Shown: positions 1 to 64,000 of the stretch, piece after piece
Numbering within the stretch: the first letter of the stretch is position 1
Layout: each line of letters starts with the position of its first letter
Source of the DNA: Synechococcus sp. RS9909
Lineage (GTDB): Bacteria; Cyanobacteriota; Cyanobacteriia; PCC-6307; Cyanobiaceae
Assembly (NCBI RefSeq): GCF_014279595.1
Contig: NZ_CP047943.1
Coordinates: 1,674,001-1,738,000 of the forward strand
Direction: 5' to 3'
Length of the DNA: 64,000 bases
Program-made: the position numbers and the translations under genes
The notes under the pieces: model-generated
Seen by the model: the letters and a program-made list of their open reading frames with translations, nothing else
Told to the model about the DNA's origin: nothing
Databases searched by the model: none

Positions 1-65
1 CAGAACAACAACCAGCCCCAGAGCGCCAGCAGCAGGGAGGGAAGCATCGCCGCCAGCACCCTCAC
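1..65 (-). CDS. Partial: start of a membrane protein following the permease
   Basis: A reading frame opens with GTG overlapping the TGA of the upstream permease (GTGA) and runs off the window edge after about 21 codons. The visible residues (RVLAAMLPSLLLALWGWLLF) form a hydrophobic segment. DUF318 permeases of the YcgR type are commonly followed by a TIGR03943/YcgQ-type membrane partner, and the position and hydrophobic start fit that. Too little is visible to confirm the family. Confidence 0.5.
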   Translation of the reverse strand, partial: MRVLAAMLPSLLLALWGWLLF

Positions 66-1033
66 AGCAGCAGCCCATTGACCCATTGCCCCATCAGCAG
101 CACCACCATCGCCGCCGCCACCGCCGTGATCGCAATCGCCCGGGGCTTGAGCACCACCGTGAACAAGCCAGCGAGCTTGAGATCCACCACCGGCCCCAGG
201 AGCAGAAAGGCGAGCAGGGCCCCGGGCGTGACCTGGGCCGCGAAGCCCAGGGCCAGGAAGGCATCCACACTGGAGCACACCGAAATCACCACCGCCATCA
301 GCATCAGGGCGAGGATCGAGAGCGTTGGCGCCTCCCCCACGGCCAGAAGCCAGCTGCGGGGCAGAAAGGTCTGCACGCTGGCAGCGATTGCGCAACCCAC
401 AACCAACAGGCTGAGAAGATCGAGGAACTCACGGCTGCTGTGGGCGAGCAGATCCGCAGGCGCCAGCCGGGCCTGTGCCGGTGCCGGCAGAGGCGCCTGT
501 GCCTCGATGGCAGAAGCGCCGAGCATGCCGCTGCGGCGCTCCAACAGGCCCACCTGGGCGAGAGGCTGGCTCAGACGCCGCTCCTCCAGGAGAGCATCGG
601 TGAGCAGGGCGTGTTCGGGAACAGGCCGCAACACGAACGTGAGCACCATGGCGATCAGAAAGGCACCGCAAGGCCGGGCGATCAGTAGCCAGGGTTGATC
701 GGGAAACGCCGCCCAGGTGCTGGCGATCACGATCGGGTTGAGCACCGGCGCGGCGAACAGAAAGCCGAAGCCGGTGCCGAGGGGCGCACCACTGGCAATC
801 AGACGCCGGGCGATCGGCACGTTGCCGCACTCACAGGCTGGCAGGGCAAACCCCATCAGGGCGCCCACCACGGGGGCCAGCAAGGGCTGGCGCGGCAGCC
901 GACGGATCCAACCGGTCTGGGGCAGCAGCCAACGCGCCAGGGCGGAGATGGCCACACCGAGCAACAGAAAGGGCAGGGCCTCCAGCAACAGGCCCTGAAA
1001 GATTGCCCAGGCTGTGGAGAGGGGAACCATCAA
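62..1033 (-). CDS. DUF318/ArsP-type permease
   Basis: A 323-residue polytopic membrane protein of the DUF318 (ArsP_2/YcgR) permease family. The diagnostic PACECG motif lies at about residues 65-70, followed by NVPIARR and APVLNP. A second half carries the family's CSSVDAF segment before the last helices. A hydrophilic loop at about residues 140-200 separates the two halves. Family members export arsenicals or other metal-linked species or are uncharacterised, and the substrate cannot be read from the sequence. The stop codon overlaps the start of a second membrane gene that leaves the window, so the two probably form a permease/partner operon. Confidence 0.8.
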   Translation of the reverse strand: MMVPLSTAWAIFQGLLLEALPFLLLGVAISALARWLLPQTGWIRRLPRQPLLAPVVGALMGFALPACECGNVPIARRLIASGAPLGTGFGFLFAAPVLNPIVIASTWAAFPDQPWLLIARPCGAFLIAMVLTFVLRPVPEHALLTDALLEERRLSQPLAQVGLLERRSGMLGASAIEAQAPLPAPAQARLAPADLLAHSSREFLDLLSLLVVGCAIAASVQTFLPRSWLLAVGEAPTLSILALMLMAVVISVCSSVDAFLALGFAAQVTPGALLAFLLLGPVVDLKLAGLFTVVLKPRAIAITAVAAAMVVLLMGQWVNGLLL

Positions 1034-1048
1034 GGCTCCGCCGCAGCC

Positions 1049-1390
1049 TCAGCTCCAGCCCTTGCTGGCCTGCTCTTCCACATAGGCCGCCACATCAGAA
1101 ATCTGAGTTTCGGTGAGCGTATCGATGAATGCGGGCATGGCGTTGCGGCCGTAGGTCACCTGGGCGACGATCGCGCTCTCATGACCATTGGAATACTGGG
1201 CCAGATAGTCCTGCAGATCAGCCTGCCTGAGGGTGCGCTCGCCGTTAACGATGTTGCCCCCACCGGCATGGCAGGCGGCACAGTTAGAGGAAAACACCTT
1301 CGCTCCCAGGGCGGCATCCGCAGCGGAGGCGCTCAGTGGCGCCCACAGAGCACAGAGCAGAGCAAGGGCAAAGGAGAGAAGCAGGCGCAT
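1049..1390 (-). CDS. petJ: Cytochrome c6 (soluble electron carrier)
   Basis: A small lumenal c-type cytochrome that carries electrons from cytochrome b6f to photosystem I or to the terminal oxidase. The chosen ATG starts a typical signal peptide (MRLLLSFALALL...SASA) with cleavage before ADAALG. The haem-binding motif is CAACH and the axial methionine lies in NAMPAF. The C-terminal helix ends with the family-like AAYVEEQASKGW. Mature length of about 90 residues matches the family. A longer in-frame start at 1450 would put 20 unlikely residues before the signal peptide. Confidence 0.92.
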   Translation of the reverse strand: MRLLLSFALALLCALWAPLSASAADAALGAKVFSSNCAACHAGGGNIVNGERTLRQADLQDYLAQYSNGHESAIVAQVTYGRNAMPAFIDTLTETQISDVAAYVEEQASKGWS

Positions 1391-1560
1391 GACCGACAGC
1401 GCAGTGTTGGTCACATTGTTGGCAGGAATCTTCAGCGGGGTTGATCGCAACCAGCAGTTGTCATCGATTTGTCACCGAAGGCCCATCGATCCGCCATCAA
1501 CAACCGATCGGAGACAGATCCCCTGGCCATCCGTATCGTCCAGACAATGGCGTCAGCACC

Positions 1561-2043
1561 TTGATCCCTCCCCTCCCCCGGCACTGTCTCGCCGTCGTGC
1601 TCGGTCTGCTCTGCTGGCTGCAGACCCTGACGCTGCCGACCGCGGCGTTGGCCTGTGTGCCAGGCCTGGATTGGGGCATGCAGCGCTCCCATCTGGAAAA
1701 CCGCCTCGGGGTGTCGCTCATCGAGGCGGGCGATCGCACCCTTGAGGCCCATGGCTTGACGATCGGTGAGCTGCCCGTGACGCGCCTGCGGCTTCAGCTC
1801 AACGATGGGGGGCTCCAACAGCTCGCCTATGAGCTGGAGCCGGATGCGATGACGGAGGTGCTGGCTGGCCTGCGCTCGCGCTATGGCGCCCCGGTGAGCA
1901 CCACGGTGGAAACGGAAGGCCACCCCATGCAGCAGGTGTGGGTCTGGAACACCGGCACTGATTGCATCACGGCGGTGCGAGCAGGAGACGAAGCGTTCCT
2001 GCTCAGCTATCGGCCCAGTCGACTCAATCCAGCCCTGCTCTGA
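1561..2043 (+). CDS. Secreted hypothetical protein
   Basis: The open frame runs from 1441, but the first 40 residues are polar and improbable. From a TTG at 1561 the protein begins with a hydrophobic signal sequence (LAVVLGLLCWLQTLTL) ending near AALA. A roughly 130-residue mature domain follows, with two Cys residues that could pair (one just after the signal, one near the C-terminus in TDCITAV). I do not recognise the family. Divergent from petJ, with the two starts close together. The start codon is uncertain; the coding frame itself looks real from composition and the signal peptide. Confidence 0.6.
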   Translation: MIPPLPRHCLAVVLGLLCWLQTLTLPTAALACVPGLDWGMQRSHLENRLGVSLIEAGDRTLEAHGLTIGELPVTRLRLQLNDGGLQQLAYELEPDAMTEVLAGLRSRYGAPVSTTVETEGHPMQQVWVWNTGTDCITAVRAGDEAFLLSYRPSRLNPALL

Positions 2044-2061
2044 TCTCGCTGGGCAACGCCA

Positions 2062-2652
2062 TCAAGCGCTGATCGCCACCGGCAGGAGCAGCAAGCCACC
2101 GCCCAGCACCACAAACACAGCACCGGCACGACGCAGCAGGGGGGCGGGAAGGCGTTGCATCAACACGGTGGTCACACCCACCACCAGGGCAGAAGCCAGC
2201 AGGGCACCGGTCCACCAGAGCAGGCTGCCCTGATCGCGGGGGGCTTCCAGGCCGTGGAGCATGGCGTGGATCGCGATGCCACCCGCCACCAACGGACCAG
2301 CCACAGCGGCCAGACGGGCGGGCGCCAACAGCACCAGTCCCACCGAAGCGATCGCCAGGGAAGCGAGGATTTCAGCGGCGGGAACCGTCACACCACCGAA
2401 GCCGATCGCGGCACCCAGCAGGGCACCAGCCAGGGCCCAGAGCAACAGGCGCGTGGAAAGAGCCGCCGCAACGGTGCCGACCGCCACCAGCATCACCAGG
2501 TGATCGAGTCCGAGCAGCGGGTGGGCAACACCGGCGAGCAAGCCACCGGAAGCCTCGCCGTGGGCCTGGGCGGAGGGGGACGCAAGCGTGGCCACCAGGG
2601 CGGCTGTCAGTCCGACCGGCAGAAGCAGTCGGCGATTGTTCGTGAAAACCAT
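2062..2652 (-). CDS. HupE/UreJ-family Ni/Co permease (second copy)
   Basis: A 196-residue inner-membrane protein of the HupE/UreJ family, secondary transporters for Ni2+ or Co2+. It has a cleavable signal peptide followed by HGEA, so the mature N-terminus carries a histidine as usual for HupE. The metal-site motif HPLLGLDHL and a second HAMLHGLE motif in a later helix are intact. It sits 44 bp behind a related copy with the same orientation and is probably co-transcribed from the cobalamin riboswitch leader. I chose the ATG at 2652 over a TTG 24 bp upstream because it starts the signal peptide cleanly. Confidence 0.85.
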   Translation of the reverse strand: MVFTNNRRLLLPVGLTAALVATLASPSAQAHGEASGGLLAGVAHPLLGLDHLVMLVAVGTVAAALSTRLLLWALAGALLGAAIGFGGVTVPAAEILASLAIASVGLVLLAPARLAAVAGPLVAGGIAIHAMLHGLEAPRDQGSLLWWTGALLASALVVGVTTVLMQRLPAPLLRRAGAVFVVLGGGLLLLPVAISA

Positions 2653-2696
2653 GGGAATGAAACCGAGAAACAACACCGAAAAACAACGCGGAGTGA

Positions 2697-3332
2697 TCAG
2701 GCCACCAGGGCCGTCCAGGCGAAGGCGGCGCCCATGCCGATCCAGATGCCGGCTGCCAGACGTCGACCGTTCTCACCGATCGCGGCAATCCAGCGCCTCG
2801 AACCGAGGCACACGGCGAGAAGCAGAGCTCCCTGGCCGAGAAACAGGCCGAGGAAATAGGCGAACAACGGCGTGGGTTCGGCCCCCACGATCGTGCCACC
2901 GAGCAGATAGCCATGCAGACCCATCACGGGCATCAGCAAGGCGGTGGGCAGGCTGCCCAGGGCGATCAGGCCTTCGATCGCCAGGCTCAGCGACACCAGC
3001 GCTTCCGCCTGCGGCGCCAGGTCGGCGGACAGGGGCATCACCTGGGTGAGGGCCGCCCCCAGCAAGCCGGTGGCCAGCAACGGCAACACCCAGGCCACGG
3101 GACGCCCCAGGCCGATGAACCCGATCGCCAGCAGGAAGAGCAGATGGTCGGGACCCAGCAGGGGGTGGCCGATGCCGCTCACCAGGCCCTGCCAGGCATT
3201 GAGCTCAGCCCCCTCAGCCATGCCGAAGGGGTGATGGGCGAGGGCGGGGCCGGCCAGGCTCAGCAGCAACAGGGCACTGACCCCGATCAAACCGATGCCG
3301 CGAGAGGCACCGGAACAGTGGGAAAACTTCAA
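2697..3332 (-). CDS. hupE: HupE/UreJ-family Ni/Co permease (first copy, riboswitch-controlled)
   Basis: A 211-residue HupE/UreJ-family metal permease. The signal peptide ends ...PALA and the mature chain starts HHPFGMAEG. HPLLGPDHL and GLHGYLLGG mark the two metal-binding helices. The start is a TTG with GAGGA five bases upstream. A class-II-type cobalamin riboswitch occupies the whole leader. Family knowledge: B12-regulated HupE proteins are assigned to cobalt uptake for cobalamin synthesis rather than nickel. That assignment and the riboswitch make cobalt the likeliest substrate. A paralogue follows immediately in the same direction. Confidence 0.88.
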   Translation of the reverse strand: MKFSHCSGASRGIGLIGVSALLLLSLAGPALAHHPFGMAEGAELNAWQGLVSGIGHPLLGPDHLLFLLAIGFIGLGRPVAWVLPLLATGLLGAALTQVMPLSADLAPQAEALVSLSLAIEGLIALGSLPTALLMPVMGLHGYLLGGTIVGAEPTPLFAYFLGLFLGQGALLLAVCLGSRRWIAAIGENGRRLAAGIWIGMGAAFAWTALVA

Positions 3333-3339
3333 GTCGATC

Positions 3340-3482
3340 CTCGTCGATGGAAACCCCGGCGGGCGTTCTGACTGCCATCCGGCCTGGGCCGATGGTTCAC
3401 AGCTGCGGGACAGCGATGGAATTTCACCATCTTTCCCCGTTACCTCCGGTGGCTGATCCCCACCGGAACCGAGACACCCTGT
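3340..3482 (-). promoter_or_regulatory. Cobalamin (B12) riboswitch
   Basis: Read on the minus strand, the leader contains the conserved cobalamin aptamer elements in order: a GGTGAAATTCC-type segment, GCTGTCCCGCAGCTGTGA, and the B12 box AGTCAGAACGCCCGCC (plus-strand 3358-3373). These lie directly 5' of the hupE start. The SD (GAGGA) lies in a short TCGA...TCGA palindrome between the B12 box and the TTG start, which suggests translational control by occlusion. The aptamer assignment is firm; the expression mechanism is inferred. Confidence 0.92.
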
Positions 3483-3495
3483 TCTAGCTCAGGAC

Positions 3496-3756
3496 TCAAT
3501 GGCCGGACTGGGCGTTCCCACCATGGTCATGGGCACTGCAGGGCATCCACTTGCTGCCCATGGCATGGGCCCCCTTGCAGTTGAACAGAGGAGCTGCCGC
3601 CTCGGCCTCCGCCTTGGTGTCGTAGAGCGCTTTCACCGCACCGCTGCCAGAGGAAGACTCACCACTGGTGTGTTGGGCACGGCCGGGTGCGGCCAGCAAG
3701 CCTGCAGACCAGAGGGACAGGGCGATCAGCAGGGTCGCCAGTGGTGACTGAACCAT
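3496..3756 (-). CDS. DUF3721 small exported protein
   Basis: From the ATG at 3756 the product has a signal peptide (MVQSPLATLLIALSLWSAGLLA) and a short C-terminal domain. That domain has the signature of DUF3721, a small picocyanobacterial family: ALYDTKAEAEAAAPLFNCKGAHAMGSKWMPC..H. Two cysteines and several histidines suggest a disulphide or metal site; no function is known. An in-frame ATG at 3798 overlaps the mntB stop (TGATG) and could couple translation, giving a longer N-terminus. It therefore appears to be the last gene of the mntB operon. Confidence 0.75.
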   Translation of the reverse strand: MVQSPLATLLIALSLWSAGLLAAPGRAQHTSGESSSGSGAVKALYDTKAEAEAAAPLFNCKGAHAMGSKWMPCSAHDHGGNAQSGH

Positions 3757-3797
3757 GGGAGCCAAGAGTTTCACCCCATTGTCATGCCAAGCCGCCA

Positions 3798-4640
3798 TCA
3801 GGCGGAGAGGTTGGCTTGCCGGCGCCGCAGCACGCCGTGCTCGGGCGCCAACAGGAAGGCGAGCAGAAACAACCCCGTCTGCACCAACACGATGCAACCG
3901 GCCGTTGAGCTGTCACTCCAATAACTGAGATACACCCCGAACAGACTCGACACCACGCTGCTGCCCACGGCCAGCCAGGTCATGCGATCAAAACGATCGG
4001 TGAGCAAATAGGCGGTGGCACCCGGGGTCACCAGCATCGCCACCACCAGGATGATGCCCACGGTCTGGAGGCCAGCCACCGCCGCCAGAGACAGGATCGA
4101 GAGCAGCAGATAGTGCAACACACCGGTGTTGATCCCGATCGAACGGGCATGGGTGGGATCAAAACAGAACAGCAGCAGATCGCGTCGCAACAGCAGCAGC
4201 ACCGCCGTCACCACCGCCGAAATCAGCAGGGTCTGCTGAATGTCAGCGGCGGAGATGCCCAACACATTGCCGAAGAGAATGTGGGTGAGATCGATGTTGC
4301 TGCGGGTCTTCGACACGAGCACGAGCCCCAGGGCAAAAAACCCCGTGAACACCAGGCCGATCACCGTGTCTTCCTTGATGCGCGATTTCTGCTTCACGAA
4401 ACCGATCGCCGCCACCGAACCCACACCGAACACGAAAGCCCCAAGCGAAAAGGGCAAGCCAAGGGCGTAAGCCAGCACCACACCCGGCAGCACCGCATGG
4501 GAGACGGCATCCCCCATCAGGGCCCAACCCTTCAGGGTCATGTAGCAGGAGAGCAGGCCGCACACGGCCCCCACCAGGCCGCTCACCACCAGGGCACGCA
4601 CCATGAAGTCATGACGCAGGGGTTCCAGCAACCAGTCCAT
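3798..4640 (-). CDS. mntB: Manganese ABC transporter permease
   Basis: The inner-membrane permease of a cluster A-I (ZnuB/MntB-type) metal ABC transporter, 280 residues with about eight hydrophobic segments. Family signatures include GDAVSHAVLPGV in the N-terminal half and HARSIGINTG before the last helices, with the VAMLVTPGATAYLLT stretch near the C-terminus. I started at MDWLLEPL because upstream in-frame residues are non-membrane and overlap the preceding gene. It begins 7 bp after the DUF1028 stop, so it is in that operon. The matching mntC and mntA are 9.4 kb away on the same strand. Zinc specificity is formally possible, but the only binding protein in view is MntC. Confidence 0.85.
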   Translation of the reverse strand: MDWLLEPLRHDFMVRALVVSGLVGAVCGLLSCYMTLKGWALMGDAVSHAVLPGVVLAYALGLPFSLGAFVFGVGSVAAIGFVKQKSRIKEDTVIGLVFTGFFALGLVLVSKTRSNIDLTHILFGNVLGISAADIQQTLLISAVVTAVLLLLRRDLLLFCFDPTHARSIGINTGVLHYLLLSILSLAAVAGLQTVGIILVVAMLVTPGATAYLLTDRFDRMTWLAVGSSVVSSLFGVYLSYWSDSSTAGCIVLVQTGLFLLAFLLAPEHGVLRRRQANLSA

Positions 4641-4647
4641 CGGCAGA

Positions 4648-5382
4648 TCAGGCGACCGTCCGATCTTCGCTGGCCGGATCGGCGCTGGCCCGATGGGGGA
4701 TCGTGCGGTTGAGCGGGGTGCGATCCAGGGAGGGTCGCTGCAGCAGTTCCTGACGCCATTGCTGGGCCCAGCGCATCTGACTGCGCTCGTAGATCCGCTC
4801 CAGTTCCACAACGGCATCGTCGTGAAAATCCACCCGCAGATCCAGCAAGGGGAACGCCGCTTCGCCGCTCACCTGCAGCGCCGCCGATGTGGAGCGCTCC
4901 GCGCGCCGATCCCCCCCGGCATCTTCCCCGGCGCGCAGCGCCTGGAGCAGCCGTCGCCCAAGCTTCCAGCTGGGATCGGAGGCCAGAAACGCGGCCTCCA
5001 TCGCCAGCAACACCTCCTCCCCCACCAGCAGATTGCCGGCCACAGCGACGTTGTCGCGGCAGCGATGCCCTGCCCAGGCGCCGCAGGCGTCGCCGGTCCA
5101 GCCGGCGGTGTGACCTGAGCCATCGATCAACTGCACCTGGCGCAGCTCCGCCTGGGGGTCATCAGCGAGCAATCCGCTCAGCACCACTGAGGCGCTCTGG
5201 TGCTGCTCCAGGCGCTCCAGTCCGCAGATGCCGAGGTAGGGGTTGGTGTGGGCCTGGGTGGCCACCGCTCCAACCCCGGCACGGATGTGGGGCACGGTGG
5301 AACCAACGGCAAGATGGCAGGTGGCCACGGCCACGCCGAAGCGACCGTTGTGGGGATCCCGGGCCAGGATCGAAAAGGTCAT
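4648..5382 (-). CDS. DUF1028 protein (Ntn-hydrolase-like fold)
   Basis: A 244-residue protein beginning MTFSILARDP. It carries the DUF1028 hallmarks: GRFGVAVATCHLAVG, then AGVGAVATQAHTNPYLG, and later DNVAVAGNLLVGEEV. DUF1028 proteins have an Ntn-hydrolase-like fold and often neighbour amidohydrolases of ureide or peptide metabolism. Their reaction is not established. The ATG overlaps the stop of the upstream M20 hydrolase (ATGA) and mntB follows 7 bp after its stop, so all three are translationally linked. The C-terminal 25 residues are polar and look like a variable tail. Confidence 0.82.
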   Translation of the reverse strand: MTFSILARDPHNGRFGVAVATCHLAVGSTVPHIRAGVGAVATQAHTNPYLGICGLERLEQHQSASVVLSGLLADDPQAELRQVQLIDGSGHTAGWTGDACGAWAGHRCRDNVAVAGNLLVGEEVLLAMEAAFLASDPSWKLGRRLLQALRAGEDAGGDRRAERSTSAALQVSGEAAFPLLDLRVDFHDDAVVELERIYERSQMRWAQQWRQELLQRPSLDRTPLNRTIPHRASADPASEDRTVA

Positions 5383-6671
5383 GGCGCCGGATGCAGGCTG
5401 CGGTCGAGCAGACGCAGGCTTTCCAGCAAGACGGCAGTGCCTGCCTGGCACTGATCCAGGCTGGTGAATTCAGCGGCGGAATGGCTCAGGCCCCGATGGC
5501 TGGGCACAAAGATCATGCCCATCGGCCAGCGACGACCGATCTCCTGGGCATCGTGACTGGCCCGGCTGGGCAGACGGCTGCTGGGCAGGCCAAACCGTTC
5601 GGCGGCCTGGCGGATCGCTGCCATCACGGTGGGGTCAGCCGGGGTTGGGGCCACCGCGAACTGGGGTTCCATCGCCAGGCGGCAGCCGGAGCGAGCACGG
5701 ATCTGCTCGAGGGCCTGCTCAAGGCCGGCTTCGAGTGCATCGAGCACCGTGGCATCGAGATCGCGCATGTCGACCGTGAGCGTCACCGCACCCGACACCA
5801 CATTGGCCGCATTGGGCCACACATCGAGCCGACCGACGGTGGCCACGGGGTCGCCGGGATGGTCCGAAGCCAGGCGCTCCACCGCCAGCACCACCTGGGC
5901 GGCCGCCACCAGGGCGTCCTGACGCCGGTCCATCGGGGTGGTGCCGGCATGGTTGGCCTGACCCTCCACCCGAATCGTGAAGCGGCGCTGTCCGACCACC
6001 CCCTCCACCACGCCGATCAGGTCACCGCGATTCTCAAGCACGCCCCCCTGTTCCACGTGCAGCTCCAAAAAGGCTGCGATCGCCTGATCGTCGCGGCGAG
6101 CCTGGGGCAGGGCATGCCAATCGCCACCGATGCTGGCGAGATTGCGCTCGATCGATTCGCCATTGCTGGTGGCATAGGCGTCAGGGTCGGCAGGGGCAAC
6201 ACCGGCCATTCCCTTGCAGCCCACCATCGTGGACTCCTCATCGGCGAACACCACCACTTCCAGCGGATGGCGCAGGCGGAGGCCCCGCTCCCCCAGGCAG
6301 CGCACCACCTCCAGACCGGCCAGCACCCCCAGGGCGCCGTCGTAGCGTCCACCCGTGGGCACCGTGTCGAGATGGGAGCCGGTCATCAGGGCGGGCAAGC
6401 TGGGTTCGGTGCCCTCGAGGCGACCGATCAGGTTGCCGGCCGCATCAACCCGCACCGTCAAGCCGGCCTCCAGCAACCAGGAGCTGAACAGTTCACGCCC
6501 CTGGCGATCGGCAGGGGTGAAACCGCGACGGCAGACGGAACCATCCTCCTGACCACCCACTTCCGCCATCGATTCCAGGCTGGCGAGCAAGCGCAAGCTG
6601 TTTGGTTCAATGCGACCCTGCCCGGCCTGACCGTGCATCTCAGCAGTGGGGAGCGTTTGCAGCAGGGTCAA
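5379..6671 (-). CDS. M20-family N-carbamoyl-L-amino-acid hydrolase / allantoate amidohydrolase
   Basis: A 430-residue binuclear metallo-amidase of the HyuC/AllC/UAH group, hydrolysing N-carbamoyl amino acids or ureides to release ammonia and CO2. Metal-ligand regions are visible: GSHLDTVPTGGRYDG (His, Asp), FADEES (Glu pair), LELHVEQG (His), and SHDAQEIG near the C-terminus. The lid-domain segment GQANHAGTTPMDRRQDAL is typical. Characterised members are Mn-dependent or strongly Mn-stimulated. The start is a TTG with GAGG seven bases upstream; an ATG 33 bp downstream is an alternative. The exact substrate (carbamoyl-aspartate, carbamoyl-beta-alanine, allantoate) cannot be decided from sequence. 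Confidence 0.85.
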   Translation of the reverse strand: MTLLQTLPTAEMHGQAGQGRIEPNSLRLLASLESMAEVGGQEDGSVCRRGFTPADRQGRELFSSWLLEAGLTVRVDAAGNLIGRLEGTEPSLPALMTGSHLDTVPTGGRYDGALGVLAGLEVVRCLGERGLRLRHPLEVVVFADEESTMVGCKGMAGVAPADPDAYATSNGESIERNLASIGGDWHALPQARRDDQAIAAFLELHVEQGGVLENRGDLIGVVEGVVGQRRFTIRVEGQANHAGTTPMDRRQDALVAAAQVVLAVERLASDHPGDPVATVGRLDVWPNAANVVSGAVTLTVDMRDLDATVLDALEAGLEQALEQIRARSGCRLAMEPQFAVAPTPADPTVMAAIRQAAERFGLPSSRLPSRASHDAQEIGRRWPMGMIFVPSHRGLSHSAAEFTSLDQCQAGTAVLLESLRLLDRSLHPAP

Positions 6672-6759
6672 GCACCAGCCTCAGTGTGAAGAATTAGAGA
6701 TTAACGATCGCGGCAATGCTGAGGCAGTGATGTAGCGAGCGCCACCATTCCCCATCCGC

Positions 6760-8784
6760 TCACACGTGCCAGCCGAGGGCATCAGCTTTCTGGCGCGCTT
6801 GGGCGGGAACATCGGTGGCAATGAACATGCGATGCAGCATCTGCACCCCGAGCAGATGGTTGATCAGGGCATCCATCTGCACCCGATCGGCATCGGTGGT
6901 GGCGGGATCCTCATGGCGGGCGAACAGGTCGCGCACCCCCTCGGCGCTGAGCAGGCCGGCCTCGGCGATCGCCGCATCACTGAGGTAGTCGTCGGCCAGC
7001 TGCCGCATCTGGTTCCACTTGTCGGGCTCGGTGTGGGCTGGAGGGGCCATGAAGGCGAATTTCTCGCGCTTGTAGAGCACTTCCGGCAACAGCCCAGCCA
7101 TCGCTTCTCGTAACACATATTTCTCCGTTTTGCCCTTGATGCGCAGCTCCGGAGGCACCTGCACCGCCGCCGCGGCCAGATGGTGATCCAGGAACGCGGG
7201 CCTCGCTTCCATCGAATGGGCCATGTCCACCCGATCGCCACCCCAGGTGAGGATCTGGCCCTCGAGCATGGTCTTGATCCACACGTATTGGGCCTTGTCG
7301 AGGGCGTGGCGCCCCTCGAGCTGATCGGCATCGAGGGTGGCGGCGATCGCCTTGCCGGGCGCATAGCCCTCGAGCGCCTGGCGATGGGGCTCCGACAGCA
7401 GGTCGGGCACGAGAGGAGCGCAGGCCAGCCAGGGCTGCAGGCAGCTGGGGGTGAAGCCCACCACCGCATCGAGATCGGGATCATCCACCTGATCCGCCGC
7501 CAACATCGCGCCCTGCACCAGGGCATTCGACTGCTGCAGCAGATCTTCCCAGCTGCGTCGCTCCGCCTCCGGCAGGTCGTTGAAACCATGCAGAAACATG
7601 TCGCGGCGGAAGGCGGGATAGCCCCCGAAGAGCTCATCGGAGCCCTCTCCGGTCATCACCACCTTGTAATCCACGGCATTCACATGGCGGCTCATCAGAA
7701 ATTTCGCCACCGCCAGGGTGTTGTAGATCGTGCGTTCGGTGTGCCAGAGGGTGCGCTCCATCCAGCCATAAAGCTCCTTCCCTGACAAACGCATCAGGTC
7801 CTGTTCGGCGCCGGTCGCCTCCGCCATCTCCCGGGCGATCGGCGATTCGTCATAGCGGGCGTCATCGAAGCCGATCGTGAACGCCTTCACCGGGTTCTGA
7901 CTCACCGCCGCCGCCAGCCCGAGGATCGAGCAGCTGTCGATGCCGCCGGAGAGGTAGCAGCCCACCGGCACGTCGGCCACCATGCGCAGCTCCACCGCGT
8001 CCAGCAGGGCGGCCCGGATCGCGTCGATGTGCTCCTGCTCGGTGATGGAAGCGTCGCGCTCCCCCTGCCTGGGGAAATCAAGATCCCAGTATTTCCAGTG
8101 CTCCACCGTGAGCTGGCCATCGCGGCGACGCACGGTGATGCCATGACCGGGTGGCACCTGGTGCACACCGGCGAAGGCGGTGGTGCCCGGCACCATCGTC
8201 TGCATGAGCTGGTGGAACAGGCCCTCGGAGGTGAAACGCCGCTCCACGGCCGGATGGGCAAACAGCACCTTCAGCTCGGAGCCGAACACCAAGCCCGCCG
8301 GCGTCAGCGCCCAATACTGGGGCTTGATTCCGAAGCGATCCCGCACCAGATGCAGGGCATCGTCGGCTTCGTCGTAGATCGCGAAGGCGAATTCGCCGCG
8401 CAGCTGCGGCAGGGTGGCTTCAAGCCCCTGCTGTTCATAGAGGCGCAGCAGGATTTCTGAATCGCTCTTGCTGTCGAAACGCACGCCGCGGGCGGTGAGA
8501 TCAGCGCGGATGCGCTGGAAGTCGTAGAACTCGCCGTTGTGGGCCATCAGCAGCCGCGCCCCGGGGCCGGCGGCCTCGCTCAGGAAGGGCTGGCGGGCCC
8601 GCGTCTCGTTGAGGTCGATGATCGAGAGGCGGGCATGGCAGAAGCCGACGCCGGCATCGTCAAGGCTGCGGTAGCCGAAGCCGTCCGGACCACGATGCTC
8701 CTGGATCGCGGCCATGTTCACCAGCAGCTGGGGATCGACGCGCTGATGGGCCTGGGCGCTGAACACCCCTCCGATTCCACACAT
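6760..8784 (-). CDS. asnB: Asparagine synthetase (glutamine-hydrolysing)
   Basis: A 674-residue class-II amidotransferase. The catalytic Cys2 (MCGIGGVF) and HRGPDGFG, HNGEFYD and LRGEFAFAI motifs define the glutaminase domain. LSGGIDSC at residues 278-285 is the ATP pyrophosphatase loop of the synthetase domain, and GEGSDELFGGY follows. The reaction makes asparagine from aspartate, glutamine and ATP. It is 8 bp downstream of the carbamoyltransferase-like gene and 88 bp upstream of the M20 hydrolase, so it belongs to the same nitrogen operon. Longer than E. coli AsnB, with extended C-terminal helices. A specialised amidotransferase role is possible. Confidence 0.9.
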   Translation of the reverse strand: MCGIGGVFSAQAHQRVDPQLLVNMAAIQEHRGPDGFGYRSLDDAGVGFCHARLSIIDLNETRARQPFLSEAAGPGARLLMAHNGEFYDFQRIRADLTARGVRFDSKSDSEILLRLYEQQGLEATLPQLRGEFAFAIYDEADDALHLVRDRFGIKPQYWALTPAGLVFGSELKVLFAHPAVERRFTSEGLFHQLMQTMVPGTTAFAGVHQVPPGHGITVRRRDGQLTVEHWKYWDLDFPRQGERDASITEQEHIDAIRAALLDAVELRMVADVPVGCYLSGGIDSCSILGLAAAVSQNPVKAFTIGFDDARYDESPIAREMAEATGAEQDLMRLSGKELYGWMERTLWHTERTIYNTLAVAKFLMSRHVNAVDYKVVMTGEGSDELFGGYPAFRRDMFLHGFNDLPEAERRSWEDLLQQSNALVQGAMLAADQVDDPDLDAVVGFTPSCLQPWLACAPLVPDLLSEPHRQALEGYAPGKAIAATLDADQLEGRHALDKAQYVWIKTMLEGQILTWGGDRVDMAHSMEARPAFLDHHLAAAAVQVPPELRIKGKTEKYVLREAMAGLLPEVLYKREKFAFMAPPAHTEPDKWNQMRQLADDYLSDAAIAEAGLLSAEGVRDLFARHEDPATTDADRVQMDALINHLLGVQMLHRMFIATDVPAQARQKADALGWHV

Positions 8785-8792
8785 AATGGTCC

Positions 8793-9908
8793 TCAGATCA
8801 CATCCATGACGCGGTCGATGCGCTCCACCATGCAGGTGAGCAACGCCATGCGCAAAAACACCGCACCGCGCGCCTGCGAGAAATACCAGTTATGGGGCGT
8901 GGTGTCCATGCAGGTGCTCAACTCCGCACCACGGGCGAGCGGATGCAACACGATGGCGTTGGGCTTGAACGGCAGATCATGGGTGATCCGAAAGGAATCA
9001 CCGTGGGTCTCGTAGCTGTCGCCCACCCAGGCGATCGCGTTGATGTAGAGCACATCCAGCTCGGGCAATTCGCTCCGCAGGCTGGAGGTCCAGCGCACCG
9101 TCAGCCCCGCCTCCAGCAACTCCTCCAGCTGGCCGGGATCAAACAGATCCCCACTGGCATTGGTGGCGGGGTCGTGAATGATCACCAGCTCCGACACCAT
9201 ATGGGGGAATTTGGCGAGGATGCGCAGCAATGAGCGCACCGTGCGCATCCGGCTGGGGATTCCGATCACACCGATACGAATGCGTTCCGCTTCAGGCAGA
9301 GAGGGATTGGCCAGCTCAGGCCGCCATTTGAGGATCGTGTAGAGATCGGCCATCGCCTGGGTGGGATGTTCATCGATGCCGTTGCCGGCGTTGATGATTG
9401 GAATCCGCAATCCCTCCACCATCTGATACACGGCATCCGACTGGTTGTCGCGCAGCACCACGCAGTCGCCGTAGTTGTTGAACATGTGGGCGACATCCAG
9501 GAGCGATTCCCCCTTGGCGATCCCGGTGGAGCCACGATCGGTGATGTTGATCGAATCGCCGCCCAGGCGGTGCCAGGCGCTGTCGAAGGAGAGGCGGGTG
9601 CGAGTGCTCGGTTCATAGAAGGCGTTGATCAGCACCTTGCCGCGCAGGGGGTGGTTGTGGGCGATGTAGCGGTTGGGATTGCTCTCAAACTTGGCCGCCA
9701 AACGAAACAGCTGCAGCAAAGAATCGGCGCGAAAGGGCCGGATCGAGATCACATGCTGATCGGCGAGATCCAACAGGGCATCGCCGTTCTCCTGCACCGC
9801 ATTGAGCAGCGACTGGGGATGGCTGGATCCGTACACATCCGGGCCAAGACGCTCAAAACGCTGGGGATCGCAGCGGTGGTCGCGCTCAATCACAGGACAA
9901 CTGGCCAT
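8793..9908 (-). CDS. Aspartate-carbamoyltransferase-like enzyme with altered second-substrate site
   Basis: A 371-residue carbamoyltransferase. The carbamoyl-phosphate site is intact: STRTR at 101-105, the catalytic Lys in AKGES at about 132, Arg153, HPTQ at 181-184, and an Arg in SRMRTVRSL at about 222. The C-terminal HPLAR...TPHNWYF resembles ATCase rather than OTCase. At about 290-297, where ATCase has the aspartate-binding RVQ.ER, this protein has NAIAWVGDS. The N-terminus is about 50 residues longer than typical PyrB. The ATG at 9908 was chosen over an upstream start because the extra residues look non-coding. It may be a diverged PyrB or a carbamoyltransferase of different acceptor specificity, and its neighbours favour the latter. 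Confidence 0.8.
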   Translation of the reverse strand: MASCPVIERDHRCDPQRFERLGPDVYGSSHPQSLLNAVQENGDALLDLADQHVISIRPFRADSLLQLFRLAAKFESNPNRYIAHNHPLRGKVLINAFYEPSTRTRLSFDSAWHRLGGDSINITDRGSTGIAKGESLLDVAHMFNNYGDCVVLRDNQSDAVYQMVEGLRIPIINAGNGIDEHPTQAMADLYTILKWRPELANPSLPEAERIRIGVIGIPSRMRTVRSLLRILAKFPHMVSELVIIHDPATNASGDLFDPGQLEELLEAGLTVRWTSSLRSELPELDVLYINAIAWVGDSYETHGDSFRITHDLPFKPNAIVLHPLARGAELSTCMDTTPHNWYFSQARGAVFLRMALLTCMVERIDRVMDVI

Positions 9909-10086
9909 GACAACAACAGCGACACCACCGAAGGCGGCAATGTGGAGCGGGTGAGCATCCGGTGTGTCTCTGAACACCCTTAGACCAGGCTGCGCAGGGG
10001 GGGCGAGCCCATGCACGGTTTTCTTTACGCAATTGACGCTTTTTTGTAGCCGCTCAAACGTTTGACCCGAGCAAAGGTTCGCTGAG

Positions 10087-10224
10087 CTACCAGATGCGCC
10101 CCCGGCGCCATTCGATCCACCAGATCAGCAGCAGGGCGAGCACGGCGAGGATCAACCCCACCAGGCTTCCCACCACCACCAGTTCAAACAGGGTCGGTCC
10201 GGCGATCCAGGTCATGGCCAACAT
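10087..10224 (-). CDS. 45-residue micro-membrane protein downstream of the symporter
   Basis: A 45-codon frame starts 3 bp after the symporter stop (TGAGCGATG). It encodes one strong transmembrane helix (FELVVVGSLVGLILAVLALLLIWW) followed by a basic tail, EWRRGRIW. The positive-inside rule puts the C-terminus in the cytoplasm. The tight spacing, the perfect membrane-protein architecture and the in-frame codon bias indicate a real gene rather than a spurious frame. No family is recognised. Small accessory subunits exist for some sodium:solute symporters (YhdT with PanF, DUF4212 and DUF485 proteins), but those are about twice this size. Confidence 0.65.
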   Translation of the reverse strand: MLAMTWIAGPTLFELVVVGSLVGLILAVLALLLIWWIEWRRGRIW

Positions 10225-10227
10225 CGC

Positions 10228-11646
10228 TCAACCCTCCTTCAGGATGTGCCAGGAGAAACGCTCCGGCCACAGCTGGGTGCCCACCGCCATCACCAGGGCC
10301 GACACCGCCGCGGAAATCAACGCAGCGCAGTAAGGCGCGATCAGGGTGTAAGCCAGGAGGCCGCACACACTTCCCGCCACCATCGCAGCGATGGCGGCGA
10401 CGCGATTGGCACTGCGCCAGTAGAGGCCATAGGCCACCGGCCAGATCGTGGAGGCCACCAGGGCACCGGTGAAGAACAGCACCGAGGCGAGCGAATCCAG
10501 CCGCGGCCAGGAGAGCGCCAGGGTGACGACCCCGAGGCCGATCACCACCAGCCGGGTCGCGCGTTTGAGCTCGGCATCGCTGAGCTGGGGGTTGAGCAGT
10601 TTGAACACCACATCCTCAGCCACCAGATCGGCCGTGGAGGCGAGCAGGGAATCCAGCGTGGAGGTGAGCGAGGCGAACACCACAACAAACACCATCGCCG
10701 CGCCGCCGGCGCCCAGCAGCTGGGAGGCCACCACGGGGAACACCATGTTCACCTGGGGCAGCTCAATCGCCTGGGCCAGCGCCACCAGCCCGATCGAGCC
10801 GGTCACCACGGGAACGGTCATCCAGGCGAGGCCACCGAACACAAACGAGCGAAACACCACCGAGGGGCGGCTTGCGAACACCCGCGACCACCAGATGTTG
10901 TTGTGAAACACCTCACCCATCGAGAAGAGGGCCGAATTCCAGGCGATCAACAGACCGGCGGGAAGCAGCAGGTTGAGGCGGCCGGGATGGCTGGCCACCA
11001 ATTCGCGATGCACCTCCGGCACGGGGAACTGGCGAAAGGCGAGCACGGCCACCACCACCAGGAGCACCATGATCAGCAACGACTGAATGAAATCGGTGCC
11101 CACCACAGCACGCATGCCGCCATAGAGGGTGTAGATCGTGGAGACGCCGATCACCACCACCATGCCGAGGCGGTAATCGAAACCCGATAAGGCCTCCAGC
11201 AGGATCCCCGCCCCCATCGCCTGGGTCATCAGGAAGCCGAGGGTGTAGACCGCCGTGATCACCATGAACACCCACCAGGCCGCCCGGCCGTAACGCAGCC
11301 GGAAGAAATCGCCGCTGGTGCGACCGGCGGGCATCAGCTGCTTGATGCGCAGGGCCAGCGGGGCGAACAGGATCAGGCCCAAGCCGGCCAGGGCGTAGCT
11401 GACCATGCCCCAGAGCCCGTTGCGGTAGCCGAATTCGGGCGCCAGCAGGGTGGTGTTGCCGGTCACCCAGGAGGCCATCAGGGTGGCGGTGCTCAAGGCC
11501 AGGCCGATATTCCGCCCCGCCAGCATGTAGTCATCGGCGTCACCCTTGCCCTTCCGCCCCCAGGACACGCCGAGGGCGATCCAGAGCACGGAGAAGATCA
11601 CCACCAGAGCCCAGGCGATCCCTGGCGCCAGAAAGGGTTGGGCCAT
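10228..11646 (-). CDS. Sodium:solute symporter (SSS/SLC5 family)
   Basis: A 472-residue LeuT-fold sodium symporter with about 13 hydrophobic segments. SSS features include [22 protein letters not shown] near the first core helix, the [11 protein letters not shown] loop and the conserved [10 protein letters not shown] sodium-site region. Substrates in this family include proline, pantothenate, urea, nucleosides and sialic acid, and none can be assigned here. Its position in a nitrogen operon suggests a small nitrogenous solute. Start: ATG overlapping the stop of a 42-codon upstream gene (TGATGG). A 45-codon gene follows 3 bp after its stop. Confidence 0.88.
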
Positions 11647-11774
11647 CAATCCGCTCCCTCGAAGGGGTCGCGGCCCTGCCAGTGCCGATACCCCTGCCAG
11701 ATCATCAGCGTGGTGGCCAGTGTGACCACGGCACCGAGCCCAAAAATCAGCAGGGCCTGTGGCAAATCATCCAT
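11646..11774 (-). CDS. 42-residue micro-membrane protein upstream of the symporter
   Basis: A 42-codon frame, [14 protein letters not shown]..., whose TGA overlaps the symporter ATG (TGATGG). It encodes one transmembrane helix ([19 protein letters not shown]) and a polar C-terminal tail ending DPFEGAD. The overlap indicates translational coupling to the transporter. No family is recognised. Together with the 45-residue protein on the other side it makes a symporter bracketed by two single-helix proteins. Confidence 0.62.
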
Positions 11775-11928
11775 GGGATTGCTTGCTGCCCTTCGGGGAA
11801 CCTACCCGTGCCGCCATCGCTTGCCCATGCCGCAAGGGAGAGGAAAACTTTCTGAATCCGTAACAACACCCACATTCAGCTGTCACCGCGCTCCTGTTCT
11901 GTGTGCTCACACGAGTGGGTCACACACC
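11775..11928. promoter_or_regulatory. Divergent promoter region, glnN and symporter operon; weak NtcA-like site
   Basis: 154 bp between head-to-head nitrogen genes. At 11860-11873 the plus strand reads GTA-N8-CAC (GTG-N8-TAC on the other strand), a five-of-six match to the NtcA consensus GTA-N8-TAC, 56 bp before the glnN ATG. No convincing -10 box lies at the expected distance, so the assignment is weak. A GTGTG-CT-CACAC inverted repeat at about 11901-11912 lies just before the glnN start. Confidence 0.35.
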
Positions 11929-14100
<2,172 letters not shown>

Positions 14101-14123
14101 GTCGCCGAGAGCCAGAGCACCAC

Positions 14124-14954
14124 TCAGGCGGGGGGCTCATCGGAACTGTGACCGGTGAGCAGATCCGGAGGCAAGCCACCGAAGGCGAGGGAGAGGTTCT
14201 CCGGCGTGAACACCTCCGAGGTCTCGCCGTAGGCGAGCACGGTTTTGTTGATCAGCACCACCAGGTCGCAGAAATCGCGCACATGGCTGAGATCGTGGGT
14301 GGAAATCAGGATCGTGCGCCCCTCGCGGCGGAACTGAAAAAACAGTTCGGCCATCAGTTTCTCGGTGCGCACATCCACACCGTTGAACGGCTCATCCAGC
14401 AGCAGCACCGAAGCCCCCTGGGCGATGGCCCGGGCCAGAAAGGCCCGCTTGCGCTGTCCGCCGGAGAGGGCACCGATCGGGCGATGGCGCAGATCGAGCA
14501 GATCCACCCGGCTCAGGGCCTCACGCACGGCCACCCGATCGGCCTGGCTGGGAATCCGCAGCAGATTCATGCCGCCATACCGCCCCATCATCACCACATC
14601 CCACACCGACACAGGAAAGGCGCAATCGATCCCCTCGTTCTGGGGCACGTAGGCCACGGCCTGTTCTCGCTGGGCTTCGCTCACCTGCAGGCCATTGATC
14701 CGGATCCGGCCCCGACTGGGCCGAAGAAAACCTGTGAGTGCCTTGAACAAGGTGGATTTGCCAGCGCCATTCATCCCCACCAAGCCGCAGATGCAGCCAG
14801 GGGGCAAATGCAGCGATGCGTCATAAAGGGCAACGCTGCCGTTGTAGTCCACGCAGAGCTGATCGGCGTCGATGCGAGCCACGCCCGAACGCTCCGCATC
14901 AACCTGTTTGCCGCGCTGCCGCTCCCCCATCCAGGCATCAATCGAGGCCGTCAT
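14124..14954 (-). CDS. mntA: Manganese ABC transporter ATP-binding protein
   Basis: A 276-residue ABC ATPase: Walker A GMNGAGKST at about 60-68, Q-loop in YVPQNEGID, signature LSGGQRKR, Walker B VLLLDEPF and the H-switch in STHDLSH. The QNEGIDCAFPVSVWDVVMMGRYG stretch is typical of Mn/Zn/Fe cluster A-I transporters. Its ATG overlaps the mntC stop, so mntC-mntA is a coupled pair. The expected third gene, mntB, is not next; glnN ends only 23 bp beyond its stop in the opposite direction. Confidence 0.92.
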   Translation of the reverse strand: MTASIDAWMGERQRGKQVDAERSGVARIDADQLCVDYNGSVALYDASLHLPPGCICGLVGMNGAGKSTLFKALTGFLRPSRGRIRINGLQVSEAQREQAVAYVPQNEGIDCAFPVSVWDVVMMGRYGGMNLLRIPSQADRVAVREALSRVDLLDLRHRPIGALSGGQRKRAFLARAIAQGASVLLLDEPFNGVDVRTEKLMAELFFQFRREGRTILISTHDLSHVRDFCDLVVLINKTVLAYGETSEVFTPENLSLAFGGLPPDLLTGHSSDEPPA

Positions 14955-15901
14955 CCTGGCAGATTTGATCCCTTCAGCCCGTCGAGCAGCAGCTTGACGT
15001 TGTGGCGCTGCAGATCGATCAAGGTGGGGGCTGGTCCTTCGGGTTCCGACAGGGAATCGACGTAGAAACTGCCACCGAAGCGGGCACCGCTGGCCCGGGC
15101 CACCTCCCGCTGCGCCTTGTCGCTCACTGTGGTTTCACAGAACACCGCCGGCACCTGGCGCGAGCGCACGGTCTCGATCAACTGCACCATCCGGCGGGGC
15201 GTGATCTGACTCTCCGCATTCACTGGCCAGAGGTAGGCCTCCTCAAGGCCATAGTCATGGGCGAGATAGCTGAAGGCGCCTTCGCAGCTCACCAGCACCC
15301 GTTGCTGGGGCGGAATGGTGGCCAGGGCCACACGCAGCTCCTGATCCAGCGCCTGCAGGCGCTGCTTGTAGGCCGTTCCGTTCTGCTGATACGTGGCTTG
15401 TCCTTCGGGATCCAGTTGGCTGAACGCGTCCACCAGGCGGTCCACATAGCTCTGGGCCCGACGGGGCGACATCCAGGCATGGGGGTTGGCTTGGCCTGCA
15501 GCGGCATCCGAAGCGATCAGCAGCGGCTCCATCCCCTGCGAGAGGGTCACCGTGGGCACATTGCCGGCCGCGGCGATGTAGCGCTTCGCCCAGCGCTCCA
15601 GCCCGAAGCCGTTCTCCACAATCAGATCCGCCCCGGCGGCCCGCTCCATGTCGCTGGGAGTGGGTTCATAGCCATGCACCTCCGCACCGATCCGGGTGAT
15701 CGATTGCACCACGAGGCGATCACCGGCCACCTGCCGCGCCATGTCGGCCAGCACGGTGAAGGTGGTGAGCACACGCGGGCGACCGTCCGCCTCCTGCGGC
15801 GGGGTTGATCGCGGGCCAGCACAGGCGACAAGCAACGCCAGAGCAGCGGCGCCCCCCAGGCGAAGCAAGGCCGATCCCACCCCTCCAACGCACGCCCTCA
15901 T
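14951..15901 (-). CDS. mntC: Manganese-binding lipoprotein of the ABC transporter
   Basis: A 316-residue periplasmic metal-binding lipoprotein with lipobox LVAC at 24-27. The four metal ligands align with those known for Synechocystis MntC (His89, His154, Glu220, Asp295) at His76, His141, Glu207 and Asp282, a constant offset of 13 residues. This supports Mn over Zn. Other family features are HGYEPTPSD and HAWMSPRRAQ. The stop overlaps the mntA start. The upstream 83 bp to the divergent small frame presumably holds the promoter; I could not identify a ManR-type site. Confidence 0.93.
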   Translation of the reverse strand: MRACVGGVGSALLRLGGAAALALLVACAGPRSTPPQEADGRPRVLTTFTVLADMARQVAGDRLVVQSITRIGAEVHGYEPTPSDMERAAGADLIVENGFGLERWAKRYIAAAGNVPTVTLSQGMEPLLIASDAAAGQANPHAWMSPRRAQSYVDRLVDAFSQLDPEGQATYQQNGTAYKQRLQALDQELRVALATIPPQQRVLVSCEGAFSYLAHDYGLEEAYLWPVNAESQITPRRMVQLIETVRSRQVPAVFCETTVSDKAQREVARASGARFGGSFYVDSLSEPEGPAPTLIDLQRHNVKLLLDGLKGSNLPG

Positions 15902-15984
15902 CCCACCTTCATCCCGCCTTCAGCAGCAGCTTGTTGCAAAAAACGCTAATGAAGTGCCGAGACTCCCCGCCACCTCCGCACGCG

Positions 15985-16101
15985 ATGAACAGCGAATCCC
16001 AGATCTGGCCGGTGGTGCTGGTGTCAGCCACGGTGGTGATCCTGCTGATGATGCTCTCGATCACCAGCACCGGCAGCGGCGAGGTCGTGGGTGTGGGCTG
16101 A
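15985..16101 (+). CDS. 38-residue putative membrane peptide
   Basis: A short frame, MNSESQIWPVVLVSATVVILLMMLSITSTGSG..., with one clear hydrophobic helix and a Gly/Ser/Val tail. It ends exactly one base before the stop of the convergent SpoIIAA-like gene. It has no convincing Shine-Dalgarno sequence. The membrane-helix architecture and NG(C/G)-rich third positions favour a real small gene, but it may be chance. Confidence 0.4.
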   Translation: MNSESQIWPVVLVSATVVILLMMLSITSTGSGEVVGVG

Positions 16102-16485
16102 TCAGGCGCTGATCCAGGCTTCCGCCTCGCTGCGATTGTGGAAGTGACGCATCTCGCCAGCGAGCAGCAGCTTGCCGATGTTGCTGAGCAACTCGATCCA
16201 ACGGGCGTTGGTGACCAAGGCCATCCGCTCCACCTGGCGGCCGTGGCTCATCACCACCTTGAAGTCGTCGAGCGCGGCGCGCAGTTCCCACCCCTGAAGC
16301 TCGCGGGCATCAAACAGCAAGCGCAGGCGATCACCGGTCTGTTCCGCAAACGCCGCATCCAGTTGGGGCATGAAAGCGACGTAGTCGTCGTGGGTGAGAG
16401 TGCCCCGGGCGGTGACGCGAACCACGGGCATGGGAGCCAACGTCAACGACTCGATCTGAAGGCCGTGGCTGGTGGAAGTCGTCAT
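16102..16485 (-). CDS. SpoIIAA/STAS-like protein (SEC14-like fold)
   Basis: A protein of about 127 residues resembling the SpoIIAA-like (PF11964) family. It has an N-terminal VVRVTARGTLTHDDYVAFMPQLDAA strand-helix unit, a central LRLLFDARELQGWELRAALDD and a C-terminal MRHFHNRSEAEAWI. Members are small soluble proteins of unknown role, possibly lipid- or protein-binding. The frame extends to an ATG at 16563, but that start lies inside the upstream small membrane gene. The ATG at 16485 just before the conserved domain is preferred. Confidence 0.72.
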   Translation of the reverse strand: MTTSTSHGLQIESLTLAPMPVVRVTARGTLTHDDYVAFMPQLDAAFAEQTGDRLRLLFDARELQGWELRAALDDFKVVMSHGRQVERMALVTNARWIELLSNIGKLLLAGEMRHFHNRSEAEAWISA

Positions 16486-16546
16486 CGGCGTTGCTGCAGT
16501 TGCCCCAGCGTTAGCAACATTGGGGCCGAGAGCAGCCGATGTCGCC

Positions 16547-16708
16547 TCAATCGTCAAAGTCATGGTCGTGCTTGTTCATCGCCTCGATCACCAGGTCGTG
16601 GATCATCAATCGGGTTTCCAGGCGACTGTGATGGGCCACCGTGCGCTGGATCACGTAGTACACGAGCAACATCACGGGGAGAACGGCGATGCAGGTGATT
16701 TCATACAT
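16547..16708 (-). CDS. 53-residue small membrane protein
   Basis: A frame MYEITCIAVLPVMLLVYYVIQ... encoding one N-terminal transmembrane helix and a roughly 30-residue cytoplasmic tail ending in an acidic/His run, NKHDHDFDD. The helix-plus-amphipathic-tail layout, a clean start and position just upstream of the SpoIIAA-like gene in the same direction support it. No family is recognised. The His/Asp tail could bind metal, which is speculative. Confidence 0.55.
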   Translation of the reverse strand: MYEITCIAVLPVMLLVYYVIQRTVAHHSRLETRLMIHDLVIEAMNKHDHDFDD

Positions 16709-16759
16709 GGCGTTCAGGCATGAACGGCTCTTGCACCAGCATGCCGCTGTTTTCCGCCT

Positions 16760-17125
16760 GTGCAGTATTGGATTCCGCTCCTGGGCATGGTGTTGGGTAA
16801 CACGCTCAATGCGATCTCACTCGGACTCGACACGTTGATGGAGCGAATGCTGAGTCAACGCGCCATTCTTGAATGCGCACTTTCACTCGGTGCCAGTCGC
16901 TGGGAAGCCTGCAGAGCGCAGGTGCGAGAAGCCATTCGTGTGGCGATGATTCCCACCATCAATTCGATGATGGTGATGGGCCTGGTGAGCCTGCCTGGAA
17001 TGATGACAGGCCAGATTCTTGAGGGGGCGATGCCTTCAGCCGCAGTGCGCCATCAAATCGTGATTCTGTTCATGATTGCTTCGGCCACAGCCCTTGGCGT
17101 CACTGCGATTGTCGCCCTCGCCTAA
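16760..17125 (+). pseudogene. UPF0014 (FetB/YbbM) permease, N-terminally truncated remnant
   Basis: 121 residues match only the C-terminal half of the UPF0014 membrane family (about 260 residues when intact). IPLLGMVLGNTLNAISLGLD, LECALSLGAS, AIRVAMIPTINSMMVMG, SLPGMMTGQILEGA and RHQIVILFMIASATALG are all present and well preserved. The first half and any ATG are absent; the frame opens at a GTG inside the domain, and the preceding in-frame codons do not resemble the family. FetA-type ATPase partners are absent nearby. This is either a decayed gene or a deletion product; a functional half-protein is unlikely. Confidence 0.8.
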
Positions 17126-17165
17126 GCCTGCAACGCCTCGATCAACCATCGAGGAAACGGATGCT

Positions 17166-17261
17166 TCAGGGCAAAGGGTGATTCACCCGATACCCGGCCA
17201 TGGTGATTCCAACCATCAACAACACCAAGGCCAGCGAACCCAGCCAATCCACATGATCCAT
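17166..17261 (-). CDS. 31-residue single-helix membrane protein
   Basis: A short frame, MDHVDWLGSLALVLLMVGIT..., preceded by a good Shine-Dalgarno (GAGGGAG, about six bases before ATG). The product is one helix with a short polar tail (GYRVNHPLP). Its size and layout resemble the small single-helix subunits of photosynthetic complexes (PetL, PetN, PsaM, PsbY class), but I cannot match it to any of them. Confidence 0.5.
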   Translation of the reverse strand: MDHVDWLGSLALVLLMVGITMAGYRVNHPLP

Positions 17262-17405
17262 ACGCTCTCCCTCGCGCCTAACTCCTTTATTGAAAACCAG
17301 CCAAGCGACTGGCACAAGGGCGGTCGAGAGCGAACACGCAAATCTTTACAACAAATCGTTTCAGGCGATGGATCGGAGCCCAATGCAAACGTCAAAGCAT
17401 AAAAA

Positions 17406-17501
17406 TCACCGGAAAAGCATCAAGAACCACCGCCGCGCCCCGGCGTGGTCAGCCAGCAAAGCGCCCACCGGCAACTGGCACAGTGCCAGTGCGAGGGCCA
17501 T
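17406..17501 (-). pseudogene. Possible remnant of an MFS transporter N-terminal region
   Basis: About 31 codons read MALALALCQLPVGALLADHAGARRWFL. They resemble the helix 2 - loop - helix 3 region of major facilitator proteins (G-x-L-A-D-x-x-G-x-R-R). The frame stops right after and nothing upstream matches an MFS helix 1. Short, so it may be coincidence. Confidence 0.3.
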
Positions 17502-17576
17502 GGTGTGTGCGTGAGGAGTGCCCCTCCGATCCGGAGTCGAAACAAGGTCAGACGCCTGGATTCGGATGTGCAACAG

Positions 17577-17602
17577 AGCCCTGCCTTCGGCGGGGCTTTT
17601 TT
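17577..17602 (+). terminator. Intrinsic terminator without an obvious upstream gene
   Basis: An 8-bp stem AGCCCTGC / GCGGGGCT (one T-G pair) with a CTTCG loop, followed by six T. It is oriented for plus-strand transcription. No plus-strand coding sequence precedes it within 400 bp, so it may end a small RNA or a decayed gene. Confidence 0.7.
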
Positions 17603-17708
17603 CTTGCTCCCCCTCCCGAACGCATCCAGAAGCACCCGGGAAAATGACGCAACCGCTACACCCGCTGCAGCACCGAGTCGGTTCAGTGCAAGGAGATTCG
17701 GCGACGCG

Positions 17709-17906
17709 ATGCGCGCGCTCTCCATCCACCTCCTGATCCTGGCCCGACTGGTGGCCAACGACGGCATCTTCCTCGACAAGCGGCGCATGCCCCAGCGCAC
17801 CCGTTCGCGCGAGGTGAATGCGGCGATTCAACGCACCTGGCGCCGGGGCGGACGACCACAATCTGGACAATCAGCCGATCGTCCACACCAGATCTGGTGC
17901 ACCTGA
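17709..17906 (+). CDS. Possible 65-residue basic hypothetical protein
   Basis: A frame MRALSIHLLILARLVANDGIFLDKRRMPQRTRSREV... starting at 17709, rich in Arg after residue 23. An AGGAG lies 13 bp upstream, too far for a standard ribosome site. No family is recognised. Its end runs through the first copy of a 15-bp direct repeat. Plausible but unproven. Confidence 0.35.
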   Translation: MRALSIHLLILARLVANDGIFLDKRRMPQRTRSREVNAAIQRTWRRGGRPQSGQSADRPHQIWCT

Positions 17907-17979
17907 GCCCGGAAGCACCAACGTGGTGATGCAGGCCTCCCGAAAGGGTGCCAAACCCGGCCCACCACACCAGATCTGG
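17883..17979. repeat. 15-bp direct repeat with palindromic core
   Basis: CCACACCAGATCTGG occurs at 17883-17897 and again at 17965-17979, 82 bp apart. The core CCAGATCTGG is a perfect 10-bp palindrome. It could be a duplicated operator or a footprint of a mobile element. Confidence 0.6.
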
Positions 17980-18095
17980 GACTTGCGCCGAGCCAACCAC
18001 CAGGACTATTGGTATGGGCGGTGGATGGCATGACGCGCTTTCGCTCTAACGTCCGCTCAGGGTCGGGTGATGGGGCACATCACCGACTGACGTGA

Positions 18096-18123
18096 CCCCC
18101 GGTCTTGAAGCCGGGGGATTTTT
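18096..18123 (+). terminator. GC-rich hairpin with T-run (terminator or IS200/IS605-like end)
   Basis: A 7-bp perfect arm pair, CCCCCGG / CCGGGGG, around TCTTGAAG is followed by ATTTTT. It would serve as a plus-strand terminator. Hairpins of this form, followed by TTTTTATGG, also resemble subterminal structures at the ends of IS200/IS605 elements. No transposase is nearby. Confidence 0.55.
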
Positions 18124-18168
18124 ATGGGGCCTTGCTACCACCGGGGGGTCCAGGTCGTTTCTGCCTCG

Positions 18169-19194
18169 ATGACCATCTATCCCGGCCGCCACCTCTCCCC
18201 CGAACTGCGCCAGTGCCTGGGCCGAGCCGGCCTGCCCTGCCTGATGACCATGGCGCGCCTGCACGGCGAGCCATCGAAGCGGGCCCTGGCGGCGATTCGC
18301 GGCATCCGTGATCACCTGCTGGAGTTGCCGGACGTGGATCTGAGCCGTCTGCCCAGCCTGGAGCCGGAGGCGATGGCCGCGGGCATCACGGCCTGCGATG
18401 CCGATCCGGAATGGCGGGAACGCATCCTGCGCGGCATGACCCTGGTGGCCCTATTCGATGGAGAGCCGAGCCCTGAGGCCCTCGAACTGCTGGAACGCAC
18501 CGCCCGCAGCTTTCAGGTGAACGCCTCGCCGGTGCGCTCCTACCGGAATGTGATGCAGGAGCGACTGGGGATGGTGCGTCTGGATCTGGCTCGACGCAGC
18601 TTTGTGCGCGATGCGGCTCGCGCCACGCTGCGGGATGGGGGTCTGCCGATGTTGGCCGCCACCTTGAAGGTGCTGAGCGGACACCGTGATCAGGCAACGC
18701 TGGAGCGGTTCCAGGCTCTGGAGGACTACCCGAACGGCAGCTTCGGCAAGGCCTACGCCGACTTCATCAGCATCAATCAATTCAATTTCCCGGGTGATGT
18801 GGGCGGTCCGCCAGTGCCGGTGTTTCGCCACGATTGTTGCCATGTGCTCGGCGGATACGGCACCACGGCAGCGGAAGAGGGCGGTGTGGTGGGCTTCCAG
18901 GCCGGTTTCGAGCAGCTCGATCCCTTTGATGTGGTGATGTTTGCCATGGCGGAATTCGAGCTGGGGATCGGCGCCTCACCGTTCATCCCTGGGGAATTCG
19001 GTCAACTCGATCCCGACCGCCTGTTCGCAGGGCTGGAACATGGCAGCCACGTGACCACCGATCTGATCCGCGACATCGATCCCTGGGACCATTTCGCCGA
19101 TCCGCTGGAGGAGGTGCGGGAGCGCTTCGCCATTCCGCCCCGGGGCCGCTCTCCTGAGTATCCCCAGCCCAGTGCTGCCCCTAGTCAGGGGTGA
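18169..19194 (+). CDS. COQ4-like protein
   Basis: A roughly 341-residue soluble protein. The C-terminal half carries FRHDCCHVLGGYGTTAAEEGGVVGFQAG, resembling the HDxxH...E metal/lipid motif of COQ4, the quinone-biosynthesis organiser. The N-terminal half is helical and Arg/Leu-rich. Cyanobacteria make plastoquinone, not ubiquinone, so a role in plastoquinone or lipid handling is only inferred. Start: ATG at 18169, because the preceding in-frame residues run into the hairpin region. Its 3' end overlaps the convergent DUF2256 gene by 14 bp. Confidence 0.65.
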   Translation: MTIYPGRHLSPELRQCLGRAGLPCLMTMARLHGEPSKRALAAIRGIRDHLLELPDVDLSRLPSLEPEAMAAGITACDADPEWRERILRGMTLVALFDGEPSPEALELLERTARSFQVNASPVRSYRNVMQERLGMVRLDLARRSFVRDAARATLRDGGLPMLAATLKVLSGHRDQATLERFQALEDYPNGSFGKAYADFISINQFNFPGDVGGPPVPVFRHDCCHVLGGYGTTAAEEGGVVGFQAGFEQLDPFDVVMFAMAEFELGIGASPFIPGEFGQLDPDRLFAGLEHGSHVTTDLIRDIDPWDHFADPLEEVRERFAIPPRGRSPEYPQPSAAPSQG

Positions 19195-19357
19195 GCTCAG
19201 TATGACGCTCGCGCTGTTGCTGACGGTTGCGATCACGGCGACACCGCTCTGAGCAGTAGCGCACCTCATCCCACACGTCCTTCCACTTGCGACGCCACTG
19301 AAACGGACGACCGCACACGGCACAGATCTTGGTGGGGCGATCACGCGGGCGCGTCAT
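19181..19357 (-). CDS. DUF2256 small zinc-finger-like protein
   Basis: A 58-residue protein with the clear DUF2256 signature: KICAVCGRPFQWRRKW, then DEVRYCSERCRRDR. Four cysteines in two CxxC-type pairs suggest a zinc ribbon. The very basic C-terminus suggests nucleic-acid contact. Its start overlaps the stop of the upstream PilZ-like gene by 17 bp, and its end overlaps the COQ4-like gene. Function is unknown. Confidence 0.85.
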   Translation of the reverse strand: MTRPRDRPTKICAVCGRPFQWRRKWKDVWDEVRYCSERCRRDRNRQQQRERHTELTPD

Positions 19358-19598
19358 TGGGGCGAAGCCATTGCACCCCGAGGGCTGCGATCATCTCAGC
19401 ATCATCATCACGCCATCGCACCCACACCCGATGGAGCTCAGACTCACCAGTCGTCGAAGGGATCCGAAGCTGCGCCTGATCTCCCGGCTGCAGCCGACAT
19501 TCGTTGGCGATCGCCAGGCAGGCTCCACCCTCACCGAGATCAAGCAGGTCGGCTGCAATTGCTGTTCGAAATCTGAGCTCATGCGCTGCGAAGGGCAA
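19341..19598 (-). CDS. PilZ-like c-di-GMP receptor domain protein
   Basis: A compact beta-rich domain: HELRFRTAIAADLLDLGEGGACLAI, QPGDQAQLRI and HRVWVRWRDDDAEMIAALGVQWL. This matches the layout of a PilZ domain (Arg-containing N-terminus, a D-x-x-x-G-G element, a late strand containing GVQ). No ATG precedes the domain. A TTG at 19598 inside the end of the GGDEF/EAL gene is the likely start, giving 85 residues and a 20-bp overlap. It probably senses the c-di-GMP handled by the upstream enzyme. Confidence 0.6.
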   Translation of the reverse strand: MPFAAHELRFRTAIAADLLDLGEGGACLAIANECRLQPGDQAQLRIPSTTGESELHRVWVRWRDDDAEMIAALGVQWLRPNDAPA

Positions 19599-21300
19599 CC
19601 AAGTGCTCGGCGAACTGCTCTGCCGGCATGGGCCGCTGGAACAGATAGCCCTGGAACCCGTCACAGCCCATCTCCAGCAGGGCATTCTGCTGCTGCTCGT
19701 TTTCCACGCCTTCGGCCAACGCCACCATGCCGAGGTCGTGGATCAATTGAATCGAGCGGCGAACAATCGCAAGGTCAACCGGATCGCGTTGCATCCGCTG
19801 CACAAAGCTCCCGTCGATCTTGATTGTGGTTGCCGGCAGCACCCGCAAGGTGAGCAAGGAGGCGTAGCCGGTGCCGAAATCATCGATCGCCAGCTGAAAA
19901 CCCGCCTCCAGCAGAGCGATGAGTTGGTTGCGAGACACCTCCAAATGCTGCAGCAGCGCTGTTTCGGTGATTTCCAACTCAAAAGCCGACGGATCGAGCC
20001 GATAACGCGCCAAGGTCGCCAAAAACACCTGATCAAGCTGGCGATGGGCAACACCGAGCAGAGCCGCGGATAGATTGATCGCCAGACGCGGAACCTGCAG
20101 GTTCTTCTGCTGCCACTGCACCACCTGGGCGCAGGCCGCGTCCAGAACCCAATCGGTGATGGCGGCAATCTGCCCAGATTGCTCCGCCAGCGGGATGAAC
20201 ACGCCGGGCGGCACGAGATGGCCTTGAGGATGCCTCCATCGGAGCAGCACCTCGGCACCCAACAGGGCACCATCACGGCCCACCTGGGCCTGAAACACAA
20301 GATGAAAATCTTGGTGCTTGATCGCCTGCTGCAGATCGGCCTCCAGCGAAAGCTGCTGGTGGATGCGCTCACTGATCGCGGCGCTATACAAACAGCGGCC
20401 CTGCTTCGCCCGCCGCTTGGCCTCCATCAGTGCGGTGTTGGCGGACTGCACCAGGGCGATGGGGTCATGACCGTGGGTGGGGAAATGGCTGGCACCCACC
20501 GACGCCGTGGGTGCGAGGGACTGTTGCAACGGGTCTGCATTCAAAGCGCCGACAAGCGCCTGAATCGAGTCAACCCAGCTGGCCATTTGCTCGAAGGCTG
20601 CGGGAATCACCACCAAAAACTCATCACTCTCCAAACGCGCAATCAGGGCATCGGCGGGCAACTGATCGCGCAAGCGGGCTGCCAGGGCGACCAACAAGCG
20701 ATCGCCCGCAGCGACGCCGAAGCTGTCGTTGAACGCCTGAAAACCATCGAGGTCGAGGTTGATGAGGGCCAGCGCCTCCCCAGGCTCGTCGCCACAGCGA
20801 CGGGTCAGCTCACGCATGAGCGCCTGACGGTTGAGCAGCGTCGTCAACGGATCGGTGAAGGCAAGACGGGCCAGCTCCTGCTCCGTTTCAGCCAGGGCGG
20901 TAATGTCCTGAACGATGCCAACGGAACGCAGGGGCTTCCCCTGGCGATCGAGGCTGGTGGTGGCTCGTGCCTGAATCACCTTCAGCTGGCCATCGGGTGT
21001 GACGACGCGGTGGCGCATGTCGTATGCCTGCCCGGTGGCCACAGAGCTGCGATAAGCCTGATCGACGCGCTCGCGTTCGTCGGGATGGACGCAGGACAGG
21101 AACAGGGCGTAGTCGGGGGTGATGGTGGGCGCAATCCCGAAGACCCGATGGGTGCCCAACGACCAGAGCAACTCACCGCTGGCGTGAATCAGCTCCCAGC
21201 TCCCCATCATGCCGAGCTGCTCCGCTTCGATCAGCAGCTGCTTCAATCGATCAGTCAGGCTCTCGCGCTTGAACTGCATGCTGAGAGCAAGCCGATTCAA
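19579..21300 (-). CDS. PAS-GGDEF-EAL cyclic-di-GMP enzyme
   Basis: A 573-residue signalling protein: an N-terminal PAS domain (about 25-140), a GGDEF domain (about 150-310) and an EAL domain (about 320-570). The GGDEF signature is degenerate (RLESDEFLVV), so cyclase activity is doubtful. The EAL domain keeps its catalytic elements: AEVLLRW (EVL variant), ELEITETALL, IDDFGTGYASL, KIDGSFV, ALAEGVEN and GYLFQRPMP. It most likely acts as a c-di-GMP phosphodiesterase regulated through PAS and perhaps GTP binding. No transmembrane segment is present. It overlaps a PilZ-like gene and heads a three-gene operon. Confidence 0.9.
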   Translation of the reverse strand: MNRLALSMQFKRESLTDRLKQLLIEAEQLGMMGSWELIHASGELLWSLGTHRVFGIAPTITPDYALFLSCVHPDERERVDQAYRSSVATGQAYDMRHRVVTPDGQLKVIQARATTSLDRQGKPLRSVGIVQDITALAETEQELARLAFTDPLTTLLNRQALMRELTRRCGDEPGEALALINLDLDGFQAFNDSFGVAAGDRLLVALAARLRDQLPADALIARLESDEFLVVIPAAFEQMASWVDSIQALVGALNADPLQQSLAPTASVGASHFPTHGHDPIALVQSANTALMEAKRRAKQGRCLYSAAISERIHQQLSLEADLQQAIKHQDFHLVFQAQVGRDGALLGAEVLLRWRHPQGHLVPPGVFIPLAEQSGQIAAITDWVLDAACAQVVQWQQKNLQVPRLAINLSAALLGVAHRQLDQVFLATLARYRLDPSAFELEITETALLQHLEVSRNQLIALLEAGFQLAIDDFGTGYASLLTLRVLPATTIKIDGSFVQRMQRDPVDLAIVRRSIQLIHDLGMVALAEGVENEQQQNALLEMGCDGFQGYLFQRPMPAEQFAEHLVALRSA

Positions 21301-21411
21301 AAAACTGCAATCAATTTACTGAGAACTGATGCAGGCGCACAGACTGAGCGGCGGCTTGACGCTGCAGATGGAATTGCTGGGAACGAGTCTGCAGCGACAC
21401 CTGATCAATTG

Positions 21412-21778
21412 ATGCAGAAACTTCACACCCTGCCGCTGCACCTGGGCGAAGGGCTCTGGCAGGAACTGCTGGCCGATGTGCAGAGCTGGGAGGATCTCAC
21501 CAGCCACCTCGATCGCCTGCGCGACAACAACAACCTGTTTGTGGGCCTGCGCCTGGAGGGCCGAATTCCAGCTGGAGAACGTGAGCGGCACCCTGGTGGG
21601 CTTCTGGACCCCCAGCTATGCCCGCACGATCAACGTGCCGGGATACCACCTGCATCTGCTCAGCGATGACCATCAACACGGGGGCCACGTGCTCGATCTG
21701 CACTGCCGCGAGCTCAAGGTGGCTCTGCACCGCGAAGATGAACTCCATCTCGCCCTGCCGGAAAGCAAACACAGTTGA
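21412..21778 (+). pseudogene. budA: Alpha-acetolactate decarboxylase remnant
   Basis: The second half encodes an unmistakable BudA C-terminus: EFQLENVSGTLVGFWTPSYARTINVPGYHLHLLSDD and GGHVLDLHC, including the two metal-binding His of the HLH motif and the later His. A different frame just upstream encodes DLTSHLDRLRDNNNLFVGLRLEG, the preceding BudA segment. The frames join at about 21560 with roughly 30 conserved residues missing between them. The N-terminal domain of about 100 residues is absent altogether. So there is a frameshift with internal deletion plus N-terminal loss. Intact BudA converts acetolactate to acetoin. Confidence 0.85.
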
Positions 21779-22506
21779 CCTCCCCACCCCCGGCATCACC
21801 CTTGGACCTGCGTTCTCTCGAGTTGCACCAGAGCCAGGAGCTGCTGGAGTGGATCATCCGTTTCGATGCGGTCACCGTGCGGGAACGGGTGGAGGCGATG
21901 CGGCGTCGCTGGCCCGATGACAGTTCCTTCGCCCTGGCTCAGCGGGCCTTCGATCAGGCCGGCCTCTGGGTGATCGGGGCGGGGGTGGTGACCGGCCTGG
22001 CCGCCAATCCCCTCCTCGGTGTGGTGGGCACCCTGGCGGACCTCTCGATCACTGTGCGCACCCAGATCTTCGCGGCCGCCTGCGCAGCGGAACTGCTGAT
22101 CCCCGGTTTTCTCGATGCCGAGACCGCCCGTCAGGAATTACTGCTGCCGATCTTCGGCACCGGTGTGATCAGTCAGGTGGGGCTGGAGCTGGGCGTCAAG
22201 GCCCTCAACACCGCCAGCCGCGAGGTGGTGGTGAAACTGCTGAAACGCCAGGGGGCGGAGATCGTGAACCGGGTGACGGCACGGGCCCTGGGGCGGCGCG
22301 CCATGCAACAGGGGCTCATCACCAAAACCCTGCCCTTGCTGGGGGGCCTGCTCGGTGGTGGCTGGAACGCCGTGGAGGTGCGGCTGGTGCGCGATCGCAC
22401 CCTGCGTTATCTCACCAACCACAGCCTCGATGCCTCTCCCGTGATCGACGTGGAAGCCCGACCGATCGACACGGCCCAGAAGGTTCAGCAGGAACCATTT
22501 TGGTAG
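21775..22506 (+). CDS. EcsC/DUF697-like membrane-associated protein
   Basis: A 243-residue protein. The central hydrophobic region (LWVIGAGVVTGLAANPLLGVVGTLADLSITVRTQIF) and a second one (KTLPLLGGLLGGGWNAVEVRLV) are reminiscent of EcsC and DUF697 proteins. Soluble N- and C-terminal tails flank them. Function is unknown. The TTG start at 21775 overlaps the end of the budA remnant (TTGA). No other start fits the domain. Confidence 0.6.
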   Translation: MTSPPPASPLDLRSLELHQSQELLEWIIRFDAVTVRERVEAMRRRWPDDSSFALAQRAFDQAGLWVIGAGVVTGLAANPLLGVVGTLADLSITVRTQIFAAACAAELLIPGFLDAETARQELLLPIFGTGVISQVGLELGVKALNTASREVVVKLLKRQGAEIVNRVTARALGRRAMQQGLITKTLPLLGGLLGGGWNAVEVRLVRDRTLRYLTNHSLDASPVIDVEARPIDTAQKVQQEPFW

Positions 22507-22611
22507 CAACTGTTACAGACATCCCCTTAGAATGTGCTCACGTTGAGCCCCTCGGGGCTGCAGTTCGTTCCACGCCAGGCAACGGGGGCGTGGGCACTGT
22601 GGAGTTCCACC

Positions 22612-22788
22612 ATGAACACCCTCGATCTCACCCGCAATCGCATCCAGAAAGCGGAAGCCTTGCGCGAAGCGCAGCGCCTGATGGCGAAGGCCTACCGGGG
22701 CGTCGAATACATCGATGCCCATCACACGGCCCAGAAACCCAAGAAGCCCACCGAACTCCGCTACCGCGGTGTTCGCTACAGCGTCTGA
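22612..22788 (+). CDS. DUF4278-type small protein
   Basis: A 58-residue basic protein. The C-terminal LRYRGVRY is the DUF4278 signature, a small cyanobacterial family. The N-terminal half, IQKAEALREAQRLMAKAYRGVEY, is an amphipathic helix ending in a second RGV.Y copy. Start ATG at 22612. The leader contains a TAGAAT -10-like box (22528-22533) and a small AGCCCC/GGGGCT hairpin. A terminator follows the gene. Confidence 0.7.
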   Translation: MNTLDLTRNRIQKAEALREAQRLMAKAYRGVEYIDAHHTAQKPKKPTELRYRGVRYSV

Positions 22789-22813
22789 GCCCGGTTTCAG
22801 GCCCCACAAAAAG

Positions 22814-22843
22814 CGGCGGGTGTCTCACGCCCGCCGTTTCGTT
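22814..22843 (+). terminator. Intrinsic terminator after the DUF4278 gene
   Basis: Stem CGGCGGG / CCCGCCG with a 9-nt loop, followed by TTTCGTTT, 26 bp past the stop codon. Confidence 0.75.
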
Positions 22844-22981
22844 TGCCGATTTCAGGACGCCGTCCTGCCCCGCAAGTTTGCCGCAGATTGACGCGTTGGC
22901 CGAGGTTTGACTCAGCGTTTCGGGCCTTCAACCTGTGACTGAATCTGATCTCCAGCGCGCTGGCGCCGATGCGCACGGCGC

Positions 22982-23125
22982 TCAGGTCTGCTCCTGGGCG
23001 AGCAGATCCTCTGAGAGCATTAACAGGGCGAGGCCCATCAAGGCAAAGCTGATGCCGAGATCGGCAAAATGGCTGGATTCGAGGGTGCGCGCGGCCTGCA
23101 GATGCTGGGACCAGGTCAGGCGCAT
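22982..23125 (-). CDS. 47-residue small hypothetical protein
   Basis: A frame MRLTWSQHLQAARTLESSHFADLGISFALMGLALLMLSEDLLAQEQT. The central segment is a short hydrophobic helix flanked by polar ends. Codon use matches neighbours. No family is recognised and there is no strong ribosome site. Confidence 0.45.
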   Translation of the reverse strand: MRLTWSQHLQAARTLESSHFADLGISFALMGLALLMLSEDLLAQEQT

Positions 23126-23278
23126 GGGAACTCGTCAGACCTGCCGAATCTGACGGCGGCACGGGCCAGACGCGAGCAGCGTTACAACCCGAAACACTGA
23201 CAATCGGGGCATGGCGTGGCTGTTGTTACAGCTTGAACGTGTCCACTCGATACATTCACGTCCATCCATTGGAGGCTG

Positions 23279-23527
23279 ATGAACATGACGAGCGGAATTC
23301 AGTTCACCACCGAACAGCTGTTTCACGTGGAGCAGTTCAACCGAGCCCTGGATGCCACCAGTGATCCCACCCAACTGCGGGATCTGGCCAAACAGCTGCT
23401 GAAGGCCTGGCAAACCCAGAAAGCGGCCACAACCTGGATCATGCATCAGCAACTGCAGGGCTCCACCAATGCCTGGGCCATGGCCCGTTCCCTGCAACAC
23501 GACCAGGCCGATCCAAACGCCGACTAG
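23279..23527 (+). CDS. Small conserved-looking hypothetical protein
   Basis: An 82-residue soluble helical protein (QFTTEQLFHVEQFNRALD..., LAKQLLKAWQTQKAATTWIMHQQLQ). GGAG five bases before the ATG is a good ribosome site. The helix-turn-helix hairpin and EQxF start are faintly like the NblA phycobilisome-degradation family, but key residues do not line up well. I leave the function open. Its 3' end overlaps the convergent membrane gene by 4 bp. Confidence 0.65.
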   Translation: MNMTSGIQFTTEQLFHVEQFNRALDATSDPTQLRDLAKQLLKAWQTQKAATTWIMHQQLQGSTNAWAMARSLQHDQADPNAD

Positions 23528-23877
23528 CCGAAGAGCATCCACAGCCCCACCAGCAAAGCGGCCACGGCTCCCGCACTCAGTAACACCAATAGCGTGAGCC
23601 CCAGGCCAGCGGCCACCACAAAGCGGCGGGTGGTGAGCGGAAACAACAGATACAGGCTCAGGCCCAGGGCCAGGGGCCACAGCGGAGGGATGATCAAACA
23701 GATGAGGGTGAGCGCCCACAATTTGCCGCGGTTGCGCTCGATCTGCTGCTGGCGCTGCCGCAACCGAGCTTCCGCCTCGGCTGCCGAAAGCGCCTCCTCA
23801 TCGCTGAGCCAGCGCCCAAGCCGCTGAGCCTGGGCGAAGTCGCGTTCAATCTGAAATCTGTTCGCGGAATCAGCCAT
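23524..23877 (-). CDS. Two-helix membrane hypothetical protein
   Basis: 117 residues. The N-terminal half is a charged coiled-coil-like helix (FAQAQRLGRWLSDEEALSAAEAEARLRQRQQQIERNRG). It is followed by two hydrophobic hairpin segments (LWALTLICLIIPPLWPLALGLSLYLLF and FVVAAGLGLTLLVLLSAGAVAALLVGLWM). No family is recognised. The layout suggests a membrane anchor with a cytoplasmic coiled coil. Confidence 0.65.
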   Translation of the reverse strand: MADSANRFQIERDFAQAQRLGRWLSDEEALSAAEAEARLRQRQQQIERNRGKLWALTLICLIIPPLWPLALGLSLYLLFPLTTRRFVVAAGLGLTLLVLLSAGAVAALLVGLWMLFG

Positions 23878-23924
23878 ACCTCACCCTAAATCGATCAGGA
23901 TGGACTGAAGCGAAGAACCGAACC

Positions 23925-24071
23925 ATGCGTGAGATGAGCCTGATGGAGCTGGCTCTGCGGAACCTGGCCAAGGTGGCCGCTGGCGCTGGCATCGCCGCGG
24001 TGCTGCTCTGGCTCACCTACGTGATGCTCGATGTGCAACACATGCAACGTGGTTTCACCCTGCCGAGCTGA
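23925..24071 (+). CDS. 48-residue single-helix membrane protein
   Basis: A frame MREMSLMELALRNLAKVAAGAGIAAVLLWLTYVMLDVQHMQRGFTLPS encodes an amphipathic N-terminus and one transmembrane helix. Codon third positions are strongly G/C, like neighbouring genes. It is divergent from the upstream membrane protein gene. Unknown family. Confidence 0.5.
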   Translation: MREMSLMELALRNLAKVAAGAGIAAVLLWLTYVMLDVQHMQRGFTLPS

Positions 24072-24089
24072 CGCTGAACCCACCCCAGC

Positions 24090-24362
24090 TCAGGCCACGG
24101 CCTGATGGAACGGAGAGGCCATCGCGTTCGAGGCCAGTTCGGGGTCACTGGCATTGGCGGCGAAGTCACTCACGTCCGCGCGGACGCTGAGCAGTTGGCC
24201 ATTGATCGCCATCTGCCAGATCTCCACCCGCGATTCCTCCGGAGCGTTGAACCAATAGGTCTCCGACGGCAGGATCACCTTTTCGAGATAAAAGTGGTTT
24301 TCACCGATACACTTCAGCACCACCATTTTTGGGGTGCTGTTGGTGTAGAGGTAGTCGCCCAT
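24090..24362 (-). CDS. DUF1830 protein
   Basis: A 90-residue protein matching DUF1830, a small cyanobacterial family: LYTNSTPKMVVLKCIGENHFYLEKVILPSETYWFNAPEESRVEIW. One Cys and several aromatic strand residues form the predicted beta core; the C-terminal 25 residues look disordered. Function is unknown. Confidence 0.82.
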   Translation of the reverse strand: MGDYLYTNSTPKMVVLKCIGENHFYLEKVILPSETYWFNAPEESRVEIWQMAINGQLLSVRADVSDFAANASDPELASNAMASPFHQAVA

Positions 24363-24466
24363 TCAGAGAAAAGCTGCTGCTGCCACAGTGGCGCCGACCC
24401 GTCGACCCGGTTTGTCGGATCCAACACAGAACTGCCACTGCTTCAGATTTTGTTCGGAAACAGGAC

Positions 24467-24895
24467 TTAATCCACGAAGCGTTTGTATAGCCAGCGCACA
24501 AAACCACCCACCACGGGCACCGGCGCAAAGGTGGGCCCCACGAAATCGAAGTAGTCGCGGTGATCGCACACCTTGCCCTCCGCGTTGAAGCGCAGGCGAC
24601 TGGTGCCGGGATAGAGGAACTCGATGCCCTTGATCTTCAGACCCATCTCCCACTCCACAAAGGCGGTATCGCCCTCGATCGCGATCGCCCCTGGCGCCAG
24701 AAACACATCATCACAGCGCTGGATCAACCCGTCCTGGGCGGCGATGTAGGCAGCGATGCCCTGCCGCTCCTGGGTGGGATCCTGAAAATGCACGTTCTCG
24801 TCGTAAAGCTCACGCCACTGGGCCTCCGTGGGCGCCGGCTGGCCGTAGGGCTTGGTGAAGAGCGCGCGCAACCGCTCGGAATCATGCAACGCCAT
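24467..24895 (-). CDS. NTF2-like (SnoaL-fold) protein
   Basis: A 142-residue cone-shaped alpha+beta protein of the NTF2-like superfamily. It opens with ALHDSERLRALFTKPYG, then WRELYDENVHFQDPTQERQGIAAYIAAQDGL, and ends in sheet strands (AFVEWEMGLKIKGIEFLYPGTSRLRF...HRDYFDFVG). Members bind or isomerise small ligands, or are structural. No catalytic dyad can be assigned with confidence. The ATG follows two unlikely in-frame codons. Confidence 0.75.
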   Translation of the reverse strand: MALHDSERLRALFTKPYGQPAPTEAQWRELYDENVHFQDPTQERQGIAAYIAAQDGLIQRCDDVFLAPGAIAIEGDTAFVEWEMGLKIKGIEFLYPGTSRLRFNAEGKVCDHRDYFDFVGPTFAPVPVVGGFVRWLYKRFVD

Positions 24896-24914
24896 CAGCA
24901 AGCCGCAAACGCCT

Positions 24915-25784
24915 TCAGCTTATGGAGGTCCGTTCTGCCGCGGTGAGCTCATGCAGGGCAGAGTAGTCGGCCCCATCCAGGTCGGTGCCTTCCGCCCGGG
25001 CCAGCAAAGCGGCCAGGCCCTCCAGGGCCTCGGCGTTCACCCCGGCCAGTGAGGCCTCGCGCAGGAACAGGTTGAGGTCCTTGCGCAGGAGGCTGGTGCT
25101 GAAGTTGGGGTCGGCGTAGTGATGCTCAAGCATCCGCGTCAGCTTCTTATCGACCGTGGGGGCGTAAAGGGCGGAGGGGCGCAGCACCGCCATGAACCGC
25201 TCCACGTCCAATCCGGCGGCCTGCACCAGGCGCAGGGCCAGCGAATAGCCATGGGTGAGGCTGGCGATCAGCTGGTTGAGCGCCAGTTTTGCCGCTGCCC
25301 CGGTGCCCACCGCACCCATCAGGCGCGGCTCGCTCGCCAGACCACGCAACAAGGGCAGTTGACGGGCGAAAACGGCCTCATCACCGCCCGCCATCACAAG
25401 CAAACGGCCCTGGAGCGCCTCCGGGCGGCTGCCAAGCACCGGCGCCTCCAGATAGCAGCCTCCCTGCCCCTGCGCCTGGGTCTCCAGGGCCACGCTTTCG
25501 CTGATGCCCATCGTGCCCATCGGCATCACACAGGCACCGCGCAGAGAACCGATCCGCGCCACCACCTCGGCCGTGACGGGGCCATCGCGCAGCACCGTGA
25601 TCACCGTGCCGGCTTCCTCAATGGCCTGGGCTGGATCCTCCAAGCGCTGGGCACCGGCGGAAACCAGAAGTTCACAGCGGGCTGGATCCCTGTTCCAGAC
25701 CCATAGCGAACAGCCAACCGTCAACAGGCGGTGGCCGATGGCGGAGCCGAGAAGGCCAGCCCCAAGCAGAGCAACCTTGGTCAT
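24915..25784 (-). CDS. Beta-hydroxyacid dehydrogenase (3-hydroxyisobutyrate / succinic-semialdehyde-reductase type)
   Basis: A 289-residue NAD(P)-dependent reductase of the 3-hydroxyisobutyrate dehydrogenase superfamily. The Rossmann motif is GAGLLGSAIGHRL at 8-20. MPMGTMGISES lies in the substrate loop. YLEAPVLGSRPEALQG followed by AAAKLALNQLIAS contains the catalytic Lys. Known homologues reduce glyoxylate or succinic semialdehyde, so either is possible. The ATG overlaps the stop of a possible 30-codon leader frame. Confidence 0.85.
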   Translation of the reverse strand: MTKVALLGAGLLGSAIGHRLLTVGCSLWVWNRDPARCELLVSAGAQRLEDPAQAIEEAGTVITVLRDGPVTAEVVARIGSLRGACVMPMGTMGISESVALETQAQGQGGCYLEAPVLGSRPEALQGRLLVMAGGDEAVFARQLPLLRGLASEPRLMGAVGTGAAAKLALNQLIASLTHGYSLALRLVQAAGLDVERFMAVLRPSALYAPTVDKKLTRMLEHHYADPNFSTSLLRKDLNLFLREASLAGVNAEALEGLAALLARAEGTDLDGADYSALHELTAAERTSIS

Positions 25785-25876
25785 CAGGCCGGACTCGTCT
25801 CCATTTCTGGCTCCAAGAGCCGATCGCGGGCATTGTTGAGCCTGGTCATCAACTCACGGAAACCTTGGCTTTCCAC
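25784..25876 (-). CDS. Possible 30-codon frame coupled to the dehydrogenase
   Basis: A GTG-initiated frame (ESQGFRELMTRLNNARDRLLEPEMETSPA) whose TGA overlaps the dehydrogenase ATG (TGATG). It would be a short charged helix. It may be a real small protein, a translation-coupling leader, or chance. Confidence 0.35.
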   Translation of the reverse strand: MESQGFRELMTRLNNARDRLLEPEMETSPA

Positions 25877-25899
25877 CTTGCTCGATCGCCGATCACGGA

Positions 25900-27144
25900 T
25901 CAGGTGCCCAAGCCAACAAAGGGTCGTGGGTCCTGATCGAAGCGATGCTCAAAGGGCAGCGGAGTCGGTTGGTCGTGACCTGCCAGAGCCGCTGTGCTCT
26001 CCAGTGCTTGCCGCAGCAGCCGGGCGCTGTGCAGAGGCATGTCGCGAGGCACCGAAATCCGGTCGCGCAGATAACGCAGAGCTGCCGCTGAGCCTGGAGC
26101 TGGCATCACAGGCGTCCCACCGATCAGCTTCGTGAGTGCTGCGCGCAAGGGCTGATCAAAACCCTCCCCGAGAGAACTGCGGGCCAGCAGCGTGCTGCGA
26201 TGGCGCAACACCCGCTCCAGGGCTCTGGCCTGGGGAGTCACCCCTCCTTCGGACGGTGACCAGCGGCATTCGAGGGCGCCAAGTCCCTCCCCTTGATCCA
26301 CCGCCGCGGCCATGCGTTGCTGCTGAGCACTGCCATCCGACCAGCAACCGCCCATCTGGGGAGGCAGATCATGGGCGTGGGTGTGCACGTCACTCTGGGT
26401 GCCCCGGTAAGTGGGCAGCTGCTCCAGCGCCGTGAGCCAGCGATCGATGCCGGGATGGGCTTCGCGCAAGGCAAACCCCTTGAAATAGGCCAGCGAGGCG
26501 TTCATGCGCTCCACATAGGGGATGAACACCAGATCCGCGCTGCCGGGTGTTGACCCCATCGGATCATCAGGATCCAGCCAATGTCCGCCACCACTAGCGA
26601 TCGCCTCCTCCATCTGGGCGGCCAGCCGCTGGAACTGATCCAGGGCACGTCGTTCCTGGTCCTCGCGCAGGCCTGGGCTGCAGAGCCACACACACCAGGC
26701 GCGGAACAGCAGCCGTTCCAGCTCACGCAATCGCCTCACCCGCCCGTCGTGCATGCCGGCTCCCAGCGGCCCGAAGGCGCGTTCGAGGGCCTCCAGGATG
26801 CGATCGCTTTCCGTGATCAACCGGCCATCCAACTCCAGGGCCGGCAGCATCCCCGAGGGCACCTTGGCGGTGAACCAAGGCTCCTTGGGGCCATAGCAGC
26901 GCATGGTCACCTTGCGGATTCGATAGGGAATCCGGCGGAACTCCAGCCACAACCACACCTTCTGGCAGTACGGGCACCAGGCGTGATGGTCGCGATACAG
27001 GGTGACGCGAACCGCGTCCTCGGGATGACCGAAAAGGCGCAAGGTCGCCTGGGCGTTCGTGGGGCCTTGGACCCGCTCCTCGGGTTCGGGAGCCAGGGCT
27101 TCCAACTCAGGCCAGCTCCAAGCCTCGTCTGCGGCTGCCCTCAT
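25900..27144 (-). CDS. Glutathione S-transferase-like protein
   Basis: A 414-residue protein. Residues about 45-125 form a thioredoxin-like GST N-domain with HAWCPYCQKVWLWLEF, a CPYC active-site motif as in glutaredoxin-like or omega-class GSTs, then KVPSGMLPALELDG and ITESDRILEAL for glutathione binding. A helical C-domain follows to about residue 255. The last 150 residues are an extra helical extension not seen in ordinary GSTs. Start: ATG two codons inside a GTG start. The role is likely thiol redox or glutathionyl transfer. Confidence 0.85.
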   Translation of the reverse strand: MRAAADEAWSWPELEALAPEPEERVQGPTNAQATLRLFGHPEDAVRVTLYRDHHAWCPYCQKVWLWLEFRRIPYRIRKVTMRCYGPKEPWFTAKVPSGMLPALELDGRLITESDRILEALERAFGPLGAGMHDGRVRRLRELERLLFRAWCVWLCSPGLREDQERRALDQFQRLAAQMEEAIASGGGHWLDPDDPMGSTPGSADLVFIPYVERMNASLAYFKGFALREAHPGIDRWLTALEQLPTYRGTQSDVHTHAHDLPPQMGGCWSDGSAQQQRMAAAVDQGEGLGALECRWSPSEGGVTPQARALERVLRHRSTLLARSSLGEGFDQPLRAALTKLIGGTPVMPAPGSAAALRYLRDRISVPRDMPLHSARLLRQALESTAALAGHDQPTPLPFEHRFDQDPRPFVGLGT

Positions 27145-27188
27145 TGCCACACCATCCCCGCAAACCCCGACGGGCCAAAGGTTGGCAG

Positions 27189-27224
27189 AAAAAAAGCGCC
27201 CGCTGGTGTGAGGAAGACGAGCGC
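27189..27224 (-). terminator. Intrinsic terminator after the alcohol dehydrogenase
   Basis: Minus strand: stem GCGCTCG / CGGGCGC (one T-G pair) with a 15-nt loop, then seven T. It lies 48 bp past the dehydrogenase stop and just ahead of the GST gene. Confidence 0.8.
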
Positions 27225-27271
27225 CGATTTCCCAGCCCCATGGTTAACGCCACGTAAAGACATGGCGTCGT

Positions 27272-28282
27272 TCAATCCGCTACCGAATCGAGAACAAAGC
27301 GATAGCGCACATCGCCACGGCGCAGCCGATCGATCGCTTCATTGAGCCGATCCATCGGCAGGTGCTCCACCTGCGGGCGGATGTTGTGCCGCACGCAGAA
27401 CTCCACCATCTTCATCAGGCTGGCGGGTGATGAGGTGGGGCTGCCGGTGATGGAGCGGCGGGCCATGATCAGGTCGAAGGCGCTCACCTGCAACGGTTCG
27501 AGCACAGCGCCGAGCTGATGCAAACGGCCGAGGGGAGCCAGGGAGCCCATCACGGCACCCCAGTCGAGGGCGTGGTTGACGGTGTTGATCACCAGGTCGA
27601 AGCGGCCGGCCAGATCAGGCAGCTCCTCCAACGACTCGACGTGATGGGCCCCGAAACGCTTCGCCTCCTCCGCCTTGGCGAGATGGGTGGTGAGCGCGGT
27701 GACCTCACACCCCCAGGCGCGGGCGAACTGCAGGGCCATGTGGCCAAGCCCACCGATGCCGATCACCGCCACATGGGCCGTGGGCGACACCACCTCATCC
27801 ACCAAGGGCGCAAACACGGTGATCCCCCCGCAGAACAGAGGGCCAGCCGCCGCCGGATCCATCCCCTCCGGCAGGCGAATCGCCCAATCCTGGCGGGCGG
27901 TGACGTGGCTGGCAAAACCACCCTGGCGGCCCACGATCGTGGCCTCGAGGGACCCGCAGAGATTGGCGGTGCCGCCGAGACAGAGGGCGCAATGCATGCA
28001 ACTGCCGCTGATCCAGCCCAAGCCGCGCAGCTCGCCGATCACACCGGGATCCACCCCCTCACCCACGCGCACCACTCGGCCGACCACCTCATGGCCGGGG
28101 ACCAACGGATAGGCACTCAGGCCCCAGTTGTTGTCGAGCATCGACAGGTCGCTGTGACAGAGGCCGCAATGCAGCACCTCGAGCACGAGCTCACCGGCCG
28201 CCGGCTCCAGCATCGCTCGCTCGGCCCGCTCCAGGGGTGCGCCGGCCTCACGGGCCTGCCACACGGTGATCGTCACAACCAA
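27272..28282 (-). CDS. Zinc-dependent alcohol dehydrogenase (cinnamyl-alcohol/YjgB type)
   Basis: A 336-residue medium-chain dehydrogenase. Catalytic zinc ligands are in HCGLCHSDL and the GHEVVGRV motif. The structural zinc cluster is SGSCMHCALCLGGTANLC. The NADP-type Rossmann motif is VIGIGGLGHMALQFARAWG. The pattern fits the broad-specificity YjgB/AdhA aldehyde reductases known from cyanobacteria. Its promoter must lie in the AT-richer gap shared with the divergent DUF1651 gene. Confidence 0.9.
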   Translation of the reverse strand: MVVTITVWQAREAGAPLERAERAMLEPAAGELVLEVLHCGLCHSDLSMLDNNWGLSAYPLVPGHEVVGRVVRVGEGVDPGVIGELRGLGWISGSCMHCALCLGGTANLCGSLEATIVGRQGGFASHVTARQDWAIRLPEGMDPAAAGPLFCGGITVFAPLVDEVVSPTAHVAVIGIGGLGHMALQFARAWGCEVTALTTHLAKAEEAKRFGAHHVESLEELPDLAGRFDLVINTVNHALDWGAVMGSLAPLGRLHQLGAVLEPLQVSAFDLIMARRSITGSPTSSPASLMKMVEFCVRHNIRPQVEHLPMDRLNEAIDRLRRGDVRYRFVLDSVAD

Positions 28283-28327
28283 AACCTACGTGAACCCTCG
28301 TTCTAACCAGGGCCACCCCACTCGTGG

Positions 28328-28356
28328 TTGACACATTTGTACTACGGCTCTAGAAC
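28328..28356 (+). promoter_or_regulatory. Sigma-70-type promoter ahead of the DUF1651 gene
   Basis: TTGACA at 28328-28333, a 17-bp spacer and TAGAAC at 28351-28356 (perfect -35, four-of-six -10). It is oriented plus, 120 bp before the DUF1651 start. Confidence 0.6.
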
Positions 28357-28475
28357 AAGCGTACCAGCGCCGGATCCATGGCCTCCAGCTCCCCCTACGC
28401 CCCCTTCAAAGCCGAGGCCTGGATGCGCGCCATCGTCATCGCGCCCCGCAAGCCAGTCCTCTCGCCCCGCAAGCA

Positions 28476-28724
28476 ATGCCCAGGCACGGTTGGATCCAGG
28501 ACCCCCGCACGAGCGACACGAAGCGTTTCCATGCCGACGAAAAAAGCTGGAACCGCGATCCGCGCGTGTTCGTGGATTCAGGGCGACCTCTTCCAGGCCA
28601 GCCCCCACTGCTGAAAACCAGGGTCTATCTGCGCCGCGACACGGCGGAACTGCTCTGGCGCGAGCTGCTGCGCGTCGGCTGGCGCACCTGCGAGCCCCAA
28701 TGGGGTGCCGATGTCGACGTCTGA
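28476..28724 (+). CDS. DUF1651 protein
   Basis: An 82-residue protein of the picocyanobacterial DUF1651 family: a W...D....KRFHADEKSWNRDPRVFVDSG N-terminal unit, then LLKTRVYLRRDTAELLWRELLRVGW and P.WGADVDV. Function is unknown. These genes are numerous in marine Synechococcus and Prochlorococcus genomes. A short repeated CGCCCCGCAAGC lies just upstream. Its end is 4 bp from the convergent cupin gene. Confidence 0.85.
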   Translation: MPRHGWIQDPRTSDTKRFHADEKSWNRDPRVFVDSGRPLPGQPPLLKTRVYLRRDTAELLWRELLRVGWRTCEPQWGADVDV

Positions 28725-28728
28725 GCGA

Positions 28729-29025
28729 TCAGGTGAAGCGGTAGTGCTTCCGCACGGGCTTGTGCACAGTCCAGGTGCAGCGCAGCCCCTTGGGGAAATC
28801 CACCAGATCTCCCGCGCCGAAATGCACCGGCTCACCATCGTCGGGGGTGACGGTCACCTCACCTTCGATCACCAGGCAGGTTTCGTGCTGGTCGTAATGC
28901 CAGGGGAAGCTGCTCACCTCACAGCCCCAGATCGGCCACTGCCGCGCCCCCAGAGCGATCACCACGCTTTCCGGGCAAGGAGAGGTCACACGAATCGGCA
29001 CAACGCCTGCATCACAGCCAGTCAC
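28729..29025 (-). CDS. Small cupin (Cupin_3/DUF861 type)
   Basis: A 98-residue single-domain cupin. The two histidine-containing cupin motifs are reduced but recognisable: FPWHYDQHETCLVIEGEVTVTPDDGE, then FGAGDLVDFPKGLRCTW. Members include (S)-ureidoglycine and sugar-binding cupins and many of unknown ligand. It follows the Rieske oxygenase gene with a 4-bp overlap, so it is co-transcribed. Confidence 0.8.
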   Translation of the reverse strand: MTGCDAGVVPIRVTSPCPESVVIALGARQWPIWGCEVSSFPWHYDQHETCLVIEGEVTVTPDDGEPVHFGAGDLVDFPKGLRCTWTVHKPVRKHYRFT

Positions 29026-30341
29026 TCATGATTGCGTGGCGCCTGGCCATCCCCGGCGAGCAGGCCCTGCTCCCAGCGCCCCAGCTGACGCAGCGCCAGT
29101 CCTGAAGCCAGAGCGAGCCCAAGGCCAACGGCACTGATCGAGCCCCACTGACCCAGGCCCACCAACGCCGCCGACAGCCAGAGCATGGCGATCAGCCAGG
29201 GCCGCAGGGCACGAAGTCGTTGCAACGCCCCAGAACAGCTGCGGCAATGCCGGGTATGGCTCCGCTCGCGATCCATCAGCGCCTCCAGCCCCTGGCGCGG
29301 CGGCAGAGCCCGACCCGGGAACGGACCACCACCCTGGCGCTGCACCCAGCGATGCAGAGCGGCCACATAACAATCAGAGTCGGTCGGCAGGTAGAAGGCG
29401 TTCTCAGCAGCCGCAGAGCCTCCAGCGGCCTCGAGCACCCGCTCCTGCCAGTGCAGGAACACCTGGTCGTCTTCCAGCACCTTGTGGTTGCCGATGTGCT
29501 GCAACCAGCGAGGGCGCAGACCGAGCAGCAACCGCGGCGCAGCCGCCTGGAACTGGAAGGGGAAGCGGGCAAAGAGCCGGCACTCCCCCGGCCGGATCGG
29601 CACCGCATACACCACCGTGAGGATGCGGGCAAACCCCTTGGCGGTGAGGTCGTGCCACATCAGCTGGGGGGCCCGGAAGCAGGTGGCCTGGGAGCCGAGC
29701 TTGCCCCGCCGCGGCCCCTCCTGCCAGAACGCCTCGAAACCGGTGCCATCCTCCCGGGTGATCTCGGCCTGCACAGGAGCGGCGTTGTCGCGCCGCCCTA
29801 CGGTGCGGTGGTGGGTGAAGGGCACGTGGCTCACATCGAGCACGTTCTCCAGCAGCGTCAGCGCATCCATCGGCAGGTCCCGGAAGGTGTCCTGCACCAC
29901 CCAGCCATCGGCCCACCCCTCCCCCTGCTCCTGCAGCACCGGCACCAGGGGGAGCGCCGCCGGATCGGCTGACGCCGGATCGCCACTCCACACAAAGAGC
30001 AAGCCCTGGGCGCTGGCGGTGGGCAAGCTGCGGCAGCTGGATCGCCGCCCCTCCGGCCTTGCCTCCTCCGTCATCTGGGGAATGCGGCGGCAATGGCCGC
30101 TGCCATCAAAACTCCAGCCGTGATACGGGCACTCCAATTGCCCCTCCGCATTGATCCGCCCCTCACTCAGGGGCACGAGGCGGTGGGGGCAAACGTCGTC
30201 GAAAGCGCGCCACTGACCAGCCTCGCGATCCCACCAGAGCACCAGATCCCGCTCCAGCAGCGTGAAACGCGAGGGCCGACCCCGATCCAGGTCGCACAGA
30301 TAGGCCACGGGCCACCACTGTTCGCTCCAGCTGGGGGGCAT
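29022..30341 (-). CDS. Rieske oxygenase, pheophorbide a oxygenase/Tic55-like
   Basis: A 439-residue membrane-anchored Rieske non-haem iron oxygenase. The [2Fe-2S] ligands are in CPHR (C51, H53) and CPYHGW (C71, H74). The mononuclear iron site is in NVLDVSHVPFTHH. The C-terminal region has the PaO-family CxxC (HCRSCSGAL) followed by two hydrophobic helices. Plant homologues open the chlorophyll ring or oxidise related pigments. In cyanobacteria the substrate is not established, so a pigment role is inferred. Confidence 0.88.
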   Translation of the reverse strand: MPPSWSEQWWPVAYLCDLDRGRPSRFTLLERDLVLWWDREAGQWRAFDDVCPHRLVPLSEGRINAEGQLECPYHGWSFDGSGHCRRIPQMTEEARPEGRRSSCRSLPTASAQGLLFVWSGDPASADPAALPLVPVLQEQGEGWADGWVVQDTFRDLPMDALTLLENVLDVSHVPFTHHRTVGRRDNAAPVQAEITREDGTGFEAFWQEGPRRGKLGSQATCFRAPQLMWHDLTAKGFARILTVVYAVPIRPGECRLFARFPFQFQAAAPRLLLGLRPRWLQHIGNHKVLEDDQVFLHWQERVLEAAGGSAAAENAFYLPTDSDCYVAALHRWVQRQGGGPFPGRALPPRQGLEALMDRERSHTRHCRSCSGALQRLRALRPWLIAMLWLSAALVGLGQWGSISAVGLGLALASGLALRQLGRWEQGLLAGDGQAPRNHE

Positions 30342-30402
30342 GGCTCAGACACAGATGCGGCCATGATCGCCCCATGGGCAGCATCACCGTGACCTCAGGC
30401 CG

Positions 30403-31335
30403 ATGATCGAATCCGGCAACTACGGCGATCCACCGCGCACGCGCCGCAAGGACTACTCGCATGTGCTGCTGCAATTGCTCAGCCGCATGCGCTACGACCT
30501 CCTCTTGCTGCTGGTCGTGACCGGCCTCGTGATGGGGGGGGTGATCCCGAGAGGCTGGGTGGAGAGCGATGAGATCGTGCGCATCCTCGGCATCGCCGTC
30601 TCGATCTTCATCGGTTTTCGCAACACCCAGGCGATCAGTCGCTGGTGGGAAGCCCGCAAACTCTGGGGAACCATGGTGAACCAGAGCCGCAACTGGGCCG
30701 ACAGCCTCGCCGCCTACCTCCCGGTTTCACCCGCGGGGCGGCGCTGGACGACGCGGCTGGTTCGCCTGCAAGTGGCGATCGTGTGGCAGTTGAATTTTCA
30801 GTTGCGCAACTCCTGGCACCGGGATCTGCGCAGCCTGCAGAACGAGCTTCTCCAAGCCCTGCGGCTGCCGGACACCACCACCCTCCGCCAGCTCGGCAGA
30901 CAACGGGGGCTGTGGTTGCAGCGCTTGCACGCCGAAGGCTTGATCGATGGCTGGGGACGGCACCAGCTGGTGGAGGTGGGCAATGCCTGCACCGATGCGA
31001 TCGGCGGTCTGGAGCGGATCCGCAACACCCCCCTGCCAGCGTCGTATGACGTGTTCGTGCGGATCATCAACTGGGTGTTCGGCATCCAGCTGTTGCTCAG
31101 TTTTCACTACCAGAACGGAGGCCGCTTCAGCAGCTTCAACGGCTTCATGATCATGCTCTGCTTCCTGATGGCCGAGCGAATTGGTGCCTATGTGGAAGGG
31201 CCCTTTGATGCCGATGGCAGCAGTTTCTCGCTACCTCTCAACAGCATCTGTCTCACGATCAGTCGCGATCTGCTGGGATCGGAGGCTGATCATGTGCTGC
31301 ACCTGCAATCGCAGGATCCCGTGCGCTGGACCTGA
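30403..31335 (+). CDS. Bestrophin-family anion channel (UPF0187)
   Basis: A 310-residue protein of the bestrophin/UPF0187 family, with an early helix LLLLLVVTGLVMGGVIP, then LGIAVSIFIGFRNTQAISRWWEARKLWG (the family's conserved N-x-x-R-WWEAR element), and later PLPASYDVFVRIINWVFG. Family channels pass chloride and bicarbonate. Algal thylakoid members supply bicarbonate for CO2 fixation, which is a plausible role here. A DUF1499 gene follows 2 bp after the stop. Confidence 0.88.
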   Translation: MIESGNYGDPPRTRRKDYSHVLLQLLSRMRYDLLLLLVVTGLVMGGVIPRGWVESDEIVRILGIAVSIFIGFRNTQAISRWWEARKLWGTMVNQSRNWADSLAAYLPVSPAGRRWTTRLVRLQVAIVWQLNFQLRNSWHRDLRSLQNELLQALRLPDTTTLRQLGRQRGLWLQRLHAEGLIDGWGRHQLVEVGNACTDAIGGLERIRNTPLPASYDVFVRIINWVFGIQLLLSFHYQNGGRFSSFNGFMIMLCFLMAERIGAYVEGPFDADGSSFSLPLNSICLTISRDLLGSEADHVLHLQSQDPVRWT

Positions 31336-31337
31336 CC

Positions 31338-31745
31338 ATGGACCCACTCATCCGCTTCACCATCCCCTTCATCCTGGGGCTCCTGCACCTGATCGGACCG
31401 GTGCCAGCCGACCTCGGTGTCCAGCAGGGCCAGCTCAGTCCGTGCCCCTCACCGGCCCACTGCGCGCGTCAGGCCTGGAGCGTGCAGAACCCGGCGCAGG
31501 CGCTGGAGGGTCTGGCCGACCAGCTGCGCGAGGCGCCGCGCACGACCGTGGTGGAGCAGAGCGACACCTACCTGCATGTCACCTGCAGCAGTCGTCTGTT
31601 CGGCTTTGTCGACGATCTCGAGCTCTATGCCGATCAAGAGCGGCAGCAACTGCAGGCCCGATCGGTGTCCCGCCTCGGCGACTCCGACCTGGGCGTGAAC
31701 GCCCGGCGCCTGGAGGCACTGCATCAGCAGCTGAGCAATAGTTGA
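31338..31745 (+). CDS. DUF1499 protein
   Basis: A 135-residue exported protein of the DUF1499 family: a hydrophobic start, CPSPAHCARQ with two Cys, then PRTTVVEQSDTYLHVTCSSRLFGFVDDLELYAD and the conserved SVSRLGDSDLGVNARRLE. Function is unknown. Chloroplast homologues associate with thylakoids. It is paired with the bestrophin gene and overlaps the convergent flavoprotein by 22 bp. Confidence 0.85.
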   Translation: MDPLIRFTIPFILGLLHLIGPVPADLGVQQGQLSPCPSPAHCARQAWSVQNPAQALEGLADQLREAPRTTVVEQSDTYLHVTCSSRLFGFVDDLELYADQERQQLQARSVSRLGDSDLGVNARRLEALHQQLSNS

Positions 31746-32848
31746 TCGGCGAGATCGAGGGCGCTCTGAAGCGCGCCTTCGGCCATGGCGAAGCCCGGGC
31801 CGGCGATCCAGTCGCCACAGAAGCCAACCCGGCTTCGGGCACACCACTGCAGCGGCGGCGCCAAACCGGGTGCGATGGGTTGGGCCGCCCCCCAGCGCAT
31901 CACGCCGAGCTCCTGGGCCTGGGCCAACGACGCCTGCAGATCCGGCCAGGGGCTCAGAAGCTCGGGCAGCAGCTCCGATTGCTTCGCCGCTGCATTCGCG
32001 GCGCCCCCGTCGAGGCCATGCACCACCAGTGCCAAACGGCCATCGCGCTGACGCTGCAACACGAGCCGTTCCACCCCGAAATGCTGCTGCGCCTGCGGCG
32101 TCAGCCAGATCTGCCGCGGAACCGCCGCCACCTCCGACGACGCCTGCGCGGGCAGCTCCAGCATCAGGTTCCAGCGCACCGACGGCTGCATCGCAGCGAT
32201 GGCCCGTAAGGCCTGATCCAGGCGGGGATCCTCCCCCTCGGGCAGGGCAAGCCGCAGCGGCACCTTGGGCCAGCCGAGCAGGGCCAGGGACCGGGGATGG
32301 GCCAGCAGCGTGCCACTGAGCACCAGCGTGCGAGCCAGGATCGCCTGGTCGAGCCTCCAGCCCTGGGGGCCATGCTCCAGCGTCCGGATCCGCCCGCCGA
32401 AACGGGTGGTGGTGGCGCCACCGCCAGCGGCCAGCAGCGCCTCCGCCACCGCCGCCATCGTCGGCAGCCCCCGCCAACGGGGTCCGCCCAGCAAGGGGTG
32501 CTCAGGCGGGGCCACCAGCTGAACAGCGCCAGACCCCAGCGCGAGCCCCACCACCTCGCCCCGATCAGGCACCAACACCCCCTGGGCGATCAAGGGCTCC
32601 AGCAACGCAGCCAAGGCCGCCTGGGGCTGCTGGCTGAAGCTCAGGGTCGGGCTGCCATGGTCAAGCCGCCAGAGCGGATCATCGCGGCGACGCCGGGTTG
32701 ACGCCCGTCCGCCCGCACCACGCCCCGCTTCCAGCACCAGGATCGAGCCGCCAAAGCCCCTGGCCCGCAGGGCCGCCACCAGGCCACAACCCGACAGACC
32801 AGCGCCGATGATGGCGAGATCAACACGCTGATCGGCGGTCGCTTGCAT
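31724..32848 (-). CDS. FAD-dependent oxidoreductase (renalase/NAD(P)-binding type)
   Basis: A 374-residue flavoprotein with N-terminal dinucleotide motif IIGAGLSGCGLVAAL, LVLEAGRGAGGRASTRR and a C-terminal VGFCGDWIAGPGFAMAEGALQSA FAD-binding element. It resembles renalase-like amine or dihydropyridine oxidoreductases common in cyanobacteria. The ATG at 32848 directly follows the T-run of a terminator-like hairpin, so no ribosome site exists. A GTG at 32914 with a distant GGAGG is the alternative, and would put the hairpin inside the coding region. Confidence 0.8.
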   Translation of the reverse strand: MQATADQRVDLAIIGAGLSGCGLVAALRARGFGGSILVLEAGRGAGGRASTRRRRDDPLWRLDHGSPTLSFSQQPQAALAALLEPLIAQGVLVPDRGEVVGLALGSGAVQLVAPPEHPLLGGPRWRGLPTMAAVAEALLAAGGGATTTRFGGRIRTLEHGPQGWRLDQAILARTLVLSGTLLAHPRSLALLGWPKVPLRLALPEGEDPRLDQALRAIAAMQPSVRWNLMLELPAQASSEVAAVPRQIWLTPQAQQHFGVERLVLQRQRDGRLALVVHGLDGGAANAAAKQSELLPELLSPWPDLQASLAQAQELGVMRWGAAQPIAPGLAPPLQWCARSRVGFCGDWIAGPGFAMAEGALQSALDLADQLLLSC

Positions 32849-32872
32849 AAAAAAGACGGGTGGCGGCCCGTC
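32849..32872 (-). terminator. Terminator-like hairpin abutting the flavoprotein start codon
   Basis: Minus strand: GACGGG, 6-nt loop, CCCGTC and six T, with the next three bases being the ATG. It could end transcription from the upstream SDR gene or act as an attenuator for the flavoprotein. Confidence 0.75.
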
Positions 32873-32959
32873 TCTCAACTCCCGACATTGTTCCCGAGGA
32901 AACCCCAGGCCCACGCGTTATCGCGCACCTCCCCCAGGGACTGCTGTAGGAATCAATAC

Positions 32960-33634
32960 TCAAAGCGCAGCTCCCAGCACCGCGCCGAGGGGTTGAGGCG
33001 CCAGATCGGGGCGACTGGTGACCTCAAGAATCCGACCGATCGACGCCGGGGTGTCCAACGCCTCCACACAGGCCGTCGCCACCAAACGGCGGGGAATGGC
33101 ATTGCTGGTCTGCGCGTCGGGGCCCGTCCAGAGAATGCCCTCCGACGCCAGTCCGTCTTCCCGCTCGGAGAGCCCACCCGGTCGGATCACGGTCCAGTCC
33201 AGACCGCTGCGCTCAAGAGCCCTCTCGCCCACGCGCTTCCACACCAGGATCAACCCGAACAGGTTGAGCGGATGGCGCCAACGACCAGCGCAGAGGGAAC
33301 TCACCAACAGCACCCGGCGCACGCCCAGCCGGCGGCAGCTCTCCACCTGGCGCTGCACGCCCCAGGCATCCACCCGCATCGGTCCGCTGAGATCCACCGA
33401 AGGCCGCGCGCCCGTGGCGATCACCAAGCCATCGACTCCCATGAGGGCGGCATCGAGGGCGACGGCATCGGAGAGCTCAAGCCGGCGCTGGTCGCAGCCG
33501 TGCAAGCTCTCAGGCAGCTGCGATGCAGGCCGAAGCAGCAGACGCGGTTGATCACCGCGCTTCAGCAGTTCTTCAGCGATGCGGTACCCGGTCTTGCCGG
33601 AGGCACCGCTGATGGCAATCGTGCGTGGAGACAT
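32960..33634 (-). CDS. NAD(P)H-binding atypical SDR protein
   Basis: A 224-residue NmrA/YwnB-like atypical short-chain dehydrogenase. The nucleotide motif is ISGASGKTGYRIAEELL at 8-24, followed by ATGARPS, VLLVSSLCAG and WTVIRPGGLSE. The catalytic Tyr-x3-Lys is not obvious, as usual for atypical members that act as chaperones or regulators (photosystem assembly factors in cyanobacteria belong to this class). The specific role is unknown. Confidence 0.8.
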   Translation of the reverse strand: MSPRTIAISGASGKTGYRIAEELLKRGDQPRLLLRPASQLPESLHGCDQRRLELSDAVALDAALMGVDGLVIATGARPSVDLSGPMRVDAWGVQRQVESCRRLGVRRVLLVSSLCAGRWRHPLNLFGLILVWKRVGERALERSGLDWTVIRPGGLSEREDGLASEGILWTGPDAQTSNAIPRRLVATACVEALDTPASIGRILEVTSRPDLAPQPLGAVLGAAL

Positions 33635-33644
33635 GGCAGAACGT

Positions 33645-34310
33645 TCAGCGATCAGTGGAGGAGACGGGCTTGGTGGCGATCACGGCAAAAAAAGGATCGC
33701 CCTGACCACCGATCCAGCCCAACGGCCCCGATGCGCGCGTCGACTCGGCGATCAGCTCCGGGCGGGGCCATCCCTGGGCGATCAACACCTCCGCCACATA
33801 GGCGAGGTGGTCACGGTCACCGCCATCGGTCCAGATCTGCGGCGCCTTGCTGAAAAACATCCGATTACTGAAGGCCACGATCAGCTCGCCTCCCGGTCGG
33901 GTCACGCGCCAGAGCTCTGCCGCCACCGCTTCCGGCTGCTGCAGATATTGCCAACCGGCCACGATCAAACTGCAGTCGACGCTGGCATCCGCCAGCGGCA
34001 ACGTTTGCGATTGGTTGAGGTTCTGCACCCAATGGCGATCGAGGCGCTGGTTGGCCTCCAGCTCTGCAGCATTGAGGCCATGGCCGATCACCTGCTCGTA
34101 GTGCACCTCCTCGGGCAGGTGGCTGACCCAGCTGCTCATCAGATCGAGCACCACGGCGCAACTTGGAATGCGCTGCCGGTACAGCTGGGTGAGACGAAGG
34201 CGGAAGGCCGCATCCAGATGGTGCACGAAACGGGGTTCGGCGTAGAAGAGCGCGTCATCGCTGCCGTCGAGCTTGGTGCGCTGCGCCGCCGTGAGCACCT
34301 GCACCGCCAT
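33645..34310 (-). CDS. SAM-dependent methyltransferase
   Basis: A 221-residue class I methyltransferase-like protein: VVLDLMSSWVSHLPEE as the SAM loop (a variant lacking the GxGxG pattern), LPLADASVDCSLIVAGWQYLQQPEAVAAELWRVTRPGGELIVAFSNRMF as motifs III-IV. The substrate is unknown. The ATG at 34310 is preferred to one seven codons upstream. Directly upstream of the SDR gene with a 10-bp gap, so the pair is likely an operon. Confidence 0.8.
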   Translation of the reverse strand: MAVQVLTAAQRTKLDGSDDALFYAEPRFVHHLDAAFRLRLTQLYRQRIPSCAVVLDLMSSWVSHLPEEVHYEQVIGHGLNAAELEANQRLDRHWVQNLNQSQTLPLADASVDCSLIVAGWQYLQQPEAVAAELWRVTRPGGELIVAFSNRMFFSKAPQIWTDGGDRDHLAYVAEVLIAQGWPRPELIAESTRASGPLGWIGGQGDPFFAVIATKPVSSTDR

Positions 34311-34399
34311 GGCCACTCTCGCGCTGAACACTGCTGCGGAACCTAAAGAAACCCTCGAAAAAACGCGATGCGCCCCCCTTCTCCCGAGCTAGGGCAGGG

Positions 34400-34723
34400 A
34401 TGAACCCCACCCCCCCCAGACCCATGGTTCCCTTCGAAACCGAACTCGCCAGCACCGGCACAGCGCCGGTGGCCGAGCCCACCACCTCCACCACGACCGC
34501 CCGCCGCAGCATGCGCGAGCAGATGGTGGAGGTGATCGATCCACTGCAAAAGCAGCTCGACGCCAAGCTGCACGAACTCGATGAAACGCTGCGCCCTCGC
34601 CTGGAGCAACCCGTGAAGGAGAAGCCCCTGCTCGCCGTGGCCGTTTCCGCAGGTGTCGGCGTTCTCGTGGGCGCGCTCACGGTGATGGCCGTTCTGGCTG
34701 GCGCCCGCTCAAAGGCCGAGTGA
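34400..34723 (+). CDS. DUF883-like membrane-anchored protein
   Basis: A 107-residue protein: a disordered N-terminus, an amphipathic helix (MREQMVEVIDPLQKQLDAKLHELDETLRP) and a Gly-rich C-terminal helix (LLAVAVSAGVGVLVGALTVMAVL). This is the layout of the ElaB/YqjD/DUF883 family, inner-membrane proteins linked with ribosome hibernation or stress in enterobacteria. It overlaps the convergent carotenoid-isomerase-like gene by 15 bp. The function in cyanobacteria is not known. Confidence 0.65.
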   Translation: MNPTPPRPMVPFETELASTGTAPVAEPTTSTTTARRSMREQMVEVIDPLQKQLDAKLHELDETLRPRLEQPVKEKPLLAVAVSAGVGVLVGALTVMAVLAGARSKAE

Positions 34724-36244
34724 GGCGAGCAGCTCCCGTTGCGCCCTCCTGCCGGTGATCGCATGGGCGGCCATGGCGCCGCTGGCGGCCACCGGCGGGA
34801 TGCCGATCCCCGGAAAGGTGCTGGCACCGCAGTGAAGCAAGCGCTTCAGCGGTGTCTGCACCCCGGGAAACAACCCCTTGGCGGCAGACAGCGCCGGGCC
34901 ATAGCTGCCCTGATGCACCGAAAGAAAATGGCGATGGGTGAGCGGCGTGCCTTCCATCACCAGATGGCAACGGCTGCGCAGGTCGGGGATGCGCTGCTCG
35001 AGCACCTGCCAGAACAGGGCGCAACGCTGTTGACGCAGCTGGGCATAGGCCTCAGAGCCACGGTCAAGATCAGCCCAGAGGTGCCAGGGTTCGTTGGCCG
35101 GTGTGTAGGCATGCAACACGTGCTGGCCTGGAGGCGCCAGGGTCGGATCGAGCACGGAGGGGATCGACACCACCACGGCATTGCACTCCGCCGCGATCCC
35201 ACGCTGCCAGTCACCCACCCAGACGGTGTGAATCGGCAGATCCTCCAGACCCGCCGCATCAAAACCGAGATGCAGATGAAGAAAGGAGCCGCAGGCCGGC
35301 GTCTGCAGCCGCTGGCGCCGCCAGGCAGGCACCGCTGCTTCGGGCAACAGGGAGGCAGTGTTCCAGGCATCGGCATTGCTCACCACATGGTGGGCACGCC
35401 ACTGCTCGCCATTGGCCAGCACCACACCAACGGCGTGATCATCCTCCACCACCACCTGCTGCACCCGCGCCCCCAGACGCAGCTCTCCGCCATGGGCCTC
35501 CAGCCCCCGCACCAGGGCCGCCACCACCGCCGCACTGCCGCCACGGGGGAAATCAAGGCAGGCTTCCGGATCAAACCATTCGCCGAACAGGGTCGCCATT
35601 GCCGCGGCATTGGTGTCGGCCATCGGCATGCCGCTGATCAGGAAGCAGAGCAGATCCACCCAATGGCGCAGGAAGGGATCCTGCAGATGGCGGTCCACCA
35701 GCGGGCCGAAGGCACCACTGAGATGGCGCAGGGCGGGCAGGTGGGGCAACAGGCGACCACTGCGCCGCAACAACGGCCCCAGGCCTTCGAGCCCATTGGC
35801 AGGAAGCGCCAACAGGGGCAGGGCGTCGGCAGCTGCAGCGATCGGCTTCAGCACCGCAGCGAAACGACGCCATTCCTCCACCACCGCAGGCCCACGCAGG
35901 TCGGCCACCACCCGCTCAAACCCCTCCGCCCCCACACCGATGCGCAGGTGCCCCTCCGGCAGCAGCACATCCCAGTCGCGATACGACACCACCTCCAGGG
36001 GCTGGTCCAACGCCCGCAGGATCTGGGCCAGGGGATTGGCACTCGGCCATCGGCCCAGACCGCTCCAGAGCGAGGGACCTGACTCGAAGTGATAGCCCTG
36101 GCGTTCAAAACCATGGGCGGCGCCGCCCGCATGGCCGTGCGCCTCCAACACCACCACCTCAAGGCCCGCCCGGGCACAAAGCGCTGCACAGCAGAGGCCG
36201 CCGATGCCGCTGCCGATCACGATCACGTCGGTTGTCGATGCCAT
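34709..36244 (-). CDS. CrtH/phytoene-desaturase-family flavoprotein
   Basis: A 511-residue FAD protein of the carotene isomerase/desaturase family. The dinucleotide motif is VIVIGSGIGGLCCAALCARAG, followed by VVVLEAHGHAGGAAHGFERQGYHFESGPSLWSG. The mid-protein FPRGGSAAVVAALVRGLEAHGGELRLG element and the C-terminal LLHCGASTFPGIGIPPVAASG are typical. It could be a carotenoid isomerase or a paralogue of the retinol-saturase type. A dedicated crtH may exist elsewhere, so I leave the symbol empty. Confidence 0.85.
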   Translation of the reverse strand: MASTTDVIVIGSGIGGLCCAALCARAGLEVVVLEAHGHAGGAAHGFERQGYHFESGPSLWSGLGRWPSANPLAQILRALDQPLEVVSYRDWDVLLPEGHLRIGVGAEGFERVVADLRGPAVVEEWRRFAAVLKPIAAAADALPLLALPANGLEGLGPLLRRSGRLLPHLPALRHLSGAFGPLVDRHLQDPFLRHWVDLLCFLISGMPMADTNAAAMATLFGEWFDPEACLDFPRGGSAAVVAALVRGLEAHGGELRLGARVQQVVVEDDHAVGVVLANGEQWRAHHVVSNADAWNTASLLPEAAVPAWRRQRLQTPACGSFLHLHLGFDAAGLEDLPIHTVWVGDWQRGIAAECNAVVVSIPSVLDPTLAPPGQHVLHAYTPANEPWHLWADLDRGSEAYAQLRQQRCALFWQVLEQRIPDLRSRCHLVMEGTPLTHRHFLSVHQGSYGPALSAAKGLFPGVQTPLKRLLHCGASTFPGIGIPPVAASGAMAAHAITGRRAQRELLASLGL

Positions 36245-36361
36245 CGCCCCGCCACCCGCGGATCGTTCAGTCCGAGTCATAGCCGGTCATCCCTGGTCAA
36301 CGAATGATTCATGCCGAGGTGGCTGGGCATCGATAGGTTCGGAACACCACAACCAACGGGC

Positions 36362-37135
36362 ATGGCGGGCGAATCAGAGACCATCAACAACGCAACAGGG
36401 CCATCGCTGCCGCTCTGGCGCCGGACGCCACCGTTGGTGTTGCCGATGCTGGTGTTAAGCGCCGGTCTGGTGATCGCCGGAGCGGTCGCCGTAAAAGGGA
36501 TCCGCACCGCCGCCGACACGATCACGGTGACTGGAGCAAGCACGGAACGCATCCGCAGCGACTACGCCGACTGGACCGTGGTGGTGTCGGGCAGTGGCGG
36601 CAGCCAGCAGGCGGCTTACCAGAATCTTCAACCCGATTTGCAACGCACCCTCACCTTCCTGCGTGAGCAAGGCCTGCCCGACGAGGCGCTGCAGCTCGCG
36701 GTGCTGGAGTCGAACAGCAATCCCGTGCGCAACCGGGTCACCGGTGCCCTGATCAGCACGGAGTGGATCGCCCGCCAGCCGATCCGGATCAGTTCCGCCG
36801 ATGTCGATCGGATCGCCAAGGTGTCCCGAGCCATCGGCAGTCTGATCGGCGATGGCGTGTCATTGACGATCCAACCACCGGCCTACACCTACACCAAGCT
36901 GGAGGGGAAGCGGGTCGACATGCTCGCCAAGGCCACCGCCGATGCGCGCAACCGGGCTGTGGCCATCGCCCGCCAGGCCGGCTCCGGAATCGGCGCGATC
37001 ACCAAAGCCGACACCGGCACCTTCCAGATCACCGTGCCCAATTCCACCGAGATGGGCAGCTACGGCTCCTATGACACCCGCACGATCGACAAAGACATCA
37101 CCGCCGTGATGGGTGTGACGTTCCGGGTGCAATAG
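36362..37135 (+). CDS. SIMPL-domain (DUF541) exported protein
   Basis: A 257-residue protein with one N-terminal membrane anchor (LVLPMLVLSAGLVIAGAVAV). The SIMPL/DUF541 domain follows: ITVTGASTERIRSDYADWTVVVSGSG, then FLREQGLPDEALQL and a C-terminal MLAKATADARNRAVAIARQAGSGIGAI. Members are periplasmic, of unknown function, and form ring oligomers in some bacteria. The ATG at 36362 is preferred to one 51 bp upstream. The rhomboid gene follows 9 bp after the stop. Confidence 0.85.
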   Translation: MAGESETINNATGPSLPLWRRTPPLVLPMLVLSAGLVIAGAVAVKGIRTAADTITVTGASTERIRSDYADWTVVVSGSGGSQQAAYQNLQPDLQRTLTFLREQGLPDEALQLAVLESNSNPVRNRVTGALISTEWIARQPIRISSADVDRIAKVSRAIGSLIGDGVSLTIQPPAYTYTKLEGKRVDMLAKATADARNRAVAIARQAGSGIGAITKADTGTFQITVPNSTEMGSYGSYDTRTIDKDITAVMGVTFRVQ

Positions 37136-37144
37136 GGATCAGCC

Positions 37145-37717
37145 GTGCGGTGGACACGACGGCTGCTGGCGCCAAGAGTGCTGCTGCCCTGGATCCTGTT
37201 AGGCCTGGCCTGGCTGCTGGAGTTACTTGACCAGCTGATCGGTGCAGGGCGCTGGTCACTGGCCATGGGCCCAGGCACGCCCTGGTGGACGCTGTTCACC
37301 GCCCCGTTCAGCCATGGCGGCCTCGGGCATCTGCTGACCAACAGCCTGGTGTTTGTGCCCCTGAGCTATCTCGTGCTGATCCGAGGCTTCAAGGCCTACC
37401 TGGCCGTGTGGATCGGCGTGATCCTGATGGAGATTCCAATCTGGCTGCTCTGGCCGGTCGGCAGCCATGGGCTGTCGGGGGTGATCTACGGACTCCTGGG
37501 CTATCTGCTGCTGATCGGCTGGCTGGAGCGACACCCCCTGGCCCTGGCCCTCAGCCTGACGGCGCTGCTGCTCTACGGCAGCGCTTTGCCGGGGCTGCTT
37601 CCTTGGCTGACGCCAGCGGGAGTGAGCTGGATCGGCCACGCCAGCGGCTTTGCAGGTGGGGTCGTCGCCGCCCTAGCGGTGTCACGCCAACAGCGCCGAT
37701 CCTCCGCCAGGCCCTGA
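37145..37717 (+). CDS. Rhomboid-family intramembrane protease
   Basis: A 190-residue, six-helix rhomboid. The HGGLGHLLTN motif in helix 2, catalytic GLSG (Ser111) in helix 4 and His165 (IGHASGFAGG) in helix 6 form a complete Ser-His dyad. The protein is therefore probably active, cleaving transmembrane substrates. GTG start. It is nearly adjacent to the SIMPL gene and likely in the same transcription unit. Confidence 0.88.
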   Translation: MRWTRRLLAPRVLLPWILLGLAWLLELLDQLIGAGRWSLAMGPGTPWWTLFTAPFSHGGLGHLLTNSLVFVPLSYLVLIRGFKAYLAVWIGVILMEIPIWLLWPVGSHGLSGVIYGLLGYLLLIGWLERHPLALALSLTALLLYGSALPGLLPWLTPAGVSWIGHASGFAGGVVAALAVSRQQRRSSARP

Positions 37718-37721
37718 ACGA

Positions 37722-37955
37722 TCAGGCGTCGTCATCCGACGGGGGTTGCTCGCCATGGGATGGTGCGCCAAGAAAGCGACCCGACCAGCGCACGGCCAGC
37801 ACCACACAGGCCGCCCCGTAGCCGATGAAGGTGATCACCTGACCGGCCGAACCACTGGCATACACCTCCTGATTGAGCAGGAGCCAGTCGACCAGGGATG
37901 AGGCCGTGCCCCAGAGCAGCACCCACACCGACACGTACAGCACACCTTTCATCAC
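37722..37955 (-). CDS. Small two-helix membrane protein
   Basis: 77 residues: two hydrophobic segments (GVLYVSVWVLLWGTASSLVDWLLL and GQVITFIGYGAACVVLAV) and an acidic tail (SDDDA). No family is recognised. Its start lies next to the stop of the upstream acidic protein (TGAGTGATG), so they are a coupled pair divergent from nth. Confidence 0.65.
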   Translation of the reverse strand: MMKGVLYVSVWVLLWGTASSLVDWLLLNQEVYASGSAGQVITFIGYGAACVVLAVRWSGRFLGAPSHGEQPPSDDDA

Positions 37956-38180
37956 TCAACCCCCTTCCATCGACTGCTGATGGCTGTGCTGGCGATACAC
38001 GTCACTCAAAGGCTCATCCTCCGTTTCACCCGCGGAAACAGGCGCTGACGGGTGGGGCGTCGGCGGAGGCTCGGAATCGGAACGCTCCACGCCAGCTTCT
38101 TCTCGGGCGATCGCGCGCGCATAGGCGGACTCAAGGTCGGATGCCTCGGAGGCTGGATCGCGGGCATGATCACGGGCCAT
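37956..38180 (-). CDS. Acidic, probably disordered hypothetical protein
   Basis: A 74-residue protein: an N-terminal charged helix (SEASDLESAYARAIAREEAGVERS) then a Pro/Ser/Glu-rich tail. The frame continues upstream over the divergent nth start, so I began at the ATG at 38180. It precedes a small membrane protein with which it is translationally coupled. Unknown function. Confidence 0.55.
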   Translation of the reverse strand: MARDHARDPASEASDLESAYARAIAREEAGVERSDSEPPPTPHPSAPVSAGETEDEPLSDVYRQHSHQQSMEGG

Positions 38181-38246
38181 GGGAGCGGGTGCCTGAAGCC
38201 GGTCAACCCTCCCATTCTCCCAGGCCTTCGCCAACACCCAAGAGCC

Positions 38247-38900
38247 TTGAACAAGCAGCAGCGGGCCCAGCGCATTCTTGAGCGCCTGAACGAGCACTAT
38301 CCGGAGCCGCCGATCCCGCTCGACCACAGCGATCCCTTCACCCTTCTGGTGGCGGTGCTGCTCAGCGCCCAATGCACCGACCGCAAAGTCAACGAGGTGA
38401 CGCCGGCTCTTTTCGCCGCCGCACCCACCCCCCAGGCACTCGCCGCCCTGGAGGAGGGCGAAATCCTGAGCTTCATCCGCCAGCTGGGTCTGGCGAAGAC
38501 CAAGGCTCGCCATCTCAAGAAATTGGCTCACATCCTCGTGGAGATCCATGGCGGCGAGGTGCCACGCAGCTTTGAGGAGCTGGAGGCCCTACCCGGCGTG
38601 GGCCACAAAACAGCCAGCGTGGTGATGGCCCAGGCCTTTGGCGTGCCCGCGTTCCCGGTCGACACCCACATTCACCGACTGGCCCAGCGCTGGGGCCTCA
38701 GCAAGGGACTGAGCGTGGAACGCACCGAAGCCGACCTGAAGGCCCTCTTTCCGAAGGAGGCCTGGAATCGCCTGCACCTGCAGATCATTTTTTATGGCCG
38801 GGACCACTGCACGGCAAGGGGCTGCGATGGCACGGTGTGCCCGCTCTGCCGGGAGCTGTATCCCAAGCGCCGCACGCCCGTAACCTGGCGCAAGCCTTAG
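38247..38900 (+). CDS. nth: Endonuclease III (DNA glycosylase/AP lyase)
   Basis: A 217-residue HhH-GPD glycosylase removing oxidised pyrimidines. The helix-hairpin-helix is LPGVGHKTASVV with catalytic Lys121, and the catalytic Asp139 is in FPVDTHIHRL. LSAQCTDRKVN is standard. The C-terminal cysteines are C188, C193, C198 and C201 (C-x4-C-x4-C-x2-C) rather than the canonical C-x6-C-x2-C-x5-C of the [4Fe-4S] cluster. The TTG start gives a length matching the family. Upstream in-frame ATGs would add a non-conserved leader. Confidence 0.9.
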   Translation: MNKQQRAQRILERLNEHYPEPPIPLDHSDPFTLLVAVLLSAQCTDRKVNEVTPALFAAAPTPQALAALEEGEILSFIRQLGLAKTKARHLKKLAHILVEIHGGEVPRSFEELEALPGVGHKTASVVMAQAFGVPAFPVDTHIHRLAQRWGLSKGLSVERTEADLKALFPKEAWNRLHLQIIFYGRDHCTARGCDGTVCPLCRELYPKRRTPVTWRKP

Positions 38901-38939
38901 GGGATGTGGAAGCCACGACACTGCAAACGTCAAAAGACT

Positions 38940-38950
38940 GTTACGTTACG
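38940..38950 (+). promoter_or_regulatory. Tandem GTTACG motif upstream of the Hli gene
   Basis: GTTACGTTACG sits 23 bp before the hli ATG. Direct TTAC repeats recall the HLR1 element bound by RpaB at high-light genes, but the spacing is not the canonical one. Confidence 0.3.
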
Positions 38951-38973
38951 TAGCAATCCACCCCGGAGAGTCG

Positions 38974-39225
38974 ATGGACCGCGATCAAACCCTTCCTAAC
39001 CAGGCCAGCGACAAGTGGTTTCAGAACGCCGCAGCCCGCGCCATCCACGAAGAGCAACTGGAACGCGTCGAGCGCTTCAACGGCCGCGCTGCCATGCTCG
39101 GCATCGTGATCGGCATCCTCACCGAAGCCCTCACCGGTCAGGGCATCGTGCACCAGATCGGCCTTGGCCCCCTCGTGGATGGCTATGCCGCCTGCAGCAC
39201 CCGCTTCCTGCCCTTCTGCTTCTGA
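38974..39225 (+). CDS. hli: High-light-inducible protein (single-helix chlorophyll-binding)
   Basis: An 83-residue Hli/SCP protein. The single membrane helix contains the chlorophyll-binding signature ERFNGRAAMLGIVIGILTEALTG, preceded by the usual polar N-terminus. The C-terminus, GLGPLVDGYAACSTRFLPFCF, carries two Cys and is longer than in minimal Hli proteins. It protects photosystems during light stress and binds free chlorophyll. A GGAGAG lies four bases before the start. Confidence 0.92.
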   Translation: MDRDQTLPNQASDKWFQNAAARAIHEEQLERVERFNGRAAMLGIVIGILTEALTGQGIVHQIGLGPLVDGYAACSTRFLPFCF

Positions 39226-39298
39226 TCCCCGGAAGAAGTTCAGTCGCCATCAAGGATCGAGGCCGCAGCTAAGGTGATGAGCTGCGAAATCCACCTGG

Positions 39299-39568
39299 AT
39301 GGCCAAAAAACGGCGCAAGCTCAGCAAACCGATGGAGGCCGCCATCAGTGCGGCCCAGAAAAAGGTGGAGCTGATCACCGCCAAAATTCGCGACATTCGC
39401 GACGAAGACATCCAGAATGAATTCGCGGAGGCCTTCTCGGGTGTCCACGCCACCCTCACGCAGCTCAGCAAGCTCTACATTCTCGAAGGTTTTTCAGAGG
39501 AGAGCGAAGCCCTTCTGAGCGACTATGGCCGTCTCATTCAGGAATTCGAAGAGGACTACGAGCTTTAA
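39299..39568 (+). CDS. Small coiled-coil hypothetical protein
   Basis: An 89-residue, highly charged helical protein: basic N-terminus (MAKKRRKLSKPMEAAISAAQKKVELITAKIRDIRDEDIQNEF) and acidic C-terminus (LLSDYGRLIQEFEEDYEL). No family is recognised. Its last 44 bp overlap the start of the TolC-like gene in another frame if the first possible start of that gene is used. Confidence 0.65.
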   Translation: MAKKRRKLSKPMEAAISAAQKKVELITAKIRDIRDEDIQNEFAEAFSGVHATLTQLSKLYILEGFSEESEALLSDYGRLIQEFEEDYEL

Positions 39569-41027
39569 CCGAATCATCTTTCGGTCTGCTGGGCTCTGCT
39601 TCTGCGCAAGCTTCCTAGCTCTTGTTGCCACACCCGCCTCCTCAGCAAGACCATCGCCCAATCTTGAAGATCGAGAACTGGAGACTCTGAGTCGCCGTTA
39701 CGAGGTTGACCTCTCCACCAAAGCGCAAAGGCTCAACCTCCATGAGATTGCCATTCTCAGTTTCAAGCAGAATCCACGTCTTCCCGCACGACAGCTAGAC
39801 CAACGCAGTCAGGAATGGAAAACGATCCAACTGCGAAGAGAGTGGCTTCCAGAGCTTGGTTTGAACGCATTCATCGGACGAGGTCGCCGCATTGAAACGA
39901 TTAATTCAACCCGAAGCGACGGCGTTGACCTGTTCGAATTCAACTTTCGTGATTCCGGCTCTTTCTACCCCTCTGCATATCTTGACTGGAGCCTGATCAA
40001 CCTTTCTCGAACCAGTCGCCTCAAAGCAAGCAAAGCTGGGGTTCGCAGCCGCAGCCTTCTCACAGTTCAGGAAGGCAGGGATCTACTCCTTTCCCTGCAA
40101 AGCACGTATTACTCACTCCAGACCCTGCGTCAACTGGAGGTAGTGATTCACGACCTTTATAAGCTCTGTCGTCTGATTATCACCGAAACCCCGGCTACAG
40201 ATCGCAGCGATTCTCCAAACAACATCACCGACTCTCTCACCACGAAGGCCCTGGAATTACATACCCAGCGCATTCGTACTCAGCAAGAGGTCATTCGGGC
40301 AGCGGCCATGTTGGCTCAGCTGGCGGGATTACCAGGCGATGCTTTCATTCTGCCAAAAACAGCACTGAAACCCTCAGCGCCGTGGTCCTACGATCTTGCC
40401 AGCAGCCTAAAACTAGCGACAAAGCAGCGCGAAAGCATTCAGATCGCATCGAGCCGAGCCGAGCAATACGCTTGGACAGCATCAGCAGCTGAAAATCGTT
40501 ATTTCCCTGAGCTTTACCTCGAAGCCTATGCATCGGTGTGGAGAGAACGGTATTCCCTCAGTGAAACCAATAAACTGGACATTGTGACGGCTGATGGCAT
40601 CAGCAGCGAGCAATACGTTGGCTTCGGGATCTCCTGGCCTCTGTTTGATAGTGGCGTGAACAGCGCCGCCGCCACCGCTGGCCGCCTCCAGGCTGCAGCG
40701 GAGCAAGAACGCATGCGCCAGCAACAACTCATTGCAGCTCAGCAGGTCAAAACGGCCTACGCCAAGTACACCGCCCAGTTGATCCTCAGGGACAACACCC
40801 GCGATCAGTTGCGCAGTGCCGAGCGTGCTCTCACGGGAGCCCGCCAGCATTACAACAAGGACCCGAGCCGGGGTGTCACCACGCTCATTCAAACGATCGA
40901 TCTATATCTATCCGCCTACCGCGACGTTCTTGACAACACCCTCGCCTTCAATACAGCTGTAGCCCAACTCCACCGTTACACCTCAACCTGGCCGGAACAC
41001 TTGCCATCGATGACCCAGCAGCATTGA
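39525..41027 (+). CDS. TolC-family outer-membrane efflux protein, compositionally distinct
   Basis: A 500-residue outer-membrane factor. The signal region (AGLCFCASFLALVATPASS) is followed by two TolC repeats with long helices: LNLHEIAILSFKQNPRLPARQL, LLLSLQSTYYSLQTLRQLEVVI, WPLFDSGVNSAAATAGRLQAAAEQER and VKTAYAKYTAQLILRDNT. It forms the outer-membrane channel of tripartite efflux or type I secretion. G+C is about 47-58% in sampled blocks, well below the surrounding genes. No membrane-fusion or inner-membrane partner is nearby. The true start may be downstream of 39525, near the signal sequence. Confidence 0.85.
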   Translation: MAVSFRNSKRTTSFNRIIFRSAGLCFCASFLALVATPASSARPSPNLEDRELETLSRRYEVDLSTKAQRLNLHEIAILSFKQNPRLPARQLDQRSQEWKTIQLRREWLPELGLNAFIGRGRRIETINSTRSDGVDLFEFNFRDSGSFYPSAYLDWSLINLSRTSRLKASKAGVRSRSLLTVQEGRDLLLSLQSTYYSLQTLRQLEVVIHDLYKLCRLIITETPATDRSDSPNNITDSLTTKALELHTQRIRTQQEVIRAAAMLAQLAGLPGDAFILPKTALKPSAPWSYDLASSLKLATKQRESIQIASSRAEQYAWTASAAENRYFPELYLEAYASVWRERYSLSETNKLDIVTADGISSEQYVGFGISWPLFDSGVNSAAATAGRLQAAAEQERMRQQQLIAAQQVKTAYAKYTAQLILRDNTRDQLRSAERALTGARQHYNKDPSRGVTTLIQTIDLYLSAYRDVLDNTLAFNTAVAQLHRYTSTWPEHLPSMTQQH

Positions 41028-41058
41028 CTTCTCCCACCCCACCCCTCGCCAACACGCC

Positions 41059-41460
41059 ATGACCCGCGTCCACTGCCGTTACACCGGCGACCTGCGCTGT
41101 GAAGCCGAACATGGCCCCAGCGGAGCCGTGATCCGCACCGATAACCCCCTTGAGGGGGAACGGGATCCGGAGGCATTCGGGCCCACCGATCTGGTGGCGG
41201 CCTCAGTGGGCACCTGCATTCTCACGGTGATGAGCATCGTTGCCCGCCGCCGCGGCTGGGATCTCACAGGCAGCTCGGTCGATGTCGACAAAACCATGGC
41301 CAGCGAAGGGCCGCGCCGGATCGGCCACCTGCGCGTGGCGATCAGCCTGCCTGAAGCTCTCGATGCCCAGCAGCGCAGCCTGCTGCAGCGCGCCGCTGAG
41401 ACCTGCCCGGTGAAACACAATCTCGAACAAACAGCCGAGATCGAACTGGTCTGGTTGTGA
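41059..41460 (+). CDS. OsmC-family peroxiredoxin-like protein
   Basis: A 133-residue OsmC/Ohr superfamily protein. The two redox cysteines lie in GTCILTV (Cys53) and TCPVKHN (Cys116), with FGPTDLVAASVG matching the conserved P-x-(E/D)-L-x-x-(A/G)-x-x-x-C region. It reduces organic hydroperoxides with thiol donors. The position near katG suggests an oxidative-stress neighbourhood, but the genes are not contiguous. Confidence 0.88.
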   Translation: MTRVHCRYTGDLRCEAEHGPSGAVIRTDNPLEGERDPEAFGPTDLVAASVGTCILTVMSIVARRRGWDLTGSSVDVDKTMASEGPRRIGHLRVAISLPEALDAQQRSLLQRAAETCPVKHNLEQTAEIELVWL

Positions 41461-41527
41461 ACGGGGCGCTCAACATGTGGGCGATTGCCTGTACAACCGG
41501 TGGGTGGATCAGGAGCCCTCAGCCACC

Positions 41528-42079
41528 ATGCCCGAGCAAGCCAACCCATCACCATCGCCCTCTCTCTCCAGTGAGCCGCGCTGGTTCAGGCTCGCCCTGG
41601 CCTGCCGTTGGCCCCTCGCTGTGGTGATCGCCGCCTGGGCCGTGGCGGTGGCTGCGATTCAGATCCTCAAGCAACCCCTGCCCGTCGGCCTGCCACTGAA
41701 CCAACCCTTCCCCGTGCGTCTGGTGGGTGGTATCACGGTGGATCAACTGAAGGCGCCGATTCAGGTGAACAGCGCCACCCCTCTGAAGATCGAAGCTGCC
41801 GCCACCCTGCCGGTGCAGGGCGAGGTGGGTGTCCCGGCTGGCATTGCGGTCAACCAACCCGTCACCGTGACCGGCGGCGTCGATGTGCAGGGCCAGGTCT
41901 CGGTGGATGAGGTAAGCGCACCGGTCAAGGTGCATGGCAGCGATGAGGGACCGATTCTGGTCGGCACGCCCGAGGATCAGTCCTTGTCGGTGCAGGGTGG
42001 CGTGAACGTGAAGCAGGTGGGCGGCAAGATCAATGTGCAGATCCGCGATGCCGCCCAGTCGATCCTGCCAATCCCTTGA
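41528..42079 (+). CDS. Membrane-anchored beta-repeat hypothetical protein
   Basis: A 183-residue protein from the ATG at 41528: a disordered start, one transmembrane anchor (WPLAVVIAAWAVAVAAIQIL) and a long run of short Val-rich beta units (LPVGLPLNQPFPVRLVGGITVDQ, VPAGIAVNQPVTVTGGVDVQGQVSV, LSVQGGVNVKQVGGKINVQI). The roughly 10-residue V-x-V-x-G periodicity suggests a beta-helix or adhesive stalk outside the membrane. Unknown family. Confidence 0.6.
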   Translation: MPEQANPSPSPSLSSEPRWFRLALACRWPLAVVIAAWAVAVAAIQILKQPLPVGLPLNQPFPVRLVGGITVDQLKAPIQVNSATPLKIEAAATLPVQGEVGVPAGIAVNQPVTVTGGVDVQGQVSVDEVSAPVKVHGSDEGPILVGTPEDQSLSVQGGVNVKQVGGKINVQIRDAAQSILPIP

Positions 42080-42091
42080 TGCAGTCATCTG

Positions 42092-42928
42092 ATGCAGTCA
42101 TCGCCCCACGGTCAGCACCTGCCCAGGCTGCGGCTCGCCGTTGTCGGCCACCTCGAATGGGTGACCTTTCTGGCCGTCGATCAGCTCCCCCAAGCCGGGC
42201 TGATCAGCCGCGCCCATCGCAGCCTGGAGGAACCCGCCGGAGCTGGTGCCGTGGTGGCAGTGCAACTGGCGCAACTGTGCGGCGCCGAGGTGCTCTTTTT
42301 CACGGCGCTGGGGCGGGATGCCATCGGTGAGCGCAGCGAAGCGCGTCTGCGGGAGCTGGGGGTGACCCCCCAGATCGCCTGGCGCGATCAACCCACGCGC
42401 CGCGGTCTCAGCCTGGTGGATGGGAGCAGTGATCGAGCCATCACCGTGATCGGCGAACGGCTCTCCCCCACCGCGGCCGATCCCCTGCCCTGGGAAGAGC
42501 TGGCCCACTGCGCTGGCGTGTTTGTGTCCGCCAGCGATACCGAAGGCTTGCGCTTGGCACGCCGCGCAGCGGTGCTCACGGCAACGCCACGGTTGCGCTT
42601 GCCGCTGCTGCTCAACGCTGGCGTGGTCCTCGATGCCCTGATCGGCAGCGGCCTCGATCCGAGTGAACAGATCCCCAAGGGTGCCCTCGCGCCTGCGCCG
42701 CGCCTGCAGATCACCACCGAGGGCGCCGACGGTGGCCTGCTGATCCCCGGTGGGCGCTTCTCCGCCGAGCCGCTTCCAGGGCCACTGGTGGAGTCTTACG
42801 GCTGTGGCGACAGCTTTGCAGCCGGTGTCACGGCAGGTCTGGCCGCCGGCTGGAGCGTGGCGGACAGTGTGCGTCTTGGCGCCCGGTGCGGCGCCACCTG
42901 CGCCACACGCTTCGGGCCCTACGGCTGA
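42092..42928 (+). CDS. PfkB-family carbohydrate kinase
   Basis: A 278-residue ribokinase-fold kinase. PfkB signature 2 is VESYGCGDSFAAGVTAGLAAG with the catalytic Asp, and the N-terminal motif EEPAGAGAVVAVQLAQLCGAEVLFFTALG matches signature 1. Substrate candidates are sugars or nucleosides; the residues that would decide are not recognisable. It is 12 bp after the preceding gene, so transcriptional linkage is possible. Confidence 0.85.
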   Translation: MQSSPHGQHLPRLRLAVVGHLEWVTFLAVDQLPQAGLISRAHRSLEEPAGAGAVVAVQLAQLCGAEVLFFTALGRDAIGERSEARLRELGVTPQIAWRDQPTRRGLSLVDGSSDRAITVIGERLSPTAADPLPWEELAHCAGVFVSASDTEGLRLARRAAVLTATPRLRLPLLLNAGVVLDALIGSGLDPSEQIPKGALAPAPRLQITTEGADGGLLIPGGRFSAEPLPGPLVESYGCGDSFAAGVTAGLAAGWSVADSVRLGARCGATCATRFGPYG

Positions 42929-42998
42929 GCTTGGCGCGGTACCGCAGCTGTGCATAGCTTTCTGGTAGTGCCTCCCGAACCGCAGCGGTTGATCGAGC

Positions 42999-45191
42999 AT
43001 GTCGGAACTGCAATGCCCCTTCAGCGGCCACACCGGTGCCACCACACCAGCGGGCGGCACGCGCAACAGCCAGTGGTGGCCCGACCAGATCGACCTGGGG
43101 ATCCTGCATCAGCACCACCCAGCCGCCAATCCACTCGGGGTTGATTTCGATTACCCCGCGGCCTTCGCCCAACTCGACTACGCCGCGCTCAAGGCCGACC
43201 TGAAGGCCCTGATGACCGACTCCCAGCCGTGGTGGCCCGCCGACTGGGGCCACTACGGCGGCTTGTTCATCCGCATGGCCTGGCACAGCGCCGGCACCTA
43301 TCGCAGCGCCGACGGTCGCGGTGGAGCCGGCCATGGCAACCAGCGCTTCGCACCGCTGAACAGCTGGCCCGACAACACCAATCTCGACAAAGCCCGCCGC
43401 CTGCTCTGGCCGATCAAACAGCGCTACGGCAATGCCATCTCCTGGGCGGATCTGATCATCCTCACCGGCAACGTGGCCCTGGAATCCATGGGCTTCCGCA
43501 CCCTGGGCTTTGCCGGCGGTCGCACCGACATCTGGCAGCCGGAAGAGGACGTGTTCTGGGGCAAAGAGACCCGCTGGCTTGCCGATGAACGCCACAGCGC
43601 CGATGGCCAGCTCGACAATCCACTCGCGGCGGTGGAGATGGGCTTGATCTACGTCAACCCTGAAGGTCCGGAGGGGCACCCGGATCCGCTCGCTTCCGGC
43701 AAAGAGGTGCGTGACACCTTCGCGCGCATGGGCATGACCGTGGAGGAAACGGTCGCCCTGGTGGCCGGTGGTCACACCTTCGGCAAATGCCATGGCGCTG
43801 CCACAGCAGACCATCTGGAGGCCGAACCGGAAGGGGCGTCGCTGGAGGAACAGGGCCTCGGATGGCGCAACCGCTATGGCAGTGGCACGGCGGAACACAC
43901 GATCACCAGCGGCATCGAAGGGGCCTGGAAACCCCATCCCACCCGCTGGGATCAGGGTTACTTCGAAATGATGTTCACCTACGAATGGGAGCTCACAAAG
44001 AGTCCGGCCGGTGCCTGGCAGTGGGTCGCCAAGGATGTAAAACCCGAGCACATGATCCCCGATGCCCACGTGGCCGGGAAAAGCGCAGCGCCGATCATGA
44101 CCACAGCGGATCTCTCCCTGCGCCATGACCCGATCATGGCGCCGATCGCCCACCGCTTTCATCAAGACCAGGAGGCCTTCGCCGACACCTTTGCCCGCGC
44201 CTGGTTCAAACTCACCCACCGCGATCTCGGGCCACGCTCGCTCTACCTCGGCCCCGAGCAACCCGCCGAGGTGATGATCTGGCAAGACCCCCTGCCGGCG
44301 GTGGATCAGCCCCTGATCGACGCCTCCGACGTGGCGGTGCTCAAACGGGAGATCCTGGAGCAGGGCCTCAGCATCGGCGCCCTGGCGGCCACGGCCTGGG
44401 GGGCCGCCTCCAGTTTCCGCAACTCCGATCGCCGTGGCGGAGCCAATGGCGGCCGGATCCGGCTGTTACCGCAACGCACCTGGGAGGTGAATGATCCGGA
44501 TCAGCTCAACAGCGTGCTCGGCGCCCTTGAGCAGGTGCAGCAGCGCTTCAACGCCAACAGCTCCGAGAGCCGGACGGTGTCGATGGCCGACCTGATCGTG
44601 CTGGCGGGTTGCGCCGCTGTGGAGCAGGCGGCCGCTGCCGGTGGGCATGCCATCAGCGTGCCCTTCCGTCCGGGTCGCACCGATGCGGGGCCAGAGCACA
44701 CCGACACCGCCTCCTTCAACGCGCTCAAACCACTCGCGGATGGGTTCCGCAACTGGAAGCGCCAGGGTCTGCCGCTCCGCGACGAACAGCTCCTCGTCGA
44801 TCGAGCCCAACTGCTCAACCTCAGCGCGCCGGAGATGACCGTGCTGGTGGCAGGCCTGCGGGTGCTGGGAGCCAACACTGGGGGCAATCGCCAGGGGGTC
44901 TTCACCGATCGCATCGGCGTGCTCAGCCCCGACTTCTGCACCAACCTGCTCGACATGGGCACGGTGTGGGCACCCACCAGCGAAGCGAAGGATGCCTATG
45001 AAGGGCGTGATCGAACCAGCGGATCCCTGCGTTGGACTGCCAGCCGCGTCGATCTGGTGTTCGGCTCCCACAGCCAGCTGCGCGCCATCATGGAGGTGTA
45101 CGCCCAGAGCGACGGGAGGGAGCGCTTTGCGCGTGACTTCGTCAACGCCTGGGTGAAAGTGATGGAGCTCGACCGCTTCGATCTGCGCTGA
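42999..45191 (+). CDS. katG: Catalase-peroxidase
   Basis: A 730-residue bifunctional haem enzyme with catalase and broad peroxidase activity. The distal site is [13 protein letters not shown] (Arg, Trp, His). The proximal region is [18 protein letters not shown], with the haem-ligand His. [11 protein letters not shown] holds the Tyr of the Met-Tyr-Trp adduct. The duplicated C-terminal domain (from about residue 420) is complete. It detoxifies hydrogen peroxide. Its 3' end overlaps the convergent HIT gene by 50 bp. Confidence 0.97.
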
Positions 45192-45663
45192 GCGGCAACC
45201 AATCCGGCGCTTGCACGCGCTCTCGGGCTTGGTGGATCCAGGCCTGCACCGCCGCTGATTCGGCAGCAGGACGCTCTCCGGCCTCAACAGCGCGATAGTG
45301 ATCGGCCACCGCCCAGGTGGTGGTCTGGAGATCCTCCCCATGGCGGGGGATCAGGTGGAGATGCAGATGGCGGGCACCCTCGCCAAAGGCGATCGCATAC
45401 ACCCGATCGCAGCGCGTGAGCTCTTGCACCAGCTGAGACGCCCTCTGCACCACCAGGCCCCAGGCCTGGGCTTCCTCAGCGGTGAAGTCGATCGGACCGC
45501 TCAGATGGCGCCGGGCATCGAGACAACACCACCCGAGCAACGGCGACGGCTGTGGATGATGGCGCAGCAACCAATGTGGATTGCGCCAGATTTCCATGGC
45601 ATCCAGCTGCACCTGGTCCGCATGCAGGGCGCAGATGCCACACGACAGTGTTGAAACAGGCAT
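45142..45663 (-). CDS. HIT-family hydrolase/nucleotide-binding protein
   Basis: A 173-residue HIT protein: the triad motif is [10 protein letters not shown], and the N-terminal SCGICALH has the Cys/His zinc site common to this group. Substrates are nucleotide monophosphate esters or dinucleotides. Start: ATG at 45663, only five bases after the T-run of the psbA terminator, leaving no room for its own promoter or ribosome site. The last 50 bp are antisense to the katG 3' end. Confidence 0.85.
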
Positions 45664-45668
45664 CAGTT

Positions 45669-45697
45669 AAAAAGCCCCCACCGTGCGGCAGGGGCTG
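45669..45697 (-). terminator. psbA terminator
   Basis: Minus strand: AGCCCC-TGC, short loop, G-GTGGGGGCT, then TTTTT. It lies 28-56 bp past the psbA stop, immediately before the HIT gene start codon. Confidence 0.8.
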
Positions 45698-45724
45698 TTC
45701 CAATGCAACCGCGTGGAGCGCCGA

Positions 45725-46801
45725 TCAACCGATGGCGGGAGCCTGCAGAGCCACGGGGGTGGACTCAGCCGCAGCCAGGTCGAGGGGGAAGTTGTGAGCG
45801 TTACGCTCGTGCATCACTTCCATGCCGAGGTTGGCGCGGTTCAGCACATCAGCCCAGGTGTTCAACACCCGGCCCTGGGCATCCAGAACCGATTGGTTGA
45901 AGTTGAAACCGTTCAGGTTGAAGGCCATGGTGCTGATGCCCATGGAGGTGAACCAGATGCCGACCACAGGCCAGGCAGCCAGGAAGAAGTGAAGGCTGCG
46001 GCTGTTGTTGAAGGAGGCGTATTGGAAGATCAGGCGACCGAAATAACCGTGAGCAGCCACGATGTTGTAGGTCTCTTCCTCTTGACCGAACTTGTAGCCG
46101 TAGTTCTGGGACTCGCTCTCGGTGGTTTCACGCACCAGGGAGGAGGTCACCAGGGATCCGTGCATGGCGGAGAACAGGGAGCCACCGAACACACCGGCCA
46201 CACCCAGCATGTGGAAGGGGTGCATCAGGATGTTGTGCTCAGCCTGGAACACCAGCATGAAGTTGAAGGTGCCGGAGATGCCGAGGGGCATGCCGTCGGA
46301 GAAGGAACCCTGACCGAAGGGATAGATCAGGAAGACCGCAAAGGCGGCCGAGAGCGGTGCGCTGTAAGCAACGCAGATCCAGGGACGCATGCCGAGGCGG
46401 TAGGAGAGTTCCCACTGCCGGCCCATGTAGGCGGAAATGCCGATCAGGAAGTGAAAGACCACCAGCTGGTAAGGACCGCCGTTGTAGAGCCACTCATCGA
46501 GGGAGGCCGCTTCCCAGATGGGATAGAAGTGCAGGCCGATGGCGTTTGAGGAGGGCACAACAGCACCGGAGATGATGTTGTTGCCATAGATCAGGGAGCC
46601 GGCGACGGGCTCACGGATACCATCGATGTCCACCGCTGGAGCAGCGATGAACGCGATGATGAAGCAGGTGGTAGCAGCCAGCAGACAGGGAATCATCAGC
46701 ACACCGAACCAACCCACATAAATGCGGTTGTTGGTGTCGGTGACCCACTGACAGAAGTTTTCCCAGCTGCTGAGGCGACCGCTGCGAATGGCAGTAGCCA
46801 T
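45725..46801 (-). CDS. psbA: Photosystem II D1 protein
   Basis: A 358-residue D1 core protein with all landmarks: [22 protein letters not shown], the [11 protein letters not shown] chlorophyll/Mn region, [33 protein letters not shown] and the C-terminal [14 protein letters not shown] before the processing site. The residue equivalent to position 130 is Gln (GRQWELSYR), the D1:1 form usually expressed at lower light, rather than Glu as in the stress form D1:2. Picocyanobacteria carry several psbA copies. The upstream region holds three phased repeats. Confidence 0.98.
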
Positions 46802-46930
46802 AGAACAACAGATGAAAAGGACGGATCCACCCGGCCACCGCCACTGGCAGCAGAAGGGCAGGTCTTAAGGGTATGGAAAGGTATCGTGTTTTCCTGAAAA
46901 ACACAGATTTCGAGTCATGCCTAAAGAGAA

Positions 46931-46963
46931 CTTCATGAAGCGCTTCATCAAGCCTTCATGAAC
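46931..46963. repeat. Three helically phased CTTCAT(G/C)AA(G/C) repeats upstream of psbA
   Basis: Near-palindromic 10-mers CTTCATGAAG, CTTCATCAAG and CTTCATGAAC start at 46931, 46943 and 46954, spaced 12 and 11 bp, about one helical turn. They lie 130-162 bp before the psbA start codon, overlapping the 3' end of the preceding gene. Confidence 0.7.
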
Positions 46964-48296
46964 TTTTGATGCGCAAGTTTGCAGTCTGGGCGCTCATCCA
47001 TTCGCGGGCCTGCTGCAGAAAACCATTCCAATCAAGCCGTTCCCGTTCCGCCGCACGGGCCACCAGCAGGGGAGCCTGTTGCTTCAACAACGCCAGATCG
47101 GGCTCAGCCACCCCTGCATTGAGGGCCATCCAATCGGCCATCGACGCACCCACCACCCGGGTGAGATAGGCGGCGCAGAGGGCCTGGAGCGCACCAGCAG
47201 CCAGCCAGCTGCCGCCATCAAGCTTGGCGAAGCCGAGCAGGGCCTGGCCACTCCACTCCACCACGCCCTGCGCCAGGGCAGCGGCCGCGAGATGGCGCGC
47301 CGCCACCTGCAGCACCTCGGAGCTCCAGGGGCAATCCCACACCTGGGCCATCTCCCGCAGCATCAGGCCATTGCCAACGGCCACGGCCACCAGATCCCCA
47401 CTGGGCAATGGCGACACCACCACCGCACCTGCCACCAGCCATTGGCTGCGCTGCAGCAAGCTGCGAAACCGTTCGCGACGTCGCTGCTCGAGCTCAGCCT
47501 GCCAGCGCTGATGCAGGCGGGCCAGAAGCCGCTGCCGCGTGGCATCGAGGCTTCGTTGCGGTTGCTGGAGGAGGCGACGCAAGGGCTGCAGCAACGGACG
47601 CAGCGCCGTCGGCGTGCCGTCCCAGATCAGGAGGCGATCGTGCCACCGCTCCGGCAACTGGGCGCGCAGGTCCGCTTCTGCGCCGGCGTTGCGCTCCACC
47701 AGCAGCCAGGCGGGCTGATCGTCAGCGATCTGCTCCAGACGCAGGAAGTCGGCCGCGCGCAGGGGCAACGGCAGGAGAAACAGCAGGGCGTCCTGGTGCT
47801 CCAGGGCATCGGGCAGGGTCCAGCGGCCCGTGTTGGTGGTGAGCGGGTGAGCCAGCGACAGCTGCAGCGGGCTGGGGCCGGCCAGGGCCTGCTCGAGCCG
47901 CTGGCGCTCAGGCAAGGCCACGCCGGCCGAGGCCACAACCGCGATCGCAAGGGGGCCGGAACGCTCCAGCAACGCATCGAGCTGACGCTGGCGTTCCTCC
48001 CGGGCCCCAGACGCTTCCAGTGGCTCCTCGAGGCGATCGAACTGATCGAGCACATCGCGGCAGCGCTGCACCCAGCCGGGAAGGGTGCTGGGGGCCTGAA
48101 ACCTGGCGGCCGCCGCAGGCCGGCTCAACCACCACACACCGGCACCGACCACCACCACGCCGAGGCCACCCCCGGGAAGATGCAACACGTCGGCGCAGAC
48201 CCACTGACCGAACAAGAGGCTTCCGCCCGCCCAAAGCAAGGTTTGGCCCTTCACCGGAAGCCAGTTCAGAGAACCCAGCGACGGCACCGGAAGCAT
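46956..48296 (-). CDS. DUF697-like membrane protein with degenerate GTPase-like domain
   Basis: A 446-residue protein. After an N-terminal hydrophobic hairpin it has a soluble region (AIAVVASAGVALPERQRL..., ALLFLLPLPLRAADFLRLEQI). That region resembles a GTPase domain that has lost the GxxxxGK[ST] P-loop. A DUF697-like membrane domain follows (LVAGAVVVSPLPSGDLVAVAVGNGLMLREMAQVW). The assignment is by architecture only. The stop lies within the repeats in front of psbA, in the same orientation. Confidence 0.6.
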   Translation of the reverse strand: MLPVPSLGSLNWLPVKGQTLLWAGGSLLFGQWVCADVLHLPGGGLGVVVVGAGVWWLSRPAAAARFQAPSTLPGWVQRCRDVLDQFDRLEEPLEASGAREERQRQLDALLERSGPLAIAVVASAGVALPERQRLEQALAGPSPLQLSLAHPLTTNTGRWTLPDALEHQDALLFLLPLPLRAADFLRLEQIADDQPAWLLVERNAGAEADLRAQLPERWHDRLLIWDGTPTALRPLLQPLRRLLQQPQRSLDATRQRLLARLHQRWQAELEQRRRERFRSLLQRSQWLVAGAVVVSPLPSGDLVAVAVGNGLMLREMAQVWDCPWSSEVLQVAARHLAAAALAQGVVEWSGQALLGFAKLDGGSWLAAGALQALCAAYLTRVVGASMADWMALNAGVAEPDLALLKQQAPLLVARAAERERLDWNGFLQQAREWMSAQTANLRIKSS

Positions 48297-48449
48297 GGGG
48301 AGTTGTCTGAAGACCCGGCCTTCCTAGCTCAACCCCGGCACGCACACCAGGTCACACCAGCGCAAACCGCTGGGCGGCAGGCAATCCGACCCCGGCGCTG
48401 CACCGCAGCTCGGGGTGCTCCATAGCCTGGAAGCACCAGCCACCTCCGG

Positions 48450-49355
48450 ATGATCACCGACCGTCGCACCGAGGTGAAACGGGTGTTGCTCGCAGCCCTG
48501 GTGATCAACCTGAGCATGACCGGCCTGAAGCTGGTGCTCGGCCTGATCAGCGGCTCCCTCGCCGTGGTGGCTGACGCCATGCACAGCGCCACAGACGCCC
48601 TCTCCAGCCTGATGGGGCTTCTCACCAACAGCCTGTCGGATCCCCATCCGGATCGGGACCATCCCTACGGCCATGAGAAATACGAAGCGGTCGGCGCCCT
48701 GGCGATCGCCGGTTTCATCCTCTTCACCGCCCTGGAAATCCTGATCAGCGCTGGGGAGCGACTGCTCGACGGTCTGCCAGCCCTGCGCATCAATGGTCCG
48801 GAACTGTTCCTGCTCCTGCTGGTGCTGCTGTTCAACCTGGGCCTGGCCAGCTACGAGCGGCGGGAAGGTCGCCGCCTGCAGAGTCAGCTCCTGCTCGCCG
48901 ACGCCCGCCACACCACCAGCGACATCTGGACCACGGTGATCGTGCTGGTGGGTCTCACCGGCGCCTGGTGGTTCCAGGTGAACTGGTTGGATGTCGCCCT
49001 GGCCGTGCCCCTGGTGGTGTTGCTGCTGCGGGTGTGCTGGCAGGTGCTCCGCGCCAATCTGCCCTGGCTGGTGGATCACATCGCCATCGCCCCTGAGGCG
49101 ATTCATGAACAGGCGATGGCCGTGCCGGGAGTGCTCAATTGCCACGACATCGCCAGCCGCGGCGTGCTCGGCCAACGCGTCTTCATCGACATGCACATGG
49201 TGGTGGACGCCGATGATCTGCCCACGGCCCACAGGATCACCGAAATGGTGGAGGAGCGTCTGGAGAGTCGCTTCGGACCGGTGCGCTGCACCATCCACCT
49301 GGAGCCCCGCGATTACGCCGAACAACACATCACCTTCCGGGGCGCCCACGGCTGA
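48450..49355 (+). CDS. Cation diffusion facilitator (CDF) metal exporter
   Basis: A 301-residue CDF transporter. Six helices include metal-site motifs VADAMHSATDALSSL and LADARHTTSDIW (HxxxD in helices 2 and 5). DHPYGHEKYEAVGAL is the family loop. A cytoplasmic ferredoxin-like C-terminal domain follows (IDMHMVVDADDLPTAHRITEMVEERL). It exports divalent cations such as Zn2+, Fe2+ or Mn2+ against protons; which one is not visible. Confidence 0.92.
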   Translation: MITDRRTEVKRVLLAALVINLSMTGLKLVLGLISGSLAVVADAMHSATDALSSLMGLLTNSLSDPHPDRDHPYGHEKYEAVGALAIAGFILFTALEILISAGERLLDGLPALRINGPELFLLLLVLLFNLGLASYERREGRRLQSQLLLADARHTTSDIWTTVIVLVGLTGAWWFQVNWLDVALAVPLVVLLLRVCWQVLRANLPWLVDHIAIAPEAIHEQAMAVPGVLNCHDIASRGVLGQRVFIDMHMVVDADDLPTAHRITEMVEERLESRFGPVRCTIHLEPRDYAEQHITFRGAHG

Positions 49356-49467
49356 CTGATCCGCTGACTGATCCACTGACTGGGCCGGTCGTCAGGGCGG
49401 CGCGACCGGGCACCGTCAGGCCCCCGGTGATGCGTCACACTTGCCCCTGGTTGCAAGGCCTCAGGCC

Positions 49468-50076
49468 ATGACGGATTCCTACGGCGATTCCCAGACGTTT
49501 GCGGGTGAGGGTGACACGGGTCGCGGTCGCGGCCAGGAGGAGGGTGGTCGCCGAGGCGGCTTCCGTGGCGGTGGCGCTGGACGTGGCCAGGGCAACCGGG
49601 AGGGCGGTGGCTTCCGCATTCGCCTGAGCGATAACGAAATGCGCGCCACCCGGGCGCTTCAGGAGGCCTTCAATCTCCGCTCCACCGTGGCCGTGCTCGG
49701 CTTTGCCGTGCGCACCCTCGGCCAGATGCTCGAAGACGGTGAGCTGGATGCCCTGGTGGAGCAGCAGCGCTCCCAGGCCCCCCGCGGCGCTGGACGCCGG
49801 GAGGACGGACGCGGTGAAGGCCGTGATGGTGGCCGGGGCGGCTGGCGGGGCGAAGGCGGCCGGGGCGAAGGAGGTCGCGGCTCCAGGCCTGACCCCTTCG
49901 CCCGCCCGGCCAAACCGCAACCGGCCGCGCCTGAGCCCGACGTGGAGGTGAGTGACGCAGAGGCTGTTGAAGCTGACACCACTGTTGAAGCTGACACGGC
50001 TGTCGACGCTGACACGGCTGTCGACGCTGACACGGCTGTCGAGGCTGACACCGACACCAGGACCGACGAGGCCTGA
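49468..50076 (+). CDS. RGG-rich protein with conserved core and acidic repeat tail
   Basis: A 202-residue protein: an RGG-rich N-terminus (TGRGRGQEEGGRRGGFRGGG...), a roughly 50-residue conserved-looking helical core (FRIRLSDNEMRATRALQEAFNLRSTVAVLGFAVRTLGQMLEDGELDALV), a second RGG/REGRG stretch, then an acidic tail built of five A-V-(E/D)-A-D-T units. RGG boxes suggest RNA binding. It ends 4 bp before trpS, so the two are probably co-transcribed. No family is recognised. Confidence 0.7.
   Translation: MTDSYGDSQTFAGEGDTGRGRGQEEGGRRGGFRGGGAGRGQGNREGGGFRIRLSDNEMRATRALQEAFNLRSTVAVLGFAVRTLGQMLEDGELDALVEQQRSQAPRGAGRREDGRGEGRDGGRGGWRGEGGRGEGGRGSRPDPFARPAKPQPAAPEPDVEVSDAEAVEADTTVEADTAVDADTAVDADTAVEADTDTRTDEA
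49963..50052. repeat. Five tandem 18-bp repeats inside the RGG protein gene
   Basis: Five copies of an 18-bp unit, GCTGTCGACGCTGACACG and variants, in frame. They encode (AV[E/D]ADT) units in the acidic tail. Copies 3 and 4 are identical; the others differ at one to four bases. Confidence 0.9.
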
Positions 50077-50080
50077 GGCG

Positions 50081-51094
50081 ATGGCACGGTCGCGTGTTCT
50101 CTCCGGGGTGCAGCCCACCGGCGCCTTGCACCTCGGCAACTGGCTGGGGGCCATTCGCAACTGGGTGGACCTCCAGCACGACCACGACACCTTCTTCTGT
50201 GTGGTGGATCTGCATGCGATCACCGTGCCCCATGACCCGACCCGCCTGGCGGACGACACGCTCAACACGGCAGCGCTCTATCTCGCCTGCGGCATCGATC
50301 CCGCGGTCAGCACGGTGTTCGTGCAGAGCCATGTCGCCGCCCATGCCGAGCTCTGCTGGCTGCTCAACTGCGTCACACCGCTCAACTGGCTGGAACGGAT
50401 GATCCAGTTCAAAGAGAAGGCCGTCAAACAGGGCGACAACGTGTCGGTGGGGTTGCTGGATTACCCGGTGTTGATGGCCGCCGACATCCTTCTCTATGAC
50501 GCTGACCTGGTGCCGGTGGGAGAAGACCAGAAGCAACACCTGGAACTGGCGCGCGACATCGCCCAGCAACGCATCAATGCCCGTTTCGGCTCCGAGGAGT
50601 CGCCGGTGCTCAAGGTGCCTCAGCCCCTGATTCTCAGGGATGGGGCCCGGGTGATGAGCCTCACCGACGGTCGCAACAAGATGAGCAAAAGCGACCCGAA
50701 CGAAGGCAGCCGCATCAACCTGCTCGACCCGCCCGAACTGATCACCAAGAAGATCAAACGGGCCAAGACCGATCCCCAGATGGGCCTGGAATTCGGCAAT
50801 CCGGAGCGACCGGAAACCGACAACCTTCTCGGCCTTTACGCCATTCTCAGCGGCCTCGGCCGCGATGCCGCAGGGGCGGAGTGCGCCGCGATGGGCTGGG
50901 GCCGCTTCAAACCTCTGCTGGCCGAGGCGACTGTGGCGGCCCTGGAGCCGATTCAGGCCCGGCACCGGGAGCTGCTGGATGATCGCGCCGAACTGGAACA
51001 GGTGCTGCAGCAAGGACGCGAACGCGCTCAGACCGTGGCGACCTCCACCGTGGAGCGGGTGCGCCAGCAGCTGGGCTTCCTGCCAGCCCGCTGA
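50081..51094 (+). CDS. trpS: Tryptophanyl-tRNA synthetase
   Basis: A 337-residue class I synthetase. The HIGH-type motif is GALHLGNWLGAI and the KMSKS motif is NKMSKSDPNEGS. QVPVGEDQ-type VPVGEDQKQHLELARDIAQ is typical of bacterial TrpRS. Start: ATG at 50081 four bases after the preceding stop; the upstream extension in this frame is the repeat tract read in another frame and is not coding. Confidence 0.96.
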   Translation: MARSRVLSGVQPTGALHLGNWLGAIRNWVDLQHDHDTFFCVVDLHAITVPHDPTRLADDTLNTAALYLACGIDPAVSTVFVQSHVAAHAELCWLLNCVTPLNWLERMIQFKEKAVKQGDNVSVGLLDYPVLMAADILLYDADLVPVGEDQKQHLELARDIAQQRINARFGSEESPVLKVPQPLILRDGARVMSLTDGRNKMSKSDPNEGSRINLLDPPELITKKIKRAKTDPQMGLEFGNPERPETDNLLGLYAILSGLGRDAAGAECAAMGWGRFKPLLAEATVAALEPIQARHRELLDDRAELEQVLQQGRERAQTVATSTVERVRQQLGFLPAR

Positions 51095-51330
51095 TCAGTG
51101 CTACGGCATCACAAAAGTTTCACTGATCATTAAAACTTCCTGAGGGGATTCCCTGGCCCGCGGGGGTCCAACCCCAGGATGTTCGCGCTGCCAACGGGTC
51201 TCATGGGTCTCAAGCGCGCCGTGACTGGCGCTTGGTCCGCTTAGGCACATCCGATCAACGCCGTCAAGACCGGTCGTGCTCCCCTCGTCACCATCCCAGG
51301 CCGGCCTTCAGGGTATGGGGCCCTCGATGG

Positions 51331-51999
51331 ATGGATTTGCGTCGGTTCTCCCGTTATCAGACCCAGCAGCTCCTCTCCGCCACGGCGGTGAGTGCCGGCC
51401 TGCTTCTGTGCTTCGGCCAGGGACTCCATGCCGAACGCGCCCAGGAGCGGCTGGATCAGGCCGAGACCCTGCAGGCGTCGCTGCGCCAACAGGCGGATGC
51501 CCGCGCTGAGCTGCTGGCGGATCGGCCCTACCGGATCACCCCGGAGCGCCGCGCCCTCCTCAACACCATCCGCTACGCCGAAGGCACCTGGAAGGACGGT
51601 CGCGATCACGGCTACCGCGTGCTCTATGGCGGCAGCCTGTTCCAGGACCTGTCGCGCCACCCAGAAAAGGTGGTCGTGAAGCGTTACACCAGTGCCGCCG
51701 CCGGCGCCTATCAGTTCCTGCCAGGCACCTGGCGCCAGGTGGCCCGCGAATTGAAGCTGCCCAGCTTTGAGCCCCAGCACCAGGACCAGGCAGCGCTGCG
51801 TCTGGTCGAGCGACGTGGCGCCCTGGAGGAAGTCGACCGCCATGGCCTCACGCCCACAGTCATGAATCGCCTGGCACCGGAGTGGGCCTCCTTCCCCACC
51901 CACGCTGGAACAAGCGCCTATGGACAGCCCGTGAAAAGCCACGCTGAGCTGGCGCGCTTCTACAGCAGCAATCTCGAAGCGATTCGCCAAGGCGCCTGA
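51331..51999 (+). CDS. Lambda-R-type muramidase (GH104-like) with signal peptide
   Basis: A 222-residue exported protein from the ATG at 51331, with a signal sequence (LLSATAVSAGLLLCFGQGLHA). The mature domain aligns with the phage lambda R lytic transglycosylase: IRYAEGTWKDGRDHGYRVLYGGSLFQDLSRHP (catalytic Glu in AEGT), SAAAGAYQFLPGTW, and QHQDQAALRLVERRGAL.EVDR followed by EWASFP. It should cleave peptidoglycan. There is no holin or phage gene nearby, so it appears to be a domesticated host enzyme. Confidence 0.85.
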   Translation: MDLRRFSRYQTQQLLSATAVSAGLLLCFGQGLHAERAQERLDQAETLQASLRQQADARAELLADRPYRITPERRALLNTIRYAEGTWKDGRDHGYRVLYGGSLFQDLSRHPEKVVVKRYTSAAAGAYQFLPGTWRQVARELKLPSFEPQHQDQAALRLVERRGALEEVDRHGLTPTVMNRLAPEWASFPTHAGTSAYGQPVKSHAELARFYSSNLEAIRQGA

Positions 52000-52000
52000 T

Positions 52001-52393
52001 TCAGGCCGGCCAGGGCTGACCGGCCAGCCCCCAGCGCAACAGCCGCACAATCCAGTAGAGCAGCATCGCTGCGCCCAACAGCCAGGTGAGCCTGCGCGCG
52101 CTCGGGCCGAAGCGAAGCGGTCGGCCCCACACCGCCTGCCGCCAGCCCAGCCAGGCCAGGCCTGTCACCAGGGGAGGACCGAACAGATGCAGCTCCAAGG
52201 CCTCCCCCAGATCGCCTTTCAGGGTCGCCAGAGCTGATCGAGTGAGGAAACAGGTGGGGCAGGGCACACCGGTGAGGGCGCGCCAGGGGCATCCCGGCAG
52301 CAGCACTGGAACGCCCCGGGCGCGCAGCATCAACACCAGCAAGACCGCCAGGGAGGCGAGGCCGAGCCGCCGCTGACGCCAGCGGATCCTCAT
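52001..52393 (-). CDS. DUF2752 membrane protein
   Basis: A 130-residue protein of the DUF2752 family: a Cys-containing PVLLPGCPWRALTGVPCPTCFLTRSALATLKGD motif between hydrophobic segments (SLAVLLVLML and LTWLLGAAMLLYWIV). Function is unknown. The start ATG overlaps the stop of the upstream DUF2605 gene, so they are a coupled pair. Confidence 0.82.
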   Translation of the reverse strand: MRIRWRQRRLGLASLAVLLVLMLRARGVPVLLPGCPWRALTGVPCPTCFLTRSALATLKGDLGEALELHLFGPPLVTGLAWLGWRQAVWGRPLRFGPSARRLTWLLGAAMLLYWIVRLLRWGLAGQPWPA

Positions 52394-52695
52394 CGAGCCG
52401 CCTGGGAGATGCGGGCCGCCAGAGCCCACACCTCCATCACCAGCTGATGCCAGGGCGCCATCGCTTCCATCGACACGGCCATGGCCTGAGGCGACGCTTC
52501 CACAAGGGCCCGGGTCGCCACAATCGCCTTGCGGCCCTCCGCCAGGCGGTCGGCCATCTGGGCCCGTTCCTGCGGAGCCATCACCAGATCCGGACACACC
52601 GCCAGCAACTCCTCGCCCCGCTGGAACCAATGGCTGAAGTCATTCAGCAGGGAGTCCAGCAAGTGTTCAAGCAGGGCATCGGCATCCGGGTCCAT
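52390..52695 (-). CDS. DUF2605 protein
   Basis: A roughly 101-residue cyanobacterial protein of the DUF2605 family: ALLEHLLDSLLNDFSHWFQRGEELLAVCPDLVMAPQERAQMADRLAEGRKAI, then ALVEASPQAMAVSMEAMAPWHQLVMEVWALAARI. All-helical, soluble. An ATG at 52716 is an alternative and would leave only three bases to the divergent thrS start. Function is unknown. Confidence 0.85.
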   Translation of the reverse strand: MDPDADALLEHLLDSLLNDFSHWFQRGEELLAVCPDLVMAPQERAQMADRLAEGRKAIVATRALVEASPQAMAVSMEAMAPWHQLVMEVWALAARISQAAR

Positions 52696-52719
52696 GGCGC
52701 TGAATCTCACGCCCATAGG

Positions 52720-54558
52720 ATGGCCGTTCTTGTGCATGAACCGGTGAGCAGCGCTGCAGCAACCACCCCAGTCCCAGACGCAGCGGTGGTTCTGCCCAAA
52801 ACCAGCGAAAGCAATCAGCTGCTCCGCATCCGCCACTCCATGAGCCACGTGATGGCCATGGCGGTGCAACACCTGTTTCCCCAGGCCCAGGTGACCATCG
52901 GCCCCTGGACCGAAACCGGCTTCTACTACGACTTCGACAACCCGGATCCCTTCACCGAAGCCGACCTGAAGGCGATCCGCAAAGAGATGATCAAGATCAT
53001 CAACCGGAAGTTGCCGCTGGAGCGGATCGCGGTGAGCCGGGATGAGGCCGAGGCCAAGATCAAGGCCCAGAACGAGCCCTACAAACTCGAAATCCTCGCA
53101 GGCCTGCAGGAACCGATCACCCTCTACACCCTCGGCGAGCAGTGGTGGGATCTCTGCGCCGGACCCCACGTGGACAACACAAGCGAACTCAACCCCAAGG
53201 CGTTCGCCCTCGAAAGCGTTGCCGGCGCCTACTGGCGTGGTGATGAAACCAAAGCCCAGCTGCAGCGGATTTATGGCACCGCCTGGGAAACACCGGAGCA
53301 ACTGGCCGAATACCAGCGGCGGAAGGAGGAAGCGCTGCGCCGCGACCATCGCCGCCTCGGCAAGGATCTCGACCTGTTTTCCATCGAGGATGAAGCCGGC
53401 GCCGGTCTGGTGTTCTGGCACCCGCGCGGTGCCCGCATGCGCCTGCTGATCGAAGACTTCTGGCGTCAGGCCCACTTTGAGGGGGGCTACGACCTTCTCT
53501 ACACCCCCCATGTGGCCGACATCGGCCTCTGGAAGACCTCGGGGCACCTGGATTTCTACAGCGAGAGCATGTTCGGCCCCATGCAGGTCGACGAACGGGA
53601 ATACCAGCTCAAGCCGATGAACTGCCCGTTCCATGTGCTGACCTACGCCAGCCGATTGCGCAGCTATCGCGAACTGCCGATTCGCTGGGCCGAACTGGGA
53701 ACGGTGTACCGCTACGAGCGCCCCGGGGTCATGCACGGCCTGATGCGCGTGCGGGGCTTCACCCAGGACGACGCCCATGTGTTCTGCCTGCCCGAGCAGA
53801 TCAGTGATGAGATCCTGCGAATCCTCAACCTCACCGAAACGATCCTCTCCGCCTTCGATTTCCGCAACTACGAGATCAACCTTTCCACCCGTCCGGAGAA
53901 ATCCATCGGTGACGACGCCGTCTGGGACCTGGCGACCCAAGGACTGATCGAGGCTCTTGAGCGCAAGGGCTGGGCTTACAAGGTCGATGCCGGTGGCGGT
54001 GCCTTCTACGGCCCCAAGATCGATCTGAAAATCGAGGATGCGATCGGTCGGATGTGGCAATGCTCCACGATCCAGCTCGATTTCAACCTGCCGGAACGGT
54101 TTGCTCTCGACTACGTCGCCGCCGACGGCAGCAAACAGCGCCCGATCATGATCCACCGGGCGATCTTCGGCTCGCTCGAGCGCTTCTTCGGAATCATGAC
54201 GGAGAACTACGCCGGCGACTTTCCCTTCTGGCTGGCACCGGAGCAGATCCGACTGCTGCCCGTCACCGATGAGGTGCTGGCGGATGCCCAGCAGCTCAGC
54301 GACCAGCTCCGGGCCGCTGGCATCCGGGCCACGGTGGATCGCAGCGGTGAACGGTTGGGCAAGTTGATCCGCACCGGCGAACAGATGAAGATCCCCCTGC
54401 TGGCCGTGATCGGCGCCAAGGAAGCTGAACAGGGCAGCGTGAGCCTGCGCAGCCGCCGCGACGGCGACCTGGGTTCGGTGAACCGCAAGGCCCTGATCGA
54501 GGCGGCCAGCCAGGCCAATCAGGAGCGTCTCGCCTCCCTTCCCCTCAACCCCGGCTGA
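52720..54558 (+). CDS. thrS: Threonyl-tRNA synthetase (without TGS domain)
   Basis: A 612-residue class II synthetase. The N-terminal editing domain has both its motifs: HxxxH in RHSMSHVM and CxxxH in WWDLCAGPHV. The catalytic domain has MNCPFHVL, RWAELGTVYRYERPGVMHGLMRVRGFTQDDAHVFC (motif 2 area) and MIHRAIFGSLERFFG. The last 100 residues form the anticodon-binding domain. The usual N-terminal TGS domain of about 60 residues is absent. The start nearly touches the divergent DUF2605 start. Confidence 0.96.
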   Translation: MAVLVHEPVSSAAATTPVPDAAVVLPKTSESNQLLRIRHSMSHVMAMAVQHLFPQAQVTIGPWTETGFYYDFDNPDPFTEADLKAIRKEMIKIINRKLPLERIAVSRDEAEAKIKAQNEPYKLEILAGLQEPITLYTLGEQWWDLCAGPHVDNTSELNPKAFALESVAGAYWRGDETKAQLQRIYGTAWETPEQLAEYQRRKEEALRRDHRRLGKDLDLFSIEDEAGAGLVFWHPRGARMRLLIEDFWRQAHFEGGYDLLYTPHVADIGLWKTSGHLDFYSESMFGPMQVDEREYQLKPMNCPFHVLTYASRLRSYRELPIRWAELGTVYRYERPGVMHGLMRVRGFTQDDAHVFCLPEQISDEILRILNLTETILSAFDFRNYEINLSTRPEKSIGDDAVWDLATQGLIEALERKGWAYKVDAGGGAFYGPKIDLKIEDAIGRMWQCSTIQLDFNLPERFALDYVAADGSKQRPIMIHRAIFGSLERFFGIMTENYAGDFPFWLAPEQIRLLPVTDEVLADAQQLSDQLRAAGIRATVDRSGERLGKLIRTGEQMKIPLLAVIGAKEAEQGSVSLRSRRDGDLGSVNRKALIEAASQANQERLASLPLNPG

Positions 54559-54959
54559 TGACGTCCACCCCCATCCGCCATCTCAAGGATCTGGCCCTGC
54601 TGCGCACGGCTCCCAGCCTTGGGCCGGCCCAGCGCCTGGCCTTATGCCAGGAACTGTGTGAGGCCATGGCCGCGTTTGACTGGTTCACCGTGGGCGTGAT
54701 GGCCGCCGATGCGGAACAGGCGCTGCGAAGCCTGCGCCAACTCGAGGCGGCCTGCGGCTGGGAGCCGATGCAGGTGCAGGACGAGGCACTCGCGCCGGGC
54801 GACGGCGTGTTTCTCAAGGCGAATCAAGCCAACGGCACCGTGCGGCTCCGCCAGGAGAGCGGCTTGGGGGAGGGCGTGCTGATCACCGGACATCGGCACA
54901 ACGGCGAAGGCTCCGGCAGCACCTGGGGGCCGCTCCCGCTCGATTGCTTCGCGGGCTGA
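54558..54959 (+). CDS. DUF1824 protein
   Basis: A 133-residue cyanobacterial protein matching DUF1824: LALCQELCEAMAAFDWFTVGVMAADAEQALRSLRQLEAACGWEPM, then GDGVFLKANQANGTVRLRQESGLGEGVLITGHRHNGEGSGSTWGPLPLDCF. Its ATG overlaps the thrS stop (TGATG), so it is coupled to thrS. Function is unknown. Confidence 0.85.
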   Translation: MTSTPIRHLKDLALLRTAPSLGPAQRLALCQELCEAMAAFDWFTVGVMAADAEQALRSLRQLEAACGWEPMQVQDEALAPGDGVFLKANQANGTVRLRQESGLGEGVLITGHRHNGEGSGSTWGPLPLDCFAG

Positions 54960-55022
54960 GCAAAGGCTTGCCGTTTGGAGCCCCGCTGATCAGCCTTGGA
55001 GGGAACGGATCCAACCGGACCC

Positions 55023-56057
55023 ATGGCACCCACGACCTTCCTGGCCGGTGATCTAGGGGGAACCAAAACCCTGCTGTCCCTCTTCAGCACGGTGGAGGGC
55101 CAGCTCCAGGCCTTGCATGGACACCGCTACGCCTCAGCGGAATGGCCCTCCCTGGACGCGATGCTGGTGCACTTTCTGGAGGAGATGCCAGCGGATCTGG
55201 CCCGACCCGCCACCAGCTGCATCGCCGTGGCCGGCCCCGTGCAACAGGGTCAGGCCAAGCTCACCAACCTGCCCTGGCTGGTGCAGGAAACCTCACTCTG
55301 CGCCGCCACCGGCCTGGAGCGACTGGAGCTGGTGAACGATTTCGCCGTGCTCATCCACGGGCTGCCCCACTTCAGTGCCAACCAGCAGGTGATGCTCCAG
55401 GAGGGGCAGGCCAGCCAGGGTCCGGTGGCGATTCTCGGGGCGGGAACCGGCCTGGGGATGGCCCGCGGTCTACCCGGCCCGGAGGGTTGGATCGCCCTGC
55501 CGAGCGAAGGCGGCCACCGGGAGTTCGCTCCCCGCACCGAGGCGGAGTGGGAGCTCAGCCGCTGGCTGATGGCCGACCTGGAGCTGGATCGCCTCTCGGT
55601 GGAACGGATCGTGAGCGGCACCGGCCTCGGCCATGTGATGCACTGGCTCCTGCAGCGCCAGGGCAACGAGGACCATCCCCTTCAGGCCCAGGCGCGAGCC
55701 TGGCGAACGATCGGGGCCGACCAGCCCGGCCACGAGGACCTTCCCGCCCACACGGGCCGGGCGGCAGCTGCAGGGGATCCGCTGGCCCAGGACGCGCTCA
55801 CACTCTGGCTGGGGGCCTACGGCTCCGCGGCCGGGGATCTGGCCTTGCAGGAGCTCTGCCGCGGCGGGCTCTGGGTGGGGGGTGGCACCGCTGAGAAAAA
55901 CCTGGAAGGGCTCCGCTCCGAACGCTTTCTGGAACCGCTGCGCCGCAAGGGACGCTTCCGTTCATTCCTGGAAAGCCTGCCGATCCGGGCGGTAATCGAT
56001 CCGAATGCCGGCCTGTTCAGTGCCGCCTGCCGCGCCCGGGATCTGCAGGGGGACTGA
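55023..56057 (+). CDS. glk: Glucokinase
   Basis: A 344-residue ROK-unrelated bacterial glucokinase (Glk family): phosphate loop AGDLGGTKTLLSLF, adenosine motif ILGAGTGLGMA, and the glucose-site SEGGHREFAPRTEAEWELSRWL. It phosphorylates glucose to glucose-6-phosphate with ATP. Start: ATG at 55023; a TTG 27 bp upstream lies close to a GGAGG-type sequence and is an alternative. Confidence 0.93.
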   Translation: MAPTTFLAGDLGGTKTLLSLFSTVEGQLQALHGHRYASAEWPSLDAMLVHFLEEMPADLARPATSCIAVAGPVQQGQAKLTNLPWLVQETSLCAATGLERLELVNDFAVLIHGLPHFSANQQVMLQEGQASQGPVAILGAGTGLGMARGLPGPEGWIALPSEGGHREFAPRTEAEWELSRWLMADLELDRLSVERIVSGTGLGHVMHWLLQRQGNEDHPLQAQARAWRTIGADQPGHEDLPAHTGRAAAAGDPLAQDALTLWLGAYGSAAGDLALQELCRGGLWVGGGTAEKNLEGLRSERFLEPLRRKGRFRSFLESLPIRAVIDPNAGLFSAACRARDLQGD

Positions 56058-56095
56058 CGGCCGGGTGAGACACTGGCCCAAATAGGACAGCAGGG

Positions 56096-57043
56096 ATGGT
56101 GCAGCCGCGCATCGGCCAAACGGTGGTGGTGGACGTGCCTGCCACAACGGCCAACATCGGCCCGGGGTTTGATTGTCTCGGTGCAGCCCTCGATCTGAAC
56201 AATCGCTTCAGCATGCGCCGGATCGAAGGCAACGGCGAGCGCTTTGAGCTGATCATCGAAGGCCAGGAGGGCAATCACCTCCGTGGCGGCCCGGAGAACC
56301 TCGTGTATCGCGCCGCCCAGCGCGTCTGGAAAGCCGCTGGCGAGGAGCCGGTGGCCCTGGAGGCGAGGGTGCGTTTGGCCGTGCCTCCGGCGCGGGGCCT
56401 GGGGAGCAGCGCCACGGCGATCGTGGCCGGCCTGGTGGGGGCCAACGCCCTGGTGGGAGAACCCCTGAGCCGGGAGAAGCTGCTGGAGCTGGCGATCGAC
56501 ATCGAAGGCCATCCCGACAACGTGGTGCCCTCCCTGCTAGGCGGTCTGTGCATGACCGCCAAAGCTGCCTCGCAGCGCTGGCGCGTGGTGCGTTGCGAAT
56601 GGCTGGCGAGCGTGAAGGCGGTGGTGGCGATCCCGGCGATCCGTCTCAGCACCAGCGAAGCGCGGCGGGCGATGCCGAAGACGATCCCCGTGGCCGACGC
56701 CGTGGTCAACCTCGGCGCCCTCACCCTGCTCCTCCAGGGCCTGCGCACCGGCAACGGCGACCTGATCGCCGATGGCCTGCACGACCGCCTGCATGAGCCC
56801 TATCGCTGGCGCCTGATCAAGGGGGGCCAGGCGGTGCGCGAAGCGGCGATTCAGGCGGGGGCCTGGGGTTGCGCCATCAGCGGGGCCGGCCCGAGCATCC
56901 TGGCGCTCTGCACCGAGGAGAACGGCGCCGCCGTCAGCGAGGCGATGGTGCGCGCCTGGGAAGCGGAGGGGGTGGCAAGCCGTGCACCCCTGCTGAACCT
57001 GCAGACCACGGGCAGTCACTGGCAACCGAAACAGCCTGGGTAG
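56096..57043 (+). CDS. thrB: Homoserine kinase
   Basis: A 315-residue GHMP kinase for threonine biosynthesis. Motif 1 is [23 protein letters not shown], the nucleotide motif 2 is [21 protein letters not shown], and motif 3 is [17 protein letters not shown]. It is 38 bp after glk and 56 bp before ndhD, all on one strand. Confidence 0.95.
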
Positions 57044-57099
57044 ATGTACCCAGGCACCCCCCAGGTGCTGATAAGTTCAATCACAATCTTGTTGCTGCC

Positions 57100-58671
57100 A
57101 TGGACGCCAACCTGCCTCTGACGGTTGCGTCTCCGGAAGCCTTTCCCTGGTTATCTCTGATCGTGCTGCTGCCAGCGGCCACGGCCCTGGTGATGCCGTT
57201 GTTATCTGGGGATGACGATCACCCCTCGCCCTGGCCGCGCAACCTCGCCGTCACGGTGCTGGCGATCGATTTCGGGCTGATGCTCGCCGTCTTCAGCCGG
57301 CTCTACGACCGCCTCGATGGCGGGCTCCAGCTGGTGGAACGGGTCAACTGGCTGCCGGTGATCGGCCTGGAGTGGTCCCTGGGTGCCGATGGCCTCTCCA
57401 TGCCCCTGGTGGTGCTGAGTGGACTGGTCACATTGCTCTCGGTGTGTGCCAGCTGGAAGGTGCGCCACAAATCCAATCTTTATTTCGGCCTGCTGCTGGT
57501 GCAGGCGTCAGCCCAAGCGCTGGTGTTTCTCTCCCAGGACTTCCTGCTCTTCTTCCTGGCCTGGGAACTTGAACTGGTGCCGGTGTATCTGCTGATCGCC
57601 ATCTGGGGTGGTCAGAACCGTCAGTACGCCGCCACCAAATTCATCCTCTACACCGCTCTCGCTTCGCTGCTGATCCTGATCAGCGGCTTGGCCCTGGCTC
57701 TCTCCGGCGACAGCTTCAGCCTCAATCTCACCGAACTGGCCCAGCGCTCCCCAGGCGGCAGCTTCGGCCTCCTCTGTTACCTCGGATTCCTGGTGGGTTT
57801 CGGCGTGAAATTGCCGATGTTCCCTCTGCACACCTGGTTGCCGGATGCCCATGGTGAAGCGAACGCACCGGTGTCGATGCTGCTGGCGGGCGTTCTGCTC
57901 AAGATGGGCGGCTATGCCTTGCTGCGCTTCAACGTGCAGATGCTGCCGGAGGTCCATCTCACCCTGGCCCCGGCCTTGATCATCCTGGGCATCGTCAACA
58001 TCATCTACGGCGCCCTCAACGCCTTCGCGCAAGACAACGTCAAGCGCCGCATTGCCTGCAGCTCCGTGAGCCACATGGGCTTTGTGCTCCTCGGCATCGG
58101 TGCCGTCGATGCCCTCAGCCTCAGTGGCGCCATGCTGCAGATGATCAGCCATGGCCTGATCGCCGCGGCCATGTTCTTCATCACAGGCAGCTTCTACGAA
58201 CGCACCAAAACCCTCTCCATCCCCAACATGGGAGGGCTGGCCAAGGTGCTGCCGATCACCTTCGCCTTCTTCCTGACAAGCTGCCTGGCCTCGCTCGCCC
58301 TGCCCGGCATGAGCGGCTTCATCAGTGAAATCACGATCTTCCTGGGGGTGACCAGTCAGGAGCAGTTCACCACCCTCTTCCGGGTGATCACGGTGGTAGT
58401 GGCTGCCATCGGCCTCGTGCTCACCCCGATCTACCTGCTCTCCCTCTGTCGTCGGGTTTTCTTCGGGCCGCGCATCCCCGCTCTCGCCTTCGTCGACGAC
58501 ATGAGCCCCAGGGAGTTGGTAATCGGCCTCACCCTGCTGGTGCCCACCCTCACCATCGGCATCTGGCCCCGGGTCGCCATGGATGTCTACGAGGCCTCCA
58601 CCGACGCCCTCGCCGAAACCCTCTCCGGCCATAGCCTGATGGCCCTGAGCTCCCTGTTACCCCTGGGCTGA
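57100..58671 (+). CDS. ndhD: NAD(P)H-quinone oxidoreductase subunit 4
   Basis: A 523-residue thylakoid/plasma membrane proton-pumping subunit of NDH-1. The antiporter-like core has the charged-residue helices [31 protein letters not shown] and [60 protein letters not shown] is typical. Which NdhD paralogue (respiratory D1/D2 or CO2-uptake D3/D4) is not decided; there is no ndhF or chpX/Y partner alongside. Start: ATG at 57100, in frame with no convincing upstream coding. Confidence 0.93.
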
Positions 58672-58675
58672 CGCC

Positions 58676-60802
58676 ATGCCTGAAAGCCGCGATCCGGCCC
58701 TGCTCGCGGGCTGGGGGTACCCCGACTACGAGGCGATCACACCCGAGCAGGTGGAAACGCTGATTCCCCAGTTGCTGCAGCGGCTCTCCGACCAGTTTGC
58801 CGCCCTGGAGACCAGCCTCGATGCCGCCCTGGCCGCGGGCACCCCCCTGGGCTGGGACAGGGTGATGCCACCCCTGCATCGGATCGGCGAGCAGTTGCGT
58901 TGGAGCTGGGGTGTGGTGACCCACCTCAACGCGGTCTGCAACTCTCCCGAGCTGCGCGATGCCCACGCCTCCCAGCAGGCCGACGTGGTGCGGTTCAGCA
59001 ATCGCCTCGGTCAGAGCCGCAGCCTGCATCAGGCCCTCGAGGCTCTGCAGCAGCGGCCATCCGAACCCCTCGATCACACCCAGCAACGGATCCTGGCGTC
59101 CGAATTGCTCTCGATGCAGCAGCGGGGCGTCGGCCTGCGCGGCGACCGCCAGGCCGCCTTCAACGCAGCCAGTGAGCGACTTGCCGAACTCTCCACCCAG
59201 TTCGGCAACCACGTGCTCGACGCCACCCAGGCCTGGCATCTGGTGGTGGAGGATCCCAGCCGCATCGCTGGCCTCCCCGAGCGGGCCCGCCAGGCCCTGG
59301 CGCAAGCAGCCCGAGAAGCGGGTGATCGTCATGCGGATGGCAGTGAGGCCACGGCGGAACGCGGCCCCTGGCGCCTGGGGCTCGACATGCCGCGGTACAT
59401 CCCCGTGCTCAGCCATGCCGATGATCGGCAGCTCCGCGAGACGCTCTACCAGGCCCATGTGAGCCGGGCCAGCAGCGGGGAGCTCGACAACACCCCCTTG
59501 ATCCAGGAGATCCTGGAACTGCGCCAGCAGCAGGCCCAGCGCCTCGGCTATGCCCATTGGGCCGAACTGAGCCTCGCCGGCAAGATGGCTGAAGATGTGC
59601 CAGCTGTGGAAGCCCTGCTCGAGGAGCTGCGGACGGCCGCCTACCCCACCGCCTGCCGTGAGCTGAAGGATCTTCAGGCCTGTGCCCGGCGCCATGGAGC
59701 CGCCGAAGCCGACGCGCTCGCCCCTTGGGATGTGAGCTATTGGGCCGAAAAGCTGCGTCAGGAACGCTTCGACCTCAACCAGGAGGCCCTGCGCCCCTGG
59801 TTCCCGCTGCCCCAGGTGCTCGACGGCTTGTTTGCGTTCTGCGAGCGCCTGTTCGGGATCCGGATCACGGCTGCCGATGGCGAAGCGCCGATCTGGCACC
59901 CCGATGTGCGTTTCTTCCGGGTGCTCGAGCGGGATGGCTCGCCGCTGGCCGCCTTCTATCTCGATCCCTACAGCCGGCCGGGCAGCAAGCGCGGTGGGGC
60001 CTGGATGGACGAATGCCTCAACCGACAACCCGACGGCCAGGGGGGCTGGATCACGCCAGTGGCGTACCTGATCTGCAACCAGACCCCGCCAACCGACAGC
60101 AGCCCGAGCCTGATGAGCTTCGAGGAGGTGGAGACCCTCTTCCACGAGTTCGGCCATGGCCTGCAGCACATGCTCACCACGGTGGAGCACCCCCAGGCGG
60201 CGGGGATCAACAACGTGGAATGGGATGCGGTGGAGCTGCCGAGTCAGTTCATGGAGAACTGGTGCCTGGATCGCCCCACCCTGATGGGCATGGCCCGGCA
60301 CTGGCAGACGGGTGAACCGCTTCCGGACGCCGACTTCGAGAAGCTGAAGCGATCCCGCACCTTTATGACCGGCTTCAGCACCCTGCGGCAGGTGCACTTC
60401 GCCCTCACCGATCTGCGGCTGCACAGCAGCTGGACCCCAGAGCTCGGCATCAGCCCAGATCAGATGCGGCGCCAGATCGCCACCACCACCACGGTGATCC
60501 CACCGATTGCCGAGGACCGCTTTCTCTGCGCCTTCAGCCACATCTTTGCGGGGGGCTATTCCGCCGGTTACTACTCCTACAAATGGGCCGAGGTGCTCAG
60601 CGCCGATGCCTTCGCCGCCTTTGAGGAAGCGGGTCTCGATCTCGATGACCAGGTGAGCGCCACGGGAGAGCGCTTCCGCAGCACCGTGCTCAGCCTCGGC
60701 GGCAGCCTCTCACCAGCGGCGGTTTATGAAGCCTTCCGTGGCCGCGCCGCCAGCACCGAGGCCCTGATTCGCCATTCCGGCCTGGTCACCAGCCATGGCT
60801 GA
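58676..60802 (+). CDS. prlC: Oligopeptidase A (M3 family)
   Basis: A 708-residue zinc metallopeptidase of the M3 family. The HExxH site is TLFHEFGHGLQHML and the third zinc ligand region is NNVEWDAVELPSQFMENW. The N-terminal helical region and GSKRGGAWMDEC segment are as in PrlC/oligopeptidase A. It degrades signal peptides and short peptides in the cytoplasm. It begins 4 bp after ndhD and its stop overlaps the next gene by 8 bp. Confidence 0.93.
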   Translation: MPESRDPALLAGWGYPDYEAITPEQVETLIPQLLQRLSDQFAALETSLDAALAAGTPLGWDRVMPPLHRIGEQLRWSWGVVTHLNAVCNSPELRDAHASQQADVVRFSNRLGQSRSLHQALEALQQRPSEPLDHTQQRILASELLSMQQRGVGLRGDRQAAFNAASERLAELSTQFGNHVLDATQAWHLVVEDPSRIAGLPERARQALAQAAREAGDRHADGSEATAERGPWRLGLDMPRYIPVLSHADDRQLRETLYQAHVSRASSGELDNTPLIQEILELRQQQAQRLGYAHWAELSLAGKMAEDVPAVEALLEELRTAAYPTACRELKDLQACARRHGAAEADALAPWDVSYWAEKLRQERFDLNQEALRPWFPLPQVLDGLFAFCERLFGIRITAADGEAPIWHPDVRFFRVLERDGSPLAAFYLDPYSRPGSKRGGAWMDECLNRQPDGQGGWITPVAYLICNQTPPTDSSPSLMSFEEVETLFHEFGHGLQHMLTTVEHPQAAGINNVEWDAVELPSQFMENWCLDRPTLMGMARHWQTGEPLPDADFEKLKRSRTFMTGFSTLRQVHFALTDLRLHSSWTPELGISPDQMRRQIATTTTVIPPIAEDRFLCAFSHIFAGGYSAGYYSYKWAEVLSADAFAAFEEAGLDLDDQVSATGERFRSTVLSLGGSLSPAAVYEAFRGRAASTEALIRHSGLVTSHG

Positions 60803-62327
60803 CCTGCTGGCGCTCTCCGGCCAATGGGGGGCGCGCGAGGAGGACCGAACGGCGCTGGCTCCGCTGCTGCCCTTCCCTGCGGTGCTCGAGGACAGTTGGC
60901 TCCGCCGGGGGATCCAGCGCGATGCTTTTCTGCGTGAGCTATTGCAGGGACTGCATCAACGCCGACTGATTCCCCTGCTCGCCATGCTGCCCAGGGGCTG
61001 GCGACTGGCCCCGGCCGCCCTTCCGGAAAAACTGCGCGGCCTGGGCTCCCTGCTGGAGGAAGGGCTGGTCAGCCCCACCCTGCTGGCGGCGCTGGCCGAT
61101 GATCTGCAGCATCTCCTGCCCGCCGGCGACCCCGACAACGCCGCGGGCACCACGGCGCTCAGCCGCTGGACGGCACGGCAGGTGGTGAACCCCGAGGATG
61201 GTTCGCGCCAGGCCCTGCCCCAATCGCTGCAGCAGTGGCAGGAGCTTGCCCACCAGCCGGCCATGGAACCCACCCCATGGCCACCCGCCAAGGCCGGATC
61301 CATGTCAGCCCCGAACCTGCGCAGCCTCGGCGCCGGCCTCACCTGGCACAACCAGGGGCTGGCCCCCCTGCAACCTGCCCATTGCCGCCAGGCCAACCGC
61401 TTGCTCGCCCAGGTGTTCAACGCCCTCAGCGCCAACCGCCTGCCGGATGCTGCTCGCGGTGCCACGGCTGCGGCGGTGGAACCCTTTCAGTTTGAAGGGG
61501 TCGTCAGCACTGCGGCCCTGATGGCGTTGCTGCGCAGCCGCGGCTGGTCCGCCAGGGCCAGGGTGCGCTCCAGCGTGGCCAGTTTCGGGCTGGGTGCCAG
61601 CACAGCCGCTGAAGACGGCACCTGGCACCAGATCCCCCTGGCCCTTCCGTATCGCACCGGACTGCTGCGCCATGGCCTGGAGATCGAATCCTTGCTCCCC
61701 CACTGCTGCCTGGAGCTGGAACTGCAGCCACCTGAAGCGGCGGAGCCTGTGCTGTTGCAGTACTACCAGGGCAGCGAAGGGTTGAACGGCTGGGCAGCGA
61801 TGAACGATCTCGACCGGCCCTGGCAGAACGACCGCGGCAATGGCACCGTCGCTTACCCCGGCCCAGCCTTTGAAGCCGAGCACCTCGACCTTGCTCTCGA
61901 TCTCTGCGATCTGATGGCGGCAGTGCACAACAGCACCGCCGCCGCGGGCCAGCTCCGTTTCGGTGGCTATGGCGCTCTCGGCTTCTGCATCGATTCCACC
62001 GCCCTGCTGGAGCAGGCCCTGACGGGCCGCAGCACGCTGTTTCCCCTCACCCTGGGGGGAATCTGGCGAGAGCGGCTGGCGCAGCAACTGGAGCGGCTGC
62101 TGAACACTGGCCTGAGCACGGCCAGCACCAGCCACGGCGATGAGGCGGTGGAGCGCTACCGCGACGCCCTCCAACGCCTGCCCCAGGACCTGAGCCTGCA
62201 GGGCGAAGCGGCCCTGCGCGCCGAAGCCCGCCTGATCCGCAGCCTGCCGACCCACTCTCCTTTTGTGTGCGTGCGCGCGCTCAACGGCGAAGCCGCCGCT
62301 GAGACGTCCCTCAGCGATCCGTTGTGA
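60795..62327 (+). CDS. Large soluble hypothetical protein
   Basis: A 510-residue protein with no recognised domain. The N-terminal 130 residues are helical and Leu-rich. Residues from about 170 (LRSLGAGLTWHNQGLAPLQPAHCRQANRLLAQVFNALSANRLP) onward mix strands and helices. There are Cys residues in PHCCLELEL, FCIDSTAL and VCVRALNG. It overlaps the prlC stop by 8 bp (translational coupling). It may be lineage-specific; I assign no function. Confidence 0.7.
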   Translation: MADLLALSGQWGAREEDRTALAPLLPFPAVLEDSWLRRGIQRDAFLRELLQGLHQRRLIPLLAMLPRGWRLAPAALPEKLRGLGSLLEEGLVSPTLLAALADDLQHLLPAGDPDNAAGTTALSRWTARQVVNPEDGSRQALPQSLQQWQELAHQPAMEPTPWPPAKAGSMSAPNLRSLGAGLTWHNQGLAPLQPAHCRQANRLLAQVFNALSANRLPDAARGATAAAVEPFQFEGVVSTAALMALLRSRGWSARARVRSSVASFGLGASTAAEDGTWHQIPLALPYRTGLLRHGLEIESLLPHCCLELELQPPEAAEPVLLQYYQGSEGLNGWAAMNDLDRPWQNDRGNGTVAYPGPAFEAEHLDLALDLCDLMAAVHNSTAAAGQLRFGGYGALGFCIDSTALLEQALTGRSTLFPLTLGGIWRERLAQQLERLLNTGLSTASTSHGDEAVERYRDALQRLPQDLSLQGEAALRAEARLIRSLPTHSPFVCVRALNGEAAAETSLSDPL

Positions 62328-63402
62328 GCTCCAGTTCGCGGCAGATCGCCGCCACCACCTTGCCGCGGTAGTGGTCGCTGAACGGGCCCGAATCACCGTT
62401 GTGACTCATGCCATCAATGCTGTAGCGATGCAAGGAGCGCGTTCGCTGCCAACGGTTCCAGTTGGAGAGGGGAAGCAAAAACAAACGCCCCGGATAGGCG
62501 ATACGGCCGAGCGCCGCCACCGGATCCCGGCTGCCCACCACCATCGCCACATGGTCGACGCTGGTGAGATCGCCATTGCCACTGAACACACCACAAACGG
62601 TGATCACCTGCACCGGCACATGGCAGATCTTCTGCAGCATGGCCGCCGTTCCGATCGCCATCTCTCCGCCACCGCTATAGCCCACCAGCACCACCCGCGA
62701 GGCCCGGGAGGGATGGAAACCAAGCCCCTCCAGGCGCCTGGCGATTTTGAGCGCCAGCTCGTAATTCATCACCGGGCCGTAGCGGCGATCAGAGGAAATC
62801 CCCACCTTGATCACATTGTTGGCCTGCACGAAAAAGGCGCAGAGAAAACGGATCAGGCCAATCGGATGCTGCTCCTGCAGGGCGAATAAACGCTGCCAGA
62901 ACCACTGCGAATACGACGAGGCGCGCAAGCCCACCGGCATGATCGTGTAGGCCTCGATCCCCTTCACCAGCAGCATGTCGTCAGCGATGCCCTGCTGGAG
63001 CACATCGAGAAAGTCACTGACGCGAGGCGGATGACTCTCCTCGCTCTGGTGAATGCCGTCGAGATACACCACAAAGTGACGATGGGGAGACTCGGTCGCT
63101 TCGGAGCTTTCAAACAGATGGGAGGGATCGGGAAGGCCCTGCTGCCAACCTTCCCAGAAAACAAAATCCGCCATCACCGAATACATGCCGGTGAGAGCAA
63201 CAACGATCAACACGACCGCCACACTCATCCCGGTGACTTCCTCCAACACCTCGCGACGAAAAATCAGCGAGGCGTCATGGCGCAGAGCGTTGACACTGAG
63301 CAGGCCCAGCACAGCAACGATGACCAGCACGACCACCACCAGGCGCCGACTGAAACGCAGATGGTTGCGATGATGTTGAATCGCCGAGGTGGCGCCAGTC
63401 AT
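62311..63402 (-). CDS. Membrane-anchored alpha/beta-hydrolase-like protein
   Basis: A 363-residue protein: two or three N-terminal hydrophobic segments (LVVVVLVIVAVLGLLSV, VAVVLIVVALTGMYSVMADFVF), then a soluble alpha/beta domain with nucleophile elbow GYSGGGEMAIG (G-x-S-x-G), VVGSRDP near the acid position, and a C-terminal His in SIDGMSHNGDSGPFSD. Substrate unknown. The ATG at 63402 is preferred; an upstream in-frame start adds residues that overlap the next gene. Its end overlaps the convergent 510-residue gene by 17 bp. Confidence 0.7.
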   Translation of the reverse strand: MTGATSAIQHHRNHLRFSRRLVVVVLVIVAVLGLLSVNALRHDASLIFRREVLEEVTGMSVAVVLIVVALTGMYSVMADFVFWEGWQQGLPDPSHLFESSEATESPHRHFVVYLDGIHQSEESHPPRVSDFLDVLQQGIADDMLLVKGIEAYTIMPVGLRASSYSQWFWQRLFALQEQHPIGLIRFLCAFFVQANNVIKVGISSDRRYGPVMNYELALKIARRLEGLGFHPSRASRVVLVGYSGGGEMAIGTAAMLQKICHVPVQVITVCGVFSGNGDLTSVDHVAMVVGSRDPVAALGRIAYPGRLFLLPLSNWNRWQRTRSLHRYSIDGMSHNGDSGPFSDHYRGKVVAAICRELELTTDR

Positions 63403-63430
63403 GAGAAGAGCTTCCGTTGACGGCAGAGAA

Positions 63431-63988
63431 TCAGGAGAGGGACGCCACTTCCCGCGCCAGGGTGTTGTAGCTGGCACGCCAACGCTGGGCGAAGAGCAAG
63501 CCGATCAGGATCAACGACAGCACATAACCCGGCAGGCTGATGATCAGCCCTTTCTCGAGGGGCACGCCATAGACCGCCTGGAGAAGCACCAGCACATTCA
63601 GATGCACCCATGCCAGCAGGGTGACGGCGATCAGATCGCTGATGTAAGGCGCCGCAACGAGCACATAAAACAGCCCGGGCCAGAGGGCCACACCCATGCG
63701 GTTCCCGAAGGCGATTGGCTGCAAGGGAACCCCCGCCACCAGGGTGAGCATCAGGCTATGGCTGACGATGCCGATCAGGAACGCCAGGCTGAGCACCAAC
63801 GTATCCACCACCATGTGAAACAGGATCTGCCGCGGACGCAACCGATTCGCCAAGAGAGCGAACAGGTGGGAGGCCGACATGGAGGCACCGACGCCCACCA
63901 GCAATCCAACACCAACATCCAGTTCAACGAGAAGCTCACCCATGCCGGCAAGCCCAGCACTGATGCCTTGCAGCATGGTGTCAGGCAC
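63431..63988 (-). CDS. Polytopic membrane hypothetical protein (5' end near window edge)
   Basis: 185 residues with about five hydrophobic segments (ELDVGVGLLVGVGASMSASHLFALLANRL, VVDTLVLSLAFLIGIVSHSLML, ALWPGLFYVLVAAPYISDLIAVTLLAWVHLNVLVLLQ, GLIISLPGYVLSLILIGLLF). No family is recognised. The frame stays open to the window edge before the GTG at 63988, so the true start may lie outside. It precedes the hydrolase gene by 28 bp and is likely co-transcribed. Confidence 0.6.
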   Translation of the reverse strand: MPDTMLQGISAGLAGMGELLVELDVGVGLLVGVGASMSASHLFALLANRLRPRQILFHMVVDTLVLSLAFLIGIVSHSLMLTLVAGVPLQPIAFGNRMGVALWPGLFYVLVAAPYISDLIAVTLLAWVHLNVLVLLQAVYGVPLEKGLIISLPGYVLSLILIGLLFAQRWRASYNTLAREVASLS

Positions 63989-64000
63989 GACGCAGGTGCG

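Follow-up and report, generated by a model that had tools for sequence, protein, structure and literature searches.

Organization of the gene cluster

The window, by which we mean the whole 64 000-nucleotide stretch of DNA analysed here, is part of the genome of Synechococcus sp. RS9909 (2,603,169 bases in one contig). An open reading frame on its reverse strand (8793–9908) encodes 371 amino acids from an ATG start, and domain profiles detect both the carbamoyl-phosphate and the aspartate/ornithine domains of carbamoyltransferases in it. Profiles, alignment and an AF2 model describe a carbamoyltransferase with a rebuilt acceptor site, which is predicted to be an L-glutamine N-α-carbamoyltransferase. 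Eight bases separate it from the gene of an AsnB-like glutamine-dependent amidotransferase (6760–8784, reverse strand), which starts with MCGI and contains an SGGIDS loop. The cluster continues with an M20-family N-carbamoyl-amino-acid hydrolase (5379–6671, reverse strand; assigned using NCBIfam profiles) and a DUF1028 protein (4648–5382, reverse strand), for which MTFSIL at 5382 is the likely start within a frame that is open from 5451. On the other side lies a transporter of the sodium:solute symporter (SSS) family (10228–11646, reverse strand), a predicted solute importer.

Two small membrane proteins border the symporter on the same strand. One of them (45 amino acids, ending in Trp; 10087–10224) is encoded between the symporter and the carbamoyltransferase, and the gene of the other (42 amino acids; 11646–11774) overlaps the symporter start. 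Both may be symporter subunits. With a scan that required hydrophobicity and a final Trp, 56 of 60 loci yielded a small membrane ORF in the gap that separates the symporter from the carbamoyltransferase; one of the 56 (L022) looks spurious. Small membrane proteins also flank the symporter in an Aliidiomarina locus (L055) and an Idiomarina locus (L083), where the upstream protein is longer.

The M20 protein scores highest against ErtE (NF058540, N-carbamyl-L-glutamate amidohydrolase) with 427.1 bits, which is under the cut-off of 520, and passes the model named allantoate amidohydrolase (NF006771; 422 bits, cut-off 399). The DUF1028 protein is predicted to be an amidase.

The same set of genes (symporter, carbamoyltransferase, amidotransferase, M20 hydrolase and DUF1028 protein) occurs a second time in the genome, and the two carbamoyltransferases of this type are 73% identical. 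Together with ArgF (L001) and a PyrB containing RLQKERM (L004) they bring the number of carbamoyltransferases in RS9909 to four. Whether the genome has a second, canonical PyrB had been raised as a question in the preliminary description; it does, and the enzyme in the window is not its only aspartate carbamoyltransferase (ATCase) candidate, which leaves the earlier prediction unrefuted on this point. PyrB with R[VLI]QxER and ArgF are likewise present besides the new-type enzyme in all 11 genomes examined.

The copy in the window adjoins a divergent gene for type III glutamine synthetase (GlnN; 11929–14100, forward strand), a possible local supply of glutamine. Among the loci scanned this neighbour is found only in RS9909. 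A second glnN copy, 74% identical, is located at G000:C1:1212702-1214858 of the same genome, and 15 genomes of the genus were searched, of which nine others with a match have a single glnN. The second copy of the cluster adjoins urease genes, as judged by eye from the ORFs. Two ORFs resembling, also by eye, a circularly permuted ATP-grasp and an alpha-E domain protein lie beside it (L005:16926-19459, forward strand). An ORF of similar appearance has relatives in six of the 80 loci that were retained, from 116, in our scan of named genomes. No NtcA-type site was found near the cluster; the only matches in the window to GTAN8TAC, which we take to be the NtcA pattern, are at 22503 and 32946.

The acceptor site of the carbamoyltransferase

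The window protein, 42 non-redundant relatives and 11 PyrBs from the compared genomes were aligned with E. coli PyrB as the reference. Ser52, Thr53, Arg54, Thr55, Lys84, Arg105, His134 and Gln137 are retained in the window protein and in all 42 relatives, and so is Arg167. The carbamoyl-phosphate site, which the preliminary description had called intact in the one protein, is thus intact across the family. The picture is different for the residues that presumably contact the acceptor. In E. coli PyrB we take Arg229 and Gln231 to bind aspartate and Arg167 to be the residue for the α-carboxylate. At the position of Arg229 the relatives have Ala (30) or Ser (12) and at that of Gln231 they again have Ala (38) or Ser (4), while both residues are retained by all 11 PyrBs. 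The position of Lys232 is occupied by Trp in 42/42. A further active-site residue, Ser80, is matched by Gly with a gap close by in all 42 relatives, and by Ala or Ser in the 11 PyrBs. The reported replacement of the aspartate-binding loop by NAIAWVGDS is therefore a family trait. The accompanying remark that all relevant arginines are kept holds for Arg54, Arg105 and Arg167 and fails for Arg229.

The same pattern is evident from the fetched ORFs of the family (161, with repeat fetches of one gene counted), of which none contains R[VLI]QxER, 159 contain YxN[AS]I[AS]W and 160 contain HPLARG. This last motif is a near-constant signature, and the previously noted HPLAR in place of HPLPR is thus real and family-wide; by itself it says little, as eight of the 11 PyrBs have HPGPxN at this position. 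The residue changes are common to cyanobacterial and proteobacterial relatives, which excludes chance. Substitution of Arg229 and Gln231 by small residues together with retention of the carbamoyl-phosphate residues and Arg167 fits, as the acceptor, an α-amino acid whose side chain is uncharged and differs from that of aspartate.

Full-length comparisons agree with an origin among the ATCases. The AF2 model, built with 42 sequences (mean pLDDT 83.9, pTM 0.86), has the ATCase fold. The best match in a comparison with the PDB has a Z-score of 34.1 (2.5 Å over 310 residues), and Foldseek ranks E. coli ATCase first. The 50 PDB matches listed are aspartate carbamoyltransferases, and the lack of other types among them is uninformative. 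In a tree of 70 proteins (quick method, long branches flagged) the 42 family members cluster with three degenerate relatives (SH-aLRT 100), and the long branch that leads to this group adjoins E. coli-type PyrB and not ArgF. The window protein nevertheless scores below the cut-off of the ATCase equivalog model (TIGR00670; 195.3 versus 236.95 bits). It is also below those for putrescine carbamoyltransferase (TIGR04384; 64.6 versus 500), YgeW (TIGR03316; 28.1 versus 500) and N-acetylornithine carbamoyltransferase (NF003384; 27 versus 288).

A likeness to ornithine carbamoyltransferase (OTCase) had been suggested from the tryptophan-containing loop. Judged by eye this is true of the short loop only. 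For the whole protein an OTCase-like enzyme is not supported, given its place beside PyrB in the tree and its 88.2 bits against the OTCase cut-off of 280.85 (TIGR00658), compared with 195.3 bits for the ATCase model.

With the shared fold and PyrBs as the nearest neighbours in the tree, the protein could be imagined to be a divergent but ordinary ATCase that acts as a second pyrimidine enzyme. We regard this as very improbable, as Arg229 and Gln231 are gone in every one of the 42 relatives, the equivalog cut-off is not reached and a canonical PyrB accompanies the enzyme in 11/11 genomes. These comparisons instead define a conserved carbamoyltransferase subfamily, which is real and appears to derive from E. 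coli-type PyrB. The prediction of a different carbamoyl acceptor is supported by the loss of Arg229 and Gln231, by the presence of both PyrB and ArgF in the same genomes and by a conserved gene context that is not one of pyrimidine synthesis. Residue logic alone does not point to glutamine, and the acceptor can hardly be read from the protein itself.

Three relatives lack both STRTR and HPTQ (L128:1492-2562, L129:1492-2694 and L130:1471-2622, all reverse strand) and were left out of the family counts. They nest within the family on long branches of the quick tree, where their placement is unsure, and are possibly a non-catalytic subunit or a regulator. One gammaproteobacterial genome (G668) has an intact and a degenerate copy, and two others (G584 and G694) have the degenerate form only.

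Gene partners and distribution

Among the 80 named loci only four families are present in at least 30: the carbamoyltransferase, the amidotransferase, the symporter and the M20 hydrolase. The amidotransferase is the steadiest partner (78/80), and in the two exceptions (L031 and L051), which lie at contig ends, the sequence breaks off with the carbamoyltransferase or immediately behind it. The symporter is found upstream of the carbamoyltransferase in 54 loci, comprising all 42 proteobacterial loci, all 12 of the Synechococcus/Cyanobium type (L023, labelled as a gammaproteobacterial MAG, included) and none of the 26 of the Prochlorococcus type (which include L032, labelled as a Trichodesmium MAG, and a few Synechococcaceae). 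The M20 gene lies within 53 of the 80 loci and 21 of the 42 proteobacterial ones. Genome-wide it was recovered in nine of ten carriers, Pleionea being the one in which it was not found, a result that is unspecific because M20 hydrolases are common. DUF1028 is present in 29 of the named loci, none of them proteobacterial.

The window amidotransferase passes the asparagine-synthase cut-off (TIGR01536; 418.3 versus 267.1 bits), which counts against a specialised product; by profile it could be an ordinary asparagine synthetase. The AsnB-like models for XrtA/PEP-CTERM systems (366 bits) and for N-acetylglutaminylglutamine amide (NAGGN; 291 bits) both stay below their cut-offs. The N-terminal Cys2 (MCGI) and SGG[IV]DS are conserved in all 19 cluster amidotransferases listed, some of which were fetched twice. 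In a quick tree with long branches flagged, the amidotransferases of the clusters group in a clade of their own (SH-aLRT 99), separate from E. coli AsnB and the further asparagine-synthase homologues compared.

This partnership bears on the direction of the pathway. The preliminary description had considered that the carbamoyltransferase might run catabolically, and one can envisage a nitrogen-scavenging locus in which N-carbamoyl amino acids, allantoate or other ureido compounds are imported and broken down, with phosphorolysis by the carbamoyltransferase. The cluster does encode an importer, its M20 N-carbamoyl hydrolase is above the allantoate amidohydrolase cut-off, and the two copies lie beside glnN and, by eye, urease genes. 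A glutamine-consuming amidotransferase in 78 of 80 loci is hard to fit to breakdown, however, hydrolysis by the M20 enzyme would make phosphorolysis pointless, and none of the five cluster proteins scanned is a carbamate kinase. The catabolic direction is not upheld by these data, and we consider scavenging improbable.

Modification by the pair of a peptide, a sugar or a secondary metabolite, and not of a free amino acid, is extremely improbable. The scores of the XrtA/PEP-CTERM and NAGGN models might hint at such a role, but both are under cut-off, no family beyond the four above recurs in at least 30 of the named loci, and Arg167 is retained as expected for a free α-carboxylate.

The new-type carbamoyltransferase is carried by seven of 40 related genomes, all of the same genus as RS9909, and by 16 of 386 genomes of its phylum, all of its family (RS9909 counted in both). 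Cyanobacterial carriers among the named genomes are Prochlorococcus, Synechococcus and Cyanobium. The others are Idiomarina, Aliidiomarina, Pseudidiomarina, Pseudoalteromonas, Alteromonas, Lacimicrobium, Bowmanella, Aliikangiella, Pleionea, Ketobacter, Pseudomaricurvus, Kordiimonas and some MAGs. These genera are largely marine, saline or halophilic. In the class Gammaproteobacteria (that of G412) 25 of 369 genomes match at 1e-70, or 23, G412 included, when the two with only a degenerate copy are set aside. A search of a plasmid collection at 1e-60 gave no match. Reaction-centre genes (PF00124) are found in two of 22 class-level carriers, G743 and G527, and G743 has pufLM. The enzyme is particularly frequent in the family of G743, where 41 of 47 genomes carry it at 1e-100, G743 included.

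A candidate pathway to N-carbamoyl-L-glutamine 1-amide

N-Carbamoyl-L-glutamine 1-amide (CGA) is a compatible solute reportedly described in 1991 from Ectothiorhodospira marismortui, an organism of the Dead Sea. It is a derivative of glutamine (C6H12N4O3) in which the α-nitrogen bears a carbamoyl group and C1 is an amide. These are the two groups that a carbamoyltransferase and an AsnB-like amidotransferase would be expected to introduce, which leads to CGA as a reading of the gene pair.

The genome G743 matches the E. marismortui DSM 4180 assembly as given in PMC8877833, with 68.5% GC in the cluster region compared with 68.2% for the strain. It has three PF02729 genes only, namely ArgF, PyrB and the new-type carbamoyltransferase, so that the latter has no rival carbamoyltransferase in the genome that matches the CGA producer. 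Here the cluster consists of the amidotransferase, the carbamoyltransferase, an isochorismatase-family amidase and an M20 hydrolase, and is flanked by a PfkB kinase and a sucrose synthase similar to that of L136, which passes TIGR02470. The second phototroph genome, G527, contains the same gene set, with an MscS channel that follows the amidotransferase; its amidotransferase also passes TIGR01536 (418 bits). This genome resembles Ectothiorhodosinus mongolicus, with 55.6% GC at the locus and 55.6% in PMC8877833, an agreement that falls short of proof.

Sucrose synthase and PfkB kinase genes are present beside the cluster in both phototroph loci, and the bordering sucrose synthase is a hint of an osmolyte gene neighbourhood. 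Sucrose synthase is within two of eight chosen loci and none of the 80 named loci. The bordering genes are at L136:4513-6942 (reverse strand) and L135:13938-16322 (forward strand). MscS likewise is within two of the eight chosen loci (directly after the amidotransferase in L136 and about 1.6 kb downstream in L137) and within one of the 80 named loci; it is not a general neighbour, hence its support is weak. The isochorismatase-type amidase is present in 8/8 chosen and 0/80 named loci. Of 12 genomes searched for it, one has a close match, two have weak matches and nine have none at 1e-10. For the G527 copy the top NCBIfam model is biuret amidohydrolase, with 61 bits versus a cut-off of 370.

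The gene neighbours and the presence of the cluster in the genome matching the CGA producer suggest CGA as the product. In the scheme that we favour, the carbamoyltransferase, having evolved from an E. coli-type ATCase, would carbamoylate the α-amino group of an amino acid other than aspartate, most likely L-glutamine, and the amidotransferase (6760–8784) would convert the 1-carboxyl of N-carbamoyl-glutamine into an amide to give CGA. Import of the solute would fall to the SSS symporter, perhaps together with the two small membrane proteins. In RS9909 the M20 hydrolase and the DUF1028 protein would turn it back into glutamine, with release of ammonia and CO2, a hydrolase role that the M20 enzyme and the isochorismatase-family amidase may take in the gammaproteobacterial loci fetched. 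The residue changes, the separate PyrB and ArgF, the conserved gene set and its occurrence in G743 are observations; from there on we infer which amino acid is the acceptor, in which order the steps occur, what the product is, how symporter and hydrolases take part and that the system serves salt tolerance. On the combined sequence evidence it is likely that the pair makes CGA or a very close analogue, that the symporter imports it and that the hydrolases recycle it.

It is conceivable, if rather unlikely, that the pair makes some other N-carbamoyl amino acid or amide, for example carbamoylated asparagine, with the asparagine supplied by the AsnB-like enzyme, as an osmolyte or a nitrogen store. 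The loss of Arg229 and Gln231 opens the pocket without naming a ligand, and the amidotransferase scores as an asparagine synthase. No asparagine-synthase homologue was found at 1e-20 in the RS9909 genome outside the two clusters. The control, S. elongatus, has no such gene at all, which means that cyanobacteria can manage without one, and an asparagine product remains compatible with the data. Speaking against a different product are the genome matching the CGA producer, where the cluster is present and its carbamoyltransferase is the one candidate, the N-carbamyl-glutamate hydrolase that is the top model of the M20 protein (albeit below cut-off) and the separate clade of the cluster amidotransferases.

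Several observations temper the assignment to CGA. CGA has not been reported in most carriers, which include well-studied genera; the enzymes for breakdown differ from lineage to lineage, and loci of the Prochlorococcus type have no symporter of their own. Two carriers from the family of G743, G800 and G801, have a 369-residue nitrite reductase stretch identical to PDB entries 3owm and 3sxq, which we presume to be from Thioalkalivibrio nitratireducens and T. paradoxus, and are taken as Thioalkalivibrio, a genus that NCBI places in Ectothiorhodospiraceae together with Ectothiorhodospira. According to PMC9062515 and PMC3368412, Thioalkalivibrio uses glycine betaine, and sucrose in some strains. 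The words 'carbamoyl' and 'asparagine' are absent from the main text of the T. versutus salt transcriptome paper (PMC9062515). The literature counts CGA among the minor solutes of E. marismortui, in which a Raman study did not see it. Further purple sulfur bacteria are mentioned in connection with CGA in a 2020 paper. The solutes of Thioalkalivibrio, the minor status of CGA, the variable breakdown enzymes and an acceptor that is unreadable from sequence hold our confidence at likely and no higher.

A broader reading is that marine picocyanobacteria, including many Prochlorococcus, and common marine heterotrophs make CGA using the PyrB-derived carbamoyltransferase. CGA would then be an unrecognised four-nitrogen osmolyte that is made, imported via a dedicated symporter and recycled, and a hidden part of dissolved organic nitrogen. 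We put this forward tentatively, as a proposal for which belief and doubt are nearly in balance. Neither genes for CGA nor a description of the new-type carbamoyltransferase was found in the literature searched (open-licence PubMed Central papers), and the cluster provides candidate genes for a solute described in 1991. On this reading the carbamoyltransferases as a superfamily would gain a predicted new acceptor, a DUF1028 protein would have a proposed function, and certain marine phototrophs of very high abundance are predicted to contain a solute rich in nitrogen.

Of the known systems, E. coli-type PyrB (TIGR00670, NF002032) is the closest. It shares the fold, STRTR, Lys84, Arg105, HPTQ and Arg167 and is the nearest branch of the tree. 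The new family differs in lacking Arg229 and Gln231, in its YIN[AS]I[AS]W and HPLARG loops, in its score below cut-off and in occurring in genomes that have a separate PyrB. The knotted carbamoyltransferase YgeW of E. coli is similarly encoded in a gene cluster and is neither PyrB nor ArgF, but the window protein has only 28 bits against the cut-off of 500, and there is neither an AsnB-like gene nor a symporter among the nine E. coli features listed. The cluster M20 protein resembles the hydantoinase/carbamoylase family (TIGR01879), with 394 bits over a cut-off of 204, whereas it remains under the equivalog cut-off of ErtE (427 versus 520). NAGGN is a neutral compatible solute in which the α-amino group is capped and the α-carboxyl is amidated by an AsnB-like enzyme. 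The same logic of capping and AsnB-like amidation is proposed here, except that the cap would be a carbamoyl group from a carbamoyltransferase; the window amidotransferase is also well below the cut-off of the NAGGN amidotransferase (TIGR03104; 291 versus 570 bits). For CGA in E. marismortui, the expected product is the same and the matching genome groups carbamoyltransferase, amidotransferase, isochorismatase-type amidase and M20 hydrolase. In a 2013 review CGA is said to be found in one organism only, whereas the enzyme is present in many marine bacteria.
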